From Thermodesulfovibrionia bacterium (GTDB taxonomy: Bacteria > Nitrospirota > Thermodesulfovibrionia > UBA6902), in assembly GCA_945786855.1 (NCBI GenBank), contig CALZGI010000026.1:1-64000 (forward strand): a stretch of 64,000 nucleotides of DNA, given 5' to 3'. A program made the position numbers and the translations under genes. The notes below the pieces were generated by a model. It searched no databases. It was not told the origin of the DNA and worked only from the letters and a program-made list of their open reading frames with translations. Of this stretch, positions 1 to 64,000 are shown piece after piece. Positions within the stretch are counted from its first letter, which is position 1. Each line of letters begins with the position of its first letter.

Positions 1-1
1 A

Positions 2-505
2 AGCATCGGGTCATTTACCCAGTATCCCCTGAAGCTTGCATGGGCCGTCACAATACATAAGTCTCAGGGAATGACTTTCGAAAAAGCGGTTATTGACATT
101 GGAAATGGTACATTCTCCCACGGACAGCTTTATGTTGCACTGAGCCGCTGCACTACCATGCAGGGGCTCATACTGAAAAAAGTGATCCACAGGAAACATG
201 TACTGCTTGACAGCAGGGTAGTCAGATTTGTCACCGCCTGTCAATACGAACAGGCCAAAAAACAGCTCCCGATAGAAGAGAGGCTTGCGCTCCTTCATCA
301 GGCAATAAAGGAAAAGAAGAAAATGGAAATCGTCTACCTCAAGGCAAAGGATGAAAAGTCAAAGAGGACAATTATCCCCAGCAATGCAGGCGAGCTGGAA
401 TACCGGGGCAGGCGATTCACGGGCGTAGAGGCCTATTGCACAGACAGGATGGGCAAGAGGGTTTTTCATATTGAGAGGATACTGGACATGAAGATAGTAG
501 ATTAA
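2..505 (+). CDS. Pif1/RecD-like DNA helicase with C-terminal WYL domain (3' part only)
   Basis: The reading frame is open from base 2, so the gene starts left of the window. The first visible residues hold the last superfamily 1 helicase motif (WAVTIHKSQGMTF, then LYVALSRCTTMQGL), as in Pif1/RecD-type 5'-3' helicases. After a short helical linker (LPIEERLALLHQAIKEKKK) the last 65 or so residues look like a WYL domain: an IVYLKAKDEKSKRTIIP strand, a YRGRRFTGVEAYC segment and a terminal RVFHIERILDMKI. Pif1 helicases with a C-terminal WYL module are known, for example from Thermotoga elfii, where WYL acts as an accessory single-stranded-DNA-binding part. Walker A lies outside the window, so ATPase integrity cannot be judged. 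The call is firm for the helicase tail and good for WYL. Confidence 0.85.
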   Translation, partial: SIGSFTQYPLKLAWAVTIHKSQGMTFEKAVIDIGNGTFSHGQLYVALSRCTTMQGLILKKVIHRKHVLLDSRVVRFVTACQYEQAKKQLPIEERLALLHQAIKEKKKMEIVYLKAKDEKSKRTIIPSNAGELEYRGRRFTGVEAYCTDRMGKRVFHIERILDMKIVD

Positions 506-629
506 CCCCCCTATTTCATGAAGGATTTTTCCTGATACCAAACAGGCAGAAAGTGTTCCTTGTAAAAGTCAATATTTACATTTACAGGTAGTGTAAAGAC
601 CATTAATGACTTTTATATTTATTAAGAAT

Positions 630-642
630 GGGGCTCTGCCCC
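630..642. repeat. small GGGGC-TCT-GCCCC hairpin
   Basis: A 5-bp hairpin with a 3-nt loop sits in the 259-bp spacer between the helicase gene and the HDOD gene. It has no T-tract directly after it. It resembles short GC-rich interspersed hairpins rather than a convincing terminator. Confidence 0.3.
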
Positions 643-764
643 CACCCCCGATTCATTTTCCTGCTCGTGCAACTTTCAACTCCTTAATAATAGTCACAAC
701 TTCACTCTTCTCCGTTGAAGTCCGGCCTGCAGCAGAATATGGAATGAAGAGGAATTCCCCGCAA

Positions 765-1670
765 ATGAGTGAAATCCCAGAGAAACCTAAAGACCACGGC
801 CATTTATACCGAATTAAACATATCATGGGTGACATCCTTAAATCATATGTGCAGAAAATCAAAGAGCTTCCGACTATACCGACGACGGCCCGGGAAGTAC
901 TGAATCTGACGAACGACCCTCTGCTTTCCATTCATGAGCTTATGAGCATCGTCGAAAATGACCCTGCCATAACCGCCAAAATCTTAAGTGTTTCCAATTC
1001 TGCTTTTTTCGGATACCCCGTCAAGACCACAAAACTTGATGATGCAATCATGAGAATCGGCTTCAACAATGTCAAAAGCATAGCTGTCGGGATATCTGTA
1101 TTGAGTTTTATGGGTGACGGCAAAAAGAGTTCTGACTACATGCGGCTGTTCAACCACTCCGTGGCCGTGGGATTAACAGCTCAATTTATTGCAAGAACTC
1201 TCAAGATGGGGAATTCAGAAGACATTATGATTGACGGCCTGCTTCATGATCTGGGGTATTTAACCCTGAACAGGTATTTCCCTGAAATTTACGGGGAAAT
1301 AATCAATGCCCTGGAGAGTACAGGCTCACTGCTCGAGGCGGAAAAAGACGTTCTCAGCTACACCCATGCAGATATAGGTTACTGGCTGGCTGATCAGTGG
1401 CACTTACCGAAAACGATTATGGATACGATCCTGTACCATCACATTCCATCTCTCGCACGAACCAATCAGAAACAGGTGGCCGTTGTTCATATTGCAGATT
1501 ATATCACCTCTAAAAACATTTTCAGTCCCATTGAAGGTGATGCAGAGTACCCTCTCGACCCAAGTTCCTTCGATATACTCACAATATCGGACAATGACCT
1601 GAGAGACATGGAAGAATCTGTATGTAATATTCCCCTGTCAGAAGAGACTTTTGCCATGCCGCAGTGCTGA
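765..1670 (+). CDS. HDOD domain protein
   Basis: This is a stand-alone HDOD-domain protein of about 301 residues. HDOD is a degenerate HD-related domain found in signalling proteins that often act with two-component or c-di-GMP systems. Visible hallmarks are the LPTIPTTAREVLNLTNDP opening, IVENDPAITAKILSVSNSAFFG, and HSVAVGLTAQFIARTL followed by DGLLHDLGYLTL. The H...HD pattern is partly retained, so weak phosphohydrolase activity cannot be excluded from sequence. I chose the ATG at 765 because AAGAGG lies about 11 bases upstream. An ATG at 606 is open in frame but would add a Pro-rich stretch crossing a small hairpin. An ATG at 825 is also possible. No input or output domain is attached. Confidence 0.8.
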   Translation: MSEIPEKPKDHGHLYRIKHIMGDILKSYVQKIKELPTIPTTAREVLNLTNDPLLSIHELMSIVENDPAITAKILSVSNSAFFGYPVKTTKLDDAIMRIGFNNVKSIAVGISVLSFMGDGKKSSDYMRLFNHSVAVGLTAQFIARTLKMGNSEDIMIDGLLHDLGYLTLNRYFPEIYGEIINALESTGSLLEAEKDVLSYTHADIGYWLADQWHLPKTIMDTILYHHIPSLARTNQKQVAVVHIADYITSKNIFSPIEGDAEYPLDPSSFDILTISDNDLRDMEESVCNIPLSEETFAMPQC

Positions 1671-1713
1671 CTCCAGGGACCGTGATGCGTCCCGGATATA
1701 GTACTTTCCGCCC

Positions 1714-3057
1714 TCACCGCCGGGGCACGCATTTTTTCAAAAGAGCAAATAACAGGGTATCGATCTCATCAACAAGTTCCTTAAAAAGGCCTCCATGGCT
1801 TTTGGACTCTGAAAACAGTACAGCACGCATTTTCTGTATTTCATCGTCATCACAGCGTTCGTAGGTGATGTGGCCTTTTTGTAAGGCATACCGTTCAAGG
1901 AGCAGGAGTTTCTTCGCCTGTGAGACAAAAGGAATGAGCTTCTCTTTTACTGCATGAAGGGCAGGCCCTTCTTCCCTCACTGAATTTTGAATATTCAGCA
2001 TTTCCGAAATTTCCCTTGTCAGAATGTACAGGGTATTGTACTCAAGTCCCCTGACCCCCCTTCTCCACTGCAACAGCATGGAGTTTCTCCAGAACCAGAG
2101 GAAGTTTCTCTCACCGAGAGCTATCAATTCAGCGCAGCTTTTATGCAGGGGCAATTCATGAATTGCCCCTACAGGATCTGCATCATCCCTGCTGCGCATC
2201 ATGTTTTTCTTTCCCGTTCCCGGCTTTTCTCCTGCAAGATAGACCCACAGGTTCCGGAGCACCTGCTCTCCGCCCCTGTCTTCCGGTGTATCAAAATGAA
2301 TGAGAGACAAGATGACCCTCCCTTTTCCGTAGACACCTTCAATAACCGCCGGTTCATGTTTCAGTCTTTTCGGGTCAAGATTGATACCGTATATCTCTTC
2401 CGGTTTGTCCCAGCCGCCGGAGGCTTCAACATCACCGACATTCAGGTCCGAACTGAACGCCTCACAAAGGGCATTTTCATAGGTCGCGAGTATTTTTATG
2501 TTTTCATCATGTACCACAAACTGCGAAGGCCACCATGCATGGAAAATAGATAAAGAGCCAGGAGTCAGGAGTGATGAGTTATGAATCCCCCCTTTGTCAA
2601 AGGATGGGAAAAGGGGATTTTTTTTATCAACTTCCTGCTTCAGGTCGTCCCAAATATGATGATTACGCAGATTCAGCTCTATCGGCCCGCTGAAACTGGG
2701 CACCCGTTCTCTTGTCGGTCTTCTCTTTACGTCGAGCAGGCCTATCCCTCCCTTTGCCCCCGTTGCCAGTCCGGCACCGCCGCAGAAGCCAAGATAGCTT
2801 CCCCCTCCTCGAACAAAATCCTGAATCTCTTTTATCCCCCCTTCTCCGAGGGCACTGCTTTTATTGGATGCCCATCCCCCCGGCACAAAGAGAAGCCTGT
2901 ATTCACGTAAAGCTCCGTCCCGAACATCAGCAGCCCTGATCAGATTAAAAGGAAGATTGATCCCTTTCAGTGATTTGTATGCCATGAGGCCCCAGAGGAA
3001 AGATTCGTCCCACAAGAATGCAACGCTGCTCTCTTTATCCATATCTGTAATTCTCAC
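1714..3057 (-). CDS. BPL_N / glutamine-amidotransferase-like protein
   Basis: The protein has about 447 residues, and its first 250 or so resemble the BPL_N family (N-terminal domain of eukaryotic-type biotin-protein ligases, a class I glutamine-amidotransferase fold). LLFVPGGWA is followed by IQDFVRGGGSYLGFCGGAGLATG with the nucleophile-elbow-like Cys, and later IEGVYGKGRVILSLIHFDTPEDRGGEQVL. The last 150 or so residues are helical and unassigned. The start appears to be GTG with AAGGGG just upstream. The gene is convergent with the HDOD gene. Three interspersed repeats are translated inside it: a 24-bp perfect palindrome (2147-2170), a 7-nt-period array (2555-2589) and a CCCC...GGGG inverted repeat (2584-2619). 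Substrate and role are unknown. It lies 242 bp beyond the B12 operon and could be read with it, but I see no proof. Confidence 0.65.
   Translation of the reverse strand: MRITDMDKESSVAFLWDESFLWGLMAYKSLKGINLPFNLIRAADVRDGALREYRLLFVPGGWASNKSSALGEGGIKEIQDFVRGGGSYLGFCGGAGLATGAKGGIGLLDVKRRPTRERVPSFSGPIELNLRNHHIWDDLKQEVDKKNPLFPSFDKGGIHNSSLLTPGSLSIFHAWWPSQFVVHDENIKILATYENALCEAFSSDLNVGDVEASGGWDKPEEIYGINLDPKRLKHEPAVIEGVYGKGRVILSLIHFDTPEDRGGEQVLRNLWVYLAGEKPGTGKKNMMRSRDDADPVGAIHELPLHKSCAELIALGERNFLWFWRNSMLLQWRRGVRGLEYNTLYILTREISEMLNIQNSVREEGPALHAVKEKLIPFVSQAKKLLLLERYALQKGHITYERCDDDEIQKMRAVLFSESKSHGGLFKELVDEIDTLLFALLKKCVPRR
2147..2170. repeat. 24-bp palindromic repeat translated inside the BPL_N gene
   Basis: A perfect palindrome, AGGGGCAATTCA and its exact reverse complement, followed by ACAGG. 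In the minus-strand gene it is read in frame as VGAIHELPLHKS. It belongs to the GTAGGGGC...GCCCCTAC family found elsewhere in the window. Confidence 0.85.
2555..2589. repeat. 7-nt-period degenerate array (GAGNNNN) inside the BPL_N gene
   Basis: Five consecutive 7-mers are visible: GAGCCAG, GAGTCAG, GAGTGAT, GAGTTAT, GAATCCC. They are translated in the minus-strand gene as part of HNSSLLTPGSLS. Confidence 0.7.
2584..2619. repeat. AATCCCC...GGGGATT inverted repeat inside the BPL_N gene
   Basis: AATCCCC at 2584-2590 pairs with GGGGATT at 2613-2619, with CTTTG...AAAGG-type internal complementarity. It is read in the gene as NPLFPSFDKGGI and directly abuts the 7-nt array. Confidence 0.5.
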
Positions 3058-3090
3058 TACCCCTTTGTATCTCTATTGGTGTTTCCCATA

Positions 3091-3253
3091 CCAAATAACA
3101 AATTCCAAAATCCAAATGTCAAATAAGCTCCAAATACCAATACTCCAAACTTACTGTATTGTGTGGTTTGTCCGAGCTGCTTAGCCATGTTTAATAGTTT
3201 GATTGCTTGATAATTGGAATTTATTTGTCATTTGGCATTTGTTATTTGAAATT
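3091..3253. repeat. inverted pair of 7-nt-period arrays filling the BPL_N-cobJ spacer
   Basis: The left array (3091-3150) has units CCAAATA, ACAAATT, CCAAAAT, CCAAATG, TCAAATA, then after AGCT more CCAAATA-like units. The right array (3226-3253) has TGTCATT, TGGCATT, TGTTATT, TGAAATT, which is the reverse-complement theme. The pair could fold into a long imperfect hairpin in the 242-bp spacer. I see no gene here. Confidence 0.7.
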
Positions 3254-3299
3254 TTATTAAATAGAGACAATAAAAAAAGCTGTAAGTAATCCGTAATTC

Positions 3300-4097
3300 T
3301 TAATCCATGTCCAGCTTATATTTACCCCCGTACCCTCTCGGCGTCACCATCCGGTTGTTCCACACAAATGTTTGTGAATTACCGACAATGACTGTACTCT
3401 GCATATCTATCTCGCAATGAAGCATACTCTTCAAATCAGTAACAGTTGCCTTTTCATTTTCCCTTGATGCCGCCTGCACGATTCCTACGGGAGTTTCTTC
3501 AGGCCGGTAATTCAGGATAATTTCCCTTGCCTTGTTAATATTGTCGGGACGACCTTTGCTCTTCGGGTTGTAAATCACGATGACGAAATCAGCTGCGGAA
3601 GCGGCTTCCAGTCTTTTTACAATCGTTTTCCAGGGAGTAAGGAGGTCGCTGAGGCTTATGGATGCAAAGTCATGCATTAACGGCGCTCCGAGCCTTGAAG
3701 CACAGGCGGAAAGGGCTGGTATGCCGGGAACAACTTCAATGTCTATCGATTGCGCGGGCGAACGGCAGTCCACCCCTACAGACTCTTCACGCATTTTGGC
3801 TATCTCAAAAACAAGGCCTGCCATAGCATAAATCCCGGGGTCACCGCTGCAAATGATTGCTACACTCTTCCCTTCCGTGGCGAGTTCCACAGCCTTTGAG
3901 CACCTGTCCACTTCCTGTCTCATCCCCGATGATAATACTTCCTTGTCTTTTATCAGGTATTGAATAAGATCGAGATATGTTTTGTAACCGACAACAATGT
4001 CCGAGTCGCCGATTGCCCGCGTTGCTGCGGGAGTAACGCTGTCCGGGCTTCCCGGTCCTATTCCGATAACATAAACTTTGCCTTTGCGATCGCTAAT
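3300..4097 (-). CDS. cobJ: precorrin-3B C17-methyltransferase (CobJ/CbiH), no standard start codon
   Basis: This SAM-dependent methyltransferase carries out C17 methylation and ring contraction in corrin synthesis. The family N-terminus GKVYVIGIGPGSPD, followed by AIGDSDIVVGYKTYLDL, is encoded upstream of the first ATG (3923). The downstream part has ICSGDPGIYAMAGLVFE, EVVPGIPALSACASRLGAPLMHDF and IYNPKSKGR. Between the in-frame TAA at 4127-4125 and the ATG at 3923 there is no ATG, GTG or TTG. A start at ATT (4097-4095), with AAGGGGGAA six or so bases upstream, would give 265 residues, the usual family length. The alternative is a -1 frameshift from cbiG in the run A6G5 (4116-4106), giving a CbiG-CobJ fusion, an arrangement known elsewhere. 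The coordinates given assume the ATT start. The gene overlaps cbiG by about 40 nt. Confidence 0.85.
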   Translation of the reverse strand: MSDRKGKVYVIGIGPGSPDSVTPAATRAIGDSDIVVGYKTYLDLIQYLIKDKEVLSSGMRQEVDRCSKAVELATEGKSVAIICSGDPGIYAMAGLVFEIAKMREESVGVDCRSPAQSIDIEVVPGIPALSACASRLGAPLMHDFASISLSDLLTPWKTIVKRLEAASAADFVIVIYNPKSKGRPDNINKAREIILNYRPEETPVGIVQAASRENEKATVTDLKSMLHCEIDMQSTVIVGNSQTFVWNNRMVTPRGYGGKYKLDMD

Positions 4098-5155
4098 GTG
4101 ACGTTCCCCCTTTTTTCCTTTGGTTTAATCAATGTAATATCACTGCCCATTTCCATTGCTCCCAGAATGGCGGCGGGTTCACAAACTGCAACTGCACCGG
4201 TTGCTGCTTTCACCGCCGGCGAAGATTCAATGGAAAACTCCCTCGCTGCATCATTTAAGTCATCATTCGAAAAAAATGCCAACGGAATTCCTCTTTGACG
4301 GGAAAAATCAAGAATCCCCTGCTCGTCACTTTTCACATCGATCGTTGCAAGCTTCTTCACAGAATGCAATGACAGGTTTGCTTCCAGAAGCACCGATTGA
4401 AACACCTCTTCAATTTCTCCTTGTTCGGTACCGCGGTTGCATCCTATTCCGGCAACCAGGTTCCTGGGCCGCAAGAAAAGGGCCTTCGATTTCAACAATG
4501 TGCTTGAGACTATCAGGTCAGCGTCCTCCAGTTTACGAACAATTTCAAATTCCTCAGGCACTCTTTCTTTCAAGAACGGTAACTTTGTATAGACCTTTAT
4601 TTTTTCTCCGCTTACAATTTTCATACTGAGTGTTTTCAATTTACCAAGATCGTCAATATAGAGATCATTCTCTGACGCCCATACATCAAGGGAAAGTTTC
4701 CCCTGCACATCAGAAGCAGTTGTTATCACGGCCTGGGCATCCAGGGAATCAGCAACTTCAGCGGCCAGAGCATTTGCCCCTCCGATATGTCCGCTCAACA
4801 GGCTGATCACAAAGGAACCCCTCTCATCCATAACAATAACTGCCGGATCAGTCATCTTGTCTTTCAACAGGGGTGCAATGGTCCGCACCACAATCCCTGA
4901 GGCCATAATAAAGATCATGCTGTCCGACGTTGACCACAAACTCGCAATTTTATTCGCATTGAATTTTAATATTTCTGTATGAGGGAAGCGACCGGCAATT
5001 CTCCCTGCAAGCTTACGACCCTGTTCGGTTATATAAAAAACGGTCTTTATCCTTTCCTTTGCGCTCTTTTCCCCCGAGCCGGAACCCGGCGAAGGACTCC
5101 TTGACTCAATCCCGGGACCGCATCGAATTCGTTCTCTTTTATTTTCTGTACCCAT
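4058..5155 (-). CDS. cbiG: cobalt-precorrin-5A hydrolase CbiG
   Basis: CbiG opens the delta-lactone of cobalt-precorrin-5A and releases acetaldehyde in the anaerobic B12 pathway. The 365-residue protein has the N-terminal CbiG domain (VFYITEQGRKLAGRIAGRFP, FIMASGIVVRTIAPLLKDKMTDPAV, ISLLSGHIGGANALA). It also has the C-terminal domain (LVAGIGCNRGTEQGEIE, ATIDVKSDEQGILDFSRQRGIPLAFFS, SPAVKAATGAVAVCEPAAI). The first 35 residues are charged and not conserved, and the start overlaps the end of cbiF by 17 nt. Its 3' end overlaps cobJ in the -1 frame and contains an A6G5 run, which may be a frameshift site joining the two products. Confidence 0.9.
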   Translation of the reverse strand: MGTENKRERIRCGPGIESRSPSPGSGSGEKSAKERIKTVFYITEQGRKLAGRIAGRFPHTEILKFNANKIASLWSTSDSMIFIMASGIVVRTIAPLLKDKMTDPAVIVMDERGSFVISLLSGHIGGANALAAEVADSLDAQAVITTASDVQGKLSLDVWASENDLYIDDLGKLKTLSMKIVSGEKIKVYTKLPFLKERVPEEFEIVRKLEDADLIVSSTLLKSKALFLRPRNLVAGIGCNRGTEQGEIEEVFQSVLLEANLSLHSVKKLATIDVKSDEQGILDFSRQRGIPLAFFSNDDLNDAAREFSIESSPAVKAATGAVAVCEPAAILGAMEMGSDITLIKPKEKRGNVTLAIAKAKFMLSE

Positions 5156-5903
5156 GCTTAAAGTCTTTATGATAGAGCTTTGACTCTTTTTTCAATTGTT
5201 CTTCAGACGCCCTGAGCGCTTCGCCAATATAAATAAGGGCTGTTTTCTTAATACCCGCATCTTTTACTTTCCCTGCAATATCTTTCAGTGTCCCCTTGAC
5301 CAGTCTTTCATCCGGCCAGGAAGCCCTCTCAATAACCACAACAGGAGTGTCCTCCGGATATCCCTCCATGAGTTCCTTCTGTACCCTGTCAATCATGGCC
5401 ACGCTTAGAAAAATAACCATAGACGCCTTGTGCTGTGCGAGGCTGGACAGCTTCTCATCTTCAGGGACAGGGGTCCTTCCCTCAATCCTTGTGAATATGA
5501 CAGTCTGGCTTATTTCGGGAATTGTCAGCTCCTGCCCCAAAAGCGCTGCACCTGCCATGGCCGACGACACGCCGGGGACTATCTCGTAGGGAATATTCAA
5601 TTCGCGAAGTCTTTCAATCTGCTCTGATATTGCCCCATAAAAAGACGGATCTCCAGTATGGAGCCTCACAACACGCTTGTTTTCCCTGCAGGAATGATCT
5701 ATGAGTCCTACGATCTCATCAAGCGTCATTCCTGCTGAATCATATATCTCAGCTTTAATTCCTTGCAGCAGTTCAGGATTGACAAGGCTCCCCGCATAAA
5801 TTACGATATCCGCCTCATCCAGAAGATTTCTTCCCTTGACAGTAATAAGCTCGGGGGCACCCGGGCCCGCACCGATGAAGCAAACTTTAGGCCCCATTAC
5901 CAT
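5139..5903 (-). CDS. cbiF: precorrin-4 C11-methyltransferase (CbiF/CobM)
   Basis: This SAM-dependent enzyme methylates C11 of (cobalt-)precorrin-4. The 254 residues include the tetrapyrrole methylase signatures VCFIGAGPGAPELITVKGRNLL and ADIVIYAGSLVNPELL, then RLHTGDPSFYGAISEQIE and IPYEIVPGVSSAMAGAALLGQELT. Length and motifs match the family. AAAGGTG lies just before the ATG at 5903, and a second ATG at 5897 is also possible. The gene overlaps the end of the HD-domain gene by 17 nt and runs into cbiG by a 17-nt overlap, so translation is probably coupled. Confidence 0.93.
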   Translation of the reverse strand: MVMGPKVCFIGAGPGAPELITVKGRNLLDEADIVIYAGSLVNPELLQGIKAEIYDSAGMTLDEIVGLIDHSCRENKRVVRLHTGDPSFYGAISEQIERLRELNIPYEIVPGVSSAMAGAALLGQELTIPEISQTVIFTRIEGRTPVPEDEKLSSLAQHKASMVIFLSVAMIDRVQKELMEGYPEDTPVVVIERASWPDERLVKGTLKDIAGKVKDAGIKKTALIYIGEALRASEEQLKKESKLYHKDFKHGYRK

Positions 5904-6684
5904 TACGCACCTTTTTCAACACATATTTATGTAAATTTATTATTGCTGCCCCTATCTCAACCGTTTGAGGCAGTCTGGCAATTATTCTGTTTATGTAATT
6001 TCTCTCCACAAGAAGCTCCACAGACTTGTCGAAGTGTAAATCATATATCCACGATAGTTTCATCAGCTTGAAATCGTTTTCAGTTTTGATAGATGAGTAT
6101 GATGCAACTTCCCCTCCCGCAAGGGCCTGGAGCATATCCCTTGAATATTCCGGAGTATCGGGAACGCCAAAAGCTGTAGCAGACGCTCTGTCTTCTTCAG
6201 GGCTATCATAATATTCGATGAATACTCTGAAGATATCTACCTTGTCTGCATCCCTGATCAATTTCAGAAAAATAACAATATCTTCGCTCTGGCGTGAAGG
6301 TATCGCAAAGGCATTATGAAATTTAACAGTATTTATTATTAATTGCTGCTCATTGGCCGGCAGAGAATTCAGCACTCCCTCTTTTGATAAAGTCTCTGCT
6401 CCGAGCACCCCGTGATTTTGAGAATCAGCATCTCTAAAGGTCTTATATTGTGCATATTGAGGAAATCTTCCTATGTCATGAAAAAGAGCGCTTGCTTCAG
6501 CAAGCCGCTTTCTGTTTTCATCAAGCAGTATACTTTCCGTAATCTTTGTCATATTTCTCAGGACATTGTGAGAATGCTCTACTTTCAAAAATATGTTCTT
6601 CTGGTCTATTTCATCGCGGGAATAAAATGACCGCGTATAATCAGAAAACCACTCTTTAAAGAACAGCATATCGTCGTCAGTCAT
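5887..6684 (-). CDS. HD-domain protein embedded in the B12 operon
   Basis: This 265-residue protein is predicted to be a metal-dependent phosphohydrolase of the HD superfamily. The motif pattern is visible: VEHSHNVLRNMTKI, then ALFHDIGRFPQYAQYKTF, then a later VKFHNAFAIP and FLKLIRDADKVDIFRVF, giving the H...HD...D set. The start overlaps cbiL in an ATGA arrangement and the end overlaps cbiF, so it is clearly part of the operon. No B12 step is assigned to such a protein. The operon lacks an obvious precorrin-6A reductase, but nothing here looks like an oxidoreductase. Nucleotide or dinucleotide hydrolysis is an inference from the family only. Confidence 0.8.
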   Translation of the reverse strand: MTDDDMLFFKEWFSDYTRSFYSRDEIDQKNIFLKVEHSHNVLRNMTKITESILLDENRKRLAEASALFHDIGRFPQYAQYKTFRDADSQNHGVLGAETLSKEGVLNSLPANEQQLIINTVKFHNAFAIPSRQSEDIVIFLKLIRDADKVDIFRVFIEYYDSPEEDRASATAFGVPDTPEYSRDMLQALAGGEVASYSSIKTENDFKLMKLSWIYDLHFDKSVELLVERNYINRIIARLPQTVEIGAAIINLHKYVLKKVRNGNGA

Positions 6685-7448
6685 CTTCGTACAATCACCA
6701 TAGAAAAGTAGTTTAATTCTTCCTGCTTGATATCTTTAATATTTGGATAGATCCTCTCATCTTCCATCCCGACTTTTGAGACACAGACTGCATTTTCTGC
6801 AAGATTCATCACGGCAAGGAGTTCGTACACTTCATTCCACACTTTATTTACTTTCATCAGCACAACGGTATCAAATGTTTCCAGCACGACTTCCAGGTTA
6901 TCAAGGTAGTTTGCCGGCAATATGGCGATTCTGCTATTCCCGAGAGCCAGTGAAATCTTCGCCTTTGCTGCAGAAGCATTAATCGATGAGACTCCGGGCA
7001 CTATTTCAATGTTCAGCTCAGGTTCAAGCTCAATAAGCCTGTCATATAAATAATAGAACGTGCTGTATAGAGTGGGGTCCCCGAGAGTAAGAAATGCCAC
7101 ACTCTTTCCTTCATTTAATTTACTCAGGATATTCCCCGCTGTTTCATTCCATTTAGCGTCAAGCTCATCGTCATCAATAAGCCCGGCAGTTTTCCTTGCT
7201 TCAGCACTTTTGCGCTTTTGCACTTTTGCACTTCCCTTCGTCTTTCTCATGGGAAAGTGCGCCTCTACGATTTCTTTTCCTTCAAGGCTCACCGCTTTTT
7301 TGACAATCGAAAGTGCAAGACTGCTGCCTTCCTCCCTGCCTTTCGGGACACACAGCACATCGGACTCCCCGATAATCCTGACGGCCTTGATTGTTAATAA
7401 CTCGGGATCGCCAGGGCCAATTCCAAGAACGCTCAGTTTACCCGGCAT
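6681..7448 (-). CDS. cbiL: precorrin-2/cobalt-factor II C20-methyltransferase (CbiL/CobI)
   Basis: The enzyme adds the C20 methyl group from SAM to the tetrapyrrole. The 255 residues include LSVLGIGPGDPELLTIKAVRI, SDVLCVPKGREEGSSLALSI, a GKSVAFLTLGDPTLYSTFYY substrate/SAM segment and IEIVPGVSSINASAAKAK. An octamer array (7205-7236) is translated in the middle as KGSAKVQKRKSAEARK, lengthening a loop that precedes WNETAGNIL. It starts just after the cbiET stop and overlaps the HD gene by 4 nt. Confidence 0.92.
   Translation of the reverse strand: MPGKLSVLGIGPGDPELLTIKAVRIIGESDVLCVPKGREEGSSLALSIVKKAVSLEGKEIVEAHFPMRKTKGSAKVQKRKSAEARKTAGLIDDDELDAKWNETAGNILSKLNEGKSVAFLTLGDPTLYSTFYYLYDRLIELEPELNIEIVPGVSSINASAAKAKISLALGNSRIAILPANYLDNLEVVLETFDTVVLMKVNKVWNEVYELLAVMNLAENAVCVSKVGMEDERIYPNIKDIKQEELNYFSMVIVRR
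7205..7236. repeat. 8-nt-period array (CACTTTTG) inside cbiL
   Basis: Units CACTTTTG, CGCTTTTG, CACTTTTG, CACTTCCC run in exact 8-nt phase. The same octamer recurs at 9771-9802, 56089-56120 and 58606-58629. Confidence 0.8.
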
Positions 7449-7450
7449 GA

Positions 7451-8749
7451 TCAGATTATTTCTCCTGCAACAATAAAAATAGGATTGAGTGCGCTCATAT
7501 GTCTTTTCCCACCGACCATCTTTGACCGGGAAACAGAAACTTCAGCAACATCAACGTGATATCCGTTCTTCTCGAAACACTGTATGGCTTCATTCAGAGT
7601 TTCAATTGTCGTCGCATTTGCTACAATAATGCCTGTGTTCATTGCACCTGCTGCGCATTGAACAATATCGCTCATCCCGCCTCCGCTTCCACCGACAAAA
7701 ACCCGCTGCGGGGCTGGCAAATCCCTGAGGGCGTCCGGGGCATTCCCCTGAACAGTATTCACATTCGACACACCGAAATTGTTTATGTTTTCATCGATAA
7801 TATGAATCTGCTCCAGTCTCTTTTCAACGGCAAATACATTCAGGTCAGGAAAGAGGCGTGCGGCCTCTAAAGAAACCGACCCGGATCCCGCACCCACATC
7901 CCAGAAGACTCCTGTCCGGGGCAGCCTCAATTTATGAATTGTCACTGCCCGCACCTCGTCCTTGGTGATGAGGCCCTTTGCATGTTCTATTTCCGATTCT
8001 CTGAGTCCAAAGGAAAAAATGTACGGGCGAGGTGACCTCGCCCCTGCATCCGTGCTTCCGATCTTCCGATCTTCCGATCTTTTAACAATAACTACATTAG
8101 GATGTTCGAATGGTCCTTTTACAATTTCACCAGGCGTACCCTCGACAATTCTTTCCTCAGGATATCCCAGTTTCTCACATACATACATCTTTAATGCTGA
8201 CCTCTGACCCCTGACCTCTGACCTCTTCAACAGCGTTTCCGCTATTTTTTCAGGACTGTTTACCCTGTCGGTGAGAATGGCAACCGTACCGTGCTTTGCC
8301 AGCAGTTCCGGCAGTTCAGCAATGTCATGTTCAAGCCGCCTTCTCTTTTCCGGGTCAGGCCCGCCGTGAAGACTTAACAACAGGGCATTATTCGATGTCT
8401 CTTTTACTCTGGAAAAGGCAACCTGAATGCTGGAGAGATCGGGATACACTTCAACGGCATCCTGCCCGAGTTTTTCGACGATCAACCGTCCTATTCCAAA
8501 AAACATGGGATCACCTGCAGCAAGGAGGGATATCTTCTTCTCCCGGTAATTCTCAATTATATAGTCAACGGTCTCATAGACGCTGTCATGTATTATGATT
8601 CTCTCCTGAACAGTCTCATATTCCCTGTAACTTTTGAATACTTTGAGAAGGCGGTCGTTGGTAAGGACAGCGTCCGAAGTACGTACAACATCTGCAGCCT
8701 TCTGTCCAAGGGGCCTGAAGCCTATTCCTACAACGTATGTTTTATTCAC
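7451..8749 (-). CDS. cbiET: fused precorrin-6B C5,15-methyltransferase/decarboxylase (CbiE-CbiT, CobL-like)
   Basis: This two-domain enzyme methylates C5 and C15 and decarboxylates the C12 acetate. Residues 1-215 or so are CbiE (YVVGIGFRPLGQKAADVV, LLAAGDPMFFGIGRLIVEKL, VEVYPDLSSIQVAFSRV). Residues 245-432 or so are CbiT, a class I SAM methyltransferase (GLITKDEVRAVTIHKLRLP, FWDVGAGSGSVSLEAA, VFVGGSGGG). The linker between the domains carries an octamer array (8055-8082) and a palindromic repeat (8025-8043), and a heptamer array (8198-8225) lies in late CbiE. All are in frame. The gene starts inside the cbiD 3' end (8-nt overlap). Confidence 0.93.
   Translation of the reverse strand: MNKTYVVGIGFRPLGQKAADVVRTSDAVLTNDRLLKVFKSYREYETVQERIIIHDSVYETVDYIIENYREKKISLLAAGDPMFFGIGRLIVEKLGQDAVEVYPDLSSIQVAFSRVKETSNNALLLSLHGGPDPEKRRRLEHDIAELPELLAKHGTVAILTDRVNSPEKIAETLLKRSEVRGQRSALKMYVCEKLGYPEERIVEGTPGEIVKGPFEHPNVVIVKRSEDRKIGSTDAGARSPRPYIFSFGLRESEIEHAKGLITKDEVRAVTIHKLRLPRTGVFWDVGAGSGSVSLEAARLFPDLNVFAVEKRLEQIHIIDENINNFGVSNVNTVQGNAPDALRDLPAPQRVFVGGSGGGMSDIVQCAAGAMNTGIIVANATTIETLNEAIQCFEKNGYHVDVAEVSVSRSKMVGGKRHMSALNPIFIVAGEII
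8025..8043. repeat. palindromic repeat translated inside cbiET
   Basis: GGGCGAGGT and ACCTCGCCC arms flank a single central base, followed by CCT. It is read in the minus-strand gene as GARSPRPY in the CbiE-CbiT linker. It is the same family as the element at 9562-9584. Confidence 0.8.
8055..8082. repeat. 8-nt-period array (CTTCCGAT) inside cbiET
   Basis: Three perfect CTTCCGAT copies plus CTTTT are read as RSEDRKIGS in the linker between CbiE and CbiT, 10 bp from the palindromic repeat. Confidence 0.85.
8198..8225. repeat. 7-nt-period array (TGACCTC) inside cbiET
   Basis: Four units, TGACCTC, TGACCCC, TGACCTC, TGACCTC, are translated as RSEVRGQRSA within the CbiE domain. Confidence 0.85.
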
Positions 8750-9896
8750 TTTTTGTTACTATCTCCCCATTATAGGACACAAGACAGGCTACTATCGAAG
8801 GGCCCTTTGCTGTTTGTTCAGCGTATTTTTTTGCCGAAAAACAAACCTTCTCAAGAAGCTTGTGAATGTCATCTCCAGCATTTTGATCAGACAGTATATA
8901 ATCGTAAATCTCCCGGGCCGTATTGAATTCCTGTTTTTCAGGTACGTTAAAGCCAAGAGAATTTAAAAACTTCACGGCCTTCCTTACATCAATCGCCCCG
9001 AACCGCACATGTGTCTGAGGGATAGCCATAGCAATTTTAACCATTTTCGCCCATTGAGCACAAAGGTATATTTTATTAAAATCGTGCCGGTCAGCTTCCC
9101 GGAGAGAGTATTCAAGGTAATCTCCCATGAGAACATAGGATTCTTCAGGCAGCCCGTATTTTTTCATGTGACTCTTTTCAGATGTCCGTCCTGCAGAAAG
9201 AACTATTTCTTTATACCCCATCGCCTTTGCAACATCCATTGATGACGAAATTGTTGATGTCCACGCCTCAGTGGAAACGGGCTTCACAATTCCCGTTGTC
9301 CCCAGTATTGAGATTCCTCCGACAATACCCAGCCTGTGATTCAATGTCTTTTTCGCCATCTCCTCACCCTTAGGGACAGAGATGGTAATTTCAATCGTAG
9401 GGGCAAGGCATGCCTTGCCCCTACAGCCCGCATCATTCATTGCTTCCCCCACAGCCTCCTCTATCATCTTTCTCGGGACCGGGTTAATCGCCGGTTCACC
9501 GACATCAACGGAAAGCCCGGGTTTGGTAATAGTGCCGACGCCTTTTCCGCCCTTTATAATGAGGGGCGAGGTGACCTCGCCCCTACCGCACGTCTTCACC
9601 AGTTTGGCTTCCGCCACGATTTCCGCTCCATTCGTCACATCAGGGTCATCCCCGGCATCTTTGATAACTGATGCCCATGCTGACCCCTCACGCCTGATCC
9701 CTGATCTCTGAATGTTAAATTCCACCCTGCCGCCGTCCGGGAAGGGAATAGCAACTTTACCATATCGGTACTTTTGCACTTTTGCACTGTTGCCCTCCTG
9801 CACTTCCTCTCCAAGCAGCTGCAAAGCTGCTGCTTTCGCCGCCGCTGCAGCACACGCTCCCGTCGTATACCCTGATCGTAATTTCTTTTTCTTCAC
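8742..9896 (-). CDS. cbiD: cobalt-precorrin-5B C1-methyltransferase CbiD
   Basis: CbiD methylates C1 in the anaerobic pathway. The family signature LRSGYTTGACAAAAAKAA stands at the N-terminus. It is followed by VGTITKPGLSVDVGEPAINPVPR, ISVPKGEEMAKKTLN, GGISILGTTGIVKPVSTEAWTSTI and LSAGRTSE. I prefer the GTG at 9896 with an AAGGGA-like site just upstream. The ATG at 9974 would overlap cbpB by 41 nt and translate an octamer array (9899-9930) as a non-conserved leader. Two palindromic repeats (9397-9424 and 9562-9584), a heptamer array (9681-9715) and an octamer array (9771-9802) lie in frame inside the gene. They lengthen it relative to its 350-370-residue relatives. Confidence 0.92.
   Translation of the reverse strand: MKKKKLRSGYTTGACAAAAAKAAALQLLGEEVQEGNSAKVQKYRYGKVAIPFPDGGRVEFNIQRSGIRREGSAWASVIKDAGDDPDVTNGAEIVAEAKLVKTCGRGEVTSPLIIKGGKGVGTITKPGLSVDVGEPAINPVPRKMIEEAVGEAMNDAGCRGKACLAPTIEITISVPKGEEMAKKTLNHRLGIVGGISILGTTGIVKPVSTEAWTSTISSSMDVAKAMGYKEIVLSAGRTSEKSHMKKYGLPEESYVLMGDYLEYSLREADRHDFNKIYLCAQWAKMVKIAMAIPQTHVRFGAIDVRKAVKFLNSLGFNVPEKQEFNTAREIYDYILSDQNAGDDIHKLLEKVCFSAKKYAEQTAKGPSIVACLVSYNGEIVTKSE
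9397..9424. repeat. 28-bp perfect palindromic repeat inside cbiD
   Basis: GTAGGGGCAAGGCA and its exact reverse complement form the element. It is read in frame in cbiD as GCRGKACLAPT, just before the conserved ITISVPKGEE strand, where relatives normally have a short link. Confidence 0.92.
9562..9584. repeat. palindromic repeat inside cbiD (second)
   Basis: Eleven-bp arms AGGGGCGAGGT/ACCTCGCCCCT flank one central base. It is read in frame as CGRGEVTSPL between AEIVAEAKLVKT and KGVGTITKPGL. Confidence 0.9.
9681..9715. repeat. 7-nt-period array (TGACCCC/TGATCCC) inside cbiD
   Basis: Five heptamers, TGACCCC, TCACGCC, TGATCCC, TGATCTC, TGAATGT, are translated as part of FNIQRSGIRREGSA. Confidence 0.7.
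9771..9802. repeat. 8-nt-period array (CTTTTGCA) inside cbiD
   Basis: Units CTTTTGCA, CTTTTGCA, CTGTTGCC, CTCCTGCA are translated as QEGNSAKVQK. The octamer is the same as in cbiL. Confidence 0.75.
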
Positions 9897-9898
9897 TC

Positions 9899-9930
9899 GG
9901 TCCCTTGGCCCCTCGACACCTTGACCCCTG
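9899..9930. repeat. 8-nt-period array at the cbpB-cbiD junction
   Basis: Units GGTCCCTT, GGCCCCTC, GACACCTT, GACCCCTG fill the gap between the cbpB stop (9934) and the proposed cbiD GTG start. Its presence argues that the longer cbiD N-terminus is not native. Confidence 0.6.
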
Positions 9931-9933
9931 TTT

Positions 9934-11295
9934 TTAGTATTGATATTCCATAACCATCTGATCAAGCGAGTCATCGCGGAGGAGATACTTCACGTTGTCC
10001 TCGGCAATCATTTTAAAAGCATGCACTATTACCTCTTTGTAGAAATCGCAGAACACGGCTTTTTTATTTATATTTCCACGGGCATACATCTCCGCGGGGC
10101 AGGGTGATCCACAGATGTGCCTGAAATCACAGGTGTCACATTCATCAATATGCTCCACCATCCGGGACCTTATTTTCTTGAAGGGCTTCGAGTCCATTGC
10201 CTTTGCGATTGACGTCTTGAAAATATTACCGCCGGAAAACTCCTTGTAACCAATAAACTCCCCGCAGGGCACCATTGCACCATCAGCTGTTACCGTAAGA
10301 AATGTCCTCCCGCCTCCGCAGGGAGAAATGTCGCACATCATTCTCCGCGCAGTCGGAGATATTATGGCAAGCAGTACATTGGCAAAGTTACCGACCACAA
10401 TCTGGCGCTTCGTTTTCTTTGTAAGGGCCATTGCCGTATCAACGGCATTTATCAGGTTCTTCGCGAAAACACTGTCATCGGGCTTCACCTTGTCCGAACG
10501 TTTCTGGGTCACACGGACAGGATTGAGGAGGACCATGGGCACTTCCTTTTTGTGGAGGAACTTTACAAGGTCAGAAAGTTTATCTACATTGTATTTGTTA
10601 ACGGTACAGATAACATTCAACCCCTCATAGCCCTTAAACCAGTCCAGCGCCTGCACGGCCTTTTTATAGTTTCCTTCACCCTTCCGTGAGACACGGGACA
10701 GATTATTTACGTCCGCTGTTGCCGCGTCAAGGGATATCCCAATGCCGACACGATATTTTTTTATGAGATCCACATCCTCTTTTTCGAGCAGAAGAGCGTT
10801 GGTCTGGATGCCAAAAAGCATTTTTCTGTGATATTTTTTGATGGCCCCGAAGAGGATATCCTTTACGAGGAGGGGTTCTGCTGCATGAAAAACGATGACT
10901 GGTTTTTTCTTTGTGCCTTTGAAATGTTCAACTATTTTACTGAGCGCCGTGTCAAGCTGTTCGGCAGTCATCTGCGTTCCGCTCTGCCGTATCTTCGAAG
11001 GGATATAGCAGTACGGACAGTTCGCATTGCACCGGTCCGTCGGATCTATGTACACGCAGTTTAAAGGTTCATTGAACCTGAAGTTGTGCATTTCCGTATC
11101 AAGATGTTTCATCTCTTTCTTATAGAGGTCTATCAGATTCCCGGGGAGCATGAAATCCCCGTTGTTCCTCGGGAGAACACTCCAGAATATATTGTCCGGA
11201 TCAAGGGCCAGCTTCCAGTTTTCGTCAATATTGGAAAATGACAACCCCCTTTCAACACTGCTTTGAGATGATCCGCATTTGTTTTTTTTGCTCAT
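9934..11295 (-). CDS. peptide-modifying radical SAM/SPASM enzyme, CbpB-like
   Basis: This is a radical SAM enzyme of 453 residues. The 4Fe-4S motif CNANCPYC gives C89, C93, C96, followed by a TIM-barrel section (IVFHAAEPLLVKDILFG, FGIQTNALLL, IGISLDAATADVNNLSR). A Cys-rich SPASM tail (MCDISPCGGGRTF, GAMVPCGEF, CDTCDFRHICGSPCPAEMY, FCDFY) binds auxiliary clusters, as in RiPP maturases. I recall a family named CbpB, paired with a short precursor CbpA near B12 genes. This enzyme and the 45-aa gene just upstream fit that description, but the name is from memory. The start at 11295 is chosen for GGAGATAAAAATT immediately before ATG. An in-frame upstream ATG at 11469 would overlap the peptide gene. 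Confidence 0.85.
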   Translation of the reverse strand: MSKKNKCGSSQSSVERGLSFSNIDENWKLALDPDNIFWSVLPRNNGDFMLPGNLIDLYKKEMKHLDTEMHNFRFNEPLNCVYIDPTDRCNANCPYCYIPSKIRQSGTQMTAEQLDTALSKIVEHFKGTKKKPVIVFHAAEPLLVKDILFGAIKKYHRKMLFGIQTNALLLEKEDVDLIKKYRVGIGISLDAATADVNNLSRVSRKGEGNYKKAVQALDWFKGYEGLNVICTVNKYNVDKLSDLVKFLHKKEVPMVLLNPVRVTQKRSDKVKPDDSVFAKNLINAVDTAMALTKKTKRQIVVGNFANVLLAIISPTARRMMCDISPCGGGRTFLTVTADGAMVPCGEFIGYKEFSGGNIFKTSIAKAMDSKPFKKIRSRMVEHIDECDTCDFRHICGSPCPAEMYARGNINKKAVFCDFYKEVIVHAFKMIAEDNVKYLLRDDSLDQMVMEYQY

Positions 11296-11347
11296 AATTT
11301 TTATCTCCTTTGTTATTAATTTATTCTCTCTGTTGATGTCGTTCCCT

Positions 11348-11381
11348 CCAAGGGGAGGAATCCTGTGATTTCTCCCCTTGG
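11348..11381. repeat. inverted repeat in the cbpA-cbpB spacer
   Basis: Perfect 10-bp arms CCAAGGGGAG and CTCCCCTTGG flank a 14-nt loop. It lies in the 170-nt spacer upstream of the radical SAM gene, together with the 11-bp hairpin at 11412-11452. It could stabilise RNA or damp read-through from the peptide gene to the enzyme gene. Confidence 0.7.
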
Positions 11382-11411
11382 ATAAAAGGACATCCTCTCT
11401 GTATAAAAGGG

Positions 11412-11452
11412 GGGCAGGCGGTTTCAACACATGCGTGCCGGACCGCCTGCCC
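11412..11452 (-). terminator. strong hairpin (possible attenuator) downstream of the peptide gene
   Basis: On the minus strand, GGGCAGGCGGT and ACCGCCTGCCC form a perfect 11-bp stem with a 19-nt loop, followed by CCCTTTTAT. It begins about 14 nt after the cbpA-like stop. The short T-run suggests partial termination, which would make the precursor more abundant than its maturase. It could also be another interspersed repeat. Confidence 0.55.
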
Positions 11453-11465
11453 TGTACTTCATCGA

Positions 11466-11603
11466 TCAAAGAGGCATCTTCTTCTTAGGCACATCACCGT
11501 ACATGACGAAATGGGTCAGCCCGTTGGCTGTTGTTGCACATTTCATGTGATACGAGATAGCTGCAGCCTTAGACTTCTTTTCAGACTTTTTTGCCTTTTT
11601 CAA
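11466..11603 (-). CDS. 45-aa precursor peptide, CbpA-like, TTG start
   Basis: A small gene with a TTG start and a very strong Shine-Dalgarno (GGGAGGTGA, 8 nt spacing) that overlaps the cbiO stop codon, so it is probably translationally coupled. The 45-residue product begins with a Lys/Ala-rich leader (KKAKKSEKKSKAAA). It continues ISYHMKCATTANG and LTHFVMYGDV and ends with PKKKMPL. One Cys (22) sits beside His19 and Met20, with His31, Met34 and Tyr35 nearby: plausible sites for radical-SAM chemistry or metal binding. The radical SAM/SPASM gene follows 170 nt downstream. It lies exactly between the cobalt transporter cbiMNQO and cbiD. A modified peptide linked to cobalt or B12 is an inference. 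I recall a similar family named CbpA. Confidence 0.8.
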   Translation of the reverse strand: MKKAKKSEKKSKAAAISYHMKCATTANGLTHFVMYGDVPKKKMPL

Positions 11604-11608
11604 TGATG

Positions 11609-12454
11609 TCACCTCCCTTTCAATGAAGTATCGAGAGATTTAAGAATCTCCCGTCGTGCCTCACCAATGGTGAGGGGAATCCGCTCAAAGTCAACTTTAT
11701 CTTCATGCTTGAGCCTGTATATCAGCTCAGCAATATGAGGAAGTCGGAGCTTAATGTCTGCCATATCTTCCGGCGCATGAAAAACTTCCTCAGGGGTACC
11801 TCCTCTTGTAATTTTTCCTCCGCTCAGGATATGAAGTTCATCAAGGAATACAGGAACGAGGTCCACGCTGTGCGTGGCCATTACTATCGTTACCCCGTTT
11901 TCCTTATTCAGCTTTTTCAACAGATTCATCATCTTGTATTCACCCATGGGATCGAGACCGGCAGTGGGTTCGTCGAGAAAAAGGATCTCGTGACCCATGG
12001 CAAGCAGTCCCGCAATGCAGGCGCGCTTTCTCTGGCCATAGCTCAGGTTATGCACCGATTTTTTTTCAAGGCCTGTCAGCTCAACCTCTTCAATGGCTGT
12101 CATAACGCGCCTGTTCACCTCATCTTTATTGAACCCCATATTCAGAGGGCCAAAAGCAACGTCTTCAAAAAGGGTGGAGGCAAAAAGCTGATCATCAGGG
12201 TTCTGAAAAACCAGTCCGATTTTTTTGTAAATCTGTTTCGGAGTTAGTTCGCGTATATCCTTTCCATCAAGATATACAGAACCCTCAAAGTCCTTGACCA
12301 GGCCGTCCATGGTCCTGAGGAGTGTTGTCTTGCCCGACCCGTTTGCGCCCAGCAGCCCGACGAAGGCGGCCTTCTTTACCTTCAGATGAATGTTCGAAAG
12401 GGCAGACGTTCCGTCGGGGTAGCTGTATGAAACATTTTCAACAAAAAGCCTCAT
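11609..12454 (-). CDS. cbiO: cobalt ECF transporter ATPase CbiO
   Basis: This is the ATP-hydrolysing subunit of the CbiMNQO cobalt importer, on the cytoplasmic face. The 281 residues have Walker A GANGSGKTT, Q-loop LVFQNPDDQLF, ABC signature LSYGQRKRACIAGLL, Walker B EILFLDEPTAGLDP and the H-loop THSVDL. The start is taken as the ATG whose A is shared with the cbiQ stop (TGATG), which places VENVSYSYPDG at the usual position. The peptide gene begins 5 nt after its stop, and its ribosome-binding site is formed by the last cbiO codons. Confidence 0.94.
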   Translation of the reverse strand: MRLFVENVSYSYPDGTSALSNIHLKVKKAAFVGLLGANGSGKTTLLRTMDGLVKDFEGSVYLDGKDIRELTPKQIYKKIGLVFQNPDDQLFASTLFEDVAFGPLNMGFNKDEVNRRVMTAIEEVELTGLEKKSVHNLSYGQRKRACIAGLLAMGHEILFLDEPTAGLDPMGEYKMMNLLKKLNKENGVTIVMATHSVDLVPVFLDELHILSGGKITRGGTPEEVFHAPEDMADIKLRLPHIAELIYRLKHEDKVDFERIPLTIGEARREILKSLDTSLKGR

Positions 12455-13215
12455 CAGATCATCCATATCATTACTCCGCATATCACACATACCGCTGCTG
12501 CAATAATCTCTCCTGTTTTAAAAGGACTTTCACCGAGGGTCGGCAGCTCACCCGTATATCCCCGCTGCACCATTGCCTCCGAAGTCTTCTGGCTCTGTTC
12601 AATTCCGCGAAGCACGAGTGTGCCCGTCAGGACGCCGAATGAGTGAAGTCCCTTCCTTATACCTGAATAACCGAGCCGGTTTTTCTGGGCACTGTAAATG
12701 GTCACACCATCATCAAGGAACATGAAAAGATAACGATACGCAAACATCATGATTTCCACAAACTGCTTTGGCACCCTGAGCCATGACAGGGCCCCGGCAA
12801 ACTCAAGAAAGGGCGTGGCAAAGCCGAGGGCAATTACAAGAGACACCCCGCCCATTACCCTGGAAACTATCCTGAACCCTTCCATAAGACCGTCACGATA
12901 ACCGACGATTTCAAGTCCCAGGATGTTCCCTGAAAACAGCACCTCGTCCCCTGAAAAAAAGAATTTCATGACCAGGACAACCAATGCTATGAACAGAGGC
13001 TGGGCAAACCGAAGGAGCAGTACTCTTAAGGGGATGTGCATATTCATGCAAAGCACTAATGCTCCTGAAGCCACGAGCAGCGGGAAAAACATTCCTTTAT
13101 AACTGAGTACCAATAACACAAGCACGATCACCACAAGGAGTTTGATCCTTGCATCTATCTTTGACAGAAAGTGATCTTTCCTGAAGTGCTCGGAAAAACA
13201 TTTATGAAAAACCAT
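12454..13215 (-). CDS. cbiQ: cobalt ECF transporter T component CbiQ
   Basis: This is the transmembrane coupling subunit of the cobalt importer. The 253 residues hold several hydrophobic segments (LLVVIVLVLLVLSYKGMFF, LFIALVVLVMKFFF and others). The CbiQ hallmarks LSKIDARIKLL near the N-terminus and the coupling helices around ALSWLRVPKQFVEIMMFAYRY and TSEAMVQRGYTG are present. It overlaps the end of the CbiN-like gene by 14 nt and shares a base with the cbiO start. Confidence 0.92.
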   Translation of the reverse strand: MVFHKCFSEHFRKDHFLSKIDARIKLLVVIVLVLLVLSYKGMFFPLLVASGALVLCMNMHIPLRVLLLRFAQPLFIALVVLVMKFFFSGDEVLFSGNILGLEIVGYRDGLMEGFRIVSRVMGGVSLVIALGFATPFLEFAGALSWLRVPKQFVEIMMFAYRYLFMFLDDGVTIYSAQKNRLGYSGIRKGLHSFGVLTGTLVLRGIEQSQKTSEAMVQRGYTGELPTLGESPFKTGEIIAAAVCVICGVMIWMI

Positions 13216-13549
13216 CAGTTTTCTCCTTTGCGGTACAGCATTCAGATATTTTCGATCCAGATTCAGTCAGAGTACGCCAGTAGTACCCTGCGGCAAAACC
13301 AGCAATAATTCCGCCAATGAGAAACATAAAAAGCAGCAGGTCTCCCTGGTCGGTATTAATGAGCGGGTCGAGCGGAGCACGTCCATGCTCTTCTGCATAC
13401 TTCTCAACTACGGACTCATCCACACCACCCCATTTATCTGAAGCAGTTACTGGCAAATCAATAGATGTAAAAAAGAAGAATGTTATTATGGAAAGCAATA
13501 AAATTAACTTGTAATTTGTAATTTGTAATTTGTAATTTATTTTCTTCAT
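13202..13549 (-). CDS. small membrane protein, CbiN-like component of the cobalt transporter
   Basis: A 115-residue protein sits between cbiM and cbiQ, where CbiN is usually found. After an N-terminal hydrophobic segment (LILLLSIITFFFFT) come an exported region (SDKWGGVDESVVEKYAEEHG, then DPLINTDQGDLL) and a second membrane helix (LFMFLIGGIIAGFAAGYYW). This topology fits CbiN or a PDGLE-type substitute. Identity with classical CbiN is not obvious by eye, so the name is left open. The start overlaps cbiM as ATGA. Directly after the start codon the coding sequence crosses four perfect GTAATTT repeats, giving the unusual N-terminus MKKINYKLQITNYKL. Confidence 0.75.
   Translation of the reverse strand: MKKINYKLQITNYKLILLLSIITFFFFTSIDLPVTASDKWGGVDESVVEKYAEEHGRAPLDPLINTDQGDLLLFMFLIGGIIAGFAAGYYWRTLTESGSKISECCTAKEKTDGFS
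13511..13538. repeat. four perfect tandem GTAATTT heptamers
   Basis: Exact 7-nt tandem repeat with partial units on both sides. It encodes residues 5-14 or so of the CbiN-like protein (NYKLQITNYKL on the minus strand). It is the least diverged of the 7-nt arrays. Confidence 0.92.
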
Positions 13550-14301
13550 ACCGCACCTCCTGCCTGTTCCTGCTTTATCACTCCAAGTTTCACAAGAAGA
13601 TCGGCCCGACGCTTATACAGCAGCGTGACCATGCCAGCCGTCATGGCACCCTCGACTACTCCAAGCGGAAGCTGGGTCGGGACAAAGGCAATCAATATTT
13701 TGCTGAATAAAGGCCAGAAGGGCTCATCCCCCCTGATTCCCGAAGCAAGCTCGACAGAAGTTGTAAAGTATATAGCCCAGTCCGAAAACAGTCCGGCAAA
13801 GAATGCAGAAACACCGAGGCCGGCATTCATCTTCCTTAAAAGCCTGAATACTCCTAGGCCGACAAAGGCCCCCATCACGCCCATCGACACAACATCTGCA
13901 CCCCATGTACTGAGCCCTCCATGGGCAAAAAAGAGTGCCTGAATCAAGAGGGCAACACCTGCAACAAGTACACTGATTGAGGGCCCTACAAGTATGGCCG
14001 GAATAGCCGTGCCTCCCGGATGGGAACAGGTCCCGGCTGTTGGTACAGGAATGGGCATAAGAGATATGACAAAGACTATTGCCGCCATAAGCCCGATGAG
14101 GGGCTTGAATGATAAATCCGCTTCAGAGAGGGCCTTCATCCTCTTAAGGCCCCATGCCACAAAGGGGAGAGCTACGGCAAACCAGAAAGCCGCCCAGTTA
14201 AAAGGAAGTATGCCTTCCGAAATGTGCATGGCGTATGCTCTGTCTGTAATCAATAATGCTGTGAGCACGGCCAACACAAATATATGCAATTTTCTCTTCA
14301 T
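13546..14301 (-). CDS. cbiM: cobalt ECF transporter S component CbiM
   Basis: This is the metal-binding integral membrane subunit of CbiMNQO. The 251 residues start with a signal-like segment, after which the processed N-terminus would begin with MHISEGILP, the CbiM metal-binding signature (Met-His at the mature N-terminus). Further hallmarks are PIPVPTAGTCSHPGGTAIPAILVGP and FFAHGGLSTWGADVVSMGVMGAFVG. Its start lies 79 nt after the cbiXC stop. The CbiN-like gene overlaps its stop. Confidence 0.94.
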   Translation of the reverse strand: MKRKLHIFVLAVLTALLITDRAYAMHISEGILPFNWAAFWFAVALPFVAWGLKRMKALSEADLSFKPLIGLMAAIVFVISLMPIPVPTAGTCSHPGGTAIPAILVGPSISVLVAGVALLIQALFFAHGGLSTWGADVVSMGVMGAFVGLGVFRLLRKMNAGLGVSAFFAGLFSDWAIYFTTSVELASGIRGDEPFWPLFSKILIAFVPTQLPLGVVEGAMTAGMVTLLYKRRADLLVKLGVIKQEQAGGAV

Positions 14302-14380
14302 ATTTAATTATCTGTTCAAACTTGTTTAAAAAATCTGAACGTAGTTCACAGCAGCGTTCGATCTTCTCCACAACATCAAA

Positions 14381-15400
14381 CTATTTTGAACTGCCTTTTT
14401 CTTCAGCCGCAATTTTCAGCAGCGCATTCACAATAGCCGCAGCAACGGGACTGCCGCCTTTTCTGCTTATATTTGTAATGAAAGGGAAACGCTGCTCTGC
14501 AAGCAGCACTTTTGATTCCAGTGCCTTCACAAATCCGACGGGCACTCCGATCACAACCGGAAAGTTTTCCCTTTCATGCAACCCTGCTTCCGGACCTGTG
14601 AGAATTTCAATTGTTTTGAGCAGTGCCGTCGGAGCATTTCCGATTGCAATAATGCCGATATTCTTTTGTTCTTTCAGCGCCTTTTCTATCCCCCTCTCTG
14701 TCCTTGTTTTATTCTGTCCGTCCTCTTCTCCGCTTTCAACGCTCTGAAGACTGCACAATGCTTTGCCGCCCCACCATTCGAGCAATTTTTTGTTTATACC
14801 CGTTCTTACCATTTCAACGTCTGTCAGGATATCCGTCCCTGCCTTAATTGCAGTTATTGCCGAGTTAACTGCATCAGGGTGAAAGGCAAGACTGTTTTTA
14901 AATTCAAAATCGGCGGTTGCATGGATTACCCGTTTCACCACAGGCAAATTCTCCTCCGGAACATCGCTGAGGTCAGCTTCATCAGAAATGATCTCGAAAC
15001 TCTTCCCTTCAATTTCGCCGGGTTTCAAACCGGAAGCTGCATGAATCCGCTCAAGCACGACCTGGGCCATCTTGTCATGAATGCCGAGGGGCTCGGTATA
15101 TACAAATTCAACCCCGGGATATTTCCTTTCCGCATCCTTTATAATCTCCGGGATGTCTGATGATACATGCATTCCGTTACTGAGAAAATAGGGATGGATG
15201 ATTATCTTTTTTGCGCCCTGCCGGACACACTCTGTTATTGCTTCCAGTATGTCAGGATTGGCAAACTGAAGATAGGCAACACTCACACAGTTTTTACCGC
15301 AATCGGGGTGGATCATGTTATGCAGCAGACCGGCAACATGTTCGATGTTATTTGCCGTTTTTTTAGGACTGCCGTGACCTACAATAAGTATCTTTTCCAT
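14381..15400 (-). CDS. CbiX-CbiC fusion: sirohydrochlorin cobaltochelatase and cobalt-precorrin-8 methylmutase
   Basis: A 339-residue two-domain protein. Residues 1-120 or so are the small CbiX chelatase: ILIVGHGSPKKTANN with the chelatase His9, then KIIIHPYFLSNGMHVSSDIP with the second His. Residues 130-339 or so are CbiC: FEIISDEADL, VVKRVIHATADFEFKNSLAF with the methylmutase His, DILTDVEMVRTGINK, and NAPTALLKTIEIL near the end. The fusion joins the first cobalt-specific step to a late methyl-shift step. Its start overlaps cbiA by 38 nt. A 79-nt spacer before cbiM is the only real gap in this half of the operon. Confidence 0.92.
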   Translation of the reverse strand: MEKILIVGHGSPKKTANNIEHVAGLLHNMIHPDCGKNCVSVAYLQFANPDILEAITECVRQGAKKIIIHPYFLSNGMHVSSDIPEIIKDAERKYPGVEFVYTEPLGIHDKMAQVVLERIHAASGLKPGEIEGKSFEIISDEADLSDVPEENLPVVKRVIHATADFEFKNSLAFHPDAVNSAITAIKAGTDILTDVEMVRTGINKKLLEWWGGKALCSLQSVESGEEDGQNKTRTERGIEKALKEQKNIGIIAIGNAPTALLKTIEILTGPEAGLHERENFPVVIGVPVGFVKALESKVLLAEQRFPFITNISRKGGSPVAAAIVNALLKIAAEEKGSSK

Positions 15401-16829
15401 GGTACTCCTTTACCAGGTTAACGAAATTTTGCGCTATCGATGGATTACTTCCGAAGTGTATATGAATATAACTGCCCAGAACGTTCTTTGCTTTATAGCC
15501 TTCGGTCTTCAAATCATTCCCTGAGCCGTCTTTTACCGAATACACCTGTGAAAGGCGTAAGGGCGAGGGCACCTCGCCCCTACACAGCTTCTTCTGCGCT
15601 TCTCCGTTTTCAACAATTTCCGAATAATGAAATTCATGGCCGCGAACCGAGGCACCTTTCCTCCCAAGGATGGAATTCTCCTGCATAATGGCTTCCCGGT
15701 AACCGAGGCCGGCCCTTTTCTCTGTCATTTTCGTTTTCATCGGGAAGGTACCGACCATTGAATGAAAAGTATTTTCAAAATCATATATCCCCTCCGTCAG
15801 ATACATGAATCCGCCGCACTCTCCGTATGCGGGCATTCCGCTGTCTATTCTGCCTCTGATCGATTCAATCATTGCCCTGTTGTTCGAAAGCTCCGCCGCG
15901 TGGAGTTCCGGGTAACCACCTCCGATATAGAGCGCATCAACAGCAGGGAGCGTACTGTCTGAAAGAGGGCTGAACATTACTATCTCTGCGCCTTCACTCA
16001 TTAAGAGTTCCATATTGTCCTCATAATAGAAGCAGAAAGCCCTGTCATAGGCAACAGCGATCTTAACAGAAGGGGTCGAGGGGTCGAGGGGTCGAGGGGT
16101 CAGGGGAGAAAAGATATTTTCTGTTTTTGGCTGTTCCCCTTGCCCCTTGCCTCTTGCCTCTTGCCCGTTCATTATTGCTTCAATATCAATATATTCAATG
16201 ACTGCATCGGCCAGCTTATTGATTTCCTTTTTTGAAAAAGGAGCTTCTTCCGCAATGGTCAGACCAAGATGCCTGTGAGGAATCGTAAAGTCAAGATCTC
16301 TCGGCAAATATCCCAGAACCGGGATATCATGCACACTGTCTTTGAGCCTCCTGTAATGACGCTCTGACGCAACCCGGTTGAATATTATCCCCGACAATGT
16401 AGGGGCAAGGCGCGCCTTGCCCTTACGGTTTCCATATTCCGCAAATCCCTTCACCACCGCTCCTGCGCTTTCAGCCATCCCGTAAGCATCAACAACGAGG
16501 ACAATGGGAAGCCCGAGCACAGCTCCCAGATCAGCAGTACTGATGTTGCCGTCATACATTCCCATCACTCCTTCAACAACCGCCATATCAGCATCAGACG
16601 CATGCCTGTGAAAACACTCCGTCACATAATCTTTACCACACATCCACAGGTCCAGGTTGCGCGAAGTTCTGCCAGTTACCAGTTTGTGCAGACCTGTATC
16701 AATAAAATCCGGGCCCGTCTTAAAAGGCTGGACCTTATACCCTTTTTTGTTGAATGCAGCGAGCACTCCAAGTGTGATCGTGGTTTTGCCGCTACCGCTG
16801 TGTGTCCCTGCAATGACAATACCCTTCAT
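15363..16829 (-). CDS. cbiA: cobyrinate a,c-diamide synthase CbiA/CobB
   Basis: This glutamine- and ATP-dependent enzyme amidates the a and c side chains. The 488 residues start with the P-loop GTHSGSGKTT, then VVEGVMGMYDG. The C-terminal half is a class I amidotransferase (ALYIGGGYPELHAAELS, PAYGECGGFMYL with the catalytic Cys, GHEFHYSEI). Relatives are nearer 450 residues. The extra length comes from in-frame repeats at 15557-15583, 16071-16102, 16134-16168 and 16399-16426. The two arrays form a low-complexity interdomain linker (QEARGKGQGEQ, then PLTPRPLDPSTP). It overlaps cobD by 4 nt. Confidence 0.94.
   Translation of the reverse strand: MKGIVIAGTHSGSGKTTITLGVLAAFNKKGYKVQPFKTGPDFIDTGLHKLVTGRTSRNLDLWMCGKDYVTECFHRHASDADMAVVEGVMGMYDGNISTADLGAVLGLPIVLVVDAYGMAESAGAVVKGFAEYGNRKGKARLAPTLSGIIFNRVASERHYRRLKDSVHDIPVLGYLPRDLDFTIPHRHLGLTIAEEAPFSKKEINKLADAVIEYIDIEAIMNGQEARGKGQGEQPKTENIFSPLTPRPLDPSTPSVKIAVAYDRAFCFYYEDNMELLMSEGAEIVMFSPLSDSTLPAVDALYIGGGYPELHAAELSNNRAMIESIRGRIDSGMPAYGECGGFMYLTEGIYDFENTFHSMVGTFPMKTKMTEKRAGLGYREAIMQENSILGRKGASVRGHEFHYSEIVENGEAQKKLCRGEVPSPLRLSQVYSVKDGSGNDLKTEGYKAKNVLGSYIHIHFGSNPSIAQNFVNLVKEYHGKDTYCRSRQS
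15557..15583. repeat. palindromic repeat inside cbiA (first)
   Basis: GTAAGGGCGAGG and CCTCGCCCCTAC flank GCA, with one mismatched pair. It is read in frame as CRGEVPSPLR after GHEFHYSEI...AQKK. Confidence 0.85.
16071..16102. repeat. 8-nt-period array (AGGGGTCG) inside cbiA
   Basis: Three perfect AGGGGTCG units plus AGGGGTCA and GGGG. It is translated as PLTPRPLDPSTP in the linker between the synthetase and amidotransferase domains. Confidence 0.9.
16134..16168. repeat. 7-nt-period array (TGCCTCT) inside cbiA
   Basis: Units TTCCCCT, TGCCCCT, TGCCTCT, TGCCTCT, TGCCCGT are translated as NGQEARGKGQGE. It lies 31 bp from the octamer array in the same linker. Confidence 0.85.
16399..16426. repeat. 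palindromic repeat inside cbiA (second)
   Basis: A 28-bp palindrome, GTAGGGGCAAGGCG with its reverse complement and one mismatched pair. It is read as RKGKARLAPT just before the conserved SGIIFNRV strand. Confidence 0.9.
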
Positions 16830-17938
16830 AGTTCAGAAAGCCCCTTTATCAGTCTTTCATTTTCTTTGCGGGATTTCACTGCTACCCGAATGAATGAATT
16901 GCCCAGCCCTTCAAAGTTTGAGCAGTCCCTGACAAGAATCCCTTTTTTTCTCAGCGCATGAACAACTCTTCCTCCGTTTCCAACTTCCAGCAGATAATAA
17001 TTTGCTGCTGAAGGGAAGAATTCAATCCCTCTTTCCCGAAAGCTATTTTCCAGATAGGTTTTTTCCTCTTTCATAAGAATGAATGTTTCTTCTGCATAAA
17101 CATTATCCTGAAGGGCTGCTATTGCTGCTTTCTGGGCAAAATTATTGACCGTCCAGGGCTCCTTGTACTGTTCAAGCCGACCTATCACTTCCCTGTGAAA
17201 AACCCCATACCCCACTCTCAATCCCGGCAGGGCATAGAACTTTGTCATGGACCTCAGCACGCTCAGACAGGGATTTTCCGCAACATCATGGATCACCGAG
17301 GCCTCAGGGCAGAAGTCAATGAATGCTTCGTCAACAACAAGCATGCATCGTGCCTTCCCCGCGCCAGCCGCTATTTCCAGGACCTTTTCACGGCTTAACC
17401 GTGCACCTGTGGGATTGTTAGGATTACAGAGGAAAGCCATATCACATCCCTGCATTGCGTCAATGAACTCCGGGGGATGAATGCCGAAGTTATTTTCTTT
17501 TTTCAGTGCAAATCCCGTAACCCTCGCGTCTGACCTCAATGTACACGCCCGTTCATACTCTGAAAAGGTCGGAAAGGGTATAAGAATTTTCCCGGGCCTC
17601 AGTGCCCTCGGCACAAGGTATATCAGCTCGGTGCTCCCGTTTCCGCAGATAACTGTTTCGGGATCAACATTATGCTGCAGGGATAGTATTTGCCGCAATT
17701 TTGTTGTGTCGGGGTCAGGATAATGAACCAGTCTGTCCATTTCTTTCCTGATGGCCTCTTTCACATTCAATGAAATTCCGAGCGGATTTATGGACGCACT
17801 GAAATCTATAAGCGTTCCCTCCGCTACATCAAGTTCTGCAGCAATTTTATAAATATTGCCGCCGTGCTCTGTCCCGGGTTCACAGCCCCTGTCAGCTGTC
17901 TGTTCCAGTTTCCTCACCCTCTGTCCTCCATTCCCCAT
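16826..17938 (-). CDS. cobD: L-threonine-O-3-phosphate decarboxylase CobD
   Basis: This PLP enzyme makes (R)-1-aminopropan-2-ol phosphate for the B12 nucleotide loop and resembles histidinol-phosphate aminotransferase. The 370 residues include HGGNIYKIAAELDV, IDFSASINPLG, VICGNGSTELIYLVPRAL, AFLCNPNNPTG, LVVDEAFIDF and SMTKFYALPGLRVGYG, with the Schiff-base Lys in SMTKF. The first 27 residues (MGNGGQRVRKLEQTADRG...) are not conserved. It begins 4 nt after the cbiB stop and overlaps cbiA by 4 nt. Confidence 0.92.
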   Translation of the reverse strand: MGNGGQRVRKLEQTADRGCEPGTEHGGNIYKIAAELDVAEGTLIDFSASINPLGISLNVKEAIRKEMDRLVHYPDPDTTKLRQILSLQHNVDPETVICGNGSTELIYLVPRALRPGKILIPFPTFSEYERACTLRSDARVTGFALKKENNFGIHPPEFIDAMQGCDMAFLCNPNNPTGARLSREKVLEIAAGAGKARCMLVVDEAFIDFCPEASVIHDVAENPCLSVLRSMTKFYALPGLRVGYGVFHREVIGRLEQYKEPWTVNNFAQKAAIAALQDNVYAEETFILMKEEKTYLENSFRERGIEFFPSAANYYLLEVGNGGRVVHALRKKGILVRDCSNFEGLGNSFIRVAVKSRKENERLIKGLSEL

Positions 17939-17942
17939 CCAC

Positions 17943-19109
17943 TTAACTCCACAGGGCCGCCCTGAGAGAAAGCAACAGCAAAGATATGATCAAACCGAAA
18001 AGAGAAACTATCTTTGTGATTAAGAGCGCTTCTTTCGAGGCACTCACATAGGTGCCTGCTCCGTCTCCTGTGCCGAACTCCCTAAACTGAAACTCTTCGC
18101 CGATGTAGGGTTTTTCTACCAGCCTTCCTCCATAGATGGATGGCCCGCCGAGCCTCACCCCAAGGGCACCCGCCATGGCAGCCTCCGGGACCCCGCTGTT
18201 GGGGCTCTCATGTTTCCTTCCGTCTCTTTTCATTATTTCAAAGGCACGAAGCCCTCCTTCGAAATTTGCTATTTCTGTTCGCTGACCGAGCCATGTGAAA
18301 AGTTTCCCCGTAATCACGCCCGCTCTGCCCTGTGCTCCCGATGATCGTTCCACTCCTTTATGCACAACATGCCTGAATGCATGTATCGAATAGGCAGCTG
18401 CGACAATAAGAATACCCGTCATTCTCGCCGGTATATAATTGGCGACGTCATCAAGCTTTGCCGCTGCCCGGCCGAAGTGTCTGTATGTATCATTCCTGTA
18501 TCCCACCATTGAATCAAGGGTGTTTACAGCCTTATAAGCCATTGCCAGAGGCAGACCTCCCAGCGCGAAATAGAACATCGGCGCGACAATCCCGTCGGAT
18601 GCATTTTCAGAGACCGATTCTATGACCGCCTTCAATATTCCTCTTTCATCCAGTTTCCCAGTGTCTCTGCCCACTATCATTCCGAGCTTTGCCCGTGCCT
18701 TGTCGATATTTCCGGCATGAACCTCATTTATCACGGCACGTCCCGATTTAATCAGATCACGCGTCGCAAGGGCCGATGAGACGAGATAGATAAAAACCAG
18801 GAGAGAAACGACAGAACCCGGTGTTGCCAGGCCTGCATTATGCCTTGATACCCCGGCAACAGAAAAGATCAGGTACGTAAATCCCACTATCATGACGGCC
18901 AGCAGGACCCCTGCCTTCATTTCCTCTTTTTTCCTTCTCTCCCCTGTACCAGCAGTGCCGTGATCGGCGTCAACGATTAATGCCCTCAGTTTGCCTTCCA
19001 TTTTTCCAATGGTCCAGCCGATCCAGCGGACAGGGTGAGGCATCCATCGCGGATCACCGATAAGCAGATCAAGCAGATATGCGAACACCAGTGCCACAGA
19101 CTCTGTCAT
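17943..19109 (-). CDS. cbiB: adenosylcobinamide-phosphate synthase CbiB
   Basis: This integral membrane enzyme attaches aminopropanol phosphate to adenosylcobyric acid. The 388 residues contain the family N-terminus LVFAYLLDLLIGDPRWMPHPVRWIG, several hydrophobic helices and SENASDGIVAPMFYFALGGLPLAMAYKAVNTLDSMVGY. RFGRAAAKLDDVANYIPAR-type and SPNSGVPEAAMAGALGVRLGGPSIYGG segments follow. Length is somewhat above the usual 310-330 because of a charged insertion around residues 40-65. It overlaps cobQ by 4 nt. Confidence 0.93.
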   Translation of the reverse strand: MTESVALVFAYLLDLLIGDPRWMPHPVRWIGWTIGKMEGKLRALIVDADHGTAGTGERRKKEEMKAGVLLAVMIVGFTYLIFSVAGVSRHNAGLATPGSVVSLLVFIYLVSSALATRDLIKSGRAVINEVHAGNIDKARAKLGMIVGRDTGKLDERGILKAVIESVSENASDGIVAPMFYFALGGLPLAMAYKAVNTLDSMVGYRNDTYRHFGRAAAKLDDVANYIPARMTGILIVAAAYSIHAFRHVVHKGVERSSGAQGRAGVITGKLFTWLGQRTEIANFEGGLRAFEIMKRDGRKHESPNSGVPEAAMAGALGVRLGGPSIYGGRLVEKPYIGEEFQFREFGTGDGAGTYVSASKEALLITKIVSLFGLIISLLLLSLRAALWS

Positions 19110-20737
19110 TTAATATCCCCCGGCACTTTATTCATGCACCCCTCCATCCCGACCAGCCGCAGTATAAAACATATATCTACACTGTCACCCAGAATCCGCG
19201 CCCAGTTGTTGATAGCCTCTTCCCGTTTTGCCTGGTAGTTGAATGTTGTCAGGGAGGGAAGTCCTTTCTTCACCCGCAAAGAATTTAATACAGCACTTCT
19301 CAGGCCATCATTATCGAAAATCCCGTGCACGTAGGTCCCCCACACATTTCCCTTTGCAGAGCCGTCTAAAATATAATCTTTTGAATAGGGTGAACCGGTC
19401 CGACCACTCAAACGGTTCAATTTAAAAAGCCCCACGTCTCCTGTTGTAGCCCCCATATGAATCTCATATCCCCTGAGATGATTCCACCTGCAGCCCGAAC
19501 CGCTCTCCACTGATTCGAACCATTGCGAACTTTCAATATTTGCAGAGACCTGGCAGGTTGTCTTTGTTCTATCAAGAGTGGTCACTGTGTCAAGGAAATC
19601 CATACCGTCCACCTCCCTTATCGAACTCTCGACCTGATGGGGGTCATAAATTGTTTTCCCGAGCATTTGGTAACCGCCGCAAATGCCTACGAGGGACGTC
19701 CCCTTTCCCACCGCTTTTTTGACACTGTCTTCAATACCTTTTTCCCTGAGAGACATCAGGTCGTCAACAGTATTCTTTGAGCCGGGAAGAATAATTAAAT
19801 CGGCACTGCAAATATCTTCTTCCCAAAGAGAAAATTTCATTTCTATGTCCGGTTCATACAGAAAAGGGGCAAAGTCAGTAAAATTGGAAATATACTTCAA
19901 TCTCAACACCGTAATTTTGAGCGGTTTGTCATGACCCGTGCTCTCAATCCGTTTCATGCGTTCTATCGACAGGCCGTCTTCTTCGTCCAGCCCGAGGTTT
20001 CCATGATGATACAGTGTTCCGATAACAGGCTTGCCTGTCTTATCTTCAATCATTCTCAGGCCCGGACGGAGGATGTTCATGTCTCCCCGGAATTTATTAA
20101 CGATAAATGCTTTGATGTAATCGGCATCTGTAGGGGCAAACCCCTCTGGTTGCCCCGGGCAGGCACAGGGGCCTGCCCCTACGTTGTCTTTTAATAATTC
20201 AACGGTCCCGTAAAAAGAAGCAAATACTCCCCCCCGGTCGATATCGCCGACGAGGATTACCGCTGCGTCTGCATATCCGGCAACTTTCATGTTTACCACT
20301 TCTTCAGTCCGCAAATTGATCTCCGCCGGACTCCCCGCACCCTCAATAATAATCAGGTCATACTTTTCCGAGAGCCTGTCGTATGCCGCCGTTATTTCCT
20401 TCCATACCATATCTTTTATGGCATAGTACTCATCGGCCCTCATAGTAGCATGAACTTTACCGTTTAGAATCACCTGGCTCCCCGCTTCACCGGTTGCCTT
20501 CAGGAGGACCGGGTTCATGTCATTGGCAGGTTCCAGTCCTGCCGCTTCAGCCTGGAACGCCTGCGCCCTCCCTATTTCTCCGCCTTCTTTTGTAATAAAA
20601 GAGTTCAATGCCATGTTCTGGGACTTGAAGGGCGCTACCCTGATCCCCATGTCTCTGAATATTCTGCACAGACCGGCCACGATGGCGCTCTTCCCGGCAC
20701 CCGACCCTGTTCCCATCACCATTAATGCTTTAGCCAT
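19106..20737 (-). CDS. cobQ: cobyric acid synthase CobQ/CbiP
   Basis: This glutamine-dependent amidase modifies the b, d, e and g side chains of adenosylcobyrinate a,c-diamide. The 543 residues have the P-loop MVMGTGSGAGKSAIVAGLCRI, PFKSQNMALNSF, EGAGSPAEINL, GDIDRGGVFAS and FIVNKFRGD. The amidotransferase part has IILPGSKNTVDDL, SLVGICGGYQMLG with the catalytic Cys, and GTYVHGIFDN. I placed the start at 20737, two bases after the cobC stop. The longer frame to 20782 is not conserved. A compound palindromic element (20130-20182) adds about 18 residues just before KAFIVNKFRGD. Confidence 0.95.
   Translation of the reverse strand: MAKALMVMGTGSGAGKSAIVAGLCRIFRDMGIRVAPFKSQNMALNSFITKEGGEIGRAQAFQAEAAGLEPANDMNPVLLKATGEAGSQVILNGKVHATMRADEYYAIKDMVWKEITAAYDRLSEKYDLIIIEGAGSPAEINLRTEEVVNMKVAGYADAAVILVGDIDRGGVFASFYGTVELLKDNVGAGPCACPGQPEGFAPTDADYIKAFIVNKFRGDMNILRPGLRMIEDKTGKPVIGTLYHHGNLGLDEEDGLSIERMKRIESTGHDKPLKITVLRLKYISNFTDFAPFLYEPDIEMKFSLWEEDICSADLIILPGSKNTVDDLMSLREKGIEDSVKKAVGKGTSLVGICGGYQMLGKTIYDPHQVESSIREVDGMDFLDTVTTLDRTKTTCQVSANIESSQWFESVESGSGCRWNHLRGYEIHMGATTGDVGLFKLNRLSGRTGSPYSKDYILDGSAKGNVWGTYVHGIFDNDGLRSAVLNSLRVKKGLPSLTTFNYQAKREEAINNWARILGDSVDICFILRLVGMEGCMNKVPGDIK
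20130..20182. repeat. 53-bp compound palindromic element inside cobQ
   Basis: The element is bounded by GTAGGGGC and GCCCCTAC and contains two nested hairpins: GGGGCAA...TTGCCCC, and GGGCAGGC...GCCTGCCC. It is translated in frame as VGAGPCACPGQPEGFAP, between KDN and TDADYIKAF. It is the largest member of the family in the window. Confidence 0.9.
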
Positions 20738-20739
20738 TT

Positions 20740-21351
20740 TCACACCACATAATTTATGCACCTGATAACAGGATAGTCCCACAACTCGATACTATTGAGA
20801 GCAGCAAAATCCTGTTCTATCCGGAATATGTTCTCAAGGGGGACCCCGAGCAGATCGCAGAGGATCACTCTGTTTATTCCACCGTGAGCGACCAGTGCAA
20901 TCGTATCACCTTTATGTTTATTGACAATTTCGTTAAAAGCCGATAATGCCCTCACTTTTACATCGAGAGTACTTTCACCCTCCATGGGGCTGAATTTCAA
21001 AGGGTTCTTGGCCCAAGCATCAAAGGCATCGGGGTACTTCTCCTTTATTTCATCGAAGGACATTCCTTCCCAGACTCCGAAGTTCCTTTCCTTTAATCCT
21101 TCCACAATCACAGGCGCGAGGGCATACGGTTCGGCAATGATTTCAGCACTCTTCACCGCTCTGCTCAGGCCCGATGCATATACAGCCTTCACTCCTGCAT
21201 CACTTGAGCTGTTCCTGGACAGATAGCGGGAAAGTCTCTTCACCTGCTCAATCCCTTTTTCAGACAGGGGAACATCTATATGCCCCTTATAGCGCCTTGA
21301 GTCTGCGCCTTCTGTCTCACCATGCCTGATTAAATAAACTTTTGTAACCAT
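20740..21351 (-). CDS. cobC: alpha-ribazole phosphatase CobC (histidine phosphatase family)
   Basis: This 203-residue enzyme dephosphorylates alpha-ribazole-5'-phosphate in nucleotide-loop assembly. It has the phosphohistidine motif VYLIRHGETEG with the catalytic His, YASGLSRAVKSAEIIAE, LKERNFGVWEGMSFDEI and the second His in LVAHGGINRVILCDLLG. Context between cobS and cobQ supports this specific role over a generic phosphoglycerate-mutase-like activity. It overlaps the cobS end by 22 nt. Confidence 0.9.
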   Translation of the reverse strand: MVTKVYLIRHGETEGADSRRYKGHIDVPLSEKGIEQVKRLSRYLSRNSSSDAGVKAVYASGLSRAVKSAEIIAEPYALAPVIVEGLKERNFGVWEGMSFDEIKEKYPDAFDAWAKNPLKFSPMEGESTLDVKVRALSAFNEIVNKHKGDTIALVAHGGINRVILCDLLGVPLENIFRIEQDFAALNSIELWDYPVIRCINYVV

Positions 21352-22115
21352 ATCACCGATGTTAATAAAAATATCAATACTGCAAGCTCATTCAAGGCCC
21401 CGAATGAATCACCCGACATGCCCTCAAAATTTTTTTTGAAAAACCATACAGAAGACCAGCTGAGCATGAAAAGCACCGGCAGCACAAACATTACGTAAAA
21501 GGTGAAGAACAGATACTGTGCAGAAAATACGCATATCGCAAACGTAAAAGCAACTGCCAGAGCGGTTGCTGTCAAAAGTTCTCCGGCCCCTGTATTCTCT
21601 ATGAACATCCTGCCCAGTCCGTCATGCCCTGCGGTCTTGCAGTAAAAGGCGGCGGGAACCATCGCCCACCGTGAAACAACAGGCATTATAATAAGTGCCG
21701 AAAAAAACAGGGCACTTCCTGAATGAAAATAGATGGCATTCAAAAGCACATATTTCAGAAGAAGCGTCATCACAATGGAAATAACGCCTGCAGGGCCAAT
21801 AGAACTGTCCTTCATGATGGAACGTTTCTTTTCCCTGTCGCCCCGTGAGGCGATAGCATCAAACGTATCGGCCAGCCCGTCAAGGTGAAGTCCTCCATTG
21901 AGAATTACAAGCAGGAGAACAAGAAGTGCGTTTGTCACTTCTACAGGAACTATTTTTAAAAAGAGCAGTGCCGAAATGGCGAGCCACAGGCCTTCAACAA
22001 TCCCAATCAATGGGAAAAATGCCGTGGCACTTCCCATCTTCTCCTCTGATACTTTCCCCATGTCCTTCACAGGGATTATCGTCAAAAACTGAAATGCCAG
22101 GAGGATTTTCGTCAT
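21330..22115 (-). CDS. cobS: adenosylcobinamide-GDP ribazoletransferase CobS
   Basis: This integral membrane enzyme joins alpha-ribazole to adenosylcobinamide-GDP, the last assembly step. The 261 residues start LAFQFLTIIPVKDMG and have FFPLIGIVEGLWLA, then LNGGLHLDGLADTFDAIASRGDREKKRSIMKDSSIGPAGV, the Asp-rich metal/substrate motif. Many hydrophobic segments follow. It lies 276 bp downstream of cobT, where I see neither a gene nor a second B12 box. Confidence 0.94.
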   Translation of the reverse strand: MTKILLAFQFLTIIPVKDMGKVSEEKMGSATAFFPLIGIVEGLWLAISALLFLKIVPVEVTNALLVLLLVILNGGLHLDGLADTFDAIASRGDREKKRSIMKDSSIGPAGVISIVMTLLLKYVLLNAIYFHSGSALFFSALIIMPVVSRWAMVPAAFYCKTAGHDGLGRMFIENTGAGELLTATALAVAFTFAICVFSAQYLFFTFYVMFVLPVLFMLSWSSVWFFKKNFEGMSGDSFGALNELAVLIFLLTSVIWLQKFI

Positions 22116-22391
22116 CGGTTTATTTCCTGTTCAAATTTGTTTCGCCCATAATCATATACCCCAATGAGAAGAATGCAGGTGTTGTGAAACCGGATAATTT
22201 TCGATTCCGTAGATGCAATACCAACCAATCCGAGTATGCATGCTTTTATTCAATGCCATCTGCATATAATGTCAATAATTCATGCCGAAGCGGGTCTCTG
22301 CGAAGGGTCGCTCCGACGAGTTAATAATCTGGTTGAGCAATATCTGCATTCTTCGAATGAACTATATTGAACCATGCTGAACAATTTTCAG

Positions 22392-23450
22392 CTATTCTTT
22401 ACTTGATACCTCAGCCTCTGCAAAGGTTGCCATTTCCCTGTATATCTTAAGTCCCGCCTCAATTACGAGCATGGCAAGGGCAGCGCCGGTCCCTTCACCA
22501 AGCCTCATATCAAGGTCAAGGATCGGTCTGAGGCCGATCTTTTCCAGAATTGACTTGTGACCTATTTCCTGGGACATGTGAGCAGCAAACATGTAGTCTT
22601 TTGTCTTGGGTTCGATCAGGTACGCTATTAATGCGCCAGCCGTCGATATAAATCCGTCTACGACAACAGGTATTTTGTTTGCTGAAGCACCTATGATCAG
22701 GCCCGCTATACCCGCTATCTCTGACCCGCCAATCCTGGAAAGCACATCAACGGGATCAGAAGAATCAGGGTTATTCACTGAGATGGAATCTTTGATCACC
22801 CGGACCTTGTTGCTCCATGCCTCATCACTTATTCCTGTTCCTCTGCCTGTGATGTCTTCAACAGGCAATCCGGTCAGCACTGCTGTTATTGCACTCGACG
22901 GGGTCGTGTTCGCAATACCCATTTCACCGGTTCCGAAAATCCTGTAGCCCTTCTTCGCATATTCATTTGCCAGATCAATGCCGACCTGAATACATTTCTC
23001 GGCCTCTTCCCTTGTCATTGCAGGGCCCTTCTGCATGTTTCTTGTGCCCCGCACCACTTTCCGTGATACAAATCCATTTCCCCTGAGATCACCGAAATCG
23101 TAATCAACTCCGATATCAACAACAACAACGTCTGCTCCGGCATGCTTTGCGAGAACATTAATGCCGGCCCCTCCATTCACAAAATTCAGCACCATTTGCG
23201 GGGTCACTTCTTTCGGAAAGGCAGAAACCCCTGCCTCAGCGACACCATGGTCCCCTGCAAAGGTAAACACAACCTTCTTATCAATTTCATGCATTTCATT
23301 TTCTGCAATCGCGACCAGCTGTTTAGCAAATTCTTCCAGCCTTCCCAGACTCCCCTGGGGCTTTGTAAGATTATCAAGACGCGCCTGGGCCTGCTCTGCG
23401 AATTTGCCGTTTGTATTCTCAATGCTCTGCAAAATTGTATTAAAATCCAT
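22392..23450 (-). CDS. cobT: nicotinate-nucleotide--dimethylbenzimidazole phosphoribosyltransferase CobT
   Basis: CobT activates the lower-ligand base to the alpha-ribotide. The 352 residues match the family length. Hallmarks are [104 protein letters not shown] and the catalytic Glu region [13 protein letters not shown] (seen here as [14 protein letters not shown]). It is the second gene of the riboswitch-controlled operon, 52 nt after cobU. Confidence 0.96.
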
Positions 23451-23502
23451 AATCTCCTCCGACGCATGTTATTCGTTCGACACTTTATTGAAGCATCTCA
23501 CG

Positions 23503-24057
23503 CTATTTAATTTTCACCGGTATCCCTGCAGTTACCAGATAAACTTCGCGGGCTATTTCAGCGATTTTCTGATTTAAAGTCCCTGCAAGGTCTCTGAACT
23601 GCCGTGCCAGTTTATTATCGGGAACGATACCGCTTCCCACTTCATTGGAAACAATAAACAACCTTCCTTCGTCATCAGTCGTCGGCCGGTCATTGTTAAG
23701 CGAAACGAGCGAATCAATAAATCCTTGAATATCCTCTGCACTTCCCTGGAGTCCGCTTTCCCTCTCCTGAGCTCTCAACAGTACGTTGGACAACCATATA
23801 GTGAGGCAGTCAAGGACAATGGCATTACATTGATCCTTTATCCCCAATAAAACAGAAACAATATTGAGCGGCTCTTCACAGGTATTCCACTCGCTGCCTC
23901 TTTCAACCCTGTGCCTCCTGATGCGTTCCTTCATCTCATCATCGAGAGCTTCCGCTGTAGCAATAAAAGTTTTCTCCCCTTTTATCCGGGAAGCCTCCTG
24001 CAGGGCAAAAGTGCTTTTTCCGCTTTTGGCGCCACCTATGATAAACGTAATTCTCAT
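23503..24057 (-). CDS. cobU: adenosylcobinamide kinase/guanylyltransferase CobU
   Basis: This bifunctional enzyme phosphorylates adenosylcobinamide and transfers GMP to it. The 184 residues begin MRITFIIGGAKSGKSTFALQEA with the P-loop, then FIATAEALDDEMKERIRRHRVERG with the guanylylated-His region. AIVLDCLTIWLSNVLL and LFIVSNEVGSGIVPDNKLARQFRDLAGTLNQ follow. The start at 24057 places the P-loop at the usual position. It is the first gene after the riboswitch terminator, whose T-run ends about 20 bases before the start codon. Confidence 0.95.
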   Translation of the reverse strand: MRITFIIGGAKSGKSTFALQEASRIKGEKTFIATAEALDDEMKERIRRHRVERGSEWNTCEEPLNIVSVLLGIKDQCNAIVLDCLTIWLSNVLLRAQERESGLQGSAEDIQGFIDSLVSLNNDRPTTDDEGRLFIVSNEVGSGIVPDNKLARQFRDLAGTLNQKIAEIAREVYLVTAGIPVKIK

Positions 24058-24073
24058 GAGTTGTTCAGAAAAC

Positions 24074-24107
24074 AAAAAAACCCCGACCGTCGAATAGAAA
24101 GTCGGGG
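24074..24107 (-). terminator. intrinsic terminator of the cobalamin riboswitch
   Basis: On the minus strand, CCCCGAC (24107-24101) pairs with GTCGGGG (24087-24081), followed by seven T. It lies between the aptamer and cobU, so it is the likely expression platform. Confidence 0.9.
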
Positions 24108-24115
24108 ATAAAAGC

Positions 24116-24158
24116 CATAAACCTTTACCCTCACAACCTCTTCCCTCGAAGGTTTATG
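24116..24158 (-). promoter_or_regulatory. 10-bp hairpin between aptamer and terminator (candidate expression-platform element)
   Basis: CATAAACCTT (minus strand, from 24158) is perfectly complementary to AAGGTTTATG (ending 24116), with a 23-nt loop. It lies between the B12 box and the terminator, as expected for a switching helix. The exact ON/OFF pairing needs folding. Confidence 0.6.
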
Positions 24159-24164
24159 TGTGAG

Positions 24165-24345
24165 GCGCGGTTCAGGCAGGTCTTCTGGCTCTCCCGATCT
24201 CTACTTGCCTTCCCTGTAATATTAACAAGTGGCGTTGCGAGTGTAGAGACTGTGAATTCCGAATGGAGTGGAAATCGGGATTACAGCGGCGGGTCCGCTC
24301 CAGTATTTCACTGGATTCCCCATTAAGCCCATACAGGCACCTGAA
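24165..24345 (-). promoter_or_regulatory. cobalamin (B12) riboswitch
   Basis: Read on the minus strand, the aptamer runs from CAGGTGCCTG (24343) through GGGAATCCAGTG, GCGGACCCGCCGCTGTAATC and AACGCCACTT to the B12 box GCCAGAAGACCTGCCT (ending about 24174). Spacing and core match the cobalamin-riboswitch family. It is followed by a switching helix and an intrinsic terminator in front of cobU. High adenosylcobalamin is expected to stop transcription of the whole operon. Confidence 0.95.
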
Positions 24346-24358
24346 CAATATGTATCAA

Positions 24359-24389
24359 ATTATACCCTATAGGATTGATGGTTAGTCAA
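24359..24389 (-). promoter_or_regulatory. sigma70-like promoter of the B12 operon
   Basis: On the minus strand, TTGACT (24389-24384) and a perfect TATAAT (24364-24359) are separated by 19 nt. They lie 16 nt upstream of the aptamer start. The spacing is a little long, but position and -10 quality are convincing. Confidence 0.75.
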
Positions 24390-24490
24390 GGGAGAGAGAA
24401 TTTCATCTTGAGCGGTTAAACACAATACGAACCACTAAGAAAATCGTTGAGCAGTTTATTTTACTGCAACCTCTGAGTAAAATTGAATAA

Positions 24491-24520
24491 AAAAAGGGCC
24501 TGAAGGTATCAGGCCCTTTT
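24491..24520 (-). terminator. bidirectional intrinsic terminator after the PEP-CTERM gene
   Basis: The AAGGGCCTGA/TCAGGCCCTT stem has a 5-nt loop, with A-run and T-run on opposite sides. It ends transcription of the PEP-CTERM gene and insulates the B12 promoter. Confidence 0.9.
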
Positions 24521-24534
24521 TGTTTCAGATTATA

Positions 24535-25326
24535 TTATGCCGTCATTTTCTTCTTGCGCCAGCTTCTCAATCCAAAGGCAACACCGCCGATGATAAAGAG
24601 AGTTGAACTGACCGGCTCTGGGACTACGGTGGTATTGGCAAACCGGAAGTCTGCTATCGCGATGTCATCACCGTTATCTGCAGCATTGTCCTCTTCATTA
24701 AAATCAATCCTGTTAAACGGGGTATTTGATGTGAGGCCGATAAAGAAATCGCCGTTTCCCGTAGCGGGGAAGAAGTCGTCGAGTTTAAACTCATCCACCA
24801 CAGTACCGTTCGAGAACAGGGTGAGCGTTTCATCAGCAGGGAAGCGGGCATGCTTCACATTGAATCCAAGGGCACTTATAAAGACGCCATCAAGAATTGT
24901 AAGGGTCCAATCGTCATTCTGAAAGTCGTCGACATCTCCTGGAGAAAGAGCATCAGCATAAGCTGCACCCCCTTCGGTGTCATTGAAGGTAAACCCTCCA
25001 TCCAATGGATTAGTTGGGTCAGTTGCCTGCAGAGATTCCAGTTGAAACCCTCTGGACAAAGGCGTGTTGGCACTTTGAAATGTCAAGATAGGGCCAACTT
25101 TCACGTTCGTGACAGGGGCTACAGATACTTCATCCGCCAATAAAATATTGCCAGATGTTGTCTCAAAAACTTCTTCCGTGCCAGCAGTCAGAAGCGACTG
25201 CCATGTCGCAAGATCCGTCGAAAGAGTTGCTGGTTGAGCCTGAACAGCACTGTTACTCAAGAGCATAGTCCCGCACAACACTGCCACAATCACTAGTAAC
25301 TTCTTCACCACTTCTCCGTACATCAT
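24535..25326 (-). CDS. secreted PEP-CTERM protein
   Basis: A 263-residue exported protein. The N-terminal signal peptide (VVKKLLVIVAVLCGTMLLSN...AVQA) is followed by a roughly 200-residue beta-rich domain (FETTSGNILLADEV, GGFTFNDTEGG, LGFNVKHARFPADETLTLFSNG, TPFNRIDFNEEDNAADNGDDIAIADFRF). It ends with the classical sorting tag VVPEPVSSTLFIIGGVAFGL then RSWRKKK. PEP-CTERM proteins are processed by an exosortase and usually join extracellular matrix or surface structures. No exosortase lies in the window. The start is set by GGAGGTG 7 nt before ATG at 25326. Confidence 0.88.
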   Translation of the reverse strand: MMYGEVVKKLLVIVAVLCGTMLLSNSAVQAQPATLSTDLATWQSLLTAGTEEVFETTSGNILLADEVSVAPVTNVKVGPILTFQSANTPLSRGFQLESLQATDPTNPLDGGFTFNDTEGGAAYADALSPGDVDDFQNDDWTLTILDGVFISALGFNVKHARFPADETLTLFSNGTVVDEFKLDDFFPATGNGDFFIGLTSNTPFNRIDFNEEDNAADNGDDIAIADFRFANTTVVPEPVSSTLFIIGGVAFGLRSWRKKKMTA

Positions 25327-25466
25327 GTTCTTACACCTCCGCGGCATGTATTTTTTTGCGTGTATATGTTTAGAGATAAAAATAGAATTCGTTCTTAAAT
25401 TATTTTAAAAGCAAGTACCGTGCCACAATTTAACCCTTTGAATTTAATACAATTTTTGTGATAGAC

Positions 25467-25506
25467 GCACAGGATCTGCACATTGATGCCCGCACAGATC
25501 CTGTGC
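25467..25506. repeat. 12-bp perfect inverted repeat
   Basis: GCACAGGATCTG (25467-25478) and CAGATCCTGTGC (25495-25506) are separated by 16 nt. There is no T-tract after it on either strand. Confidence 0.7.
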
Positions 25507-25612
25507 CATGTCACATAATTAAAATACGATGAAATGCTTTGCACAGTGCTTTACTTATGGGGAAATCACAAGAAAATTCATGAATGTATGGGTTTACTAC
25601 GAAGAAGGGCAA

Positions 25613-25659
25613 TTGGTATTGTTCACAGACGCTGGGACCTCGTCAGTGAACAATACCAA
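25613..25659. repeat. 14-bp perfect inverted repeat
   Basis: TTGGTATTGTTCAC (25613-25626) and GTGAACAATACCAA (25646-25659) are separated by 19 nt. It lies about 50 bp after the DUF2914 gene. It could be an RNA hairpin or an operator, and it has no clear terminator T-run. Confidence 0.75.
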
Positions 25660-25710
25660 GGGATATGAGAGCAATACTAGGTAATGAGGAAACTGTTAGC
25701 GTCGAAAGCG

Positions 25711-26121
25711 TTACTCCACGCTAAATGATACGGTATCCACAACCGTTCCTTCTGCATCCTGCAGTTCAACTCTCCAGTCACCCTGCCGTCCGCCCAGTTT
25801 CTTGCTCGAATTTGTCCTCCATCTTGTCCCTGCCCTGAGCGTCAAATCAACTTTAGCCATCTCTGTTTCTCCGTGGTACCAGACAAAGCTGACTATTGTA
25901 TCCTCACGAATGTCCCGGGCATCGAGAAAGCAGTACACGAGCTCTGTGGAAGCAGAAAAAACATCCACAACGCCGAAGGGCTCCCTGTCCTCTATGCTCC
26001 CGGCAATAACAAGGCGTTCAACACTAAACTGGGGGGGGGTGGCCTCCTCAGCAAAAGAAAATGTGCCCGTAATGAATACGAGAGAAATGCAGATAAGCGA
26101 TAACAGTGAAAGCCTTTTCAT
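25711..26121 (-). CDS. secreted DUF2914 domain protein
   Basis: A 136-residue protein with a signal peptide (MKRLSLLSLICISLVFITGTFSFA). Its C-terminal domain matches the DUF2914 pattern: AGSIEDREPFGVVDVFSASTELVYCFLD, then FVWYHGETEMAKVDLTL, RWRTNSSKKL and GDWRVELQDAEGTVVDTVSFSV. The function of DUF2914 is unknown. Its beta-sandwich-like pattern and export suggest a periplasmic or surface role. AAGGAGG stands 7 nt before the ATG. Confidence 0.8.
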   Translation of the reverse strand: MKRLSLLSLICISLVFITGTFSFAEEATPPQFSVERLVIAGSIEDREPFGVVDVFSASTELVYCFLDARDIREDTIVSFVWYHGETEMAKVDLTLRAGTRWRTNSSKKLGGRQGDWRVELQDAEGTVVDTVSFSVE

Positions 26122-26260
26122 AATGCTCCTCCTTGTATGGTTATATGTTTATGGGTGCTGAAGATGAATGAATTATATCAGCTTTAAATCAAAATGCAAC
26201 AGGTCTTGAAACATGCTCGCAGAAAAATCTGATTTTCACATGATATATTGAATAGATTCC

Positions 26261-27652
26261 ATGAAAGTGAAACTAATCCTTATTAATCCGTGGATTTATG
26301 ATTTTTCCGCTGTAAACCTGTGGGCCCGTCCTCTGGGCATTCTCAGGATTGCGGAGTACCTGAGCCAGTTTGATATTGACCTGAATTTTATTGACTGCAC
26401 CGACACGTTGAAAACAAGAGGGGAATACGGAAAAGGGAAATATCCGCGACACATTGTGGACAAACCGGCAATACTGAAATCTGTTCCGAAGAACTATGCA
26501 CGCTATGGAATTTCAGTTGCGGACTTTCAGGAGAAATTAAAACACCTCTTGCCATGTGATGCGGTACTTCTTACGTCAATCATGGCATATTGGTACCCCG
26601 GAGTTCAGCGGGTGGTCGAAATTATTAATAATCTGTCCCCCCATACCCCTGTTATCCTCGGTGGAATCTATGCAACTCTTTTTCCGGGGCATGCACTGGA
26701 ACAGTCAGGGGCCGATTTAATCCTCAGCGGGCAGGTGAACAATCTTTTTTCACTCAAATTCAGCAAACCCTCTCTGGCTGGAGATATACGGAGCGGCGGG
26801 GAATGTGGCAAGGACAGGTCGCTTCAGGAAACCCTGCAAAACGTTCTCAAAAATATCGGCCTGAAACTGGTCAAAAAGAACAGACCGCTTCCCTATTACA
26901 AACTCGGGCTTTACAATGACTACCCTTTTGCACCTCTTTTAACAAGTTCAGGGTGTCCCTTTCAATGCACATACTGCGCGTCCTCTGCACTTTCTGAGGG
27001 GTTTGCTCAAAATAAACCCTCAGAAGTCATCAAAGATATAAGAGCATTGTACTCCATGGGAGTCAGGGACTATGCCTTTTACGATGACGCGCTTCTCGTC
27101 AATGCCGATACTCATCTGAAGTTAGTCCTGAAAAAATTGATCCGGGCAAATTTTAAAATCAGGTTTCACTGTCCCAATGGTCTGCATGCGAAGCTCATTG
27201 ATGATGAACTGGCATATCTGATGAAAATGTCAGGATTTTCAACACTTCGACTGAGCCTTGAAACGGTGAACACTGAGAGACAGTCAATCACCGGGGGCAA
27301 GATAACGACAGATATTTTCCAGGCTACAGTCCACAATCTGAAAAAACACGGCTTCACAAAAAGACAGATCGGCGTGTATCTCATGTACGGTCTTCCCGGA
27401 CAGGAACTGAAAGAAGTGGAAGAAGGAGTAGACTGTCTGAAAAATCTTGGAGTCAGAATTAACCTCACCGAGTTTTCGCCCATTCCGGGCACCTCATGCT
27501 GGAATGAACTGGTCGCCAGCGGGACTATACATGATAATCTTGACCCCCTCCTGACAAATAATTCTGTTTTTTCTCTTCTCTTTGCAGGATATGATATTCG
27601 TGCCTTTGAAAGATTAAAGACAGATGTTCGTACATATAACAGTTCCTGCTGA
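26261..27652 (+). CDS. radical SAM protein with N-terminal B12-binding-like domain
   Basis: The 463-residue protein has an N-terminal Rossmann-like part of the B12-binding radical SAM type (LILINPWIYDF, LWARPLGILRIAEYLS, DAVLLTSIMAYWYPGVQRVVEII, VILGGIYATLFPGHAL, GADLILSGQV). A radical SAM core follows with CPFQCTYC (Cys x3 Cys x2 Cys), FYDDALLVNADTHLK, and LRLSLETVNTERQSITGGKI. The classic DxHxxG cobalamin motif is not evident, so cobalamin binding is uncertain. The gene stands alone. Its substrate is unknown. Confidence 0.82.
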   Translation: MKVKLILINPWIYDFSAVNLWARPLGILRIAEYLSQFDIDLNFIDCTDTLKTRGEYGKGKYPRHIVDKPAILKSVPKNYARYGISVADFQEKLKHLLPCDAVLLTSIMAYWYPGVQRVVEIINNLSPHTPVILGGIYATLFPGHALEQSGADLILSGQVNNLFSLKFSKPSLAGDIRSGGECGKDRSLQETLQNVLKNIGLKLVKKNRPLPYYKLGLYNDYPFAPLLTSSGCPFQCTYCASSALSEGFAQNKPSEVIKDIRALYSMGVRDYAFYDDALLVNADTHLKLVLKKLIRANFKIRFHCPNGLHAKLIDDELAYLMKMSGFSTLRLSLETVNTERQSITGGKITTDIFQATVHNLKKHGFTKRQIGVYLMYGLPGQELKEVEEGVDCLKNLGVRINLTEFSPIPGTSCWNELVASGTIHDNLDPLLTNNSVFSLLFAGYDIRAFERLKTDVRTYNSSC

Positions 27653-27719
27653 TACGGTATTCGCAACAGTGCCCCCCGCTATTAAAGATCAAGAATAAAT
27701 AATCCGATATAGTGTAAAG

Positions 27720-29021
27720 ATGATTGACAGTGTTTTTTTTAAAGATGCAGCTATGTCCACATACATACGGACCTTCATATTAGTTATCTCCATACTGATA
27801 ATCCCATCGGATTCACAGGCTTTGGAGTTAACCGACAATGCCCGGAAAGAGATGAAGAGCGGCAAGAGCCTGAAAGGGAAGAAATCACTATTTTCTACTC
27901 TGTTCCTTCTCAATTTGATGTCTTCAAAAAAACAGATCCGTTCGTCAGCGAGCACATTGTCAGTTCCGGAGGGAACGGGAAAATCCATATCTCCCCTGTC
28001 GTTCCTGCAAAGCCCTGAAAACCAGAAACATGCGGTTGCGGATCTCTACGAACAATATGGATATAACAGCGCTGTTAAATTGAGCCTGCACAGTTTCTCA
28101 AAACACAAATACAGCTTTCAGGACCGCCTCATCCGTTCAGGAACATATATCAGGACCATGGCTGACATTTTTTCAGAAGAAGGATTGCCGAGGGAACTCG
28201 TCTTTCTGCCCCTGATAGAAAGCAGGTTCGACCCCTATGCCTATTCCAGTACCCGGGCATCAGGTCCCTGGCAGTTTATGCCGGCAACCGCGAGAAGATT
28301 AAATCTCAGGATAGACTGGTGGATCGATGAAAGACGTGATCCAGTCAAATCAACCCGGGCCGCGGCTGCATACCTGCGGTACCTTCATAAAAGATTCAAG
28401 TCATGGAACCTCGTGCTGGCAGCCTATAATGCAGGCGAGGGCAGGATTGGGAGCGCACTCCGCAATTCCGAGACAAATGACTACTGGACCCTGAGAGAAA
28501 CAAAATATTTGGCCAGTGAGACCAAGAATTATGTCCCCTCATATATCGCTGCTACGGCAATCGCCATGAATCCGGAAAAATTCGGATTATCAAATATCAA
28601 ATATAACGCGCCGCTTTCCTACGACGAAGTAATCATTGAGAGCCCCATGGATCTGGAGCTGGCGGCCAGATTTGCCGGCACAAAGACACCGAAAATAAGG
28701 GATTTAAATCCTGAGTTAAGAAGACTATGCACTCCGCCGAACGTTTCACAGTATACGTTAAGAATCCCGAAGGGCTCAAAAAGAAAATTTCTCAGGAACC
28801 TGGAGAAGACAAAAGGGTATGAGGCTTACTACATTAACCTTTACACCGTTAAAAGGGGAGATACAATAGCAAAGATTGCCGATAAAATCGATTCGACCAT
28901 ACAGTCCATCAATGACATGAATGCACTTGGAAGGCGGGCCCTGATAATGACAGGGAAAAAGCTCCTTGTCCCCGTCGAAGAAAACTGGGACAGGTTACTG
29001 AAGCACCGCAGCTACCGGTAA
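27720..29021 (+). CDS. MltD-like lytic transglycosylase with LysM domain
   Basis: This periplasmic peptidoglycan-cleaving enzyme has 433 residues. A hydrophobic export signal starts at the second Met (27753; IRTFILVISILIIPSDSQA), which may be the real start. The SLT domain follows: LPRELVFLPLIESRFDPYAYS with the catalytic Glu, ASGPWQFMPATARRLNL, DERRDPVKSTRAAAAYL and LVLAAYNAGEGRI. A single LysM closes the protein (YTVKRGDTIAKIADKI...SINDMNAL...GKKLLVPV). Domain order matches MltD. No clear ribosome-binding site precedes either start. Confidence 0.88.
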   Translation: MIDSVFFKDAAMSTYIRTFILVISILIIPSDSQALELTDNARKEMKSGKSLKGKKSLFSTLFLLNLMSSKKQIRSSASTLSVPEGTGKSISPLSFLQSPENQKHAVADLYEQYGYNSAVKLSLHSFSKHKYSFQDRLIRSGTYIRTMADIFSEEGLPRELVFLPLIESRFDPYAYSSTRASGPWQFMPATARRLNLRIDWWIDERRDPVKSTRAAAAYLRYLHKRFKSWNLVLAAYNAGEGRIGSALRNSETNDYWTLRETKYLASETKNYVPSYIAATAIAMNPEKFGLSNIKYNAPLSYDEVIIESPMDLELAARFAGTKTPKIRDLNPELRRLCTPPNVSQYTLRIPKGSKRKFLRNLEKTKGYEAYYINLYTVKRGDTIAKIADKIDSTIQSINDMNALGRRALIMTGKKLLVPVEENWDRLLKHRSYR

Positions 29022-29027
29022 GATGGG

Positions 29028-29048
29028 AGGGAACAATTCCCTTTTTAT
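29028..29048 (+). terminator. intrinsic terminator after the transglycosylase gene
   Basis: AGGGAA-CAA-TTCCCT hairpin followed by TTTTATTA, directly after the stop codon. The stem is short, so strength is moderate. Confidence 0.65.
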
Positions 29049-29061
29049 TAAGTCACAGGAA

Positions 29062-29724
29062 TCAGGAACTTTCTTCATGAATATTTTCATATAAAGCATT
29101 GTACTCTTTTTCAAGCCACGTGCAATTCTGCTGGAGTTTATCACACTCTTTGGTCGATTGCTCAAGTTCTCTTTCCAGGCTTTCTATCCTCAGTTCAAGG
29201 CTTTTCTTCTGGGCTTCCAGATTTGAAAATTCTTCGGTACTCACTGACCGTTCAATTTGAGACGATAGCTTAGCTACGTCATTCTGAAAAGATTTTACCT
29301 GATGATTTAATTGCTCATTTTCATCCTGGAGGCCTTCAATGCACTTACTGAGTTCCTCATTATTTTGCTCAATTTCCGCAATTATTTTCTGATATTCTTT
29401 TGATCTTTCCGCCTCCGGAATAAGCGAATTAAGAGAATCCTTCAACTTCTCATTCTTTTCCTTTACCTGTTCAAACTTTTCGTGCAAGTTGTCAAACTTA
29501 TCTTTCCAGCCCGATGAATTGTGACCGCTCTCCTCCTGTTTCTCAACCTCACTCTTCAGTCCTTCCGGTTCTGCCCTGCCAGCAGGCACAAGCGTACGAA
29601 GCTTCCTGTTTTTTAAATAAAGGAATATTGCAAGGCCTGCAAATATTATGAGGAATTGAATGATGAATAACAGTGCCAGAGAAGGGATCTTAATCACTGC
29701 CGGCCCCCTCTTTTTGCGGGCCAC
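29062..29724 (-). CDS. membrane-anchored coiled-coil protein
   Basis: A 220-residue protein. One transmembrane helix near the N-terminus (IPSLALLFIIQFLIIFAGLAIFLYL) is followed by a basic stop-transfer stretch. About 150 residues of heptad-rich, Glu/Lys/Gln-rich coiled coil follow (KFDNLHEKFEQVKEKNEKLK to WLEKEYNALYENIHEESS). I do not recognise a family. It overlaps the VWA gene by 35 nt, so the two are probably made and function together at the membrane. Confidence 0.75.
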   Translation of the reverse strand: MARKKRGPAVIKIPSLALLFIIQFLIIFAGLAIFLYLKNRKLRTLVPAGRAEPEGLKSEVEKQEESGHNSSGWKDKFDNLHEKFEQVKEKNEKLKDSLNSLIPEAERSKEYQKIIAEIEQNNEELSKCIEGLQDENEQLNHQVKSFQNDVAKLSSQIERSVSTEEFSNLEAQKKSLELRIESLERELEQSTKECDKLQQNCTWLEKEYNALYENIHEESS

Positions 29725-32095
29725 TCATATTTTTGTCTTCCTTCGCCTGATTTCCGGTTTCCGGATTATTATTTTGCAGCGGGGCTTCAGGGGCTGCCAT
29801 GTATTCCTTACTCATCTCTTTTTCAAGCCGTTCTATCTCCTTCGCCAGTTCCGAGTTCGGTGATCCCGCACCCTCAGGCTCTTCACCCACTCCATCAGAC
29901 TTCTCATCGCCCTCCAGGACGCCTTCACCTGATTCATTTAAGTTGCCTCCCGGACTGCCATGGTCAACACCTTCTTTTGCTTCACCCTCACTGCCTTTAT
30001 TCAGAGACTTACTTTCTTGTGGAGCACTCTTCTCCGGGGCCGTATCTGTATCATTCCCCATATCAATTTCTGTGAGCAACTGATCCAGGTCATCTCCGTC
30101 CAGTATCTGATTCGGTTCGGCTTCGATCTCCTTCTGGACGTTGTTACTATCCGGCACCGCCTGCCCGGACTCATCTGTGACTGACTGCACATCATCTTTA
30201 ATATCCGCTTCCGGATCCCCTTCTGTTTCTGCTTCCCCTGCGCTCTCCAGATCTTGCTCTTCTTCAGCCTCATTACGCTGAACTTCCGGCACTCCTGCCT
30301 TTTCCGGTTCCTGTTCTTTCTGTCTTTCTTTGCCGCTCTCCGTGCCAGCTTCTTCCAGCTGTTCTCCCATGCCTTCCGATGCAGCAGGGTCCTCCTCGGG
30401 ACCTTCTATTTCTTCCAGCGCTATCTCCTCTTTCTCTTCATCTTCCTCTGCATCCTGTTCATCATTCTGCTCCTGGGGGGGCTCCTCATGAACTGCTGCT
30501 TTATCAAGAACTATTTCCTCTTTCTCTTCATCTTCCCCTGCATTCTGTTCATCATTCTGCTCCTGCGGCTCTTCCTGAAGTGCTGTTTCTTTTTCAGCGG
30601 TTTCCCTTTTTCCTGTCAGGCCTTTCCTCCCGATGATGCTAAAGAAGCTGCCCAACCGTAAGACGCCCATTATGCCCTTTCTTTTGAAATACAGAACTAT
30701 AATGAGAGCAAGCACTGCATTAAAGGATACAAATTGAATAATAATCTTCTTCCATGGGATCTCAGCATCTGTATCATTATTCTCAGAATTCTGTCTGTCA
30801 CGCTTCTCAATCTGTTTCTTCTTTTCCCGCTCTGCCAGGATATCCACTTTCGATTCTCTGGCATCAGCAACATTAAAAACATAGTTTTTTTCTCTTTCAA
30901 ATGTCTTTCCCTGGGCAACGATCCGTATGGTGTAGTTCCCTGGGGTAAAGGGCGCGATCTTCCGGTTGAAAATCCCACTCTCTCTGACGAAGGGAGTTAA
31001 TTTTGTTATCCCTCCTCCCGGATCGGTCATTTCAATGTAAACATTAATTGTGTCCAGTACATGCTGTTCTTCTATCGCGGCTCCGTCCTTCTCAAGCCAT
31101 ATATTAATGTCCAGAGGGTCACCAAAGGTTGCATATAATTGTTCGAAATTCGTCTTGAGTTTCAGATTGGTCATAATGTAGGCCTTGTTGTTTTCACCGG
31201 AACTGAAGAGAATTTCCCAATTTCCTGTCAGCGGTTTTTCAACTGTTATCATGTCAAACGTGCTCGATTCAAACCAGGCAACCCCTGTAGATTGTTCCTG
31301 CCTGGAGAATGATTGTCCGTCAGGATCCCTGAGCTCAATCTTCGTTTCAGCTGAACCCTTTGTTGCAACAATAGTCACTTCTTCAATAGATCCGTCCACA
31401 ACAAATCCGTTGGCAGTCATGGGAAGCATTTCGGGGCTTTTCAGATTTTCAAATATGGAGGTAAAAATCAAATGAAATTCCCTGTCCGAAAGGGCAAGGT
31501 TGTAAAAACCGCCGGTGCGTTTCGAGATCTTTTCCAGCAGCTCTCTGGCTGACTGCTCGGTAAACGCTATGGCATACACCTTCACTTCATTGTCTTCAAG
31601 CAGCGGTGCGAGTTCATTCTTCATTTTTTCAAGAAGCCGCCTGTCCTCTTCAGGATCGCCCACATCCATCATACCGTCAGACATGAGTATGATAAACCTG
31701 GACCTTTCAGGCTCTGTGTCCTCTGAAAGGATTTCGAAGCCCGTGCTTAATGCCTGAAAGAGATTCGTATAAAGACCGTTGGAGGAAATCCTGTCTGCAG
31801 CCCTGAGCAGATTAGCTCGGTTTTCATCAGAGTTCACTGGAGTTAAATCAATTAACTGATACCCCTTGTCACTGAAACTTACCACGCTCGCCCTGTCCTT
31901 CTCTTTCAGAAGCGATATAAACAGCTTTGCGGCAGGGATGCGAAGTGACTGCGGGTCAGTGTTTTTCATACTTCCGGAGCTGTCCATTACAAGGACTACA
32001 TCAATATTATTGTCCGCCGAAAATGAAATTCCGGAATACAGCAACATCGCTCCGGCAATCAGGAATATCACGAAAAATTTCAAACCACTCTTCAC
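29690..32095 (-). CDS. VWA-domain membrane protein with long acidic tail
   Basis: The 801-residue protein begins with a signal peptide (LKFFVIFLIAGAMLLYSGISFSA). A von Willebrand A domain follows with the MIDAS motif VVLVMDSSGSMKN and later FIILMSDGMMDVGDPEED. A second beta-rich region (residues 230-425) comes next. A transmembrane helix near residues 450-475 (IIIQFVSFNAVLALIIVLYF) precedes a roughly 320-residue, very Glu/Asp/Gln-rich disordered tail. The tail holds an in-frame 30-residue duplication (30421-30474 and 30511-30564, 90-bp period). VWA proteins with this layout often act in metal-dependent protein binding at the cell surface. The specific role is unknown. Its 3' end overlaps the coiled-coil gene. 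Confidence 0.8.
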   Translation of the reverse strand: MKSGLKFFVIFLIAGAMLLYSGISFSADNNIDVVLVMDSSGSMKNTDPQSLRIPAAKLFISLLKEKDRASVVSFSDKGYQLIDLTPVNSDENRANLLRAADRISSNGLYTNLFQALSTGFEILSEDTEPERSRFIILMSDGMMDVGDPEEDRRLLEKMKNELAPLLEDNEVKVYAIAFTEQSARELLEKISKRTGGFYNLALSDREFHLIFTSIFENLKSPEMLPMTANGFVVDGSIEEVTIVATKGSAETKIELRDPDGQSFSRQEQSTGVAWFESSTFDMITVEKPLTGNWEILFSSGENNKAYIMTNLKLKTNFEQLYATFGDPLDINIWLEKDGAAIEEQHVLDTINVYIEMTDPGGGITKLTPFVRESGIFNRKIAPFTPGNYTIRIVAQGKTFEREKNYVFNVADARESKVDILAEREKKKQIEKRDRQNSENNDTDAEIPWKKIIIQFVSFNAVLALIIVLYFKRKGIMGVLRLGSFFSIIGRKGLTGKRETAEKETALQEEPQEQNDEQNAGEDEEKEEIVLDKAAVHEEPPQEQNDEQDAEEDEEKEEIALEEIEGPEEDPAASEGMGEQLEEAGTESGKERQKEQEPEKAGVPEVQRNEAEEEQDLESAGEAETEGDPEADIKDDVQSVTDESGQAVPDSNNVQKEIEAEPNQILDGDDLDQLLTEIDMGNDTDTAPEKSAPQESKSLNKGSEGEAKEGVDHGSPGGNLNESGEGVLEGDEKSDGVGEEPEGAGSPNSELAKEIERLEKEMSKEYMAAPEAPLQNNNPETGNQAKEDKNMSGPQKEGAGSD
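30421..30570. repeat. 90-bp direct repeat in the acidic tail
   Basis: Two copies of CTAT(C/T)TCCTCTTTCTCTTC-type sequence start at 30421 and 30511. They encode QNDEQ(N/D)A(G/E)EDEEKEEI-like segments, a recent in-frame duplication. Confidence 0.75.
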
Positions 32096-32311
32096 TGTAA
32101 CTCCGATGATACGCTTTACTATTAGTATTTGTTATATATATCGCACATTTTGCCATATAACTTTAGTATGTCCCTTTCGGGAACGCGTCAGAGAAGAACT
32201 CAAGAAGACCGCCATGGTCTGATTTGACTTAGTTTCAATGCGGCGGGAAGACGAATTGCCATGTCATTACTTTACGGATACAGGCAATTTGAAAATTAAA
32301 GGGCAGTTATC

Positions 32312-32388
32312 TGGTCGGGGCGGAGGGATTCGAACCCCCGACATCCTGCTCCCAAAGCAGGCGCGCTACCAGGCTGCGCTACGCCCCG
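32312..32388 (-). tRNA. tRNA-Pro (TGG anticodon)
   Basis: The cloverleaf is readable on the minus strand: acceptor CGGGGCG/CGCCCCG, D-arm GCGCAGCCTGGTAGCGC, anticodon loop CTTTGGGAG giving TGG, T-loop GGTTCGAATCC, discriminator A and an encoded CCA. Length is 77 nt. Confidence 0.97.
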
Positions 32389-32524
32389 AACTATTTAGAT
32401 TATAGGAAATTATTATAAAAAAAATTGATGCAAAAAACAAATTCTCCCGAACATCCGTCGCACGATAGAATGCTCAGTTGAACGTGCTGCCCTTCCAGAA
32501 AATGCTACAAAAACAGGAAGGAAC

Positions 32525-33604
32525 TTATCGGGATTTTACAACAGCCGATGCAAATATCCAGTTCTCACAGAAGGAAGGAATAAAGGAAGTCCTGAATACA
32601 ATATTCTTAAAATACTTAGGAAGCATTTTTTTCAGAAGTTTCAGAGTTTCGGTGTCAAATTCCGCACAGCATTGCATGCTTACTACACCGTTTTTATGAA
32701 GGTTGTTTTTTACCCTGGAAAAAATCTGATTGAGAAACGCGGTGCGGTTCACATTCATAATGGCCTCGGGGTGCATTGTCAGGTCATAAATAATGGCGTC
32801 AAACCCATGCTTTTCGTCGAGGAACCTGCTTGCATCGTCAATCACAACGTTTGTTCTTCTGTTTGCAAATGCTTTTTTGCATACACCGGGCATATATTTT
32901 TTGGCAGCTTCAATTACTTCTTTATCAATTTCAACAAGATACGCGCTTTTCGGTTTATATTTAAGAACTTCTCTCAGCACGCCGCCGTCTCCACCTCCCA
33001 GGATGGCAACACTATCAAGCTTGTTTCTCCTTTCAATAACCGGTAAGACCATTGCTGAATCATAGGCCTCAATATCACTCTCAGCTATCTGCAGGTCCTT
33101 ATCGAGAAACATCATCCTGCCGAAACTTGAATTATCGATGATGTCAAGCTGTTGATATTTAGTTCTCTTGCTCAGTAACAGTTTATCGATATGATATTTA
33201 ACTTCAAACCCTGCCCCTGAGAAGGACGTAATCCACTCTTTCTGCTTCACCTCTATGGGATTCCCCCGGTGAACTTCCAGGACCCTTACCGTTTTTGGCT
33301 TAAGCCTGCCTTTCAAGATATTCAGCAGGGTCTCTACTGCCTTCGAACCACTGCCGCAGGTAAATATATCGATAGAAGCATGGCGCGCTTCAGGATATGT
33401 GTGTATTGCAATATGAGATTCACTGATAACAGCTATCAGGGTGACACCCAGGGGATTGAATTTTTTCCCCGTCATGTTGACAAGACTCAGCCCGCTCTCC
33501 CTGATTCCCTGCTTCAAGGCCTGCTCCAGAGCTTTCCTGTCATTCAGAATTCCCTGGGAGCAGTAAATAAATTCCGCGATAAGCTGTCGTCCTAGCGGCT
33601 TCAT
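32525..33604 (-). CDS. SpeD-SpeE fusion: S-adenosylmethionine decarboxylase and spermidine synthase
   Basis: A 359-residue two-domain polyamine enzyme. Residues 1-115 or so are a bacterial pro-AdoMetDC. The self-cleavage site SESHIAIHTYPE puts the future pyruvoyl Ser at 63, with His68 and Cys83 (IFTCGSG) at the positions known for the Thermotoga-type enzyme. Residues 125-359 are a spermidine synthase: KYQQLDIIDNSSFGRMMFLDKDLQIAESDIEAYDSAMV, AILGGGDGGVLREVLKY, LVEIDKEVIEAAKKYMP and DAIIYDLTMHPEA. The fusion lets one chain make decarboxylated SAM and use it for aminopropyl transfer. It stands alone between tRNA-Pro and the SOR-like gene. Confidence 0.93.
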   Translation of the reverse strand: MKPLGRQLIAEFIYCSQGILNDRKALEQALKQGIRESGLSLVNMTGKKFNPLGVTLIAVISESHIAIHTYPEARHASIDIFTCGSGSKAVETLLNILKGRLKPKTVRVLEVHRGNPIEVKQKEWITSFSGAGFEVKYHIDKLLLSKRTKYQQLDIIDNSSFGRMMFLDKDLQIAESDIEAYDSAMVLPVIERRNKLDSVAILGGGDGGVLREVLKYKPKSAYLVEIDKEVIEAAKKYMPGVCKKAFANRRTNVVIDDASRFLDEKHGFDAIIYDLTMHPEAIMNVNRTAFLNQIFSRVKNNLHKNGVVSMQCCAEFDTETLKLLKKMLPKYFKNIVFRTSFIPSFCENWIFASAVVKSR

Positions 33605-33938
33605 ATGATTTCTTTCTTCTTAATTTATGAAGGTTTTTCCTGAATGCCCGGACATGCATAAACAGGGAGCATAAATGTCTCTAGAATAGGCTGCCCTGAA
33701 GCGTTTTCTTTCCGGGTGCTCATTATATCAATTACAATTACAAATTGTCCATGACACCCACGGAGAATAAAGAACATAAAAATCATGAGATTACAGCTGT
33801 GAAATGTGATAGAATAGTCACAGCAAATGGTTCTCGCTACGAATTGAACTCAACTGAGGTATAAATTTTATTCCTGGCTTGTATGCATGGTCCTCGTCGT
33901 TGATTCGCAGTATCGATAAAATGTAGACAGGAGGTTTA
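33605..33938. other. 334-bp intergenic region, no gene seen
   Basis: AT-rich divergent spacer between speD-speE and the SOR-like gene. It contains a 7-bp-arm inverted repeat, GCTGTGA (33796-33802) and TCACAGC (33818-33824), enclosing TGTGA-N8-TCACA. That arrangement resembles a regulator site, but the spacing does not fit the CRP consensus. Nothing else is supported. Confidence 0.4.
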
Positions 33939-33941
33939 GTG

Positions 33942-34412
33942 ATGAAGACTTTCACATGTCAAATTTGCGGTTACATTGCCTTTGATCAGGCACCGGTAGA
34001 CTGTCCTGTTTGTAACTCGGCGATAGAAAATTTCGACAATAATCCCGATGCCATTGAAACACCTGCTGACGCTGACAATCTCAGTGAAACAGAAGGGACG
34101 CATATCCCGCAAATACTTGTAAGGAGAGAATGCGGTTTCAATCACGGAGAAGAATGTAGAGAAATTCAGGTATCAGTCGGTGAAATTGAACACGTAATGG
34201 AGAGTGAGCACTTTATCAATTTTATCGATTTTTATATAAACAGACAGTACATGACACGGATTATACTCACACCAAAAAACAACCATCCCGTATGCACACT
34301 TCATACCAAATTAAGCAAGGGGACGCTCTCTGTCATTGCAAACTGCAATGTCCATGGGAACTGGCGGAGCAAGATCAGGCTGGATGAAATGCTTACGCAG
34401 GAGAAACAGTGA
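33942..34412 (+). CDS. rubredoxin-like / superoxide-reductase-like protein
   Basis: A 156-residue protein. The N-terminus has a rubredoxin-like knuckle pair (C6 QI C9 GYIAF and C21 PV C24). The C-terminal half resembles the SOR-like (desulfoferrodoxin/neelaredoxin) domain: VSVGEIEHVMESEHFINFIDFYIN, then VIANCNVHGNW, matching the Cys/His iron-ligand pair CNxHGxW. Some ligand histidines are not at textbook spacing. It could reduce superoxide using rubredoxin-type iron, or be a divergent non-catalytic relative. AGGAGG lies 7 nt before the ATG at 33942. A GTG at 33939 is also open. Confidence 0.78.
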   Translation: MKTFTCQICGYIAFDQAPVDCPVCNSAIENFDNNPDAIETPADADNLSETEGTHIPQILVRRECGFNHGEECREIQVSVGEIEHVMESEHFINFIDFYINRQYMTRIILTPKNNHPVCTLHTKLSKGTLSVIANCNVHGNWRSKIRLDEMLTQEKQ

Positions 34413-34581
34413 ACAAAAATGCCTCCCCTCTCTTCCCTTTCCAGAATGACAATTCATCAATAAGCTCGTGTCATGAGAGGGCCCCGCACCTGCCCTGACG
34501 CACACTGTTTACCTTTAAAAGCATGAGCATTAAGCCTTTCCCCCATTCCATTTTCTCACACCCTCTGTGATATAATTGCAC

Positions 34582-35916
34582 ATGCGCGTCATTATTGTGG
34601 GAGCCGGTGAAGTAGGATTTCAATTAGCAAAATTTCTCTCTGCTGAAGATATCGATGTTGTTGTCATTGATAAGAGTAAAAATAAACTGAAACGGCTGAC
34701 CGAGGAACTTGACGTTGCACTTGTTGAAGGTGAAGGCGGCTCTCCATCAGTACTGAAAGACGCCGGTGCCGATGAAGCCGAGATCCTGCTTGCTGTTACC
34801 GATATCGACGAAGCGAATATGATTTCATGCCTTGTTGCAAAAGTCATGTTTCAGATACCCAGAAATGTGGCGAGGATAAGAAACCTGGAATACTTCTCCA
34901 ATGAGATTCTTTTGCATAGTCTCGGGATAAATCCTGCCATATGCCCCGAAATAGAAGCCGCCAAAGCCGTAATCAGATTAATCGAGGTACCTTTCGCCGC
35001 AGATGTCGAAGATTTTGAAAACGGGGATGTTAAGGTCATCGGCTTTCGGATCCCCTCTGATTCTAAGCTGCTCGGCAAAGCATTTAAAAATCTGCACCTG
35101 AACAAACCAAAGGTTCTTATCGGGGCCATTCAACGGGGAAGTAAAATACTGATCCCTTCCGGGAATGACACGCTCAAGAAAAACGATATCATTTATCTCC
35201 CCGCTAAGAGGGAGGATATTGATGCCGTCTGCAGCAGTATCGGCGCCATCTCAACGCCTGCAAAGAGAATTATGATCGTCGGCGGCGGGCGGATAGGATT
35301 TTATGTTGCAAAGACACTGGAAGAAGAAAATCTCAGCGTAAAAATCATAGAAAAAAATGTTGAGCGGTGCAAGTTTCTGCTGAAATCCCTGAAAAAAAGT
35401 GTAATCCTCCATGGAGACGGTTCGGACCAGAAGCTGCTTGAAGAGGAAAATATCAATGACATGGACATCTTTGCCGCAATCTCTAATAATGAAGAAGTAA
35501 ATATCATGGCGTCCATGCTCGCCAAAAGCCTTGGAGCAAAAAAGGTCATTGCTATTGTAAACCGCACCGATTATCTGCCTCTCGCCAACAACCTCGGGAT
35601 TGAAGCAGTCCTGAGCCCCCGTCTGATTACCGCCGGGAGCATATTAAAATATGTACGGAGCGGAAACATCCTCTCCCTTACCACGGTGGCTGAAGGCAAG
35701 GCTGAAATCATGGAAGCTGAGGTAAAGGAGGGGTCAATTCTGAGCGGGAAAACGCTGCTTGAAGTTGAACTTCCCCAAAAGACCCTTATAGGGGCGATTA
35801 TCAGGGACAGGAACGTTATCATTCCCTCCGGTGAAGATAAAATCGTCAATGATGATAAGCTGATCATATTTACTCTGCAGGAATCTGTAAAGCAGGTACA
35901 AAAACTCCTCGCATGA
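34582..35916 (+). CDS. trkA: Trk potassium uptake regulator TrkA
   Basis: A cytoplasmic NAD-binding regulatory subunit that gates the TrkH channel. The 444 residues form two repeats of RCK_N plus RCK_C. The first has MRVIIVGAGEVGFQLAKFLS and a nucleotide-binding Asp after VVVID. The second has IMIVGGGRIGFYVAKTLEEENLSVKIIE and VILHGDGSDQKLLEEENI. TrkA_C parts end each half (IGAIQRGSKILIPSGNDTL, IGAIIRDRNVIIPSGEDKI). The stop overlaps trkH as ATGA. I chose 34582 because MRVIIVGAG is the usual N-terminus. Confidence 0.95.
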   Translation: MRVIIVGAGEVGFQLAKFLSAEDIDVVVIDKSKNKLKRLTEELDVALVEGEGGSPSVLKDAGADEAEILLAVTDIDEANMISCLVAKVMFQIPRNVARIRNLEYFSNEILLHSLGINPAICPEIEAAKAVIRLIEVPFAADVEDFENGDVKVIGFRIPSDSKLLGKAFKNLHLNKPKVLIGAIQRGSKILIPSGNDTLKKNDIIYLPAKREDIDAVCSSIGAISTPAKRIMIVGGGRIGFYVAKTLEEENLSVKIIEKNVERCKFLLKSLKKSVILHGDGSDQKLLEEENINDMDIFAAISNNEEVNIMASMLAKSLGAKKVIAIVNRTDYLPLANNLGIEAVLSPRLITAGSILKYVRSGNILSLTTVAEGKAEIMEAEVKEGSILSGKTLLEVELPQKTLIGAIIRDRNVIIPSGEDKIVNDDKLIIFTLQESVKQVQKLLA

Positions 35917-37361
35917 ACATTGTGCTTGTTTTCAATCTCGTTGCGGTCATACTCCTCTTTTCTTCATTATTCATGCTTATCCCTTTCGCAACTTCCTTCC
36001 TGTATCAGGGCAGCGACCTGAAGGCAATGGGCCTCTCCTTTGTATTCACATTTCTTTCAGGCCTTTGCATATATTTTCTGACAAAGAGCCAGAAAAAGAG
36101 AGAACTGAAACATCGAGACGGCTTTGCTGTGGTAACCATGAGCTGGCTCGCCATGTCCTTTTTCGGGGCACTTCCGTACCTGATGTCGGGCACCTGCCTC
36201 TCTTTTACGGACGCCTACTTTGAATCAATGGCCGGCTTTACAACAACGGGCTCATCTGTCCTGAGCAACCTCGAGGAACTCCCCCATGGAATTCTCCTCT
36301 GGAGAAGCCTTACACAATGGATGGGCGGCATGGGAATTATTGTTTTCTCTCTCGCGATCCTCCCCATGCTTGGTGCCGGTGGAATGCAGCTGTTTAAGGC
36401 AGAAGTTCCTGAAATAGGTGTTGAAAAATTAAAGCCCAGGATTATCGACATGGCCAAGTCTCTCTGGTATATTTACACAGGTCTCACTGCCGTTCTGGCC
36501 CTTTTCCTGTCCCTTGCCGGAATGAATGTATTTGATGCTCTCTGCCACGCACTTACTACCATGGCCACCGGGGGGTTTTCTACGAAGAGTGCCAGCATAG
36601 CACATTTCCAGAGTGGTCTCATTGATTTTATCATAACGGTATTCATGTTTTTGGCCGGAATCAATTTTTCCCTCCACTTTTATGCACTGAGAGGCAATCT
36701 GTCACGCTTTACAAAAAGCAGTGAGTTCAAGTTTTACTGCTCTGTTGTCTTTCTATCCATAACCCTTATCACATTGAATATCATGCGGCTGTGGCAATAT
36801 TCATTCCCGGATGCATTGCGTTATGCGTCATTTCAGGTCGTTTCGGTAATGACGACCACCGGGTATGCAACAGCAGATTATGAACTTTGGCCGGTATTTT
36901 CCCAGATGCTCCTCCTGTGCCTGATGTTTTTTGGCGGAATGGTAGGTTCAACGGGCGGAGGGATGAAGCAGGTGAGGATCCTGCTGATGGTGAAGCAGGC
37001 ATACCGGGAGCTTTATCACCTTATTCACCCCCATGCGTTAACGGCCCTGAAGCTGGACGATAAAAACGTTCCCAAGGAAACCCTTGGAGGGATATGGGGG
37101 TTTCTTTTCCTGTTCATATTAATATCAGTCATTGCAACAATCTTCATGACTGCCCTCGGCATGGACATTATCACCTCCGCAAGTACCGTTATTTCTTCAA
37201 TGGCGAATGTCGGACCTGCTCTGGGAGATGCCGGGCCTACAGAGAACTACGCGGCTATTCCCGCTGCGGGGAAATGGGTCCTTGCTCTCTGCATGATGAT
37301 AGGAAGACTCGAAATCTACACAGTCATATTACTTTTCATGCCGCTTTTCTGGAAAAAATGA
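35913..37361 (+). CDS. trkH: Trk potassium channel subunit TrkH
   Basis: A 482-residue polytopic membrane protein with four selectivity-loop repeats. Visible pore segments include SMAGFTTTGSSVL, ALTTMATGGFSTKSAS, SVMTTTGYATADYELWP and SSMANVGPALG. MGGMGIIVFSLAILPMLGAGGMQLFKAEVPE and GGMVGSTGGGMKQVRIL are further family hallmarks. It forms the K+ path with TrkA as the ring below. It overlaps trkA by 4 nt. Confidence 0.95.
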   Translation: MNIVLVFNLVAVILLFSSLFMLIPFATSFLYQGSDLKAMGLSFVFTFLSGLCIYFLTKSQKKRELKHRDGFAVVTMSWLAMSFFGALPYLMSGTCLSFTDAYFESMAGFTTTGSSVLSNLEELPHGILLWRSLTQWMGGMGIIVFSLAILPMLGAGGMQLFKAEVPEIGVEKLKPRIIDMAKSLWYIYTGLTAVLALFLSLAGMNVFDALCHALTTMATGGFSTKSASIAHFQSGLIDFIITVFMFLAGINFSLHFYALRGNLSRFTKSSEFKFYCSVVFLSITLITLNIMRLWQYSFPDALRYASFQVVSVMTTTGYATADYELWPVFSQMLLLCLMFFGGMVGSTGGGMKQVRILLMVKQAYRELYHLIHPHALTALKLDDKNVPKETLGGIWGFLFLFILISVIATIFMTALGMDIITSASTVISSMANVGPALGDAGPTENYAAIPAAGKWVLALCMMIGRLEIYTVILLFMPLFWKK

Positions 37362-37707
37362 GCGCGCAATCCCGATGAAAAATACCATACGCCACAGGCA
37401 AATGATGCTGAAATAAATACCTGAATTGCTCCGGCTAAAAAAAAATGTGATCTCATCCCTTGACAAGACAGATGGATATTTGATTTTATGTATGTAACAG
37501 CTTGCATAAGAAATGAAACAAATATGCATGAATATGATGATGAAAAAAATTACAGCAAAGTGTATGAATAATATTTGGCATAAAAAAAAACTAAAGTAAT
37601 TGGCAGAATTTACCGTAACTAGAATCATTCGGAAAAAGCCATAGGCAATTATGAATGAGCTGTATGATAAGAGGTAAATTTTTTTTGAAACAAAAAAACA
37701 ATTATTT
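37362..37707. other. 346-bp AT-rich intergenic region, no gene seen
   Basis: Very AT-rich stretch after trkH with homopolymer A/T runs. I see no ORF with a ribosome-binding site, no tRNA, and no GEMM-type riboswitch core. It may be the leader of the pil operon transcript. Confidence 0.5.
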
Positions 37708-37752
37708 AAAGACTATTCCCAGGGAACAGAATTACCAGGATAGTCTTTTTTT
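37708..37752 (+). terminator. terminator-like hairpin just upstream of pilM
   Basis: AAAGACTAT(T)CC pairs with GGATAGTCTTT, followed by a T-run, only 30 nt before the pilM start. It could end a leader RNA (attenuator) or terminate read-through from trkAH. Confidence 0.65.
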
Positions 37753-37782
37753 ATGCACGATGATCGGGGGGCCTCTAAAATA

Positions 37783-38835
37783 ATGTTACTTGGCAAGAAA
37801 GACATAATCGGCCTCGACATCGGCTCGAAACATATCAAGGCAGTTCAGTTAAGAGAGAACAAGGGCAGTCATCGACTGGAACGTTTGGGAATAACCACTC
37901 TCCAGCCTGAACTGATCGTTGACGGTTCTATCCTGGATTCCACCCATGTCGTGAATGCAATAAAAGAACTTGTTTCAAATACCGATATCAAGGCAAAGGA
38001 TGTTACGTTGTCGGTATCGGGCCATTCATCGGTCATTATCAAAAGGGTGTCTTTACCGCAAATGACTGAAGACGAACTGGATGAGCAAATCCAGTTTGAA
38101 GCAGAGCAGTATATTCCCTTTGACATTGAAGACGTAAGCCTTGACTTTCAGATACTTGGTCCTGCTGAAGAAGAAAACATGATGGATGTCCTCATCGTGG
38201 CTGTGAAGAAAGACAAGATTAATGAGTATGTAACGGTGGTGAGAGAAGCGGGCCTGAACCCGGTCATCGTCGATGTGGATGCATTTGCCCTCGAAAATAT
38301 GTACGAGCTCAATTACGATGTTAAAGAAGGCGAGAACATTGCACTTGTGAACATTGGTGCCAGCATGATTAACATCAACATCCTGAAAGGCGGCATATCG
38401 GTATTTACAAGGGACAGTTCAGTCGGCGGCAATCTGCTCACCGAGGCGTTACAGAAAGAATTTACAGTGTCATATACCAATGCAGAGAAATTAAAACAGA
38501 AAGAATCTGTGGAAGGCGTATCGGAAGAGAACGTAAAAGTCGCATTAAATACGGCATTCGAGGACATCATCACAGAAATTTCACGTTCCTTTGATTATTT
38601 CCGGGACACAACAAACTATGAAAATGTTGATGAGATAATTTTGAGCGGAGGAGTAGCGCTCACAAATGATTTTGCCCAGTCACTCTCAGAGCGGGCTGGA
38701 GTAAATGTAAATGTTGCAGAACCGTTTAAAAATGTGAATGTGCCTGAAACGTTTGATAAGGAATATCTGAAAAAGGTATCTCCCCTTGTTTCAGTTGCTG
38801 TTGGCCTTGCCATGAGAAGGGTAGGAGACAAATGA
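37783..38835 (+). CDS. pilM: type IV pilus inner-membrane assembly ATPase-like PilM
   Basis: An actin-like cytoplasmic protein that binds the N-terminus of PilN. The family opening KKDIIGLDIGSKHIKAVQLREN and the nucleotide-fold blocks SLPQMTEDELDEQIQFEAEQYIPFDIEDVSLDFQIL, NIALVNIGASMININI, FTRDSSVGGNLLTEALQ and EIILSGGVALTNDF are present. I take the ATG at 37783 (350 aa). The in-frame ATG at 37753 overlaps the T-run of the upstream hairpin. It overlaps pilN by 4 nt. Confidence 0.93.
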   Translation: MLLGKKDIIGLDIGSKHIKAVQLRENKGSHRLERLGITTLQPELIVDGSILDSTHVVNAIKELVSNTDIKAKDVTLSVSGHSSVIIKRVSLPQMTEDELDEQIQFEAEQYIPFDIEDVSLDFQILGPAEEENMMDVLIVAVKKDKINEYVTVVREAGLNPVIVDVDAFALENMYELNYDVKEGENIALVNIGASMININILKGGISVFTRDSSVGGNLLTEALQKEFTVSYTNAEKLKQKESVEGVSEENVKVALNTAFEDIITEISRSFDYFRDTTNYENVDEIILSGGVALTNDFAQSLSERAGVNVNVAEPFKNVNVPETFDKEYLKKVSPLVSVAVGLAMRRVGDK

Positions 38836-39368
38836 TAAAAATCAACCTGCTTCCATCGAAGAGGAAAAAAGCACTGTTGATACCCCCGACCATACTATAC
38901 GGTATTATCGGTCTCGTAGTCGTAATCATGGCAATAATTGGTTTCACCTATTATCTGAACAAACAGATATCTGCCAAGCAGGCCGACATTTACGCAAAGG
39001 AACAGACCTTAAAGAAACTTCAGACTGCCCTGGCAGAAGTAAAAAACTATGAAAAAGACAACCAGGAGTACAGGCAAAAAACACAGATTATTGAGCAGCT
39101 GAAAAAGAACCAGGTTGCCCCACTGAGACTTCTCGATGAAGTGAGTGAAATGCTCCCGAAAGGAGTATGGCTTACCAAATTAGATGACTCCTCCGGGATT
39201 GTCAGTGTTGAAGGATATTCCTTCTCCAATACTGACCTTGTTACATACGTCCAGAACCTGAAGAGTTCGAAATACCTTACGGACGTAACGCTCGTTGAAT
39301 CGCGTCAGGCCGAGCTCGGGGATTTTTCGATTTATAAATATAAGTTGACATTTAAAGTTAAGGTGTAA
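38832..39368 (+). CDS. pilN: type IV pilus assembly protein PilN
   Basis: A 178-residue bitopic inner-membrane protein. The short cytoplasmic MIKINLLPSKRKKA motif binds PilM. One transmembrane helix (ILYGIIGLVVVIMAIIGFTYYL) is followed by a periplasmic coiled coil and a small alpha/beta domain (LLDEVSEMLPKGVWLTKL...). It forms the alignment complex with PilO and PilP. The stop is 6 nt before pilO. Confidence 0.92.
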   Translation: MIKINLLPSKRKKALLIPPTILYGIIGLVVVIMAIIGFTYYLNKQISAKQADIYAKEQTLKKLQTALAEVKNYEKDNQEYRQKTQIIEQLKKNQVAPLRLLDEVSEMLPKGVWLTKLDDSSGIVSVEGYSFSNTDLVTYVQNLKSSKYLTDVTLVESRQAELGDFSIYKYKLTFKVKV

Positions 39369-39374
39369 TGCATA

Positions 39375-39989
39375 ATGGCAATCAATTTCAATACTATAAA
39401 AAATCTCCCTCATAATATACAAATTCTTATTGCAGTTGCTCCTTCCGTAATTCTCGTTGCCCTTTTCTTATTCCTTATCTATTCACCGAAAAATAAAGAG
39501 ATCGACACACTCAATACTAAATCCGTAAAACTAAGCCAGGAAATAGCTCAGGGCGAAGCAAAAGTAAGAAGACTCGATGCACTCATTGTAGAAAATGCCG
39601 CCCTCAAGAAAAAGCTTAAAAAACTGAAAGAACAACTGCCTGAAGAAAATGAAGTGTCGGTGCTCCTAAAACAGATTTCGGATCTGGGTCTCAGGTCAGG
39701 ACTGGAGATACTTCTCTGGAAGCCCGAAGCGAAAAAAGCACAGCCTGAAGGGCTGTATCTGGAAATACCCGTAAGCGTAAAAGTCGTAGCGGAATATCAC
39801 AAGCTTGGTGATTTCTTCAGTCATATCAGCCGTTTGCCGAGACTTGTGAATATATCAGATATTGAATTGAAAGCGTCAAACAAGCCCGGAATGGAAGACA
39901 CGGGGATAATCAATGCAGACTTTACGGCCCGCACATTTGCTTCGGTCAGTCAGGCTGGAGCGCCAGGAGTGAAGGGGAATACTCAATGA
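39375..39989 (+). CDS. pilO: type IV pilus assembly protein PilO
   Basis: 204 residues, with an N-terminal transmembrane helix (ILIAVAPSVILVALFLFLIYS). A Lys/Glu-rich coiled coil follows (ENAALKKKLKKLKEQLPEE). The PilO domain has VSVLLKQISDLGLRSGLEI and VKVVAEYHKLGDFFSHISRLPRLVNISDIEL. It pairs with PilN in the periplasm. It overlaps pilP by 4 nt. Confidence 0.92.
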   Translation: MAINFNTIKNLPHNIQILIAVAPSVILVALFLFLIYSPKNKEIDTLNTKSVKLSQEIAQGEAKVRRLDALIVENAALKKKLKKLKEQLPEENEVSVLLKQISDLGLRSGLEILLWKPEAKKAQPEGLYLEIPVSVKVVAEYHKLGDFFSHISRLPRLVNISDIELKASNKPGMEDTGIINADFTARTFASVSQAGAPGVKGNTQ

Positions 39990-40570
39990 ATCAGAGTACA
40001 TCTGAGGTAAAAATACATTGGACCGATCGCAGGCCGATCCTATCTTATACCTTATTAATGAGCCTGCTGATTATTATTGCATTTTCTGTCTCTGCCTGTA
40101 ATAACCAGCCGCCGCCTCCAGTAAAGGTGGCTCAGCCCCATCCAGCAGTTACAGCGGGCAGCCAGGCTGCGGTAAGTACACCTGCTCCGGACGAAAAAGA
40201 AGTTCCTGAACAGGAAGGGTATATCTACGAGCAAAGAGACAGGCGTGATCCCTTTGTTCCTCTCATCGTTCCCAAGAAAAGCGTAAGCAAAAGCGGAAAA
40301 GCAAAGGAAGGCACTCTTGAAAGTTATGACTTAAGTGAATTTTCTCTGGCTGCAATAGCAAAAAAAGGCAGGGAATATTTCGCTCTTCTTACTACACCTG
40401 ACAATAGATCTTTTTCAGTCATTAAAGGCAATGCCATTGGTCTGAACAAGGGAAAAGTAAAAGATATCAAAAAAGACAGGATAATCATCGTTGAATATTC
40501 CCAGGATTACAGAGGGCAATTTAAAGCAAGAGAATTAATTTTAGAGTTCCATAAAGGAGAGGTGGAATAA
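39986..40570 (+). CDS. pilP: type IV pilus lipoprotein PilP
   Basis: 194 residues. The lipoprotein signal ends in AFSVSACNN, so Cys is the likely lipidation site. A Pro-rich linker and the PilP motif YEQRDRRDPFVPLIVPKK follow, then LSEFSLAAIAKKGREYFALLTTPDNRSFSVIKGNAIGLNKGKVKDI. It links the inner-membrane alignment complex to the PilQ secretin. The stop TAA shares a base with the pilQ ATG. Confidence 0.9.
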   Translation: MNQSTSEVKIHWTDRRPILSYTLLMSLLIIIAFSVSACNNQPPPPVKVAQPHPAVTAGSQAAVSTPAPDEKEVPEQEGYIYEQRDRRDPFVPLIVPKKSVSKSGKAKEGTLESYDLSEFSLAAIAKKGREYFALLTTPDNRSFSVIKGNAIGLNKGKVKDIKKDRIIIVEYSQDYRGQFKARELILEFHKGEVE

Positions 40571-42348
40571 TGATAATCAAGAAATCCTTTTTATTTATAT
40601 TTATCCCGTTATTCATATGCGGCCTGAACCTAATCAAGGCTCACTCAGAGGCCCAGCCAACTGCACAGTCAGAGGTAACTGATATTGCAGTAAGCATATT
40701 CGATGGCACAACGGAGATAGAAATGAAAAGCTCTGCTCCTTTTACGTACACGATCCATAAACAGACAGATCCTTACAAAATAGTTATTGATTTGGAAAAT
40801 ACCAGTCCCGGGCGGTTCACGGACACAATAGTAGTGGACAGTGCTGGCGTTCTGGAGATTAACCCTCTCATTGATGAAAGTGCACCGAATACATCTAAAT
40901 TCGAGATATCGCTTACAGTCCCTGCTGATATCGAGCCGATATACAGGGATAATTCCCTTATTCTTGCTTTTGACAATCCGGATGCTGTGTTTGCTCAGGA
41001 AACATCTATGGTCAAACCCACACCGGAAGATACAGAGCAGGTCATGGAGGAAGAGGATATCTATGAGCAGGAACAGCAGGTCGACATGCCTTTCGAACAG
41101 GACAGGTACGTGGGTGAAAAAATATCCATTGACTTTCAGGATGTAGAGCTCCAGCATGTCTTCAGGCTGATCGCCGACATAAGCGGTTACAATATTGTCG
41201 TCAGCCCGGACGTCAAGGGTAAATTTTCGATGAAGCTTACCGATGTGCCCTGGGACCAGGCTCTCAATGTGATAATGAGAAATTACAATTTGTCAAAAAT
41301 CATAGAAGGAAACATTATCCGGATAGCTCCCACTGAAGTACTGACGCGGGAAGAAAATGAAATCGCCAGAGCAAAAGAATCCCAGGAAAAGGCTGGAGAC
41401 CTTGTTACAAGAGTATTTCCTATCAACTACGCTGATGTAAAAAATATAAAGAAAGCCATTGAAGACGCAAAAATCCTTACCGTACGGGGTTTCATCAGTT
41501 ACGATGAGAGAACAAGCTCGGTAATTATCAAAGACGTGGAGAAAAGGATTGCCGAGTACGAAAACCTCATCACTGCTCTCGATGTACCAACCCCGCAGGT
41601 AAGTATAGAGGCAAAGATCGTTGAAGTAAGAAGTGAGATGACAAAAGAACTGGGCATACAGTGGGGCATGCTCTGGGAGCCACCAGACAGCAGGACGACA
41701 CTCGGAGGGGTTGAATCCCTTTCCGGCTTCACTGACGGCTTCAACTCAGGAAACCCGCTCATGGTAAATTTACCCGCAATTGTGGGACAGGACAAAGGCG
41801 GACACATAGGCATCGGATATATCAACGCTGCCGCGACCTTTGCCCTTGACCTACAGCTCTCGGCACTGGAAAGCACTGGTAAGGCAAAAGTAATATCGAA
41901 CCCAAAAATTACGACCAGCGATAATGAAGAAGCGAAAATAATGCAGGGTGAAAAAATACCTTACCAGACTGTTTCCCAGGACGGTACACAAACAGAATTC
42001 ATGGACGCCTTTTTAGAGCTTACAGTTACCCCCCACATCACGCCTGAAGGGACCGTTGTCATGAAGCTCGAAGCAAAGAAAAACGAAGCCGATTTTACTA
42101 AGCAGGTGCTCGGTGTGCCTACCATCGCAATCAAGGAAGTACAGACCCAGGTCTTAATAAGCGACCAGGACACGCTCGTTATCGGCGGCATTTTCACAAC
42201 AGACATTACAAAAGGCCTTGAGGCTGTTCCTGGATTTTCAGAAATACCGCTCCTTGGCCGGCTCTTTCAAAAGAGAAAAGATATAGAAGACAGAAATGAG
42301 CTGCTCATTTTCATAACGCCGAGAATCGTCACCGTCTCACCCAGATAA
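40570..42348 (+). CDS. pilQ: type IV pilus secretin PilQ
   Basis: A 592-residue outer-membrane secretin. Signal peptide, then an AMIN domain (VSIFDGTTEIEMKSSAPFTYTIHKQTDPYKIVIDLENTS, residues 35-130). An acidic linker, STN/N0 domain (KISIDFQDVELQHVFRLIADISGYNIVVSPDVKG) and N1 domain (VFPINYADVKNIKKAI...) follow. The secretin domain has VEVRSEMTKELGIQWG, KVISNPKITTSDNEEAKIMQGEKIPYQT and the C-terminal VPGFSEIPLLGRLFQKR...ELLIFITPRIV. Domain order is complete. It is the last gene of pilMNOPQ. Confidence 0.95.
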   Translation: MIIKKSFLFIFIPLFICGLNLIKAHSEAQPTAQSEVTDIAVSIFDGTTEIEMKSSAPFTYTIHKQTDPYKIVIDLENTSPGRFTDTIVVDSAGVLEINPLIDESAPNTSKFEISLTVPADIEPIYRDNSLILAFDNPDAVFAQETSMVKPTPEDTEQVMEEEDIYEQEQQVDMPFEQDRYVGEKISIDFQDVELQHVFRLIADISGYNIVVSPDVKGKFSMKLTDVPWDQALNVIMRNYNLSKIIEGNIIRIAPTEVLTREENEIARAKESQEKAGDLVTRVFPINYADVKNIKKAIEDAKILTVRGFISYDERTSSVIIKDVEKRIAEYENLITALDVPTPQVSIEAKIVEVRSEMTKELGIQWGMLWEPPDSRTTLGGVESLSGFTDGFNSGNPLMVNLPAIVGQDKGGHIGIGYINAAATFALDLQLSALESTGKAKVISNPKITTSDNEEAKIMQGEKIPYQTVSQDGTQTEFMDAFLELTVTPHITPEGTVVMKLEAKKNEADFTKQVLGVPTIAIKEVQTQVLISDQDTLVIGGIFTTDITKGLEAVPGFSEIPLLGRLFQKRKDIEDRNELLIFITPRIVTVSPR

Positions 42349-42369
42349 AACTGCATTTTATTACTGCCA

Positions 42370-42421
42370 TCAGGTGCACAGGGAAATAATTTACACATTA
42401 TTCCCCCGTGTACTTTTTTAT
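42370..42421 (+). terminator. intrinsic terminator after pilQ
   Basis: An imperfect stem of about 17 bp pairs GTGCACAGGGAAATAAT with ATTATTCCCCCGTGTAC. It is followed by TTTTTTATT and ends the pil operon. Confidence 0.8.
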
Positions 42422-42553
42422 TGCGCCGAAGTACATTATAATATCACACGTATATACCGGGTAATCGGGCGACATATTACATATCGTCCAGGATCAGTTG
42501 CGCAAGAGCTGGTTACTGAAAACCTTTAATGTGTGGATTAGCAATTTGTCAAC

Positions 42554-43810
42554 ATGTTCAATAGACTGAGATACCTTACATCGGGAGAATCCCACGGGAG
42601 GGCGCTGGTATGTATTATAGATGGTCTGCCCTCAAACCTCAAACTTTTACCTGAAGACATAAACCGCGATCTCGCAAGACGTCAGAAAGGATATGGACGG
42701 GGCGGCCGAATGAAGATTGAGACCGACAGCGCACAAATACTATCCGGAGTCCGCGGGGGAAAAACACTCGGTTCACCTGTCTCGCTTATCATAAACAACA
42801 GGGACTGGGAAAACTGGCAGGAAATAATGGATCCGGAGAAACCGCCCCTGGCTGCCTTCAAAATAGACGGCAGGGAAAAGCAGGTCACAAGGCCCCGCCC
42901 AGGCCATGCCGATTTGACCGGGGCTTTAAAATACGGGCACAGGGACCTGAGAAATGTACTTGAACGTTCCAGCGCCCGGGAAACCGCTGCACGAGTCGCC
43001 GTTGGAGCAATAGCAAAAAAGTTTCTCTCCGAATTCGGGATACGCGTATTGAGCCATGTCACGGAAATCGGAGGGGCAGGGCTCAAGATGAATGAGCATA
43101 AAGCACAGCTCACAGACCTTAAAACCTTTGAAGACGTTTTCACGAAAGCTGAAGCATCTGAAGTGCGATGCCATGACCGGAAGGCTGAAAAAAGAATCAT
43201 TGCGAAGATCAAAGATGCAATGAAAAGAGGCGACACCCTTGGCGGAGTGTTTGAAATAATTATTTCCGGCGTTCCGGCAGGACTGGGGAGTTACAGCCAA
43301 TGGGACAGGAAACTGGAAGCCAGATTATCATACGCTGTCATGGGGATTCAGGCAATTAAGGGGGTAGAGATAGGTGCCGGATTTGAGATGGCAAGAAATC
43401 CCGGATCCCATGGAATGGACGAAATATACTATAGAGCTCAGGGTGCTAAACGGAGGCAGACAAAAAAGAATCCTCCTGAAACGGCAGGTGGCTTTTACAG
43501 AAAGACCAATAATGCAGGAGGCATTGAAGGCGGGATGAGCAACGGCATGCCTATTATAGTCAGGGCCGCCATGAAACCCATCCCTACACTCAGGAGCCCG
43601 CTGTCCTCAGTAGATATCAATTCAAAAAAGAAATTTAAGGCTGCATATGAACGGTCTGACACATGTGCGGTGCCGGCGGCGTCTGTCATCGGTGAAGCCG
43701 TAGCGGCTCAAGTGATTGCCGACAGCTTCCTTGAAAAATTCGGCGGTGACAGTATGGATGAAATCAGCAGGAACTATGAAAACTATTTGGAACAGATGAT
43801 GAAATTTTGA
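42554..43810 (+). CDS. aroC: chorismate synthase AroC
   Basis: This FMN-dependent enzyme makes chorismate, the last shikimate-pathway step. The 418 residues include the signatures [74 protein letters not shown] and [24 protein letters not shown]. It is a little longer than typical (350-400) but otherwise regular. It is followed 113 nt downstream by the aroK-aroB fusion. Confidence 0.95.
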
Positions 43811-43923
43811 AAGGGGAGAAATTCAGGGGCCCGGTGAAGAAACTTTCTGTTTTCCGCTCGCATAGTAAAACCTTATTCACTATATGATATGAAGCGCACA
43901 TCGGTCTGCACGGAAAATATTCT

Positions 43924-45498
43924 ATGAAAATCGTCTTGACAGGATTTATGGGGACAGGGAAAACCTCTGTCGGCCGAGAGCTCAGCAGAAAGCTGGATTG
44001 TCAGTTTATTGATACAGACGACCTGATCGAAGACCGTGAGGGGAAGCAGATTTCTCTTATTTTCAAAGAGAATGGAGAAGAGTATTTCCGCAATCTTGAA
44101 CAAACTATCATTGAAGAAGTCTCCAAAGCCAGGAATGTTGTCATCGCCACAGGCGGGGGCGTTATCAAAAACCGGACAAATGTTAAGAACCTTGGCAGCA
44201 GGGGCATCCTTATATGGCTAAAGGCCGACCCTGAAATTATTTTCAGACGGGTTATGATGGAAGGCGGGAAGAGACCTCTCCTTGATGTTGAAGAACCACT
44301 GGCTGAAATCAACAAGCTGCTGAAAGAAAGAATGTCCCTTTACATGCAGGCAGACATGTCTGTTGACACCAACTATATAACCCCTGAGGAGACTGCTCAT
44401 GAAATCATTGAGCATCTCGTACTGGACACGGAAAAAGTAACCGTTGATTTGCAGGACAGGGGATATGACATAATTATAGGAAGTAAAATTCTGGCCAAAC
44501 TGGGCCTCCGCGTCAAGGAGTTCAGGCCCTCCAGGGTTGCCATCGTAAGTAATAAGAGCATTTTCCCGCTGTACAGGGATATTATTCTATCATCGCTCCG
44601 GAAATATCATATTGCGCCGGAAATCATTCTCATTCCAGATGGAGAAGAATATAAAGATTTTCTGTGGGCCCAGTACATTCACGGCGAGCTTCTGAAATCA
44701 AGATTTGACAGGAGTTCGCTTCTCATCGCAGTCGGGGGCGGCGTGGTGGGGGATCTAACCGGCTTTATTGCATCCACATATATGAGAGGGATTAAGTTTA
44801 TACAGGTCCCCACAACTCTGCTGGCGCAGGTGGACAGTTCCGTAGGAGGTAAAACAGGTGTAAACCATCCTCTGGGCAAAAACATGATTGGAAGTTTTTA
44901 CCAGCCATCTCTCGTCTTTATCGATATTGACACATTAAAAACTCTCCCTCCAAGAGAGTTTTATGCCGGTATGGCAGAGGTAATAAAATACGGAGTCATA
45001 GCTGATGGAGAATTTTTCAATTTTTTGACCACAAACAGAAAAGACATCCTCTCCCTCGGCGACAGTATCATCAGGGTAATCAGACGCTCCTGTGAAATTA
45101 AGGCAGACGTAGTTTCCAAGGATGAAAAAGAAGCCGGTCTAAGAGCAATATTGAATTTCGGCCATACCATTGGCCATGCCATCGAAACAGTGACAGGTTA
45201 CCGGAAATATCTTCATGGTGAAGCCATTGCTATTGGAATGTGTGCTGCCGCAGAACTTGCTGTCCGCATGCAGGTGTTTCAGAAGAGTGATGTGAATCTT
45301 ATAAAAGACCTCGTCAGACAGTTCAATCTCCCTGCCGACATCCCCACAGATTTAAATATCGATGAAATGCTCAATGCCATGGAAATCGACAAGAAGGCAA
45401 AAGAGGGGAAACTGAAATTTATTTTGCCCGAACAGATCGGGAAGGTTAGAATCGAGGAAGATATGGACAGGGGATTGATAAGAGAAGTTTTAGCGTAA
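43924..45498 (+). CDS. AroK-AroB fusion: shikimate kinase and 3-dehydroquinate synthase
   Basis: A 524-residue two-domain enzyme. Residues 1-165 or so are shikimate kinase (P-loop IVLTGFMGTGKTSVGRELSRKL, FIDTDDLIE, EEYFRNLEQTII, IATGGGVIKN, RRVMMEGGKRPLL). Residues 175-524 are dehydroquinate synthase (LIAVGGGVVGDLTGFIASTYMRG, QVPTTLLAQVDSSVGGKTGVNHPLGKNMIG, AEVIKYGVIAD, LNFGHTIGHAIE, LHGEAIAIGM). It joins the second and fifth steps of the shikimate pathway and lies next to aroC. No clear ribosome-binding site precedes the ATG. Confidence 0.95.
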   Translation: MKIVLTGFMGTGKTSVGRELSRKLDCQFIDTDDLIEDREGKQISLIFKENGEEYFRNLEQTIIEEVSKARNVVIATGGGVIKNRTNVKNLGSRGILIWLKADPEIIFRRVMMEGGKRPLLDVEEPLAEINKLLKERMSLYMQADMSVDTNYITPEETAHEIIEHLVLDTEKVTVDLQDRGYDIIIGSKILAKLGLRVKEFRPSRVAIVSNKSIFPLYRDIILSSLRKYHIAPEIILIPDGEEYKDFLWAQYIHGELLKSRFDRSSLLIAVGGGVVGDLTGFIASTYMRGIKFIQVPTTLLAQVDSSVGGKTGVNHPLGKNMIGSFYQPSLVFIDIDTLKTLPPREFYAGMAEVIKYGVIADGEFFNFLTTNRKDILSLGDSIIRVIRRSCEIKADVVSKDEKEAGLRAILNFGHTIGHAIETVTGYRKYLHGEAIAIGMCAAAELAVRMQVFQKSDVNLIKDLVRQFNLPADIPTDLNIDEMLNAMEIDKKAKEGKLKFILPEQIGKVRIEEDMDRGLIREVLA

Positions 45499-45567
45499 TT
45501 TTCATTCCTGAAACCGCCTGTCATTTTTTACGAAAACATCCCTCCGATGACATGAATGGAAGTATAT

Positions 45568-46161
45568 TCACATTTCATTCCTGCCCTCAAGGGACTTGGA
45601 TAGGGTTACTTCATCAGCGAATTCTATGTCACCTCCTATTGGCAGACCATAAGCAATGCGGGATATTTTCACTCCCAAGGGCTTCAGTTCCTGAAAAATG
45701 TATTGAGCTGTTGTCTCCCCTTTTGTGTTCGGGTTGGTTGCAATGATGACTTCAGAAACATTCTGCTTTTTCACTCTTTCCACGAGTTCACCTATCCTGA
45801 GCCTGTCAGGAGTTATGCCATCAACCGGTGAAAGGGCTCCGAGCAGCACATGATAAAGGCCTTTGTAGATTTTTGTATTTTCAATTACAATGAGGTTGCT
45901 CGGCTCTTCAACGACACAGATCTTTTCCCTGTTCCTCCCGGGATCGCGGCAGAGGGAACAAACATCTTCATCGGTAATATTAAAACACTCCTTACAGAAA
46001 CGTGCTTTCTCTTTCAATTCCATGATGGCATGCGCAATTGGAAGAGCATCTTCATCAGACATTCCCATGATAAAAAAAGCAAGTCTCTGTGCCGACTTCC
46101 TTCCTATCCCAGGCAGTTTCGTAAGTTCGTCTATCAGGTTTTCTACAACACCGCCACTCAT
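45568..46161 (-). CDS. recR: recombination mediator RecR
   Basis: A 197-residue RecFOR-pathway DNA repair protein. N-terminal helix-hairpin-helix (IDELTKLPGIGRKSAQRLAFFI) and a zinc finger (CKEC...DEDVCSLC) are present. The Toprim domain has ICVVEEPSNLIVIENTKIYKGLYHVLLGALSPVDGITPDRL and EVIIATNPNTKGETTA. The start shares a base with the ybaB stop (TAATG). Confidence 0.95.
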   Translation of the reverse strand: MSGGVVENLIDELTKLPGIGRKSAQRLAFFIMGMSDEDALPIAHAIMELKEKARFCKECFNITDEDVCSLCRDPGRNREKICVVEEPSNLIVIENTKIYKGLYHVLLGALSPVDGITPDRLRIGELVERVKKQNVSEVIIATNPNTKGETTAQYIFQELKPLGVKISRIAYGLPIGGDIEFADEVTLSKSLEGRNEM

Positions 46162-46490
46162 TAACCGAACATATTCCCCATACCGGGAATGTTCATTCCG
46201 CCCGTTACTTTGCTCATGTCGTCACTCACTATCTGCTGTGCCCTTCGGAGTGCCTCATTCGCTGCAGCAACGACCAGGTCCTGAAGCATTTCCAAATCAT
46301 CGGGATTGACAACATCTTTCTCGATTTTAATTGAAACAATTTCCATCGCCCCATTGGCAGTAGCAACGACCATACCGCCTCCGGCAGATGCCTCCGCGGT
46401 TTTCTTTTTCGACTCCTCCTGAATTTTCCCCATTTCCTGCTGCATTTTCTGGGCCTGCTTCATCAGGTCCCCGAGCATTTTTTTTGACAT
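46161..46490 (-). CDS. YbaB/EbfC nucleoid-associated protein
   Basis: A 109-residue DNA-binding protein. The family has a dimeric tweezer fold. MLGDLMKQAQKMQQEMGKIQEE forms the first helix, GGMVVATANGAMEIVSIKIEKDVV the sheet and DLEMLQDLVVAAANEALRRAQ the second helix. The start at 46490 is set by AAGGAGGAGACT just upstream. The longer frame to 46541 is not conserved. It stands between dnaX and recR, the classical order. Confidence 0.93.
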   Translation of the reverse strand: MSKKMLGDLMKQAQKMQQEMGKIQEESKKKTAEASAGGGMVVATANGAMEIVSIKIEKDVVNPDDLEMLQDLVVAAANEALRRAQQIVSDDMSKVTGGMNIPGMGNMFG

Positions 46491-46554
46491 AGTCTCCTCC
46501 TTGTTTTCCCGGCACACAGAATTGAATATCGCCTGTGCCACTGCACCTCAGTGC

Positions 46555-48180
46555 TTATTCATTCGACCTTTCTTTATTTTCAATAGGCTTAACCTTGACC
46601 AGTGACCCGTCGAATATCCTGAGGGCATCTTTGACCAGAGGTTCCCCGTAAATCTCATCTTTTATTTTTTTTTTGTCCTTCTTCGAATCGCTCCGCGGAA
46701 GAGAGAGTATCTTCAGTTTAAGCTTGTGTCCGATAATGCTCTGCAGTATCGGTTGAATCACCGATGACTTGCTCGTAATTGAGTCGGCAAGTACAGACAT
46801 TCCTCCGTTGAACCCTATAGAGAACTCCTCTGAATTCAGGTTTACGACTTTTGCCTCCGAAAGTTTGCACGCCAAAAGGTGGTCCTTATCATCAACCTGC
46901 CTGATAAGACTCTGCCATACTTCTTCCTTATCGAGAGAAACCGGCGCGGTGTCCTTCCCGGCTTTCTTATCGGGCGTCATTTTTTTTTCTTCGACAGGGG
47001 GAGACGGTTGTTTCGGGGGAAGATCTGGCAACGGCGGAGATTCCAGACTTTTCGAATCACCAAGCATTTTTATAATATTTTCAATTGATGTCATGCCCTT
47101 TACAAATGATGTTCTCAAAAGACCCAGTTCCAGTGTATACCTGGGGTTTATGGCGTTTCTGACCTCTCCCTCGAGCTTGAGAAGTTCTGCAAGAAGGAGT
47201 GTCAACTGCTCAATGCTTATATCTGATGCAAGGTCCTTTAATCTCTGTACATCTTCTTCCGAAAACTCAAGAAGCCCACCGGGATCTTCTGTAACCTTCA
47301 CGATAGCAATATTTCTAAAATTCTCCACAAGCTCCCTGGTTAATTGCCGGAGATCACTTCCTCTGTCAGTTAAATCCTTGATTATTGACAACGTGTGAGA
47401 GATGTCGCCGGCCAGAATAGTACGAGCCAGACTTGTTATAATCTCTATTTCCGGAAGGCCCAGGAGATCCTGAAGTTCTTTTTCCGTTATGTCATTACTG
47501 AAAGAACAGGCCTGATCCAGGAGGGTCAGGGCGTCTCTCATACTGCCGTCAGCAGCCTTTGCAACCATTTCCAGTGCTATATCATTGACATTGATATGTT
47601 CGCTGTCGGCAATCTTCCTGAGCTGGTTTTTTATTTTATTTTTTGGAATCCTCCTGAATGCATGGTGTTGACAGCGGGACAGGATTGTGGCAGGTATTTT
47701 TTTTGCTTCAGTCGTTGCAAAAATAAATATGACGTGGGACGGCGGTTCTTCAAGTGTTTTCAGCAGCGCGTTGAATGCCGCAGTACTCAGCATATGCACT
47801 TCATCTATGATGTATATTTTATATCGCCCTCCCGAAGGTGCATATTTTACCGTCTCCCTTAGTTCCCTGACAGAGTCAACACTGGTATTTGATGCCCCGT
47901 CTATTTCATAAACATCGACTGAGGCCCCCCCGGTTATCGACAAACAGCTCTGGCAATTCCCGCAGGGCTCATGGTCTCCACTCTGTTCACAGTTAAGCGC
48001 TTTCGCCAGAATTCGTGCAGTAGACGTCTTCCCCACTCCCCGGGGACCGGAAAACAGGTAGGCATGCACAATCTTCTCACCAGACAGGGCATTTTCAAAG
48101 GTTTTCGCGACCGACTCCTGACCAACGAGATCGCCAAATCCCTGTGGCCGCCATTTACGTGCGAGTACAATGTAGCTCAT
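46555..48180 (-). CDS. dnaX: DNA polymerase III subunit gamma/tau DnaX
   Basis: 541-residue clamp-loader ATPase. RPQGFGDLVGQESV, Walker A SGPRGVGKTSTARILAKAL (about 45-52), zinc-binding Cys64, 73, 76 and 79, IDEVHMLSTAAFNALLKTLEEPP and FATTEAKKIPATILSRCQ are all present. A Pro/Lys-rich linker (about 385-420) precedes a tau-like C-terminal domain. An A10 run (minus strand, 46674-46665) at about codon 500 sits where slippage by one base in either direction gives a stop codon at once or within four codons. A shortened second product is therefore possible. Confidence 0.95.
   Translation of the reverse strand: MSYIVLARKWRPQGFGDLVGQESVAKTFENALSGEKIVHAYLFSGPRGVGKTSTARILAKALNCEQSGDHEPCGNCQSCLSITGGASVDVYEIDGASNTSVDSVRELRETVKYAPSGGRYKIYIIDEVHMLSTAAFNALLKTLEEPPSHVIFIFATTEAKKIPATILSRCQHHAFRRIPKNKIKNQLRKIADSEHINVNDIALEMVAKAADGSMRDALTLLDQACSFSNDITEKELQDLLGLPEIEIITSLARTILAGDISHTLSIIKDLTDRGSDLRQLTRELVENFRNIAIVKVTEDPGGLLEFSEEDVQRLKDLASDISIEQLTLLLAELLKLEGEVRNAINPRYTLELGLLRTSFVKGMTSIENIIKMLGDSKSLESPPLPDLPPKQPSPPVEEKKMTPDKKAGKDTAPVSLDKEEVWQSLIRQVDDKDHLLACKLSEAKVVNLNSEEFSIGFNGGMSVLADSITSKSSVIQPILQSIIGHKLKLKILSLPRSDSKKDKKKIKDEIYGEPLVKDALRIFDGSLVKVKPIENKERSNE
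46665..46674 (-). other. A10 slippage-prone run in dnaX
   Basis: In frame: GAC AAA AAA AAA ATA AAA GAT. Loss of one A gives GAC AAA AAA AAA TAA. Gain of one gives AAT AAA AGA TGA. Both terminate, removing about 35 C-terminal residues. Confidence 0.55.
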
Positions 48181-48189
48181 AATTTATAA

Positions 48190-48277
48190 AGTTTGAAGTT
48201 AAGAGTGAAAAGTGAAAAGTTAAAAAGACTCTTGTTTTTATGAACTATTAACTACTAACTTATAACTCTAAACTTTT
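48190..48277. repeat. inverted pair of 7-nt arrays between dnaX and the SRP RNA
   Basis: AGTTTGA, AGTTAAG, AGTGAAA, AGTGAAA, AGTTAAA (48190-48224), then AACTATT, AACTACT, AACTTAT, AACTCTA, AACTTTT (48243-48277). Both are in exact 7-nt phase and are reverse-complement themes of each other. Confidence 0.85.
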
Positions 48278-48282
48278 TTAAA

Positions 48283-48395
48283 GAGCCAGGCCAACAGGTA
48301 GTCCTGCGGCACCCAGAATAACTGCTTACCGTTGCTTCCTTCCGGACCTGGCGGAGTTCACAGCACCCTGTTGCACAGGGCCCGATGGCCTGACC
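48283..48395 (-). ncRNA. ffs: signal recognition particle RNA (4.5S type)
   Basis: Read on the minus strand: GGTCAGGCCA at the 5' end, the conserved apical sequence CCAGGTCCGGAAGGAAGCA and the symmetrical-loop partner TAAGCAG. The 3' end TGGCCTGGCTC closes the long stem. The size of about 113 nt fits the Alu-less bacterial form. Confidence 0.95.
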
Positions 48396-48417
48396 ATATT
48401 CAAGAAAATAATAACGA

Positions 48418-48479
48418 AAAGTTAAAAGCCATAAAAAACTTGTGTCTTAATATACTATCACTTTCAACTCTTAACTTGC
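48418..48479. repeat. 7-nt array units between the SRP RNA and tRNA-Ser(GGA)
   Basis: AGTTAAAAG on the left and CACTTTC, AACTCTT, AACTTGC (48459-48479) on the right: the same inverted theme as in the neighbouring spacers. Confidence 0.6.
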
Positions 48480-48516
48480 ACTATACAGCTCAAAATGTAA
48501 TGACAGGTACATTTTG

Positions 48517-48608
<92 letters not shown>

Positions 48609-48617
48609 AGACAAATA

Positions 48618-48746
48618 AGTTGTAAGTTTAAAGTTAAGAGTTATAAGTTAAAAAAATTCCATCAACGTCTTATACTTTATAACTTTGAACTCACCACTTT
48701 CAACTGATTGATCTTTTTCGTCCTTACCTCTTAACTTTAAACTAAA
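48618..48746. repeat. inverted 7-nt arrays between the two tRNA-Ser genes
   Basis: AGTTGTA, AGTTTAA, AGTTAAG, AGTTATA, AGTTAAA (48618-48652). These are followed by AACTTTG, AACTCAC, CACTTTC, AACTGAT (48681-48708) and AACTTTA, AACTAAA (48733-48746). Confidence 0.85.
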
Positions 48747-48766
48747 ATTTGCTGAGCACGTTTTTC

Positions 48767-48854
<88 letters not shown>

Positions 48855-48875
48855 ATATAAAGCAGTCAGTCTTCG

Positions 48876-48904
48876 GTAGGGGCGGGGTTGAAACCCGCCC
48901 CTAC
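48876..48904. repeat. palindromic repeat, intergenic copy
   Basis: GTAGGGGCGGGGTT and AAACCCGCCCCTAC flank one base, with one mismatch. It lies between tRNA-Ser(CGA) and tadA. It is an intergenic member of the family found inside the B12 genes. Confidence 0.9.
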
Positions 48905-48935
48905 GTGCAACGTCATATTATACCTATAATTTCTC

Positions 48936-49385
48936 TTACCTGCGCATATTGAAAAATTTCTTTAAAATATCTGCACATTCATGCTCCAATACTCCGGACA
49001 AAACTCTGACCCGGTGATTGAGACCGGGGTCGTGGAGCAGCTGATACCGGCTGTTGACAGCACCGAACCTGTCATCTGTGCAGCCAAAGACAAGTTTCCC
49101 CAGTCTTGCATTAATCATAGCTCCCGCGCACATTATACAGGGCTCTTTCGTCACATACAGGACAGCATCTGTCAGGCGCCAATCATGGGCCATTTCTGCT
49201 CCTTTTCTCATAACAATCAGTTCTGCATGGGCCGTCGGATCATTTGTTGACTCTTTCCTGTTATGAGCAGACGCTATAATCCGGTCTTCCAGAACCAGAA
49301 TTGCGCCCACAGGAGTCTCTCCTTTTTGAAAGGCCTTCTTAGCCTCAGCAAGTGCAAGACCCATCAGATAATCATCATTAATCAT
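48936..49385 (-). CDS. tadA: tRNA adenosine(34) deaminase TadA
   Basis: A 149-residue enzyme that converts A34 to inosine in tRNA. YLMGLALAEAKKAFQKGETPVGAILV, the zinc and catalytic motif DPTAHAELIVMRKGAEM (HAE) and the second zinc motif VTKEPCIMCAGAMINARL (PCxxC) are present. FGAVNSRYQLL and VRVLSGVLEHECADILKKFF follow. The start at 49385 overlaps the stop of the Cys-rich small gene upstream. The longer frame to 49550 lacks family support. Confidence 0.92.
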   Translation of the reverse strand: MINDDYLMGLALAEAKKAFQKGETPVGAILVLEDRIIASAHNRKESTNDPTAHAELIVMRKGAEMAHDWRLTDAVLYVTKEPCIMCAGAMINARLGKLVFGCTDDRFGAVNSRYQLLHDPGLNHRVRVLSGVLEHECADILKKFFNMRR

Positions 49386-49527
49386 TTGAGCCAGGAGGCT
49401 TGGGGAAGCAGACAGGGCAGTACAATTCTCCGTAGTCAAGACTGCAAATATGGCCGCATTCAGCGCAACATTCGCATTTGTCGAAAGGTTTTTCGCAGAT
49501 ATGACAGGTTTTCTCGCTGTTTTCCAT
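49378..49527 (-). CDS. small Cys-rich (zinc-ribbon-like) protein
   Basis: A 49-residue product (MENSEKTCHICEKPFDKCEC...). Nine Cys are arranged as CxxC, CxC, CxxC, C and CxxC (CHIC, CEC, CAEC, CSLDYGELYC, CPVC). This predicts one or two zinc or iron sites. The stop overlaps the tadA start by 8 nt, suggesting coupled translation. No strong ribosome-binding site is seen. An ATG at 49563 would add 12 residues. Function unknown. Confidence 0.55.
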   Translation of the reverse strand: MENSEKTCHICEKPFDKCECCAECGHICSLDYGELYCPVCFPKPPGSND

Positions 49528-49654
49528 AATAATACGATGACTTTGAGCATAACCCAGCAGCATAATTCAAATCAAGTGGCACGTGTTCGTTCATCACTTC
49601 TGCTTGCTGCCCAACTTGCATTGTCTATAAATAATCCTGTATCCTCTTCCTGTT

Positions 49655-50872
49655 ATGCAGATGGCCGGCCCGGAAGAACAACTCAGAGTCATAAAAAGGG
49701 GAATTGTTGAGATATTAATTGAGGAAGAGCTTCTCAAAAAGCTCGAACGATCCAGCCAAAGCAATACACCTCTGAAGATAAAAGCAGGGTTCGATCCTAC
49801 CGCTCCGGACATTCATGTGGGGCACACAGTCCTCCTCGAAAAGATGCGGCAGTTTCAGGACCTGGGGCATGAAGCCATTTTCCTGATAGGCGACTTTACG
49901 GGAATGATCGGCGATCCAACGGGCAGGTCTGAGATAAGGAAACCCCTGACCCGGGAAGAGGTTCTGATGAATGCTGAGACCTATACAAAACAGGCCTTCA
50001 AGATCCTCTCCCCTGAAAAGACGACCGTTGTCTTCAACAGCGAATGGATGAATAAAATGACCGCTACTGACATGATCCGTCTCTCGGCAAAACATACAGT
50101 TGCGCGCATGCTCGAGCGGGATGATTTTAAAAAGAGATATGCCAATAATCAGGCGATTGGAATTCATGAATTCATGTATCCGCTTATTCAGGGGTACGAC
50201 TCAGTGGTGCTGAAGGCAGATGTGGAACTGGGCGGCACTGACCAGAGGTTTAACATGCTTGTCGGCAGGGAACTGCAGAAGGAGCACGGCGATGAACAGC
50301 AAGTCGTCATCATGATGCCTCTGCTTGAAGGCCTGGACGGCATCAACAAAATGAGTAAAAGTCTCAGCAACTACATCGGCATCACCGAACCGCCGAAAGA
50401 GATATTCGGCAAAATTATGTCTGTTAGTGACGAACTGATGCTCAGGTACTATGAGCTTCTCAGCCACATCTCAATTGACGAGCTGGATGGTTTAAAAAAA
50501 GGGCTAAAAGACGGCACCGATCATCCTATGGAAGCCAAAAAGTCGCTTGCCCGTGAGATTGTAGAAAGATATTATGGCAGGGACTCAGCACACAAAGCAC
50601 AGGAAGAATTCGAAAATATCTTCAAGAAAAAAGGCATCCCTGACGATGTCCCTATCTTCAGACCTGAAAAAGACAAAGACCTGTGGCTCCCGGGCATTAT
50701 GAAAGAATCAGGTATTGCCAAAAGCACCGGAGAGGCAATGCGGCTCATCAAGCAGGGCGGAGTCTCCGTAGATGGCGAAAAGTGGACTGATCCGGAGAGA
50801 AAGCTTTCTCCCGGCAAATATCTTCTCAAAGTGGGCAAGCGGAAGTTTTTAAAGATTGTGCAGAAAAAGTAG
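49655..50872 (+). CDS. tyrS: tyrosyl-tRNA synthetase TyrS
   Basis: A 405-residue class I synthetase. [30 protein letters not shown] carries the HIGH-like motif, [20 protein letters not shown] follows, and the KMSKS motif appears as [13 protein letters not shown]. An S4 RNA-binding domain lies at the end ([26 protein letters not shown]). The TyrS-bacterial subgroup fits the length. The stop codon TAG is part of the GTAGGGGC element that forms its terminator. Confidence 0.96.
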
Positions 50873-50896
50873 GGGCTTATTGCAATAAGCCCTTTT
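50871..50896. terminator. palindromic terminator at the end of tyrS
   Basis: A perfect palindrome GGGCTTATTG/CAATAAGCCC (50873-50892) is preceded by GTAG (containing the tyrS stop) and followed by TTTT. It serves the plus strand and may have arisen from the GTAGGGGC repeat family. Confidence 0.8.
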
Positions 50897-50925
50897 CAGA
50901 TGACATCAAAGACATATACCAGTTC

Positions 50926-52335
50926 CTATCCCCTCCCAAAATCATCATCATATCGAACAATATCATCTTCTTCAAGATAAGGCCCAATCTGCACTTCAAT
51001 GATATGGAGCGGCACCTTGCCGGGATTTTCCAGTCTGTGCCGGGTCGTTTTCGGGACATAGGTCGATTGATTTTCCTCAAGAAAAATCACCTGGTCCCCA
51101 TTCGTGATTTTCGCCGTGCCCTGCACTACAATCCAGTGTTCACTTCTGTGGTGATGCATCTGCATGGACAACTTGGTTCCGGGGTATACGACAATCCGTT
51201 TTATTTTGGTATTACTGTTCTCTTCAAGAATAGTGTATGTTCCCCAGGGACGAAACACAGTAGTATGGGCCTGATACTCCTTACGGCCCTGTTTTTTCAA
51301 ATCACTGACTATTGCTTTAACATTCTTGCTTGTATTTAAATCGGACACAAAGACCGTATCATGAGTTTCCACAACAACGATGTCTTCCAGGTCATTCGCC
51401 ACAATAAGCCTGTTATCTCCCCTTATAAAACAGTTTTTTGTCTCTTTGAGTATTACGTCTCCCTCAACTACATTGTTGTCATCCCCTTTCGGCAAAAAGT
51501 CATAGAGTGATTTCCAGGAACCAATGTCACTCCATCCAAAATCAGAGGGAAGCACAACTCCTTTCTTCGTTTTTTCCATTATGGCGTAATCGATTGAAAT
51601 GTCAGGCAATGTGCTGTACGACTCCATGCTCACTGCATCCTTTGCAACCATCTGCTTTAATTTTTTGAGGATTCCAGGCTGATAGATTTTGAATTCGTTT
51701 ATTAAAACAGATGCCTTCAAAGCGAACATACCGCTGTTCCAGAAAAAGTTCCCTGCTTTCACATATTTCTGCGCCGTCTCCTCATCAGGCTTTTCCACAA
51801 ATCTTTTGATCTTCAGGGCGCCGTCCTTTGCCCTTTTGGCTCCCTCGATGTACCCGTACCCTGTTTCGGGTGCAGTAGGCTTGATACCGAAGGTTACAAT
51901 ATAGTTCTTTGAGGCGAGCGAAATGGCTTCTTTCAGTTTTTCCCGGAATCTTTCTGAATCTTTAATGACATGGTCAGAAGGGAATATGAGAAGGATAGCG
52001 TCTTTCTCTTTCTGGAGGATGGTTAATGCAGAAAGCAGTATGGCAGGGGCAGTGTTACGGCCGCAGGGCTCTGAAATTATCTTTCCTTCCGAAGTGACGT
52101 CTATTTCTTCAAGGTGCCGCGCAATTTCAAAGTAATGTTCTTCTCCACAGACAATTCTCACTTTATCCGCATCAAGATCGGGCACTAATCTTTTAATGGT
52201 GCTCTGGACCAATGAATCAACACCAACAAGATTAACCAGTTGTTTAGGATACAGCTCCCTTGAAATCGGCCAAAGCCTTGACCCTGTACCTCCCGCCAGC
52301 AAGACCGGGTAAACTTTCAACTCCTTATTGGGCAT
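50926..52335 (-). CDS. manC: mannose-1-phosphate guanylyltransferase / mannose-6-phosphate isomerase
   Basis: A 469-residue bifunctional enzyme for GDP-mannose synthesis, feeding surface polysaccharides. The N-terminal nucleotidyltransferase has YPVLLAGGTGSRLWPISRELYPKQLVNL, IVCGEEHYF, EPCGRNTAPAILLSAL, IFPSDHVI and FVEKPDEETA. The C-terminal cupin-type isomerase part has TVFRPWGTYTILEEN, YPGTKLSMQMHHHRSEHWIVVQGTAKI and TRHRLENPGKVPLHIIEVQIGPYLEEDDIVR. GAGGAG precedes the ATG. It stands alone. Confidence 0.94.
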   Translation of the reverse strand: MPNKELKVYPVLLAGGTGSRLWPISRELYPKQLVNLVGVDSLVQSTIKRLVPDLDADKVRIVCGEEHYFEIARHLEEIDVTSEGKIISEPCGRNTAPAILLSALTILQKEKDAILLIFPSDHVIKDSERFREKLKEAISLASKNYIVTFGIKPTAPETGYGYIEGAKRAKDGALKIKRFVEKPDEETAQKYVKAGNFFWNSGMFALKASVLINEFKIYQPGILKKLKQMVAKDAVSMESYSTLPDISIDYAIMEKTKKGVVLPSDFGWSDIGSWKSLYDFLPKGDDNNVVEGDVILKETKNCFIRGDNRLIVANDLEDIVVVETHDTVFVSDLNTSKNVKAIVSDLKKQGRKEYQAHTTVFRPWGTYTILEENSNTKIKRIVVYPGTKLSMQMHHHRSEHWIVVQGTAKITNGDQVIFLEENQSTYVPKTTRHRLENPGKVPLHIIEVQIGPYLEEDDIVRYDDDFGRG

Positions 52336-52570
52336 GTCATAGCTCCTCTTCCATAGATAAATTCTCTTCAGGATGATGTTTACATTTGCACATCAGGGAT
52401 TGCAAAAGTGCGCCAAAAGTTCAGACCTTTTCAGCGAACAGCCCCTCATTCAATTATAGTAAGATGAAACAGGGAAGGTCAATCAATATACACATGAAAC
52501 GGTGTTAACAGAAGGGAAAATCATTCAGTCCATGGAGTTGATATAACAGGCAACTATGACATACTATCTG

Positions 52571-52864
52571 CTATACCTCGAAATCCTTCCAGCACTCGGC
52601 ATTTTCAATATTCATATCAAGTATTTTTGATAATTCATGATCAGCAGACATGCCGTCTTTCCCCAGACTTTCGAGTAAATTCCGCGCAATTTCAATCATA
52701 CACATTTTGTCCTTTTTCATCAGCTGAAACCGGAACAATCGGGAAGTAAAGAAATAATATACGCGAAATATAATGACTGTGTTGTCTATCTCTTTTATCT
52801 TTTCCTGAATAATATTGAATGACGGCACATCTTTTTCTGCAACTACCGGGTCGTCATCATCCAT
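52571..52864 (-). CDS. small hypothetical protein, 97 aa
   Basis: Not recognised. The product is acidic at the N-terminus (MDDDDPVVAEKDVPSF). It has a middle segment rich in aromatics (VIIFRVYYFFTSRLFRFQLM) and a helical C-terminus (IEIARNLLESLGKDGMSADHELSKILDM). A good AAGGAG site lies 9 nt before the ATG, which supports it as a real gene. The opening resembles the linker ends of CheY-like or PilZ proteins, but this is not sufficient for a call. No operon partner is seen. Confidence 0.5.
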   Translation of the reverse strand: MDDDDPVVAEKDVPSFNIIQEKIKEIDNTVIIFRVYYFFTSRLFRFQLMKKDKMCMIEIARNLLESLGKDGMSADHELSKILDMNIENAECWKDFEV

Positions 52865-52966
52865 TTAATTTGCTCCTTTTTAACACGAGCTAGCGTGAAA
52901 TATATTTAAGGTTTATTGTAATTGTACAGCTATTGCCCCTTTTTGTCACTAAAAAAGTGCTCCTGC

Positions 52967-52985
52967 CCTTTCTTGACAAGAAAGG
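52967..52985. repeat. short perfect hairpin overlapping the -35 box
   Basis: CCTTTCTT-GAC-AAGAAAGG encloses the TTGACA of the promoter upstream of the NUDIX gene. It could be an operator. Confidence 0.45.
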
Positions 52986-53001
52986 TTCTATTGTAAATAA
53001 T
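52973..53001 (+). promoter_or_regulatory. sigma70-like promoter for NUDIX-pyrF-trpE
   Basis: Perfect TTGACA (52973-52978), 17-nt spacer, AATAAT (52996-53001; five of six bases of TATAAT). It lies 90 bp upstream of the NUDIX start. Confidence 0.65.
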
Positions 53002-53090
53002 CAAGGTGTTATGTTACCCTTTGAGTGCCTGAATCTGGTTCTGCAACACAAGGAAGACTCAATGGAATAAATTGATACCTGTCGGAGTCA

Positions 53091-53756
53091 ATGCATGTCT
53101 TTCAAACACGAAAATGGAGATATCAACCCGTGTCAGAAAAGGTGTTAACAATCCGGAACAAGTTATTAGCCGAGCATATTCAAAACGGCTCCGGTTGCCT
53201 GATTACAGATCAAAAGACACAAATCCTCGATATAATCCTTAAAAATCAAATATTTATTCCGAGAGACGATGCTGAATACGACTTTGATCATAAACAGGTT
53301 ATTCCCTACGTGGTCATTCGGAATGGAAATAACTACCTCCTTTTAAAAAGAACCACCGGTCAAACAGAAAAAAGACTCCATAACAAGTTTTCACTCGGAA
53401 TTGGCGGCCATGTCAATCCTGGTCCGTCAACAGGAAACGACAACGTCATCATGAAGGGTTTATATAAAGAATTGAACGAGGAAGTGTGGACATGCGACCA
53501 TGCCGGTCTGAATTTTATAGGAATAATCAATGATGAAAGCAACAGTGTAAGCAAGGTACACCTGGGACTGCTGTATGAGCTGGAAGTTCTCTCATCAGAA
53601 TACCGGGTTTTAGAAACTGAGAAAATGACAGCCCAATGGGTATCCGGGGATGGACTTGAAAAATACTACAGTGGTCTGGAAACGTGGTCCCAGATAGTAT
53701 ACGATCAATATATGAAGACAGGGGCCGATGGGCCGAGGGGTCAAGGGGTCAAGTGA
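53091..53756 (+). CDS. NUDIX-family protein
   Basis: 221 residues with a NUDIX-like core. VIPYVVIRNGNNYLLLKRTTGQTEKRLHNKFSLGIGGHVN is followed by a NUDIX-box-like GLYKELNEEVW and LNFIGIINDE...VSKVHLGLLYELEV. The family hydrolyses nucleoside diphosphates linked to another group. The substrate is unknown. The last residues GADGPRGQGVK are encoded by an octamer array (53721-53752), so the native C-terminus was probably shorter. An inverted copy of the array lies between this gene and pyrF. Confidence 0.8.
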   Translation: MHVFQTRKWRYQPVSEKVLTIRNKLLAEHIQNGSGCLITDQKTQILDIILKNQIFIPRDDAEYDFDHKQVIPYVVIRNGNNYLLLKRTTGQTEKRLHNKFSLGIGGHVNPGPSTGNDNVIMKGLYKELNEEVWTCDHAGLNFIGIINDESNSVSKVHLGLLYELEVLSSEYRVLETEKMTAQWVSGDGLEKYYSGLETWSQIVYDQYMKTGADGPRGQGVK

Positions 53757-53848
53757 AAATCATGCATTTATCTGTAATTCGTTACAATTCACGCAATTCC
53801 CATATAACATTGAATGAATTCCCCTGGACCCCTCGACCCCTCGGCCCC
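53721..53848. repeat. inverted pair of 8-nt arrays between NUDIX gene and pyrF
   Basis: GGGGCCGA, TGGGCCGA, GGGGTCAA, GGGGTCAA (53721-53752) are followed after about 69 bp by CCCTGGAC, CCCTCGAC, CCCTCGGC, CCC (53822-53848), the reverse-complement theme. The unit forms a mobile-element-like inverted structure. Confidence 0.85.
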
Positions 53849-53860
53849 ATTCTTTGAGTT

Positions 53861-54580
53861 ATGGAACCCAGAGAGCGAATAATACTTGCCCTTGATGTGT
53901 CTTCATACAATGAGGCCATAGAAATGGTGCGGCAATTCAGAGAGCACATTGATATTTTCAAGATAGGTTCCGAACTCTTTACATCCGCCGGCCCCAGAAT
54001 AATAAAAGAAATCCACTTAATGGGCAAAAAAATATTTCTTGATCTGAAATTTCACGACATACCCAATACGGTCTCCAAAACTGCAATTGCCGTTGCAAAG
54101 CTCAACGTATTCATGTTTAATGTACATACGCTCGGCGGATATGAAATGATGAAAAAAACAGCGGAAAGCCTGAACACATTCTGCCTCGAACAGAATATAG
54201 AAAGGCCGCGAATGATCGGGGTTACTATTTTAACAAGCATCGACAAGGATGCCCTCAGGGATGAACTGAGCATTCAGGTGAGGATGCATACCCAGGTGAA
54301 ACACCTTGCCGGACTGGCACAGCGGGCCGGGCTGGATGGGGTCGTTGCTTCACCCGAAGACGCTGAAGTCATCCGATCACGGTTCGGCAGGAATTTCATG
54401 ATAGTCACCCCGGGAATCAGGCCTTCCTGGGCCGCCATGGACGATCAGAAGAGGGCCTTAACTCCAAGGAAAGCTGTCCAGATGGGAGCAGATTATCTGG
54501 TCATTGGCAGGGCGATTATGTCTCAACGTGATCCTGTAGGGGCGCTGAAGCGAATTATAGAAGAAATAGCTGACCTTTAA
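53861..54580 (+). CDS. pyrF: orotidine 5'-phosphate decarboxylase PyrF
   Basis: A 239-residue enzyme for the last UMP-synthesis step. Motifs ILALDVSSYNEAIEMV, FKIGSELFTSAGPRII, the catalytic IFLDLKFHDIPNTV, VHTLGGYEMM, VASPEDAEVIR and VTPGIRP are seen. The ADYLVIGRAIMSQRDPVGAL end is also present. The stop shares a base with the trpE ATG. Confidence 0.96.
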   Translation: MEPRERIILALDVSSYNEAIEMVRQFREHIDIFKIGSELFTSAGPRIIKEIHLMGKKIFLDLKFHDIPNTVSKTAIAVAKLNVFMFNVHTLGGYEMMKKTAESLNTFCLEQNIERPRMIGVTILTSIDKDALRDELSIQVRMHTQVKHLAGLAQRAGLDGVVASPEDAEVIRSRFGRNFMIVTPGIRPSWAAMDDQKRALTPRKAVQMGADYLVIGRAIMSQRDPVGALKRIIEEIADL

Positions 54581-56067
54581 TGCTTACCATTCTTCCTGCT
54601 AAAAACGAATTCACAGAGAGCGCAAAATCTAACAGGATAGAGCCAGTTTATACGGAACTGCCCCTTTTCCCGCCACAACAAATATACGAAAGCCTGCAAG
54701 CCCCTTACAGTGTTCTCCTGGAGAGCATAAAGGGCCCCGAGAAGATTGCCCGGTACTCTTTTCTTTGTACAGGACCTTTTATGATATTTAAGGTAAAAAA
54801 TGGGACCGTTGAAGTCAGCGGGCTTGACCGGAGTGAAATATCATTATCTTCCCCCCTGAAAATACTAAAGGAGTTTATGAATCTCTATACAGTTGAGAGA
54901 AACCACGCCCTCCCTCCCTTCATCGGTGGTGCCGTCGGTTTGCTGAGCTATGATTTTGTCCATTATTTTGAAAAGCTGCCAAAAACCGCAGTTGATGACC
55001 TGGGTATCCCTGACGCTCACTTTATGATATTTGACACAATAATAGCCTTTGATCATACGCTGAAGAAAACATTTATCGTCTCATGCCCTGCTGCTGAAAA
55101 AGTGATCGCCGACCCAAAGAGAGCACATGAAGACTGGGGCTTTTATTATGACAATGCATGTGAAAAGATAAAAGCGCTTCATGACAGACTCACTGCGCGG
55201 AAAGAAGCAGGCCCTCAATCGGACAGGCACCTGGAAGCACCTTTTGTTATCCGGCACGAAATGGAAAAAGAAAACTATATGAATATCGTGACCAGGACAA
55301 AAGAGTACATAAAGGCCGGAGATATATTTCAGGCAAACCTGTCACAGAGACTATCTTCGAAAATAGGAGGCGCAAAACCGTGGCACGCATATAAAGTCCT
55401 GAGCGGCATAAATCCTTCGCCTTTTGCAGCATATCTCGACATGGGCGATTACTCTATTGCGAGTTCATCTCCGGAGAGGCTTGTGCGGGTTTCCGGGAAT
55501 ATAGTCGAAACAAGACCTATCGCAGGAACACGGCCAAGGGGAGACAATGAGGAAGATGACAGACTCATGAGAACGGACCTCCTGCTGAATGAAAAAGAGC
55601 GGGCAGAACATCTTATGCTTATTGATCTTGAACGGAATGACCTTGGAAAGATCTCCGACTACAGCACCGTCGAAGTTGATGAACTCATGATTACAGAGGA
55701 CTATTCCCATGTCATCCACATTGTTTCCAATGTCAAAGGTATGTTAGCACAAGGGAAGGATTGCTTCGATGCAATCAGAGCCACTTTCCCCGGAGGAACA
55801 ATTACCGGGGTTCCAAAGGTCAGGTGTATGGAAATAATTGATGAGCTTGAACCGGTTGTGAGGGGCCCTTATACCGGTTCAATCGGATACATAAGCTTTA
55901 CCGGCGATATGGATTTAAATATTATTATCAGGACATTTCTCATCAAGGATAATGTCGCATATGTTCAGGCCGGCGCCGGGATCGTGGCAGATTCGGACCC
56001 TGAAAAAGAATATTATGAAACATTAAAAAAAGCGGAAGCGCTGATAAAAACCCTGGAAGTCCTGTAA
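54580..56067 (+). CDS. trpE: anthranilate synthase component I TrpE
   Basis: A 495-residue chorismate-using enzyme; the glutamine amidotransferase partner is not in the window. The N-terminal regulatory part is present (SVLLESIKGPEKIARYSFLCTGP). The chorismate-binding domain has EYIKAGDIFQANLSQRLSSK, ASSSPERLVRVSGNIVETRPIAGTRPRG, LIDLERNDLGKISDYSTVEV, FPGGTITGVPKVRCMEIIDELEPVVRGPYTGSIGY and QAGAGIVADSDPEKEYYET. A PabB role cannot be fully excluded, but the LESIKGPE-type start favours TrpE. Confidence 0.9.
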   Translation: MLTILPAKNEFTESAKSNRIEPVYTELPLFPPQQIYESLQAPYSVLLESIKGPEKIARYSFLCTGPFMIFKVKNGTVEVSGLDRSEISLSSPLKILKEFMNLYTVERNHALPPFIGGAVGLLSYDFVHYFEKLPKTAVDDLGIPDAHFMIFDTIIAFDHTLKKTFIVSCPAAEKVIADPKRAHEDWGFYYDNACEKIKALHDRLTARKEAGPQSDRHLEAPFVIRHEMEKENYMNIVTRTKEYIKAGDIFQANLSQRLSSKIGGAKPWHAYKVLSGINPSPFAAYLDMGDYSIASSSPERLVRVSGNIVETRPIAGTRPRGDNEEDDRLMRTDLLLNEKERAEHLMLIDLERNDLGKISDYSTVEVDELMITEDYSHVIHIVSNVKGMLAQGKDCFDAIRATFPGGTITGVPKVRCMEIIDELEPVVRGPYTGSIGYISFTGDMDLNIIIRTFLIKDNVAYVQAGAGIVADSDPEKEYYETLKKAEALIKTLEVL

Positions 56068-56088
56068 TCTTTCAGGCAGTTCTTTTTC

Positions 56089-56120
56089 CACTTCCGCGCT
56101 TCTGCACATTTTCACTTCTG
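56089..56120. repeat. 8-nt array (CACTTCTG) after trpE
   Basis: Units CACTTCCG, CGCTTCTG, CACATTTT, CACTTCTG: same theme as in cbiL and cbiD, here in the spacer. Confidence 0.7.
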
Positions 56121-56157
56121 TCCGGCACACTCAGAGTCTGTCCGTAATATTTTTTTT

Positions 56158-56236
56158 GTCATGCCCGAGGTTCCTAATCGGGTATCCAAAATTATTTAAA
56201 AAGCTGGATTCCGGCTTAAAAAATGCGGGAATGACA
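56158..56236. repeat. GTCAT-GCCCG ... CGGG-AATGAC interspersed repeat
   Basis: An inverted pair of about 79 bp: GTCATGCCCG near the left end, GCTGGATTCCGGC inside, GCGGGAATGAC at the right end. It belongs to the widespread class of short intergenic repeats with GTCATTCCCG-type ends. It lies between trpE and the dynamin-like gene. Confidence 0.7.
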
Positions 56237-56347
56237 GATAAACAAACCTGCCCCAGTGGAACAATTTCCGTCAGGTTATTGATTCCAGAGAGAAAAAGAG
56301 TATAATAGAAGTCGCTCAAGGAGACACCGGACACCCGGAGATATATT

Positions 56348-58585
56348 ATGAAAGTGAAAGAAACATATAATAGCCTCAAAAAGGATGTGCTGCAGGTCAA
56401 TGAGTCTCTCTCTTCCCTTCTTACCACTATACTGAAAAAGGCAGATATATCGGAAGTCAGGTTTGAAGAGTGGCAGAAGACCTGTGCTGATATACACCGG
56501 CAGATCGCCGAAGAAGTTGTGCGCGTCGCCGTCATAGGTACGGTAAAGTCGGGCAAAAGCACTCTCGTCAATTCCCTGTTCAAAAACGATTATGTTAAAA
56601 GAGGCGCAGGCGTTGTGACATCGATCGTTACGAGAATCCGCAGAGGAAAACGTTTAAAGGCAACTCTGTTCTTCAAATCCTGGGATGAGGTAAATACCGA
56701 TATCGAACAGGCCCTTTTCATGATGCCCGGTTGGGAACGGCAGCCCGATGACAGGCCCTTTGACATCCGCCGTGAAAAAGATCGCCGATCCCTTCAATCA
56801 GCTCTGGACGGATTGAGTGAAGACCTTCTCATCACAGACGGTGTCCGCAATACAAGCTTTGTACTGCTCTCTCTCTATTTAAAAGGGTACAGCCTCGTGC
56901 GGGAAAAGATTTCAGCCGATTCAATGACTGCCCTTTTCAGCAGTGACCAGTTTTCTGAACACCGGACCTTTGTTGGTGACGATACGCTGGCAGTATATCT
57001 GAAAGACATCGAGCTTGAAATCAAGGATACCGACATAGACCGTTCCATTGAAATCGCTGACTGTCAGGGAAGTGATTCTCCGAACCCTCTTCACCTGGCC
57101 ATGATCCAGGATTACCTGCTCCGCACCCACTTTATCGTGTATGTCGTCAGCAGCCGTACCGGCCTCCGTCAGGCTGATATCAGGTTCCTGTCAATGATAA
57201 AGAAGATGGGCATTTTGGGGAACATCCTTTTTGTAGTCAACAGCGATTTCAGTGAACATGAGTCGCTGAAAGATTTACAGGCACTGATCGAAAAAGTCAG
57301 GGAGGAAGTGGCCTTTGTGCGGCCTGACCCGGATGTGTATACCTTCTCCTCACTTTACAATCTGTTCAGGGATATGTCAGGGAAGCTGGGCAAGAAGGAC
57401 AGCCTTCGCCTCGCCCAATGGGAGGCAGAGGAAGATCTCGTCGCTTTTTCAAAGGATGAGACCGAAAGGTTCAGGACTTCCCTGAACATGAAACTCACCC
57501 AGGAGCGCTTTGGCCTGTTATTGAAAAACCACCTCGGCAGGATGGATGTTATGGCTTCGGGGATAGACCGGTGGGGATGGATGAACAGGGACCTTCTCGA
57601 GAAAGATGCCGATGGAGTTACGGCAACCATTAAAAAAATGGAATATCGCCAGAAGAGAATGGACCAGATCAAGTCCCTGATTCAGAATACGTTAACAGGA
57701 GCAAAAGGCGATATCATGAGGGACTTGAAAAAGGATATTGACCGCTTTTTCAATCCCCCCACGGGGAGAGTACTCGGGCAGACATCAAAATTCGTCAGTA
57801 CCTACACCATTCATACTGACAAATACATGGAAAAATTGTCGAGCTCAGGATTTTCCAACACCCTGTATACAGTATTTCAGGAATTCAAACAATCCCTCGA
57901 CACCTTTATGGCTGAAACGGTCAATCCTGAAATAGCACAGTTCACCGGAAAGATAGAGCGCCGGATCCAGGCCTCCCTCGAGGCAGTTGCAGAGCCATTC
58001 CATGCCGTGGCGTCCGACGACATCGCGGAATTAAAGGCCGTAATCAGCAGCCCCTCCCGAATAGATGACGAAGACGAATCAGCGGGCATAAACCTTCTGG
58101 ACATGGGAGTACTAAAAAGGGTAGCAGGGCTGAAACTGCCGCCCCCTGCCGCTTCGCTTCAGTATTATTCAAGGGTAAGGGCTGAAGCTGTATTGCGCCT
58201 CGGCCTGTACTCCGTGAAGAAATTCTTCAAAAAGGCCTTCAAGAAACAGGCGGGGAATGAACAGGAAGATCAGGTGCACGCACTGGAAGACGGAATAAAG
58301 CTCATTAAACGGGAAACGGAAAAATCAATCACCTTTCATTTCGAAAATTACCGGGAAAATTTCAAATTTCAGTTTGCCGCAAAACTCGTTGAAGCAGCAG
58401 CAGAAAACCTCCACCAGATCCTGATGGAGCAGTACCAGTCCTATAACACAGACATCAAAGCAATGGAGAAAGTGGTGGAGAAAAAGGGAAATGACCGCGA
58501 GGACATGATTGATTTTCTCGGCAGGGTAACTGAGGAATCACAGAGGATACAGTCGGCTATTGAAAAGGCACGGGAAAAACTGTAA
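56348..58585 (+). CDS. dynamin-like GTPase
   Basis: 745 residues. A roughly 60-residue helical lead is followed by a large G domain with G1 VIGTVKSGKSTLVNSLF (about 64-72). The GAGVVTSIVTRI switch region, G3 EIADCQGSDSPNP (the usual DxxG Gly is replaced within DCQGSD) and G4 FVVNSDFSEHE (NSD in place of N/TKxD) follow. Long helical segments come next, probably the stalk, with a basic/hydrophobic stretch (YSRVRAEAVLRLGLYSVKKFFKKAFKKQ) near residue 620 that may be the membrane paddle. It occurs as a single gene, not the tandem pair often seen in bacteria. A role in membrane stress or division is inference. Confidence 0.78.
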   Translation: MKVKETYNSLKKDVLQVNESLSSLLTTILKKADISEVRFEEWQKTCADIHRQIAEEVVRVAVIGTVKSGKSTLVNSLFKNDYVKRGAGVVTSIVTRIRRGKRLKATLFFKSWDEVNTDIEQALFMMPGWERQPDDRPFDIRREKDRRSLQSALDGLSEDLLITDGVRNTSFVLLSLYLKGYSLVREKISADSMTALFSSDQFSEHRTFVGDDTLAVYLKDIELEIKDTDIDRSIEIADCQGSDSPNPLHLAMIQDYLLRTHFIVYVVSSRTGLRQADIRFLSMIKKMGILGNILFVVNSDFSEHESLKDLQALIEKVREEVAFVRPDPDVYTFSSLYNLFRDMSGKLGKKDSLRLAQWEAEEDLVAFSKDETERFRTSLNMKLTQERFGLLLKNHLGRMDVMASGIDRWGWMNRDLLEKDADGVTATIKKMEYRQKRMDQIKSLIQNTLTGAKGDIMRDLKKDIDRFFNPPTGRVLGQTSKFVSTYTIHTDKYMEKLSSSGFSNTLYTVFQEFKQSLDTFMAETVNPEIAQFTGKIERRIQASLEAVAEPFHAVASDDIAELKAVISSPSRIDDEDESAGINLLDMGVLKRVAGLKLPPPAASLQYYSRVRAEAVLRLGLYSVKKFFKKAFKKQAGNEQEDQVHALEDGIKLIKRETEKSITFHFENYRENFKFQFAAKLVEAAAENLHQILMEQYQSYNTDIKAMEKVVEKKGNDREDMIDFLGRVTEESQRIQSAIEKAREKL

Positions 58586-58605
58586 CGTGCAGAAGAGCAA
58601 TAGTG

Positions 58606-58629
58606 CACTTTTGCACTTTTGAACTTTCC
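58606..58629. repeat. 8-nt array (CACTTTTG) after the dynamin-like gene
   Basis: CACTTTTG, CACTTTTG, AACTTTCC in exact phase. It fills the 44-bp gap between two convergent genes. Confidence 0.75.
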
Positions 58630-60747
58630 TTACTCTCCCTCAAGCACAGCACCGTCCATGTTCTTCATGATGTCATCATATTCTTTTTTCGTTTTTTCGT
58701 ACATGGAGGCATTTGCGATTGCAATTCCGCATACTTCTGCGAGTGAAGCAGTGAAGTCTATTTCCTGCCGGGAAAATTCCCTCGGCTCACCGGTGAGAAG
58801 TCTCAGTATACCGAGCACCTTCCCCCTTGCAATAACCGGCAGGGTAAGCATGCTCTTAATGCCTTCTTCCTCCGCTTCCGCTTTATACCTGATCCGGTGG
58901 TCCGTCGAAACATCATAAATGGCTACGGGATTTTCCTTTAAGGCCTCTGTCACATTTTTTTCAGCATCAACAGGGCCTTTGTTCAGGTATCGTTCACTCA
59001 GCCCGTACGCGGCAACAATGGTAAGCTTCTCTCCTGTGTGATCAAGGAGGCGGACTGTTGCGGCTTTCACGTTCATCACCTCGGGGACCTTTCTCACTAT
59101 CATATCAAGGACATCCTTGGGCCGCAGAGAAAAGCTTACCGCCTTGGTAACTTCTTCAAAGACCCGTAGATACTCCCTTTCCTTGGATATTTCCGTTTCA
59201 AAATGTTTTGCGTTTACAATGGCAATCACCGTCTGTTCCGCGATAGCAGACATAAACTTCTGGTCCTCTTCCTTGCATCGCGGCGGTTCTGAGGTATAGA
59301 GCCTGAGTATCCCCATAAGTTTGTTCTGGTACCGCATGGGAATGGACACAATGTTCATAATGCCCTCTTCCATGGCCTCGTTGTAATATTTTGAGTCTTT
59401 GTGTTCCGTAACATCATAGACAGAGACAGGTTTCCCTGCCATCGCATCGTCAATACTTGCATCATAGGACACCGGCCCCGTGTTGACATATTTCTCACTC
59501 AGACCATGATAGGCGACAAGTTCCAGTTCCTTCCTCCCTTCATTTAAGAGACGGAGGGAACTTCCTTTCAAGCCCATTACTTCGGGGATTTTCTGTACTA
59601 TCATATTCAGCATTTCATTGAAATCAAGCGTGGAACTGACCGCCTTTGTTATTTCCTCGAAGACCCTCAGGTACTCCTTTTCTCTCGATACGGCCCTTTC
59701 AAAGCGTCTGGCATTCACTATGGCTATCGCCCCCTGCTCCGCAATCGCCGATATGAACTTCAGGTCTTCTTCAGTATATTTCACCGGCTCAGTCGTGTAC
59801 ATTCTCAGAACCCCGATCACCTCTTTCTCAAAACGGAGAGGGATGGACAGAATGCTTCTTATCCCTTCCTCCATGGCTTCCCTGTAGTACTTTGAATCCT
59901 TATGTTCTGCAATGTCATAGACCGATACGGACTGTCCCGCAAGAGCATCATCAATACTCGCATCATACGCAACAGGGCCTTTGTGCGCATATTTTTCGCT
60001 CAAGCCGTTGTAGGCCGCAAGCTCCAGCTGCTTCGTGTCTCTATTCAGCAAACGGAGGGAACTTGCCTTTACACTCATGACCTTCACAACATTCGTTACG
60101 ATTAACTGCAGGACTTCATCAAGAGAAATACTGCCGCTTATGGACTTGCATATGTTCTGGTAACTTTCGAGATATATCTTCTTCTCAAAAATTTTATCCG
60201 CGCAATCAGGGCACATCCCGTGGGTAAAAATACCGAACCCTTCATTGGTAAGGTAGGTTTCAAGCTGTTCCCAGTAATCTTCATCACTCCTGATTTTTTT
60301 GCACCACCCGCATATGGGAATCAGGCGTTCCTTTTTCTCCGATTTCAGGCGCTGTTCAATTGTGCTGATGCAGTGCCGAATGTCCCTGAAGACAGCTACC
60401 GCACCCGAGACTTTTTCTTTCTCGTACAGCAGGGATACACTTTCTTCAACGGGTATTTTCTTATTGTCTTTTGACTTGAGATAAAAACTTTTACTGATGT
60501 TCTTTTTTTTCTGCAGACAGAGAGCCACAGGAAATTCAAAAGCCTCTAAAGCGGTGCCCTTATCATCCTCATAGGGAAGCCCGCCCTCTTCAATGGTTCT
60601 GCCTACTATATCTGCCGCATTGATCCCCGTGAGAAGTTCCGCGGCCCTGTTCCAGTACTGTATTGTCCGGTCACAGTCGACGAAGTACATACCATCGGTA
60701 ATGGCATCAAACAGGTGCCGATAGTTTTTCCGATTCCAGCCAAACAT
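58630..60747 (-). CDS. PAS-triple GAF sensory protein without output domain
   Basis: 705 residues. A PAS domain comes first (about 1-130; HLFDAITDGMYFVDCDRTIQYWNRAAELLTG). A Cys-rich linker follows (ICGWCKKIRSDEDYWEQLETYL and HGMCPDCADK), common beside PAS domains in signalling proteins. Three GAF domains follow at about 195-345, 370-520 and 540-690. GAF1 and GAF2 are nearly repeats of each other (YDASIDDALAGQSVSVYDIAEHKDSKYY versus YDASIDDAMAGKPVSVYDVTEHKDSKYY). No kinase, GGDEF or phosphatase domain is present. The GAF-GGDEF cyclase gene just upstream in the same orientation (51-bp gap) is a plausible partner. Confidence 0.85.
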   Translation of the reverse strand: MFGWNRKNYRHLFDAITDGMYFVDCDRTIQYWNRAAELLTGINAADIVGRTIEEGGLPYEDDKGTALEAFEFPVALCLQKKKNISKSFYLKSKDNKKIPVEESVSLLYEKEKVSGAVAVFRDIRHCISTIEQRLKSEKKERLIPICGWCKKIRSDEDYWEQLETYLTNEGFGIFTHGMCPDCADKIFEKKIYLESYQNICKSISGSISLDEVLQLIVTNVVKVMSVKASSLRLLNRDTKQLELAAYNGLSEKYAHKGPVAYDASIDDALAGQSVSVYDIAEHKDSKYYREAMEEGIRSILSIPLRFEKEVIGVLRMYTTEPVKYTEEDLKFISAIAEQGAIAIVNARRFERAVSREKEYLRVFEEITKAVSSTLDFNEMLNMIVQKIPEVMGLKGSSLRLLNEGRKELELVAYHGLSEKYVNTGPVSYDASIDDAMAGKPVSVYDVTEHKDSKYYNEAMEEGIMNIVSIPMRYQNKLMGILRLYTSEPPRCKEEDQKFMSAIAEQTVIAIVNAKHFETEISKEREYLRVFEEVTKAVSFSLRPKDVLDMIVRKVPEVMNVKAATVRLLDHTGEKLTIVAAYGLSERYLNKGPVDAEKNVTEALKENPVAIYDVSTDHRIRYKAEAEEEGIKSMLTLPVIARGKVLGILRLLTGEPREFSRQEIDFTASLAEVCGIAIANASMYEKTKKEYDDIMKNMDGAVLEGE

Positions 60748-60797
60748 TAGGTATAATAGTCTCCCGCTTATTAAATATGGTAAAGATTCGTATCCTG

Positions 60798-61904
60798 CTA
60801 TTTTGTTACAGGTAATTTCTTTGCTGCTGAAAAGACTATGTTTTTCGTTGAAAACTTGCCGCGGTACATTGCCTTGTCCGCCATGGTGAGGAGTTCCTCT
60901 TTTGTTTCGGCGTCATCGGGAAAAGATGCGACCCCGAGGCTTGCCGTCAGTCGAACCGAAATGCCCTCCTGCTTGAGAAACTTATTCTTTTCTATCGTCT
61001 TCCTCAGCCTCTCGGCACAGGAAAAGCTCTCGTCATGGGGAGTTTCAGGGAGGATAATGACAAATTCATCTCCACCGTACCGTGCGATTATATCCACTCT
61101 CCTCAGGTTATCGCGGAGAAGCCAGGCTACTTCGATCAGTGCCCTGCTCCCTACAAGATGTCCGTACCTGTCATTAATGGTCTTAAAGTTATCAATATCC
61201 ATAAATACTATTGAGAACATTGCGTTGTAGCGAAGCGCCCGCTCCACTTCCATCTCCAGTACATGATTCATGTGCCGTGCATTGAAGAGATTCGTCAGTT
61301 CGTCGTTCTTCAGCTTCTCATACAAAAAAGCTCGTTCTACCAGCAGGCCCGCATAATTGACCGCTGACATGAGAAGATTCATGTCGTCATCGGTAAAAGG
61401 CCCGCCCCCTTTCTTGTTTGCAAGCCGCAACACACCGACTGTCCGATCTTTAATGATCAGGGGGGCACATATCAATGACGCGATTTTCAGGCCTGCAATT
61501 GCATCCGCCTTTCCGCTAAAGCGCTTATCCCTTGAGACTTCATTTACCTTTAAGGGCAGACCATTATCCATGACCCATCCTGATATGCCTCTCTTTTTGT
61601 TAAAGGAAACCCGCTTTATCTTTTTTGTTGCACGAAGGTGTATTTTTTCAAAAAGCGGTTCATCACTCAGAAAAAGAGAATACTCCTCGGCTCCTGCCAC
61701 TTTTCTCGTCTTTTCAAGAAGAGACCGGAGGCTCTTTTTCAATTCAGCCGCCACGGGCCGTTCATGAAGCACAGAGGTATAGAAGTTCAACTCTTTCTTT
61801 TTCCCTTTGAGCTGCGCCTGAAGGGATGTACTGACCAGCTCCCGGGAATTGTTCATTGTTCGGGCCGGCGATACTTTTTTTTCTTTTTTGAGAATTTTAC
61901 CCAT
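60798..61904 (-). CDS. GAF-GGDEF diguanylate cyclase
   Basis: About 368 residues. The N-terminal coiled region is followed by a GAF domain (about 70-215; [78 protein letters not shown]). A complete GGDEF domain follows ([54 protein letters not shown]), so it should make c-di-GMP. The start at 61904 overlaps the secA stop by 8 nt. The longer frame (61958) would lie inside secA. Coupling to secA is unusual. Confidence 0.9.
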
Positions 61905-64000
61905 TGATTCCACAGCATTTTTTGTATTTCTTGCCGCTCCCGCATACGCACGGGTCATTTCTTCCTATTTTTTTATCCTTCACCACTGTCTGAGGCTTCC
62001 CTCCTTCGCCGCTGCTGCTGCCTCGGCCAAAGGTCATTCTTGACGGTTTAGGGGCAAATTTTTTCTCCACAGCGTCCTCTCGTTCGATCTGGATCTTCAA
62101 TAACCTGGCGATTACTTCTGCTGAAACCCTGTCACTCAGGTCGGCAAATATGTCGAAGGCTTCCTTCTTGTATTCAATAAGAGGGTCCCGCTGGCCGTAC
62201 CCCCGCAGGCCCACTCCCTCTTTTAAATGGTCCATGCTCAGGAGATGGTCCTTCCATTGCGTGTCAAGGACCTGAAGCATGATCATTCTTTCAAGATAGT
62301 TAAATGTCTCATCTCCAATTTCCTGTTTCTTTTTCTCATAGGCTTCATTGATATCATCAAGAAGTTTATTCCGAAAATCTTCAAAGCCCGCAAGCTCGAT
62401 CTCCGGGCTTATGGAAAATTGGCCGTACAGCGCCTCCTTCAGACTTTTCAAATCCCATTCATCAGGATGCCTGTCCTCAGGACAGTGGATGGAAAGGATA
62501 TCATCGAGGACATTTTCCTTCATCTCGGCGATCCGGTCCTCCATATTATCAGCAGCGAGAATTGCACGCCTGAATGAATAAATTTCGGTTCTCTGCATGT
62601 TATTCACATCATCATATTCAATCAAATGCTTTCTTATATCAAAATTATGGGCCTCAACCTTTTTCTGTGATGACTCTATGGCCCTTGTCACCCATTTATG
62701 TTCAATCGGCTGGGATTCATCCATGCCAAGTTTTCCCATCAGGCCGGCTATCCTTTCAGACCCGAAAATTCTCATAAGGTCATCTTCCAGGGACAGATAA
62801 AACCGTGATGAACCCGCGTCACCCTGCCGGCCCGAACGCCCCCTGAGCTGGTTATCAATTCTCCTTGCTTCGTGACGTTCCGTTCCGAGTATGTGCAGAC
62901 CGCCCGCGGTAATGACATTCTCCCTGTCCGTTTCACAGGCTTCAACTGCCTTTTCAAGGGACTTTCTGAACTCTTCATCAGTATAGTCCTGCTTTTCTTT
63001 CAACCTGTCCCTTGCTATCCCTTCCGGATTGCCGCCGAGCACAATATCGGTACCACGGCCGGCCATATTGGTCGCAATGGTAACTGCCCCTTTTCTCCCG
63101 GCCTGGGCAATGATCTCAGCTTCATTTTCATGATATTTAGCATTCAGTACAGAATGGGGTATTTTTTTCTTCTTCAGTATGGAGCCCAGCAATTCCGATT
63201 TCTCAATCGAGATTGTACCCACGAGGACCGGCTGCCCCCGCTCATGGCAATCAACGATATCATCAATAACGGCATTGAATTTGGCCCTTTCAGTCTTGTA
63301 GATAACGTCAGCATGATCAGCCCTCACCATGGGCTTGTTGGTAGGGATAACCAGCACATCGAGGTTATAAATCTTTGCAAACTCCTCCGCCTCGGTATCG
63401 GCAGTACCGGTCATGCCGGCCAGCTTGTTGTACATCCTGAAATAATTCTGAAAGGTGATCGTGGCAAGGGTCTGGTTTTCACTGGCGATTTTCACCCCTT
63501 CCTTGGCTTCGATCGCCTGGTGCAACCCGTCTGACCAGCGCCTGCCGGGCATGAGGCGGCCGGTGAACTCATCAACGATGATTACTTCATTATCCTTTAC
63601 AATGTAGTCTACGTCTCTCTTAAAAAGTGCATGGGCGCGCAGCCCCTGATTTACATGGTGCACCAGCTCGACATTCGCAGGGTCATAGAGGTTGCCTGCA
63701 TCAAGAAGCTTTTCAACTTTCACGTTCCCCTCTTCTGTAAGAATAGTGGTCTTGGCCTTTTCATCGATCGTAAAATCTTCCTCTTTTTTCAGTCTGGGGA
63801 TTATTTTGTCAATCTTGTAATACTTGTCAGTCGAGTCTTCGGAAGGCCCCGATATAATTAATGGCGTTCTCGCCTCGTCGATGAGAATACTGTCCACTTC
63901 ATCAACAATGGCAAAATTCAACTCCCTCTGCACATAATCATTTATGTGGTACTTCATGTTGTCCCTCAGGTAGTCAAAGCCGAATTCATTATTTGTCCCG
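61897..64000 (-). CDS. secA: preprotein translocase ATPase SecA (5' part outside the window)
   Basis: The frame is open to the right edge and begins [14 protein letters not shown], so about 700 C-terminal residues are visible. [56 protein letters not shown] and [22 protein letters not shown] are present. [54 protein letters not shown] and the helical scaffold ([41 protein letters not shown]) follow. The protein ends with the zinc-binding SEC-C motif [18 protein letters not shown]. Confidence 0.97.

Follow-up and report, generated by a model that had tools for sequence, protein, structure and literature searches.

A two-gene unit, cbpAB, encoding a short precursor peptide (CbpA) and a radical SAM peptide maturase (CbpB), probably plays an auxiliary part in B12 metabolism that has so far gone unrecognised. 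It was analyzed in the window, the whole stretch of 64,000 nucleotides of contig CALZGI010000026.1 from a Thermodesulfovibrionia bacterium, and in its relatives. We regard it as an evenly balanced proposition that the pair supplies a B12-repressed, intracellular modified peptide that acts on corrinoids rather than on free cobalt. Biosynthesis and salvage of B12 are usually viewed as enzymatically understood, and a modified peptide would be an unrecognised component of the pathway. Carriers of the pair include Nitrospirota, Omnitrophota, Planctomycetota and ANME-1 archaea, and the pair stays with cob, cbi and btu genes although its position among them has changed many times. The CbpA/CbpB pair is already named in NCBIfam (TIGR04164 and TIGR04163), and searches of the open-access literature found no study of CbpA/CbpB or of either model. 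Several features are new as far as checked: a branch of divergent CbpA peptides that escapes the public model, members in archaea, stand-alone units with a riboswitch, occurrence in salvage operons, and the way in which the pair moves among B12 genes. The proposal turns a nameplate annotation into a testable claim.

The cbpA gene lies on the minus strand at 11466–11603, with a TTG start codon (11603–11601), a stop codon at 11468–11466 and 45 codons, which translate to MKKAKKSEKKSKAAAISYHMKCATTANGLTHFVMYGDVPKKKMPL. An 8-nt match to the Shine-Dalgarno sequence (GGAGGTGA, minus strand, 11609–11616) is located 5 nt ahead of the TTG and overlaps the cbiO stop codon (11609–11611). The TTG-started reading frame with a strong ribosome-binding site that the initial annotation described is real, and its coordinates hold. 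The window peptide gave no match in NCBIfam or Pfam, including none to TIGR04164 at E values up to 10 (curated cut-off 35 bits). Peptides adjoining the most typical CbpB genes match TIGR04164 (modified peptide precursor CbpA) at 47–56 bits, and a peptide from locus L020 scores 15 bits. The alignment of 41 peptides, 28 of which match TIGR04164 at E values up to 10, is continuous, with only Cys22, Gly28, Leu29 and His31 (window numbering) invariant besides the start methionine. Since these intermediates link it to the peptides matched by TIGR04164, the window peptide is, judged by sequence homology, a divergent CbpA. It resembles the canonical family as a short, Lys-rich precursor directly upstream of cbpB with a Cys...GL(S/T)H(F/Y) core; its core ends FVMYGDVPKKKMPL, whereas the canonical core ends YILMDKK. 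The family names CbpA and CbpB given in the initial annotation proved apt, and the gene is indeed easily missed, as the Nitrospirota form is usually TTG-started and escapes the public family model.

A scan of GTDB contigs returned 423 related stretches, and among the best 80 of these, kept by identity to the window CbpB, nearly all loci whose upstream sequence is long enough have a CbpA-like reading frame ahead of cbpB. The arrangement, with this frame directly upstream of cbpB, is found in Nitrospirota, Omnitrophota, Planctomycetota, Kiritimatiellota and ANME-1 archaea, the last represented by five ANME-1-type loci. Conservation of the peptide beside homologous radical SAM genes, on which the initial annotation had staked its reading, was found: a homologous frame was parsed in 108 of 119 related loci, a count that includes duplicate loci and in which the misses are partly due to contig edges. 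The start codon is TTG in 55 of these 108 loci, and 70 carry a Shine-Dalgarno match of 8–9 nt. A core of 21 codons occurs in 61 distinct DNA versions that encode 24 peptide versions, with a mean pN/pS of 0.08; variation falls at third codon positions (column entropy 0.25, 0.15 and 1.28 bits at positions 1, 2 and 3). In Nitrospirota the core is nearly unchanged while CbpB drops to about 70% identity, and the C-terminal tail of the peptide is also conserved within lineages. These data confirm that cbpA is a genuine gene under strong purifying selection, rather than a chance reading frame.

The product of cbpB (minus strand, 9934–11295, ATG at 11295) contains 453 residues and was matched by TIGR04163 at 506.6 bits (cut-off 375), far above every other family. 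It comprises a radical SAM domain (PF04055) and a SPASM domain (PF13186), in agreement with the SPASM-type enzyme expected downstream of the peptide. The CxxxCxxC motif (C89/C93/C96) falls in invariant cysteine columns, and the seven-cysteine SPASM set is likewise invariant (C326-X12-G-X4-C344, C386-X2-C389-X5-C395-X3-C399 and C416). The nearest folds to an AlphaFold model (mean pLDDT 76) are CteB, anSME, TigE and ChlB. CteB (5WHY) is the best match in both fold and sequence among solved structures, and PapB is the next-best family model after TIGR04163. CbpB shares with the CteB/SCIFF and PapB ranthipeptide maturases the character of a SPASM radical SAM peptide maturase; however, it scores below the cut-offs of both families, CbpA has a single cysteine, and cbpAB stands in a B12-regulon context. 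The enzyme anSME acts on a single cysteine and has the same SPASM fold (TM-score to the target 0.78–0.83), but CbpB fails the anSME model TIGR03942 (122 versus 349 bits), and its predicted substrate is a 45-residue peptide instead of a sulfatase. CbpB presumably acts on CbpA, and the one invariant cysteine would be compatible with a thioether cross-link of the ranthipeptide or sactipeptide type. By analogy, kinship to CteB and PapB suggests a cysteine cross-link, and kinship to anSME suggests cysteine oxidation.

In the window, cbpAB is located between the genes of a cobalt ECF transporter (cbiM, a frame in the cbiN position, cbiQ and cbiO; minus strand, 11609–14301), directly upstream of cbpA, and cbiD (minus strand, 8742–9974; TIGR00312, 343.8 bits), directly downstream of cbpB. 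The neighbours originally assigned are correct, with the cbiN position occupied by a 115-residue frame without a family match. A cobalamin riboswitch (RF00174, 94.3 bits; minus strand, 24158–24359), 12.5 kb upstream of cbpA, heads a collinear string of anaerobic B12 genes in the order cobU, cobT, cobS, cobC, cobQ, cbiB, cobD, cobB, a cbiX-cbiC fusion, cbiM, the cbiN-position frame, cbiQ, cbiO, cbpA, cbpB, cbiD, cbiE-T, cbiL, an HD-domain protein gene, cbiF, cbiG and cbiH; cobU and cobS were assigned by sequence reading and cobT by search. The pair had been described as under the B12 riboswitch: the riboswitch does head the string, while its control over the distant cbpAB is something we infer from gene order.

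Analysis of the surroundings of cbpAB in 84 loci (L047–L130) bore out the suggested tie to B12. In 71 loci the immediate same-strand neighbour is a gene of the B12 pathway or of corrinoid uptake, or one closely associated with them, and eight further loci have a cobalamin riboswitch directly upstream, giving 79 of 84 linked to B12; neighbours were labelled by tblastn with the B12 proteins of the window and the BtuFCD, CobA and DUF71 proteins of relatives, and a few of the individual labels may be inexact. Of the remaining five, L120 and L127 sit at the ends of contigs, L119 has cobN beside it and is divergent from a cobalt transporter, and L097 and L110 have other neighbours, away from recognised B12 genes. 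In L110 (7886–14260, a Deltaproteobacteria MAG) the pair is flanked by two genes for U32 peptidases (UbiU/UbiV-like), an ABC1 (UbiB-like) kinase is encoded nearby, and the vicinity contains no B12 gene.

The arrangements include cbiO-AB-cbiD, cbiO-AB-cobA, cbiB-AB-cobB, cbiB-AB-DUF71, cobQ-AB-cbiB, cobU-AB-cobT, cobT-AB-cobS, cobD-AB-cobB, AB-cobT and AB-btuF, and 19 changes of arrangement were mapped on the CbpB tree. A cobalamin riboswitch directly precedes cbpA in ten loci, forming stand-alone cbpAB units (89–321 bp in the nine that were measured, plus L121). Three loci (L121, L124 and L125) carry two back-to-back, divergent cobalamin riboswitches, one for cob genes and the other for cbpAB. 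The canonical pairs found here are mostly such stand-alone units, in contrast to the window pair inside a cobalt/B12 operon. Locus L108 has the order riboswitch-btuF-btuC-btuD-cobC-cobU-cbpAB-cobT-cobS-TonB receptor, with btuFCD encoding a periplasmic binding protein, a FecCD permease and an ABC ATPase, and by its gene content is a corrinoid-salvage operon.

In four loci (L096, L099, L112 and L129) cbpB is adjoined by a DUF71 (PF01902) gene. The B12 subgroup of DUF71, an uncharacterised neighbour of BtuCDF and CbiB, has a predicted role in salvage (PMC3541065). It is similar to CbpB in being uncharacterised and in its B12-salvage neighbourhood, but it is a PP-loop ATPase whose sequence is unrelated to that of CbpB.

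The occurrence of the pair among genomes speaks to whether it serves cobalt or corrinoids. CbpB was found in 38 of 396 genomes of the window's phylum and, in the phylum to which the Planctomycetota genome G447 belongs, in 5 of 392. In the window's phylum it is missing from most genomes that use B12, and the function of cbpAB is thus optional. CobT is present in 48 of 51 CbpB genomes, CbiF scores above its cut-off in 27 of 51, and CbiD was found in 29 of 53. The co-occurrence with CobT was considered as proof of a lower-ligand role and was dropped, since CobT is present in 315 of the 396 genomes of the phylum (80%) anyway. In eight Omnitrophota genomes (G431–G434, G436–G438 and G441) neither CbiD nor CbiF was found, with cobT and cbpAB both kept, and three of the eight also lacked a CbiM-type gene; these genomes are MAGs, such that the absences are indicative of a salvage-only status and could partly reflect incompleteness. 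One of the eight carries the salvage operon of L108. CbiM-type genes are present in many of the cbpAB genomes negative for CbiD and CbiF, where the CbiM model also covers nickel transporters. The presence of cbpAB in MAGs where CbiD and CbiF were not detected indicates that the pair is not restricted to genomes with cobalt insertion into corrins.

These distributions bear on the cobalt carrier raised in the initial annotation, in which modified CbpA would bind Co(II) delivered by CbiMNQO and pass it to CbiX. The direct succession of cbiO and cbpAB in most Nitrospirota loci, the invariant cysteine and histidine of the peptide, and the B12 riboswitch heading the operon all agree with such a role. 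However, no conserved multi-ligand metal site is present among the 41 peptides, where Cys22 and His31 alone are conserved as possible ligands; His19, Met20, Met35 and Met43 of the window peptide vary among relatives, which leaves the Cys/His/Met metallopeptide unsupported as a general role. In other lineages the neighbours act in uptake or late in the pathway. Salvage operons such as L108 are not where a peptide serving only cobalt delivery would be expected, yet the pair persists in such operons in genomes where CbiD and CbiF were not detected, three of them also without a CbiM-type transporter. The cobalt carrier is therefore weakened and now appears unlikely, and the gene content points to a tie to the supply of corrinoids at large rather than to the import of cobalt.

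The corrinoid-directed peptide that we favour would operate as follows. At low B12 the riboswitch would permit transcription, and CbpA would be made from its strong Shine-Dalgarno site. CbpB would then modify the core around Cys22...Gly28-Leu29-(Ser/Thr)-His31-(Tyr/Phe), the likeliest change being one that involves Cys22, either a cross-link or an oxidation, and the product would presumably stay in the cell. B12 repression, as deduced from the riboswitch, assigns the pair to the supply of B12. The steps common to de novo synthesis and salvage are corrinoid reduction and adenosylation, aminopropanol attachment and nucleotide-loop assembly, and the cbpAB neighbours cobA, cobQ, cbiB, cobU, cobT and cobS fall within this shared stretch of the pathway. 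Modified CbpA might assist incomplete corrinoids at the stages from cobyric acid to cobinamide-phosphate, as a carrier, a surrogate axial ligand or a redox helper in the cobalt reduction and adenosylation that precede nucleotide-loop attachment. A lower ligand derived from the peptide was considered as a further possibility. Because these intermediates have no intramolecular lower ligand, the invariant histidine, together with the modified cysteine, could hold or activate them. The narrower version, in which modified CbpA is an intracellular carrier or surrogate axial ligand (through His31/Cys22) that enables reduction, adenosylation or lower-ligand attachment of incomplete corrinoids, is put forward tentatively. 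If true, it would define a peptide chaperone of B12 metabolism, de novo and salvage, common to several bacterial phyla and ANME-1 archaea.

The product could instead be a redox cofactor, with CbpB starting the conversion of CbpA into a compound of the PQQ or mycofactocin kind for a corrinoid reductase. PqqA/PqqE and mycofactocin MftA/MftC, like cbpAB, combine a near-invariant small precursor with a SPASM radical SAM enzyme in a cofactor-related setting. Bacteria and archaea share an almost unchanging CbpA core, as in cofactor precursors rather than antibiotics, and in 11 loci cbpB is followed by cobA. In contrast to the PQQ and mycofactocin systems, no further processing genes, whether a dedicated protease or another tailoring enzyme, were seen beside cbpAB, and conservation of the C-terminal tail within lineages points to use of the entire core; a derived cofactor is accordingly improbable. 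Modified CbpA might also serve as a B12-deficiency signal that, in cells starved of B12, acts on a regulator, a receptor or the ribosome, as the stand-alone riboswitch-cbpAB units and the optional occurrence of the pair among B12 users would allow; the absence of a conserved regulator or receptor partner gene, and the co-operonic genes being enzymes and transporters, make this quite improbable. A secreted natural product (an antibiotic or cobamide scavenger) that is only incidentally B12-regulated would fit the radical SAM RiPP architecture and the TonB receptor close by in some loci, but is very improbable given that no exporter or protease gene lies beside cbpAB in the window and that the core is near-invariant across phyla, unlike an arms-race product.

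The 5'-deoxyadenosyl radical, and the window genome (G000), in which neither a CobA/BtuR (PF02572) nor a PduO-type (PF01923) adenosyltransferase was found, had prompted the separate idea that CbpB substitutes for the corrinoid adenosyltransferase. Relatives of the window genome have CobA, and its absence there is possibly an assembly gap. Neither PF02572 nor PF01923 was found in four B12-synthesising Omnitrophota genomes (G416, G418, G425 and G427). The substitution was ruled out, as CobA was found in most CbpB genomes, often encoded adjoining cbpB.

The 170-nt gap between cbpA and cbpB contains two strong predicted RNA hairpins (minus strand, 11335–11452). The first has an 11-bp stem (11452–11412) followed by CCCTTTT, the second spans 11394–11335, and the fold of the region 11296–11465 has an energy of -68.8 kcal/mol (z -7.25). 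The hairpins may dampen expression of cbpB compared with that of cbpA, or make the cbpA transcript more stable. Stems of at least 8 bp occur in 39 of 63 homologous gaps, versus 3.4 expected. Their sequences are unrelated and some resemble dispersed palindromic repeats; therefore, no common function is claimed for them, and a conserved terminator between the two genes, initially considered, was dropped.

No CbiJ-type reductase was identified in the window operon, and three other proteins of the string are observed in relatives. The 115-residue frame between cbiM and cbiQ (minus strand, 13202–13549) is kept in relatives and has no Pfam or NCBIfam match. The HD-domain protein inside the cbi string (minus strand, 5887–6684) is kept in many relatives, and its gene is directly downstream of cbpB in L055. 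A 447-residue protein at the end of the string (minus strand, 1714–3057), without an NCBIfam match, is found beside cbiH in relatives, and its N-terminus, by reading, resembles a domain of the glutamine-amidotransferase type.
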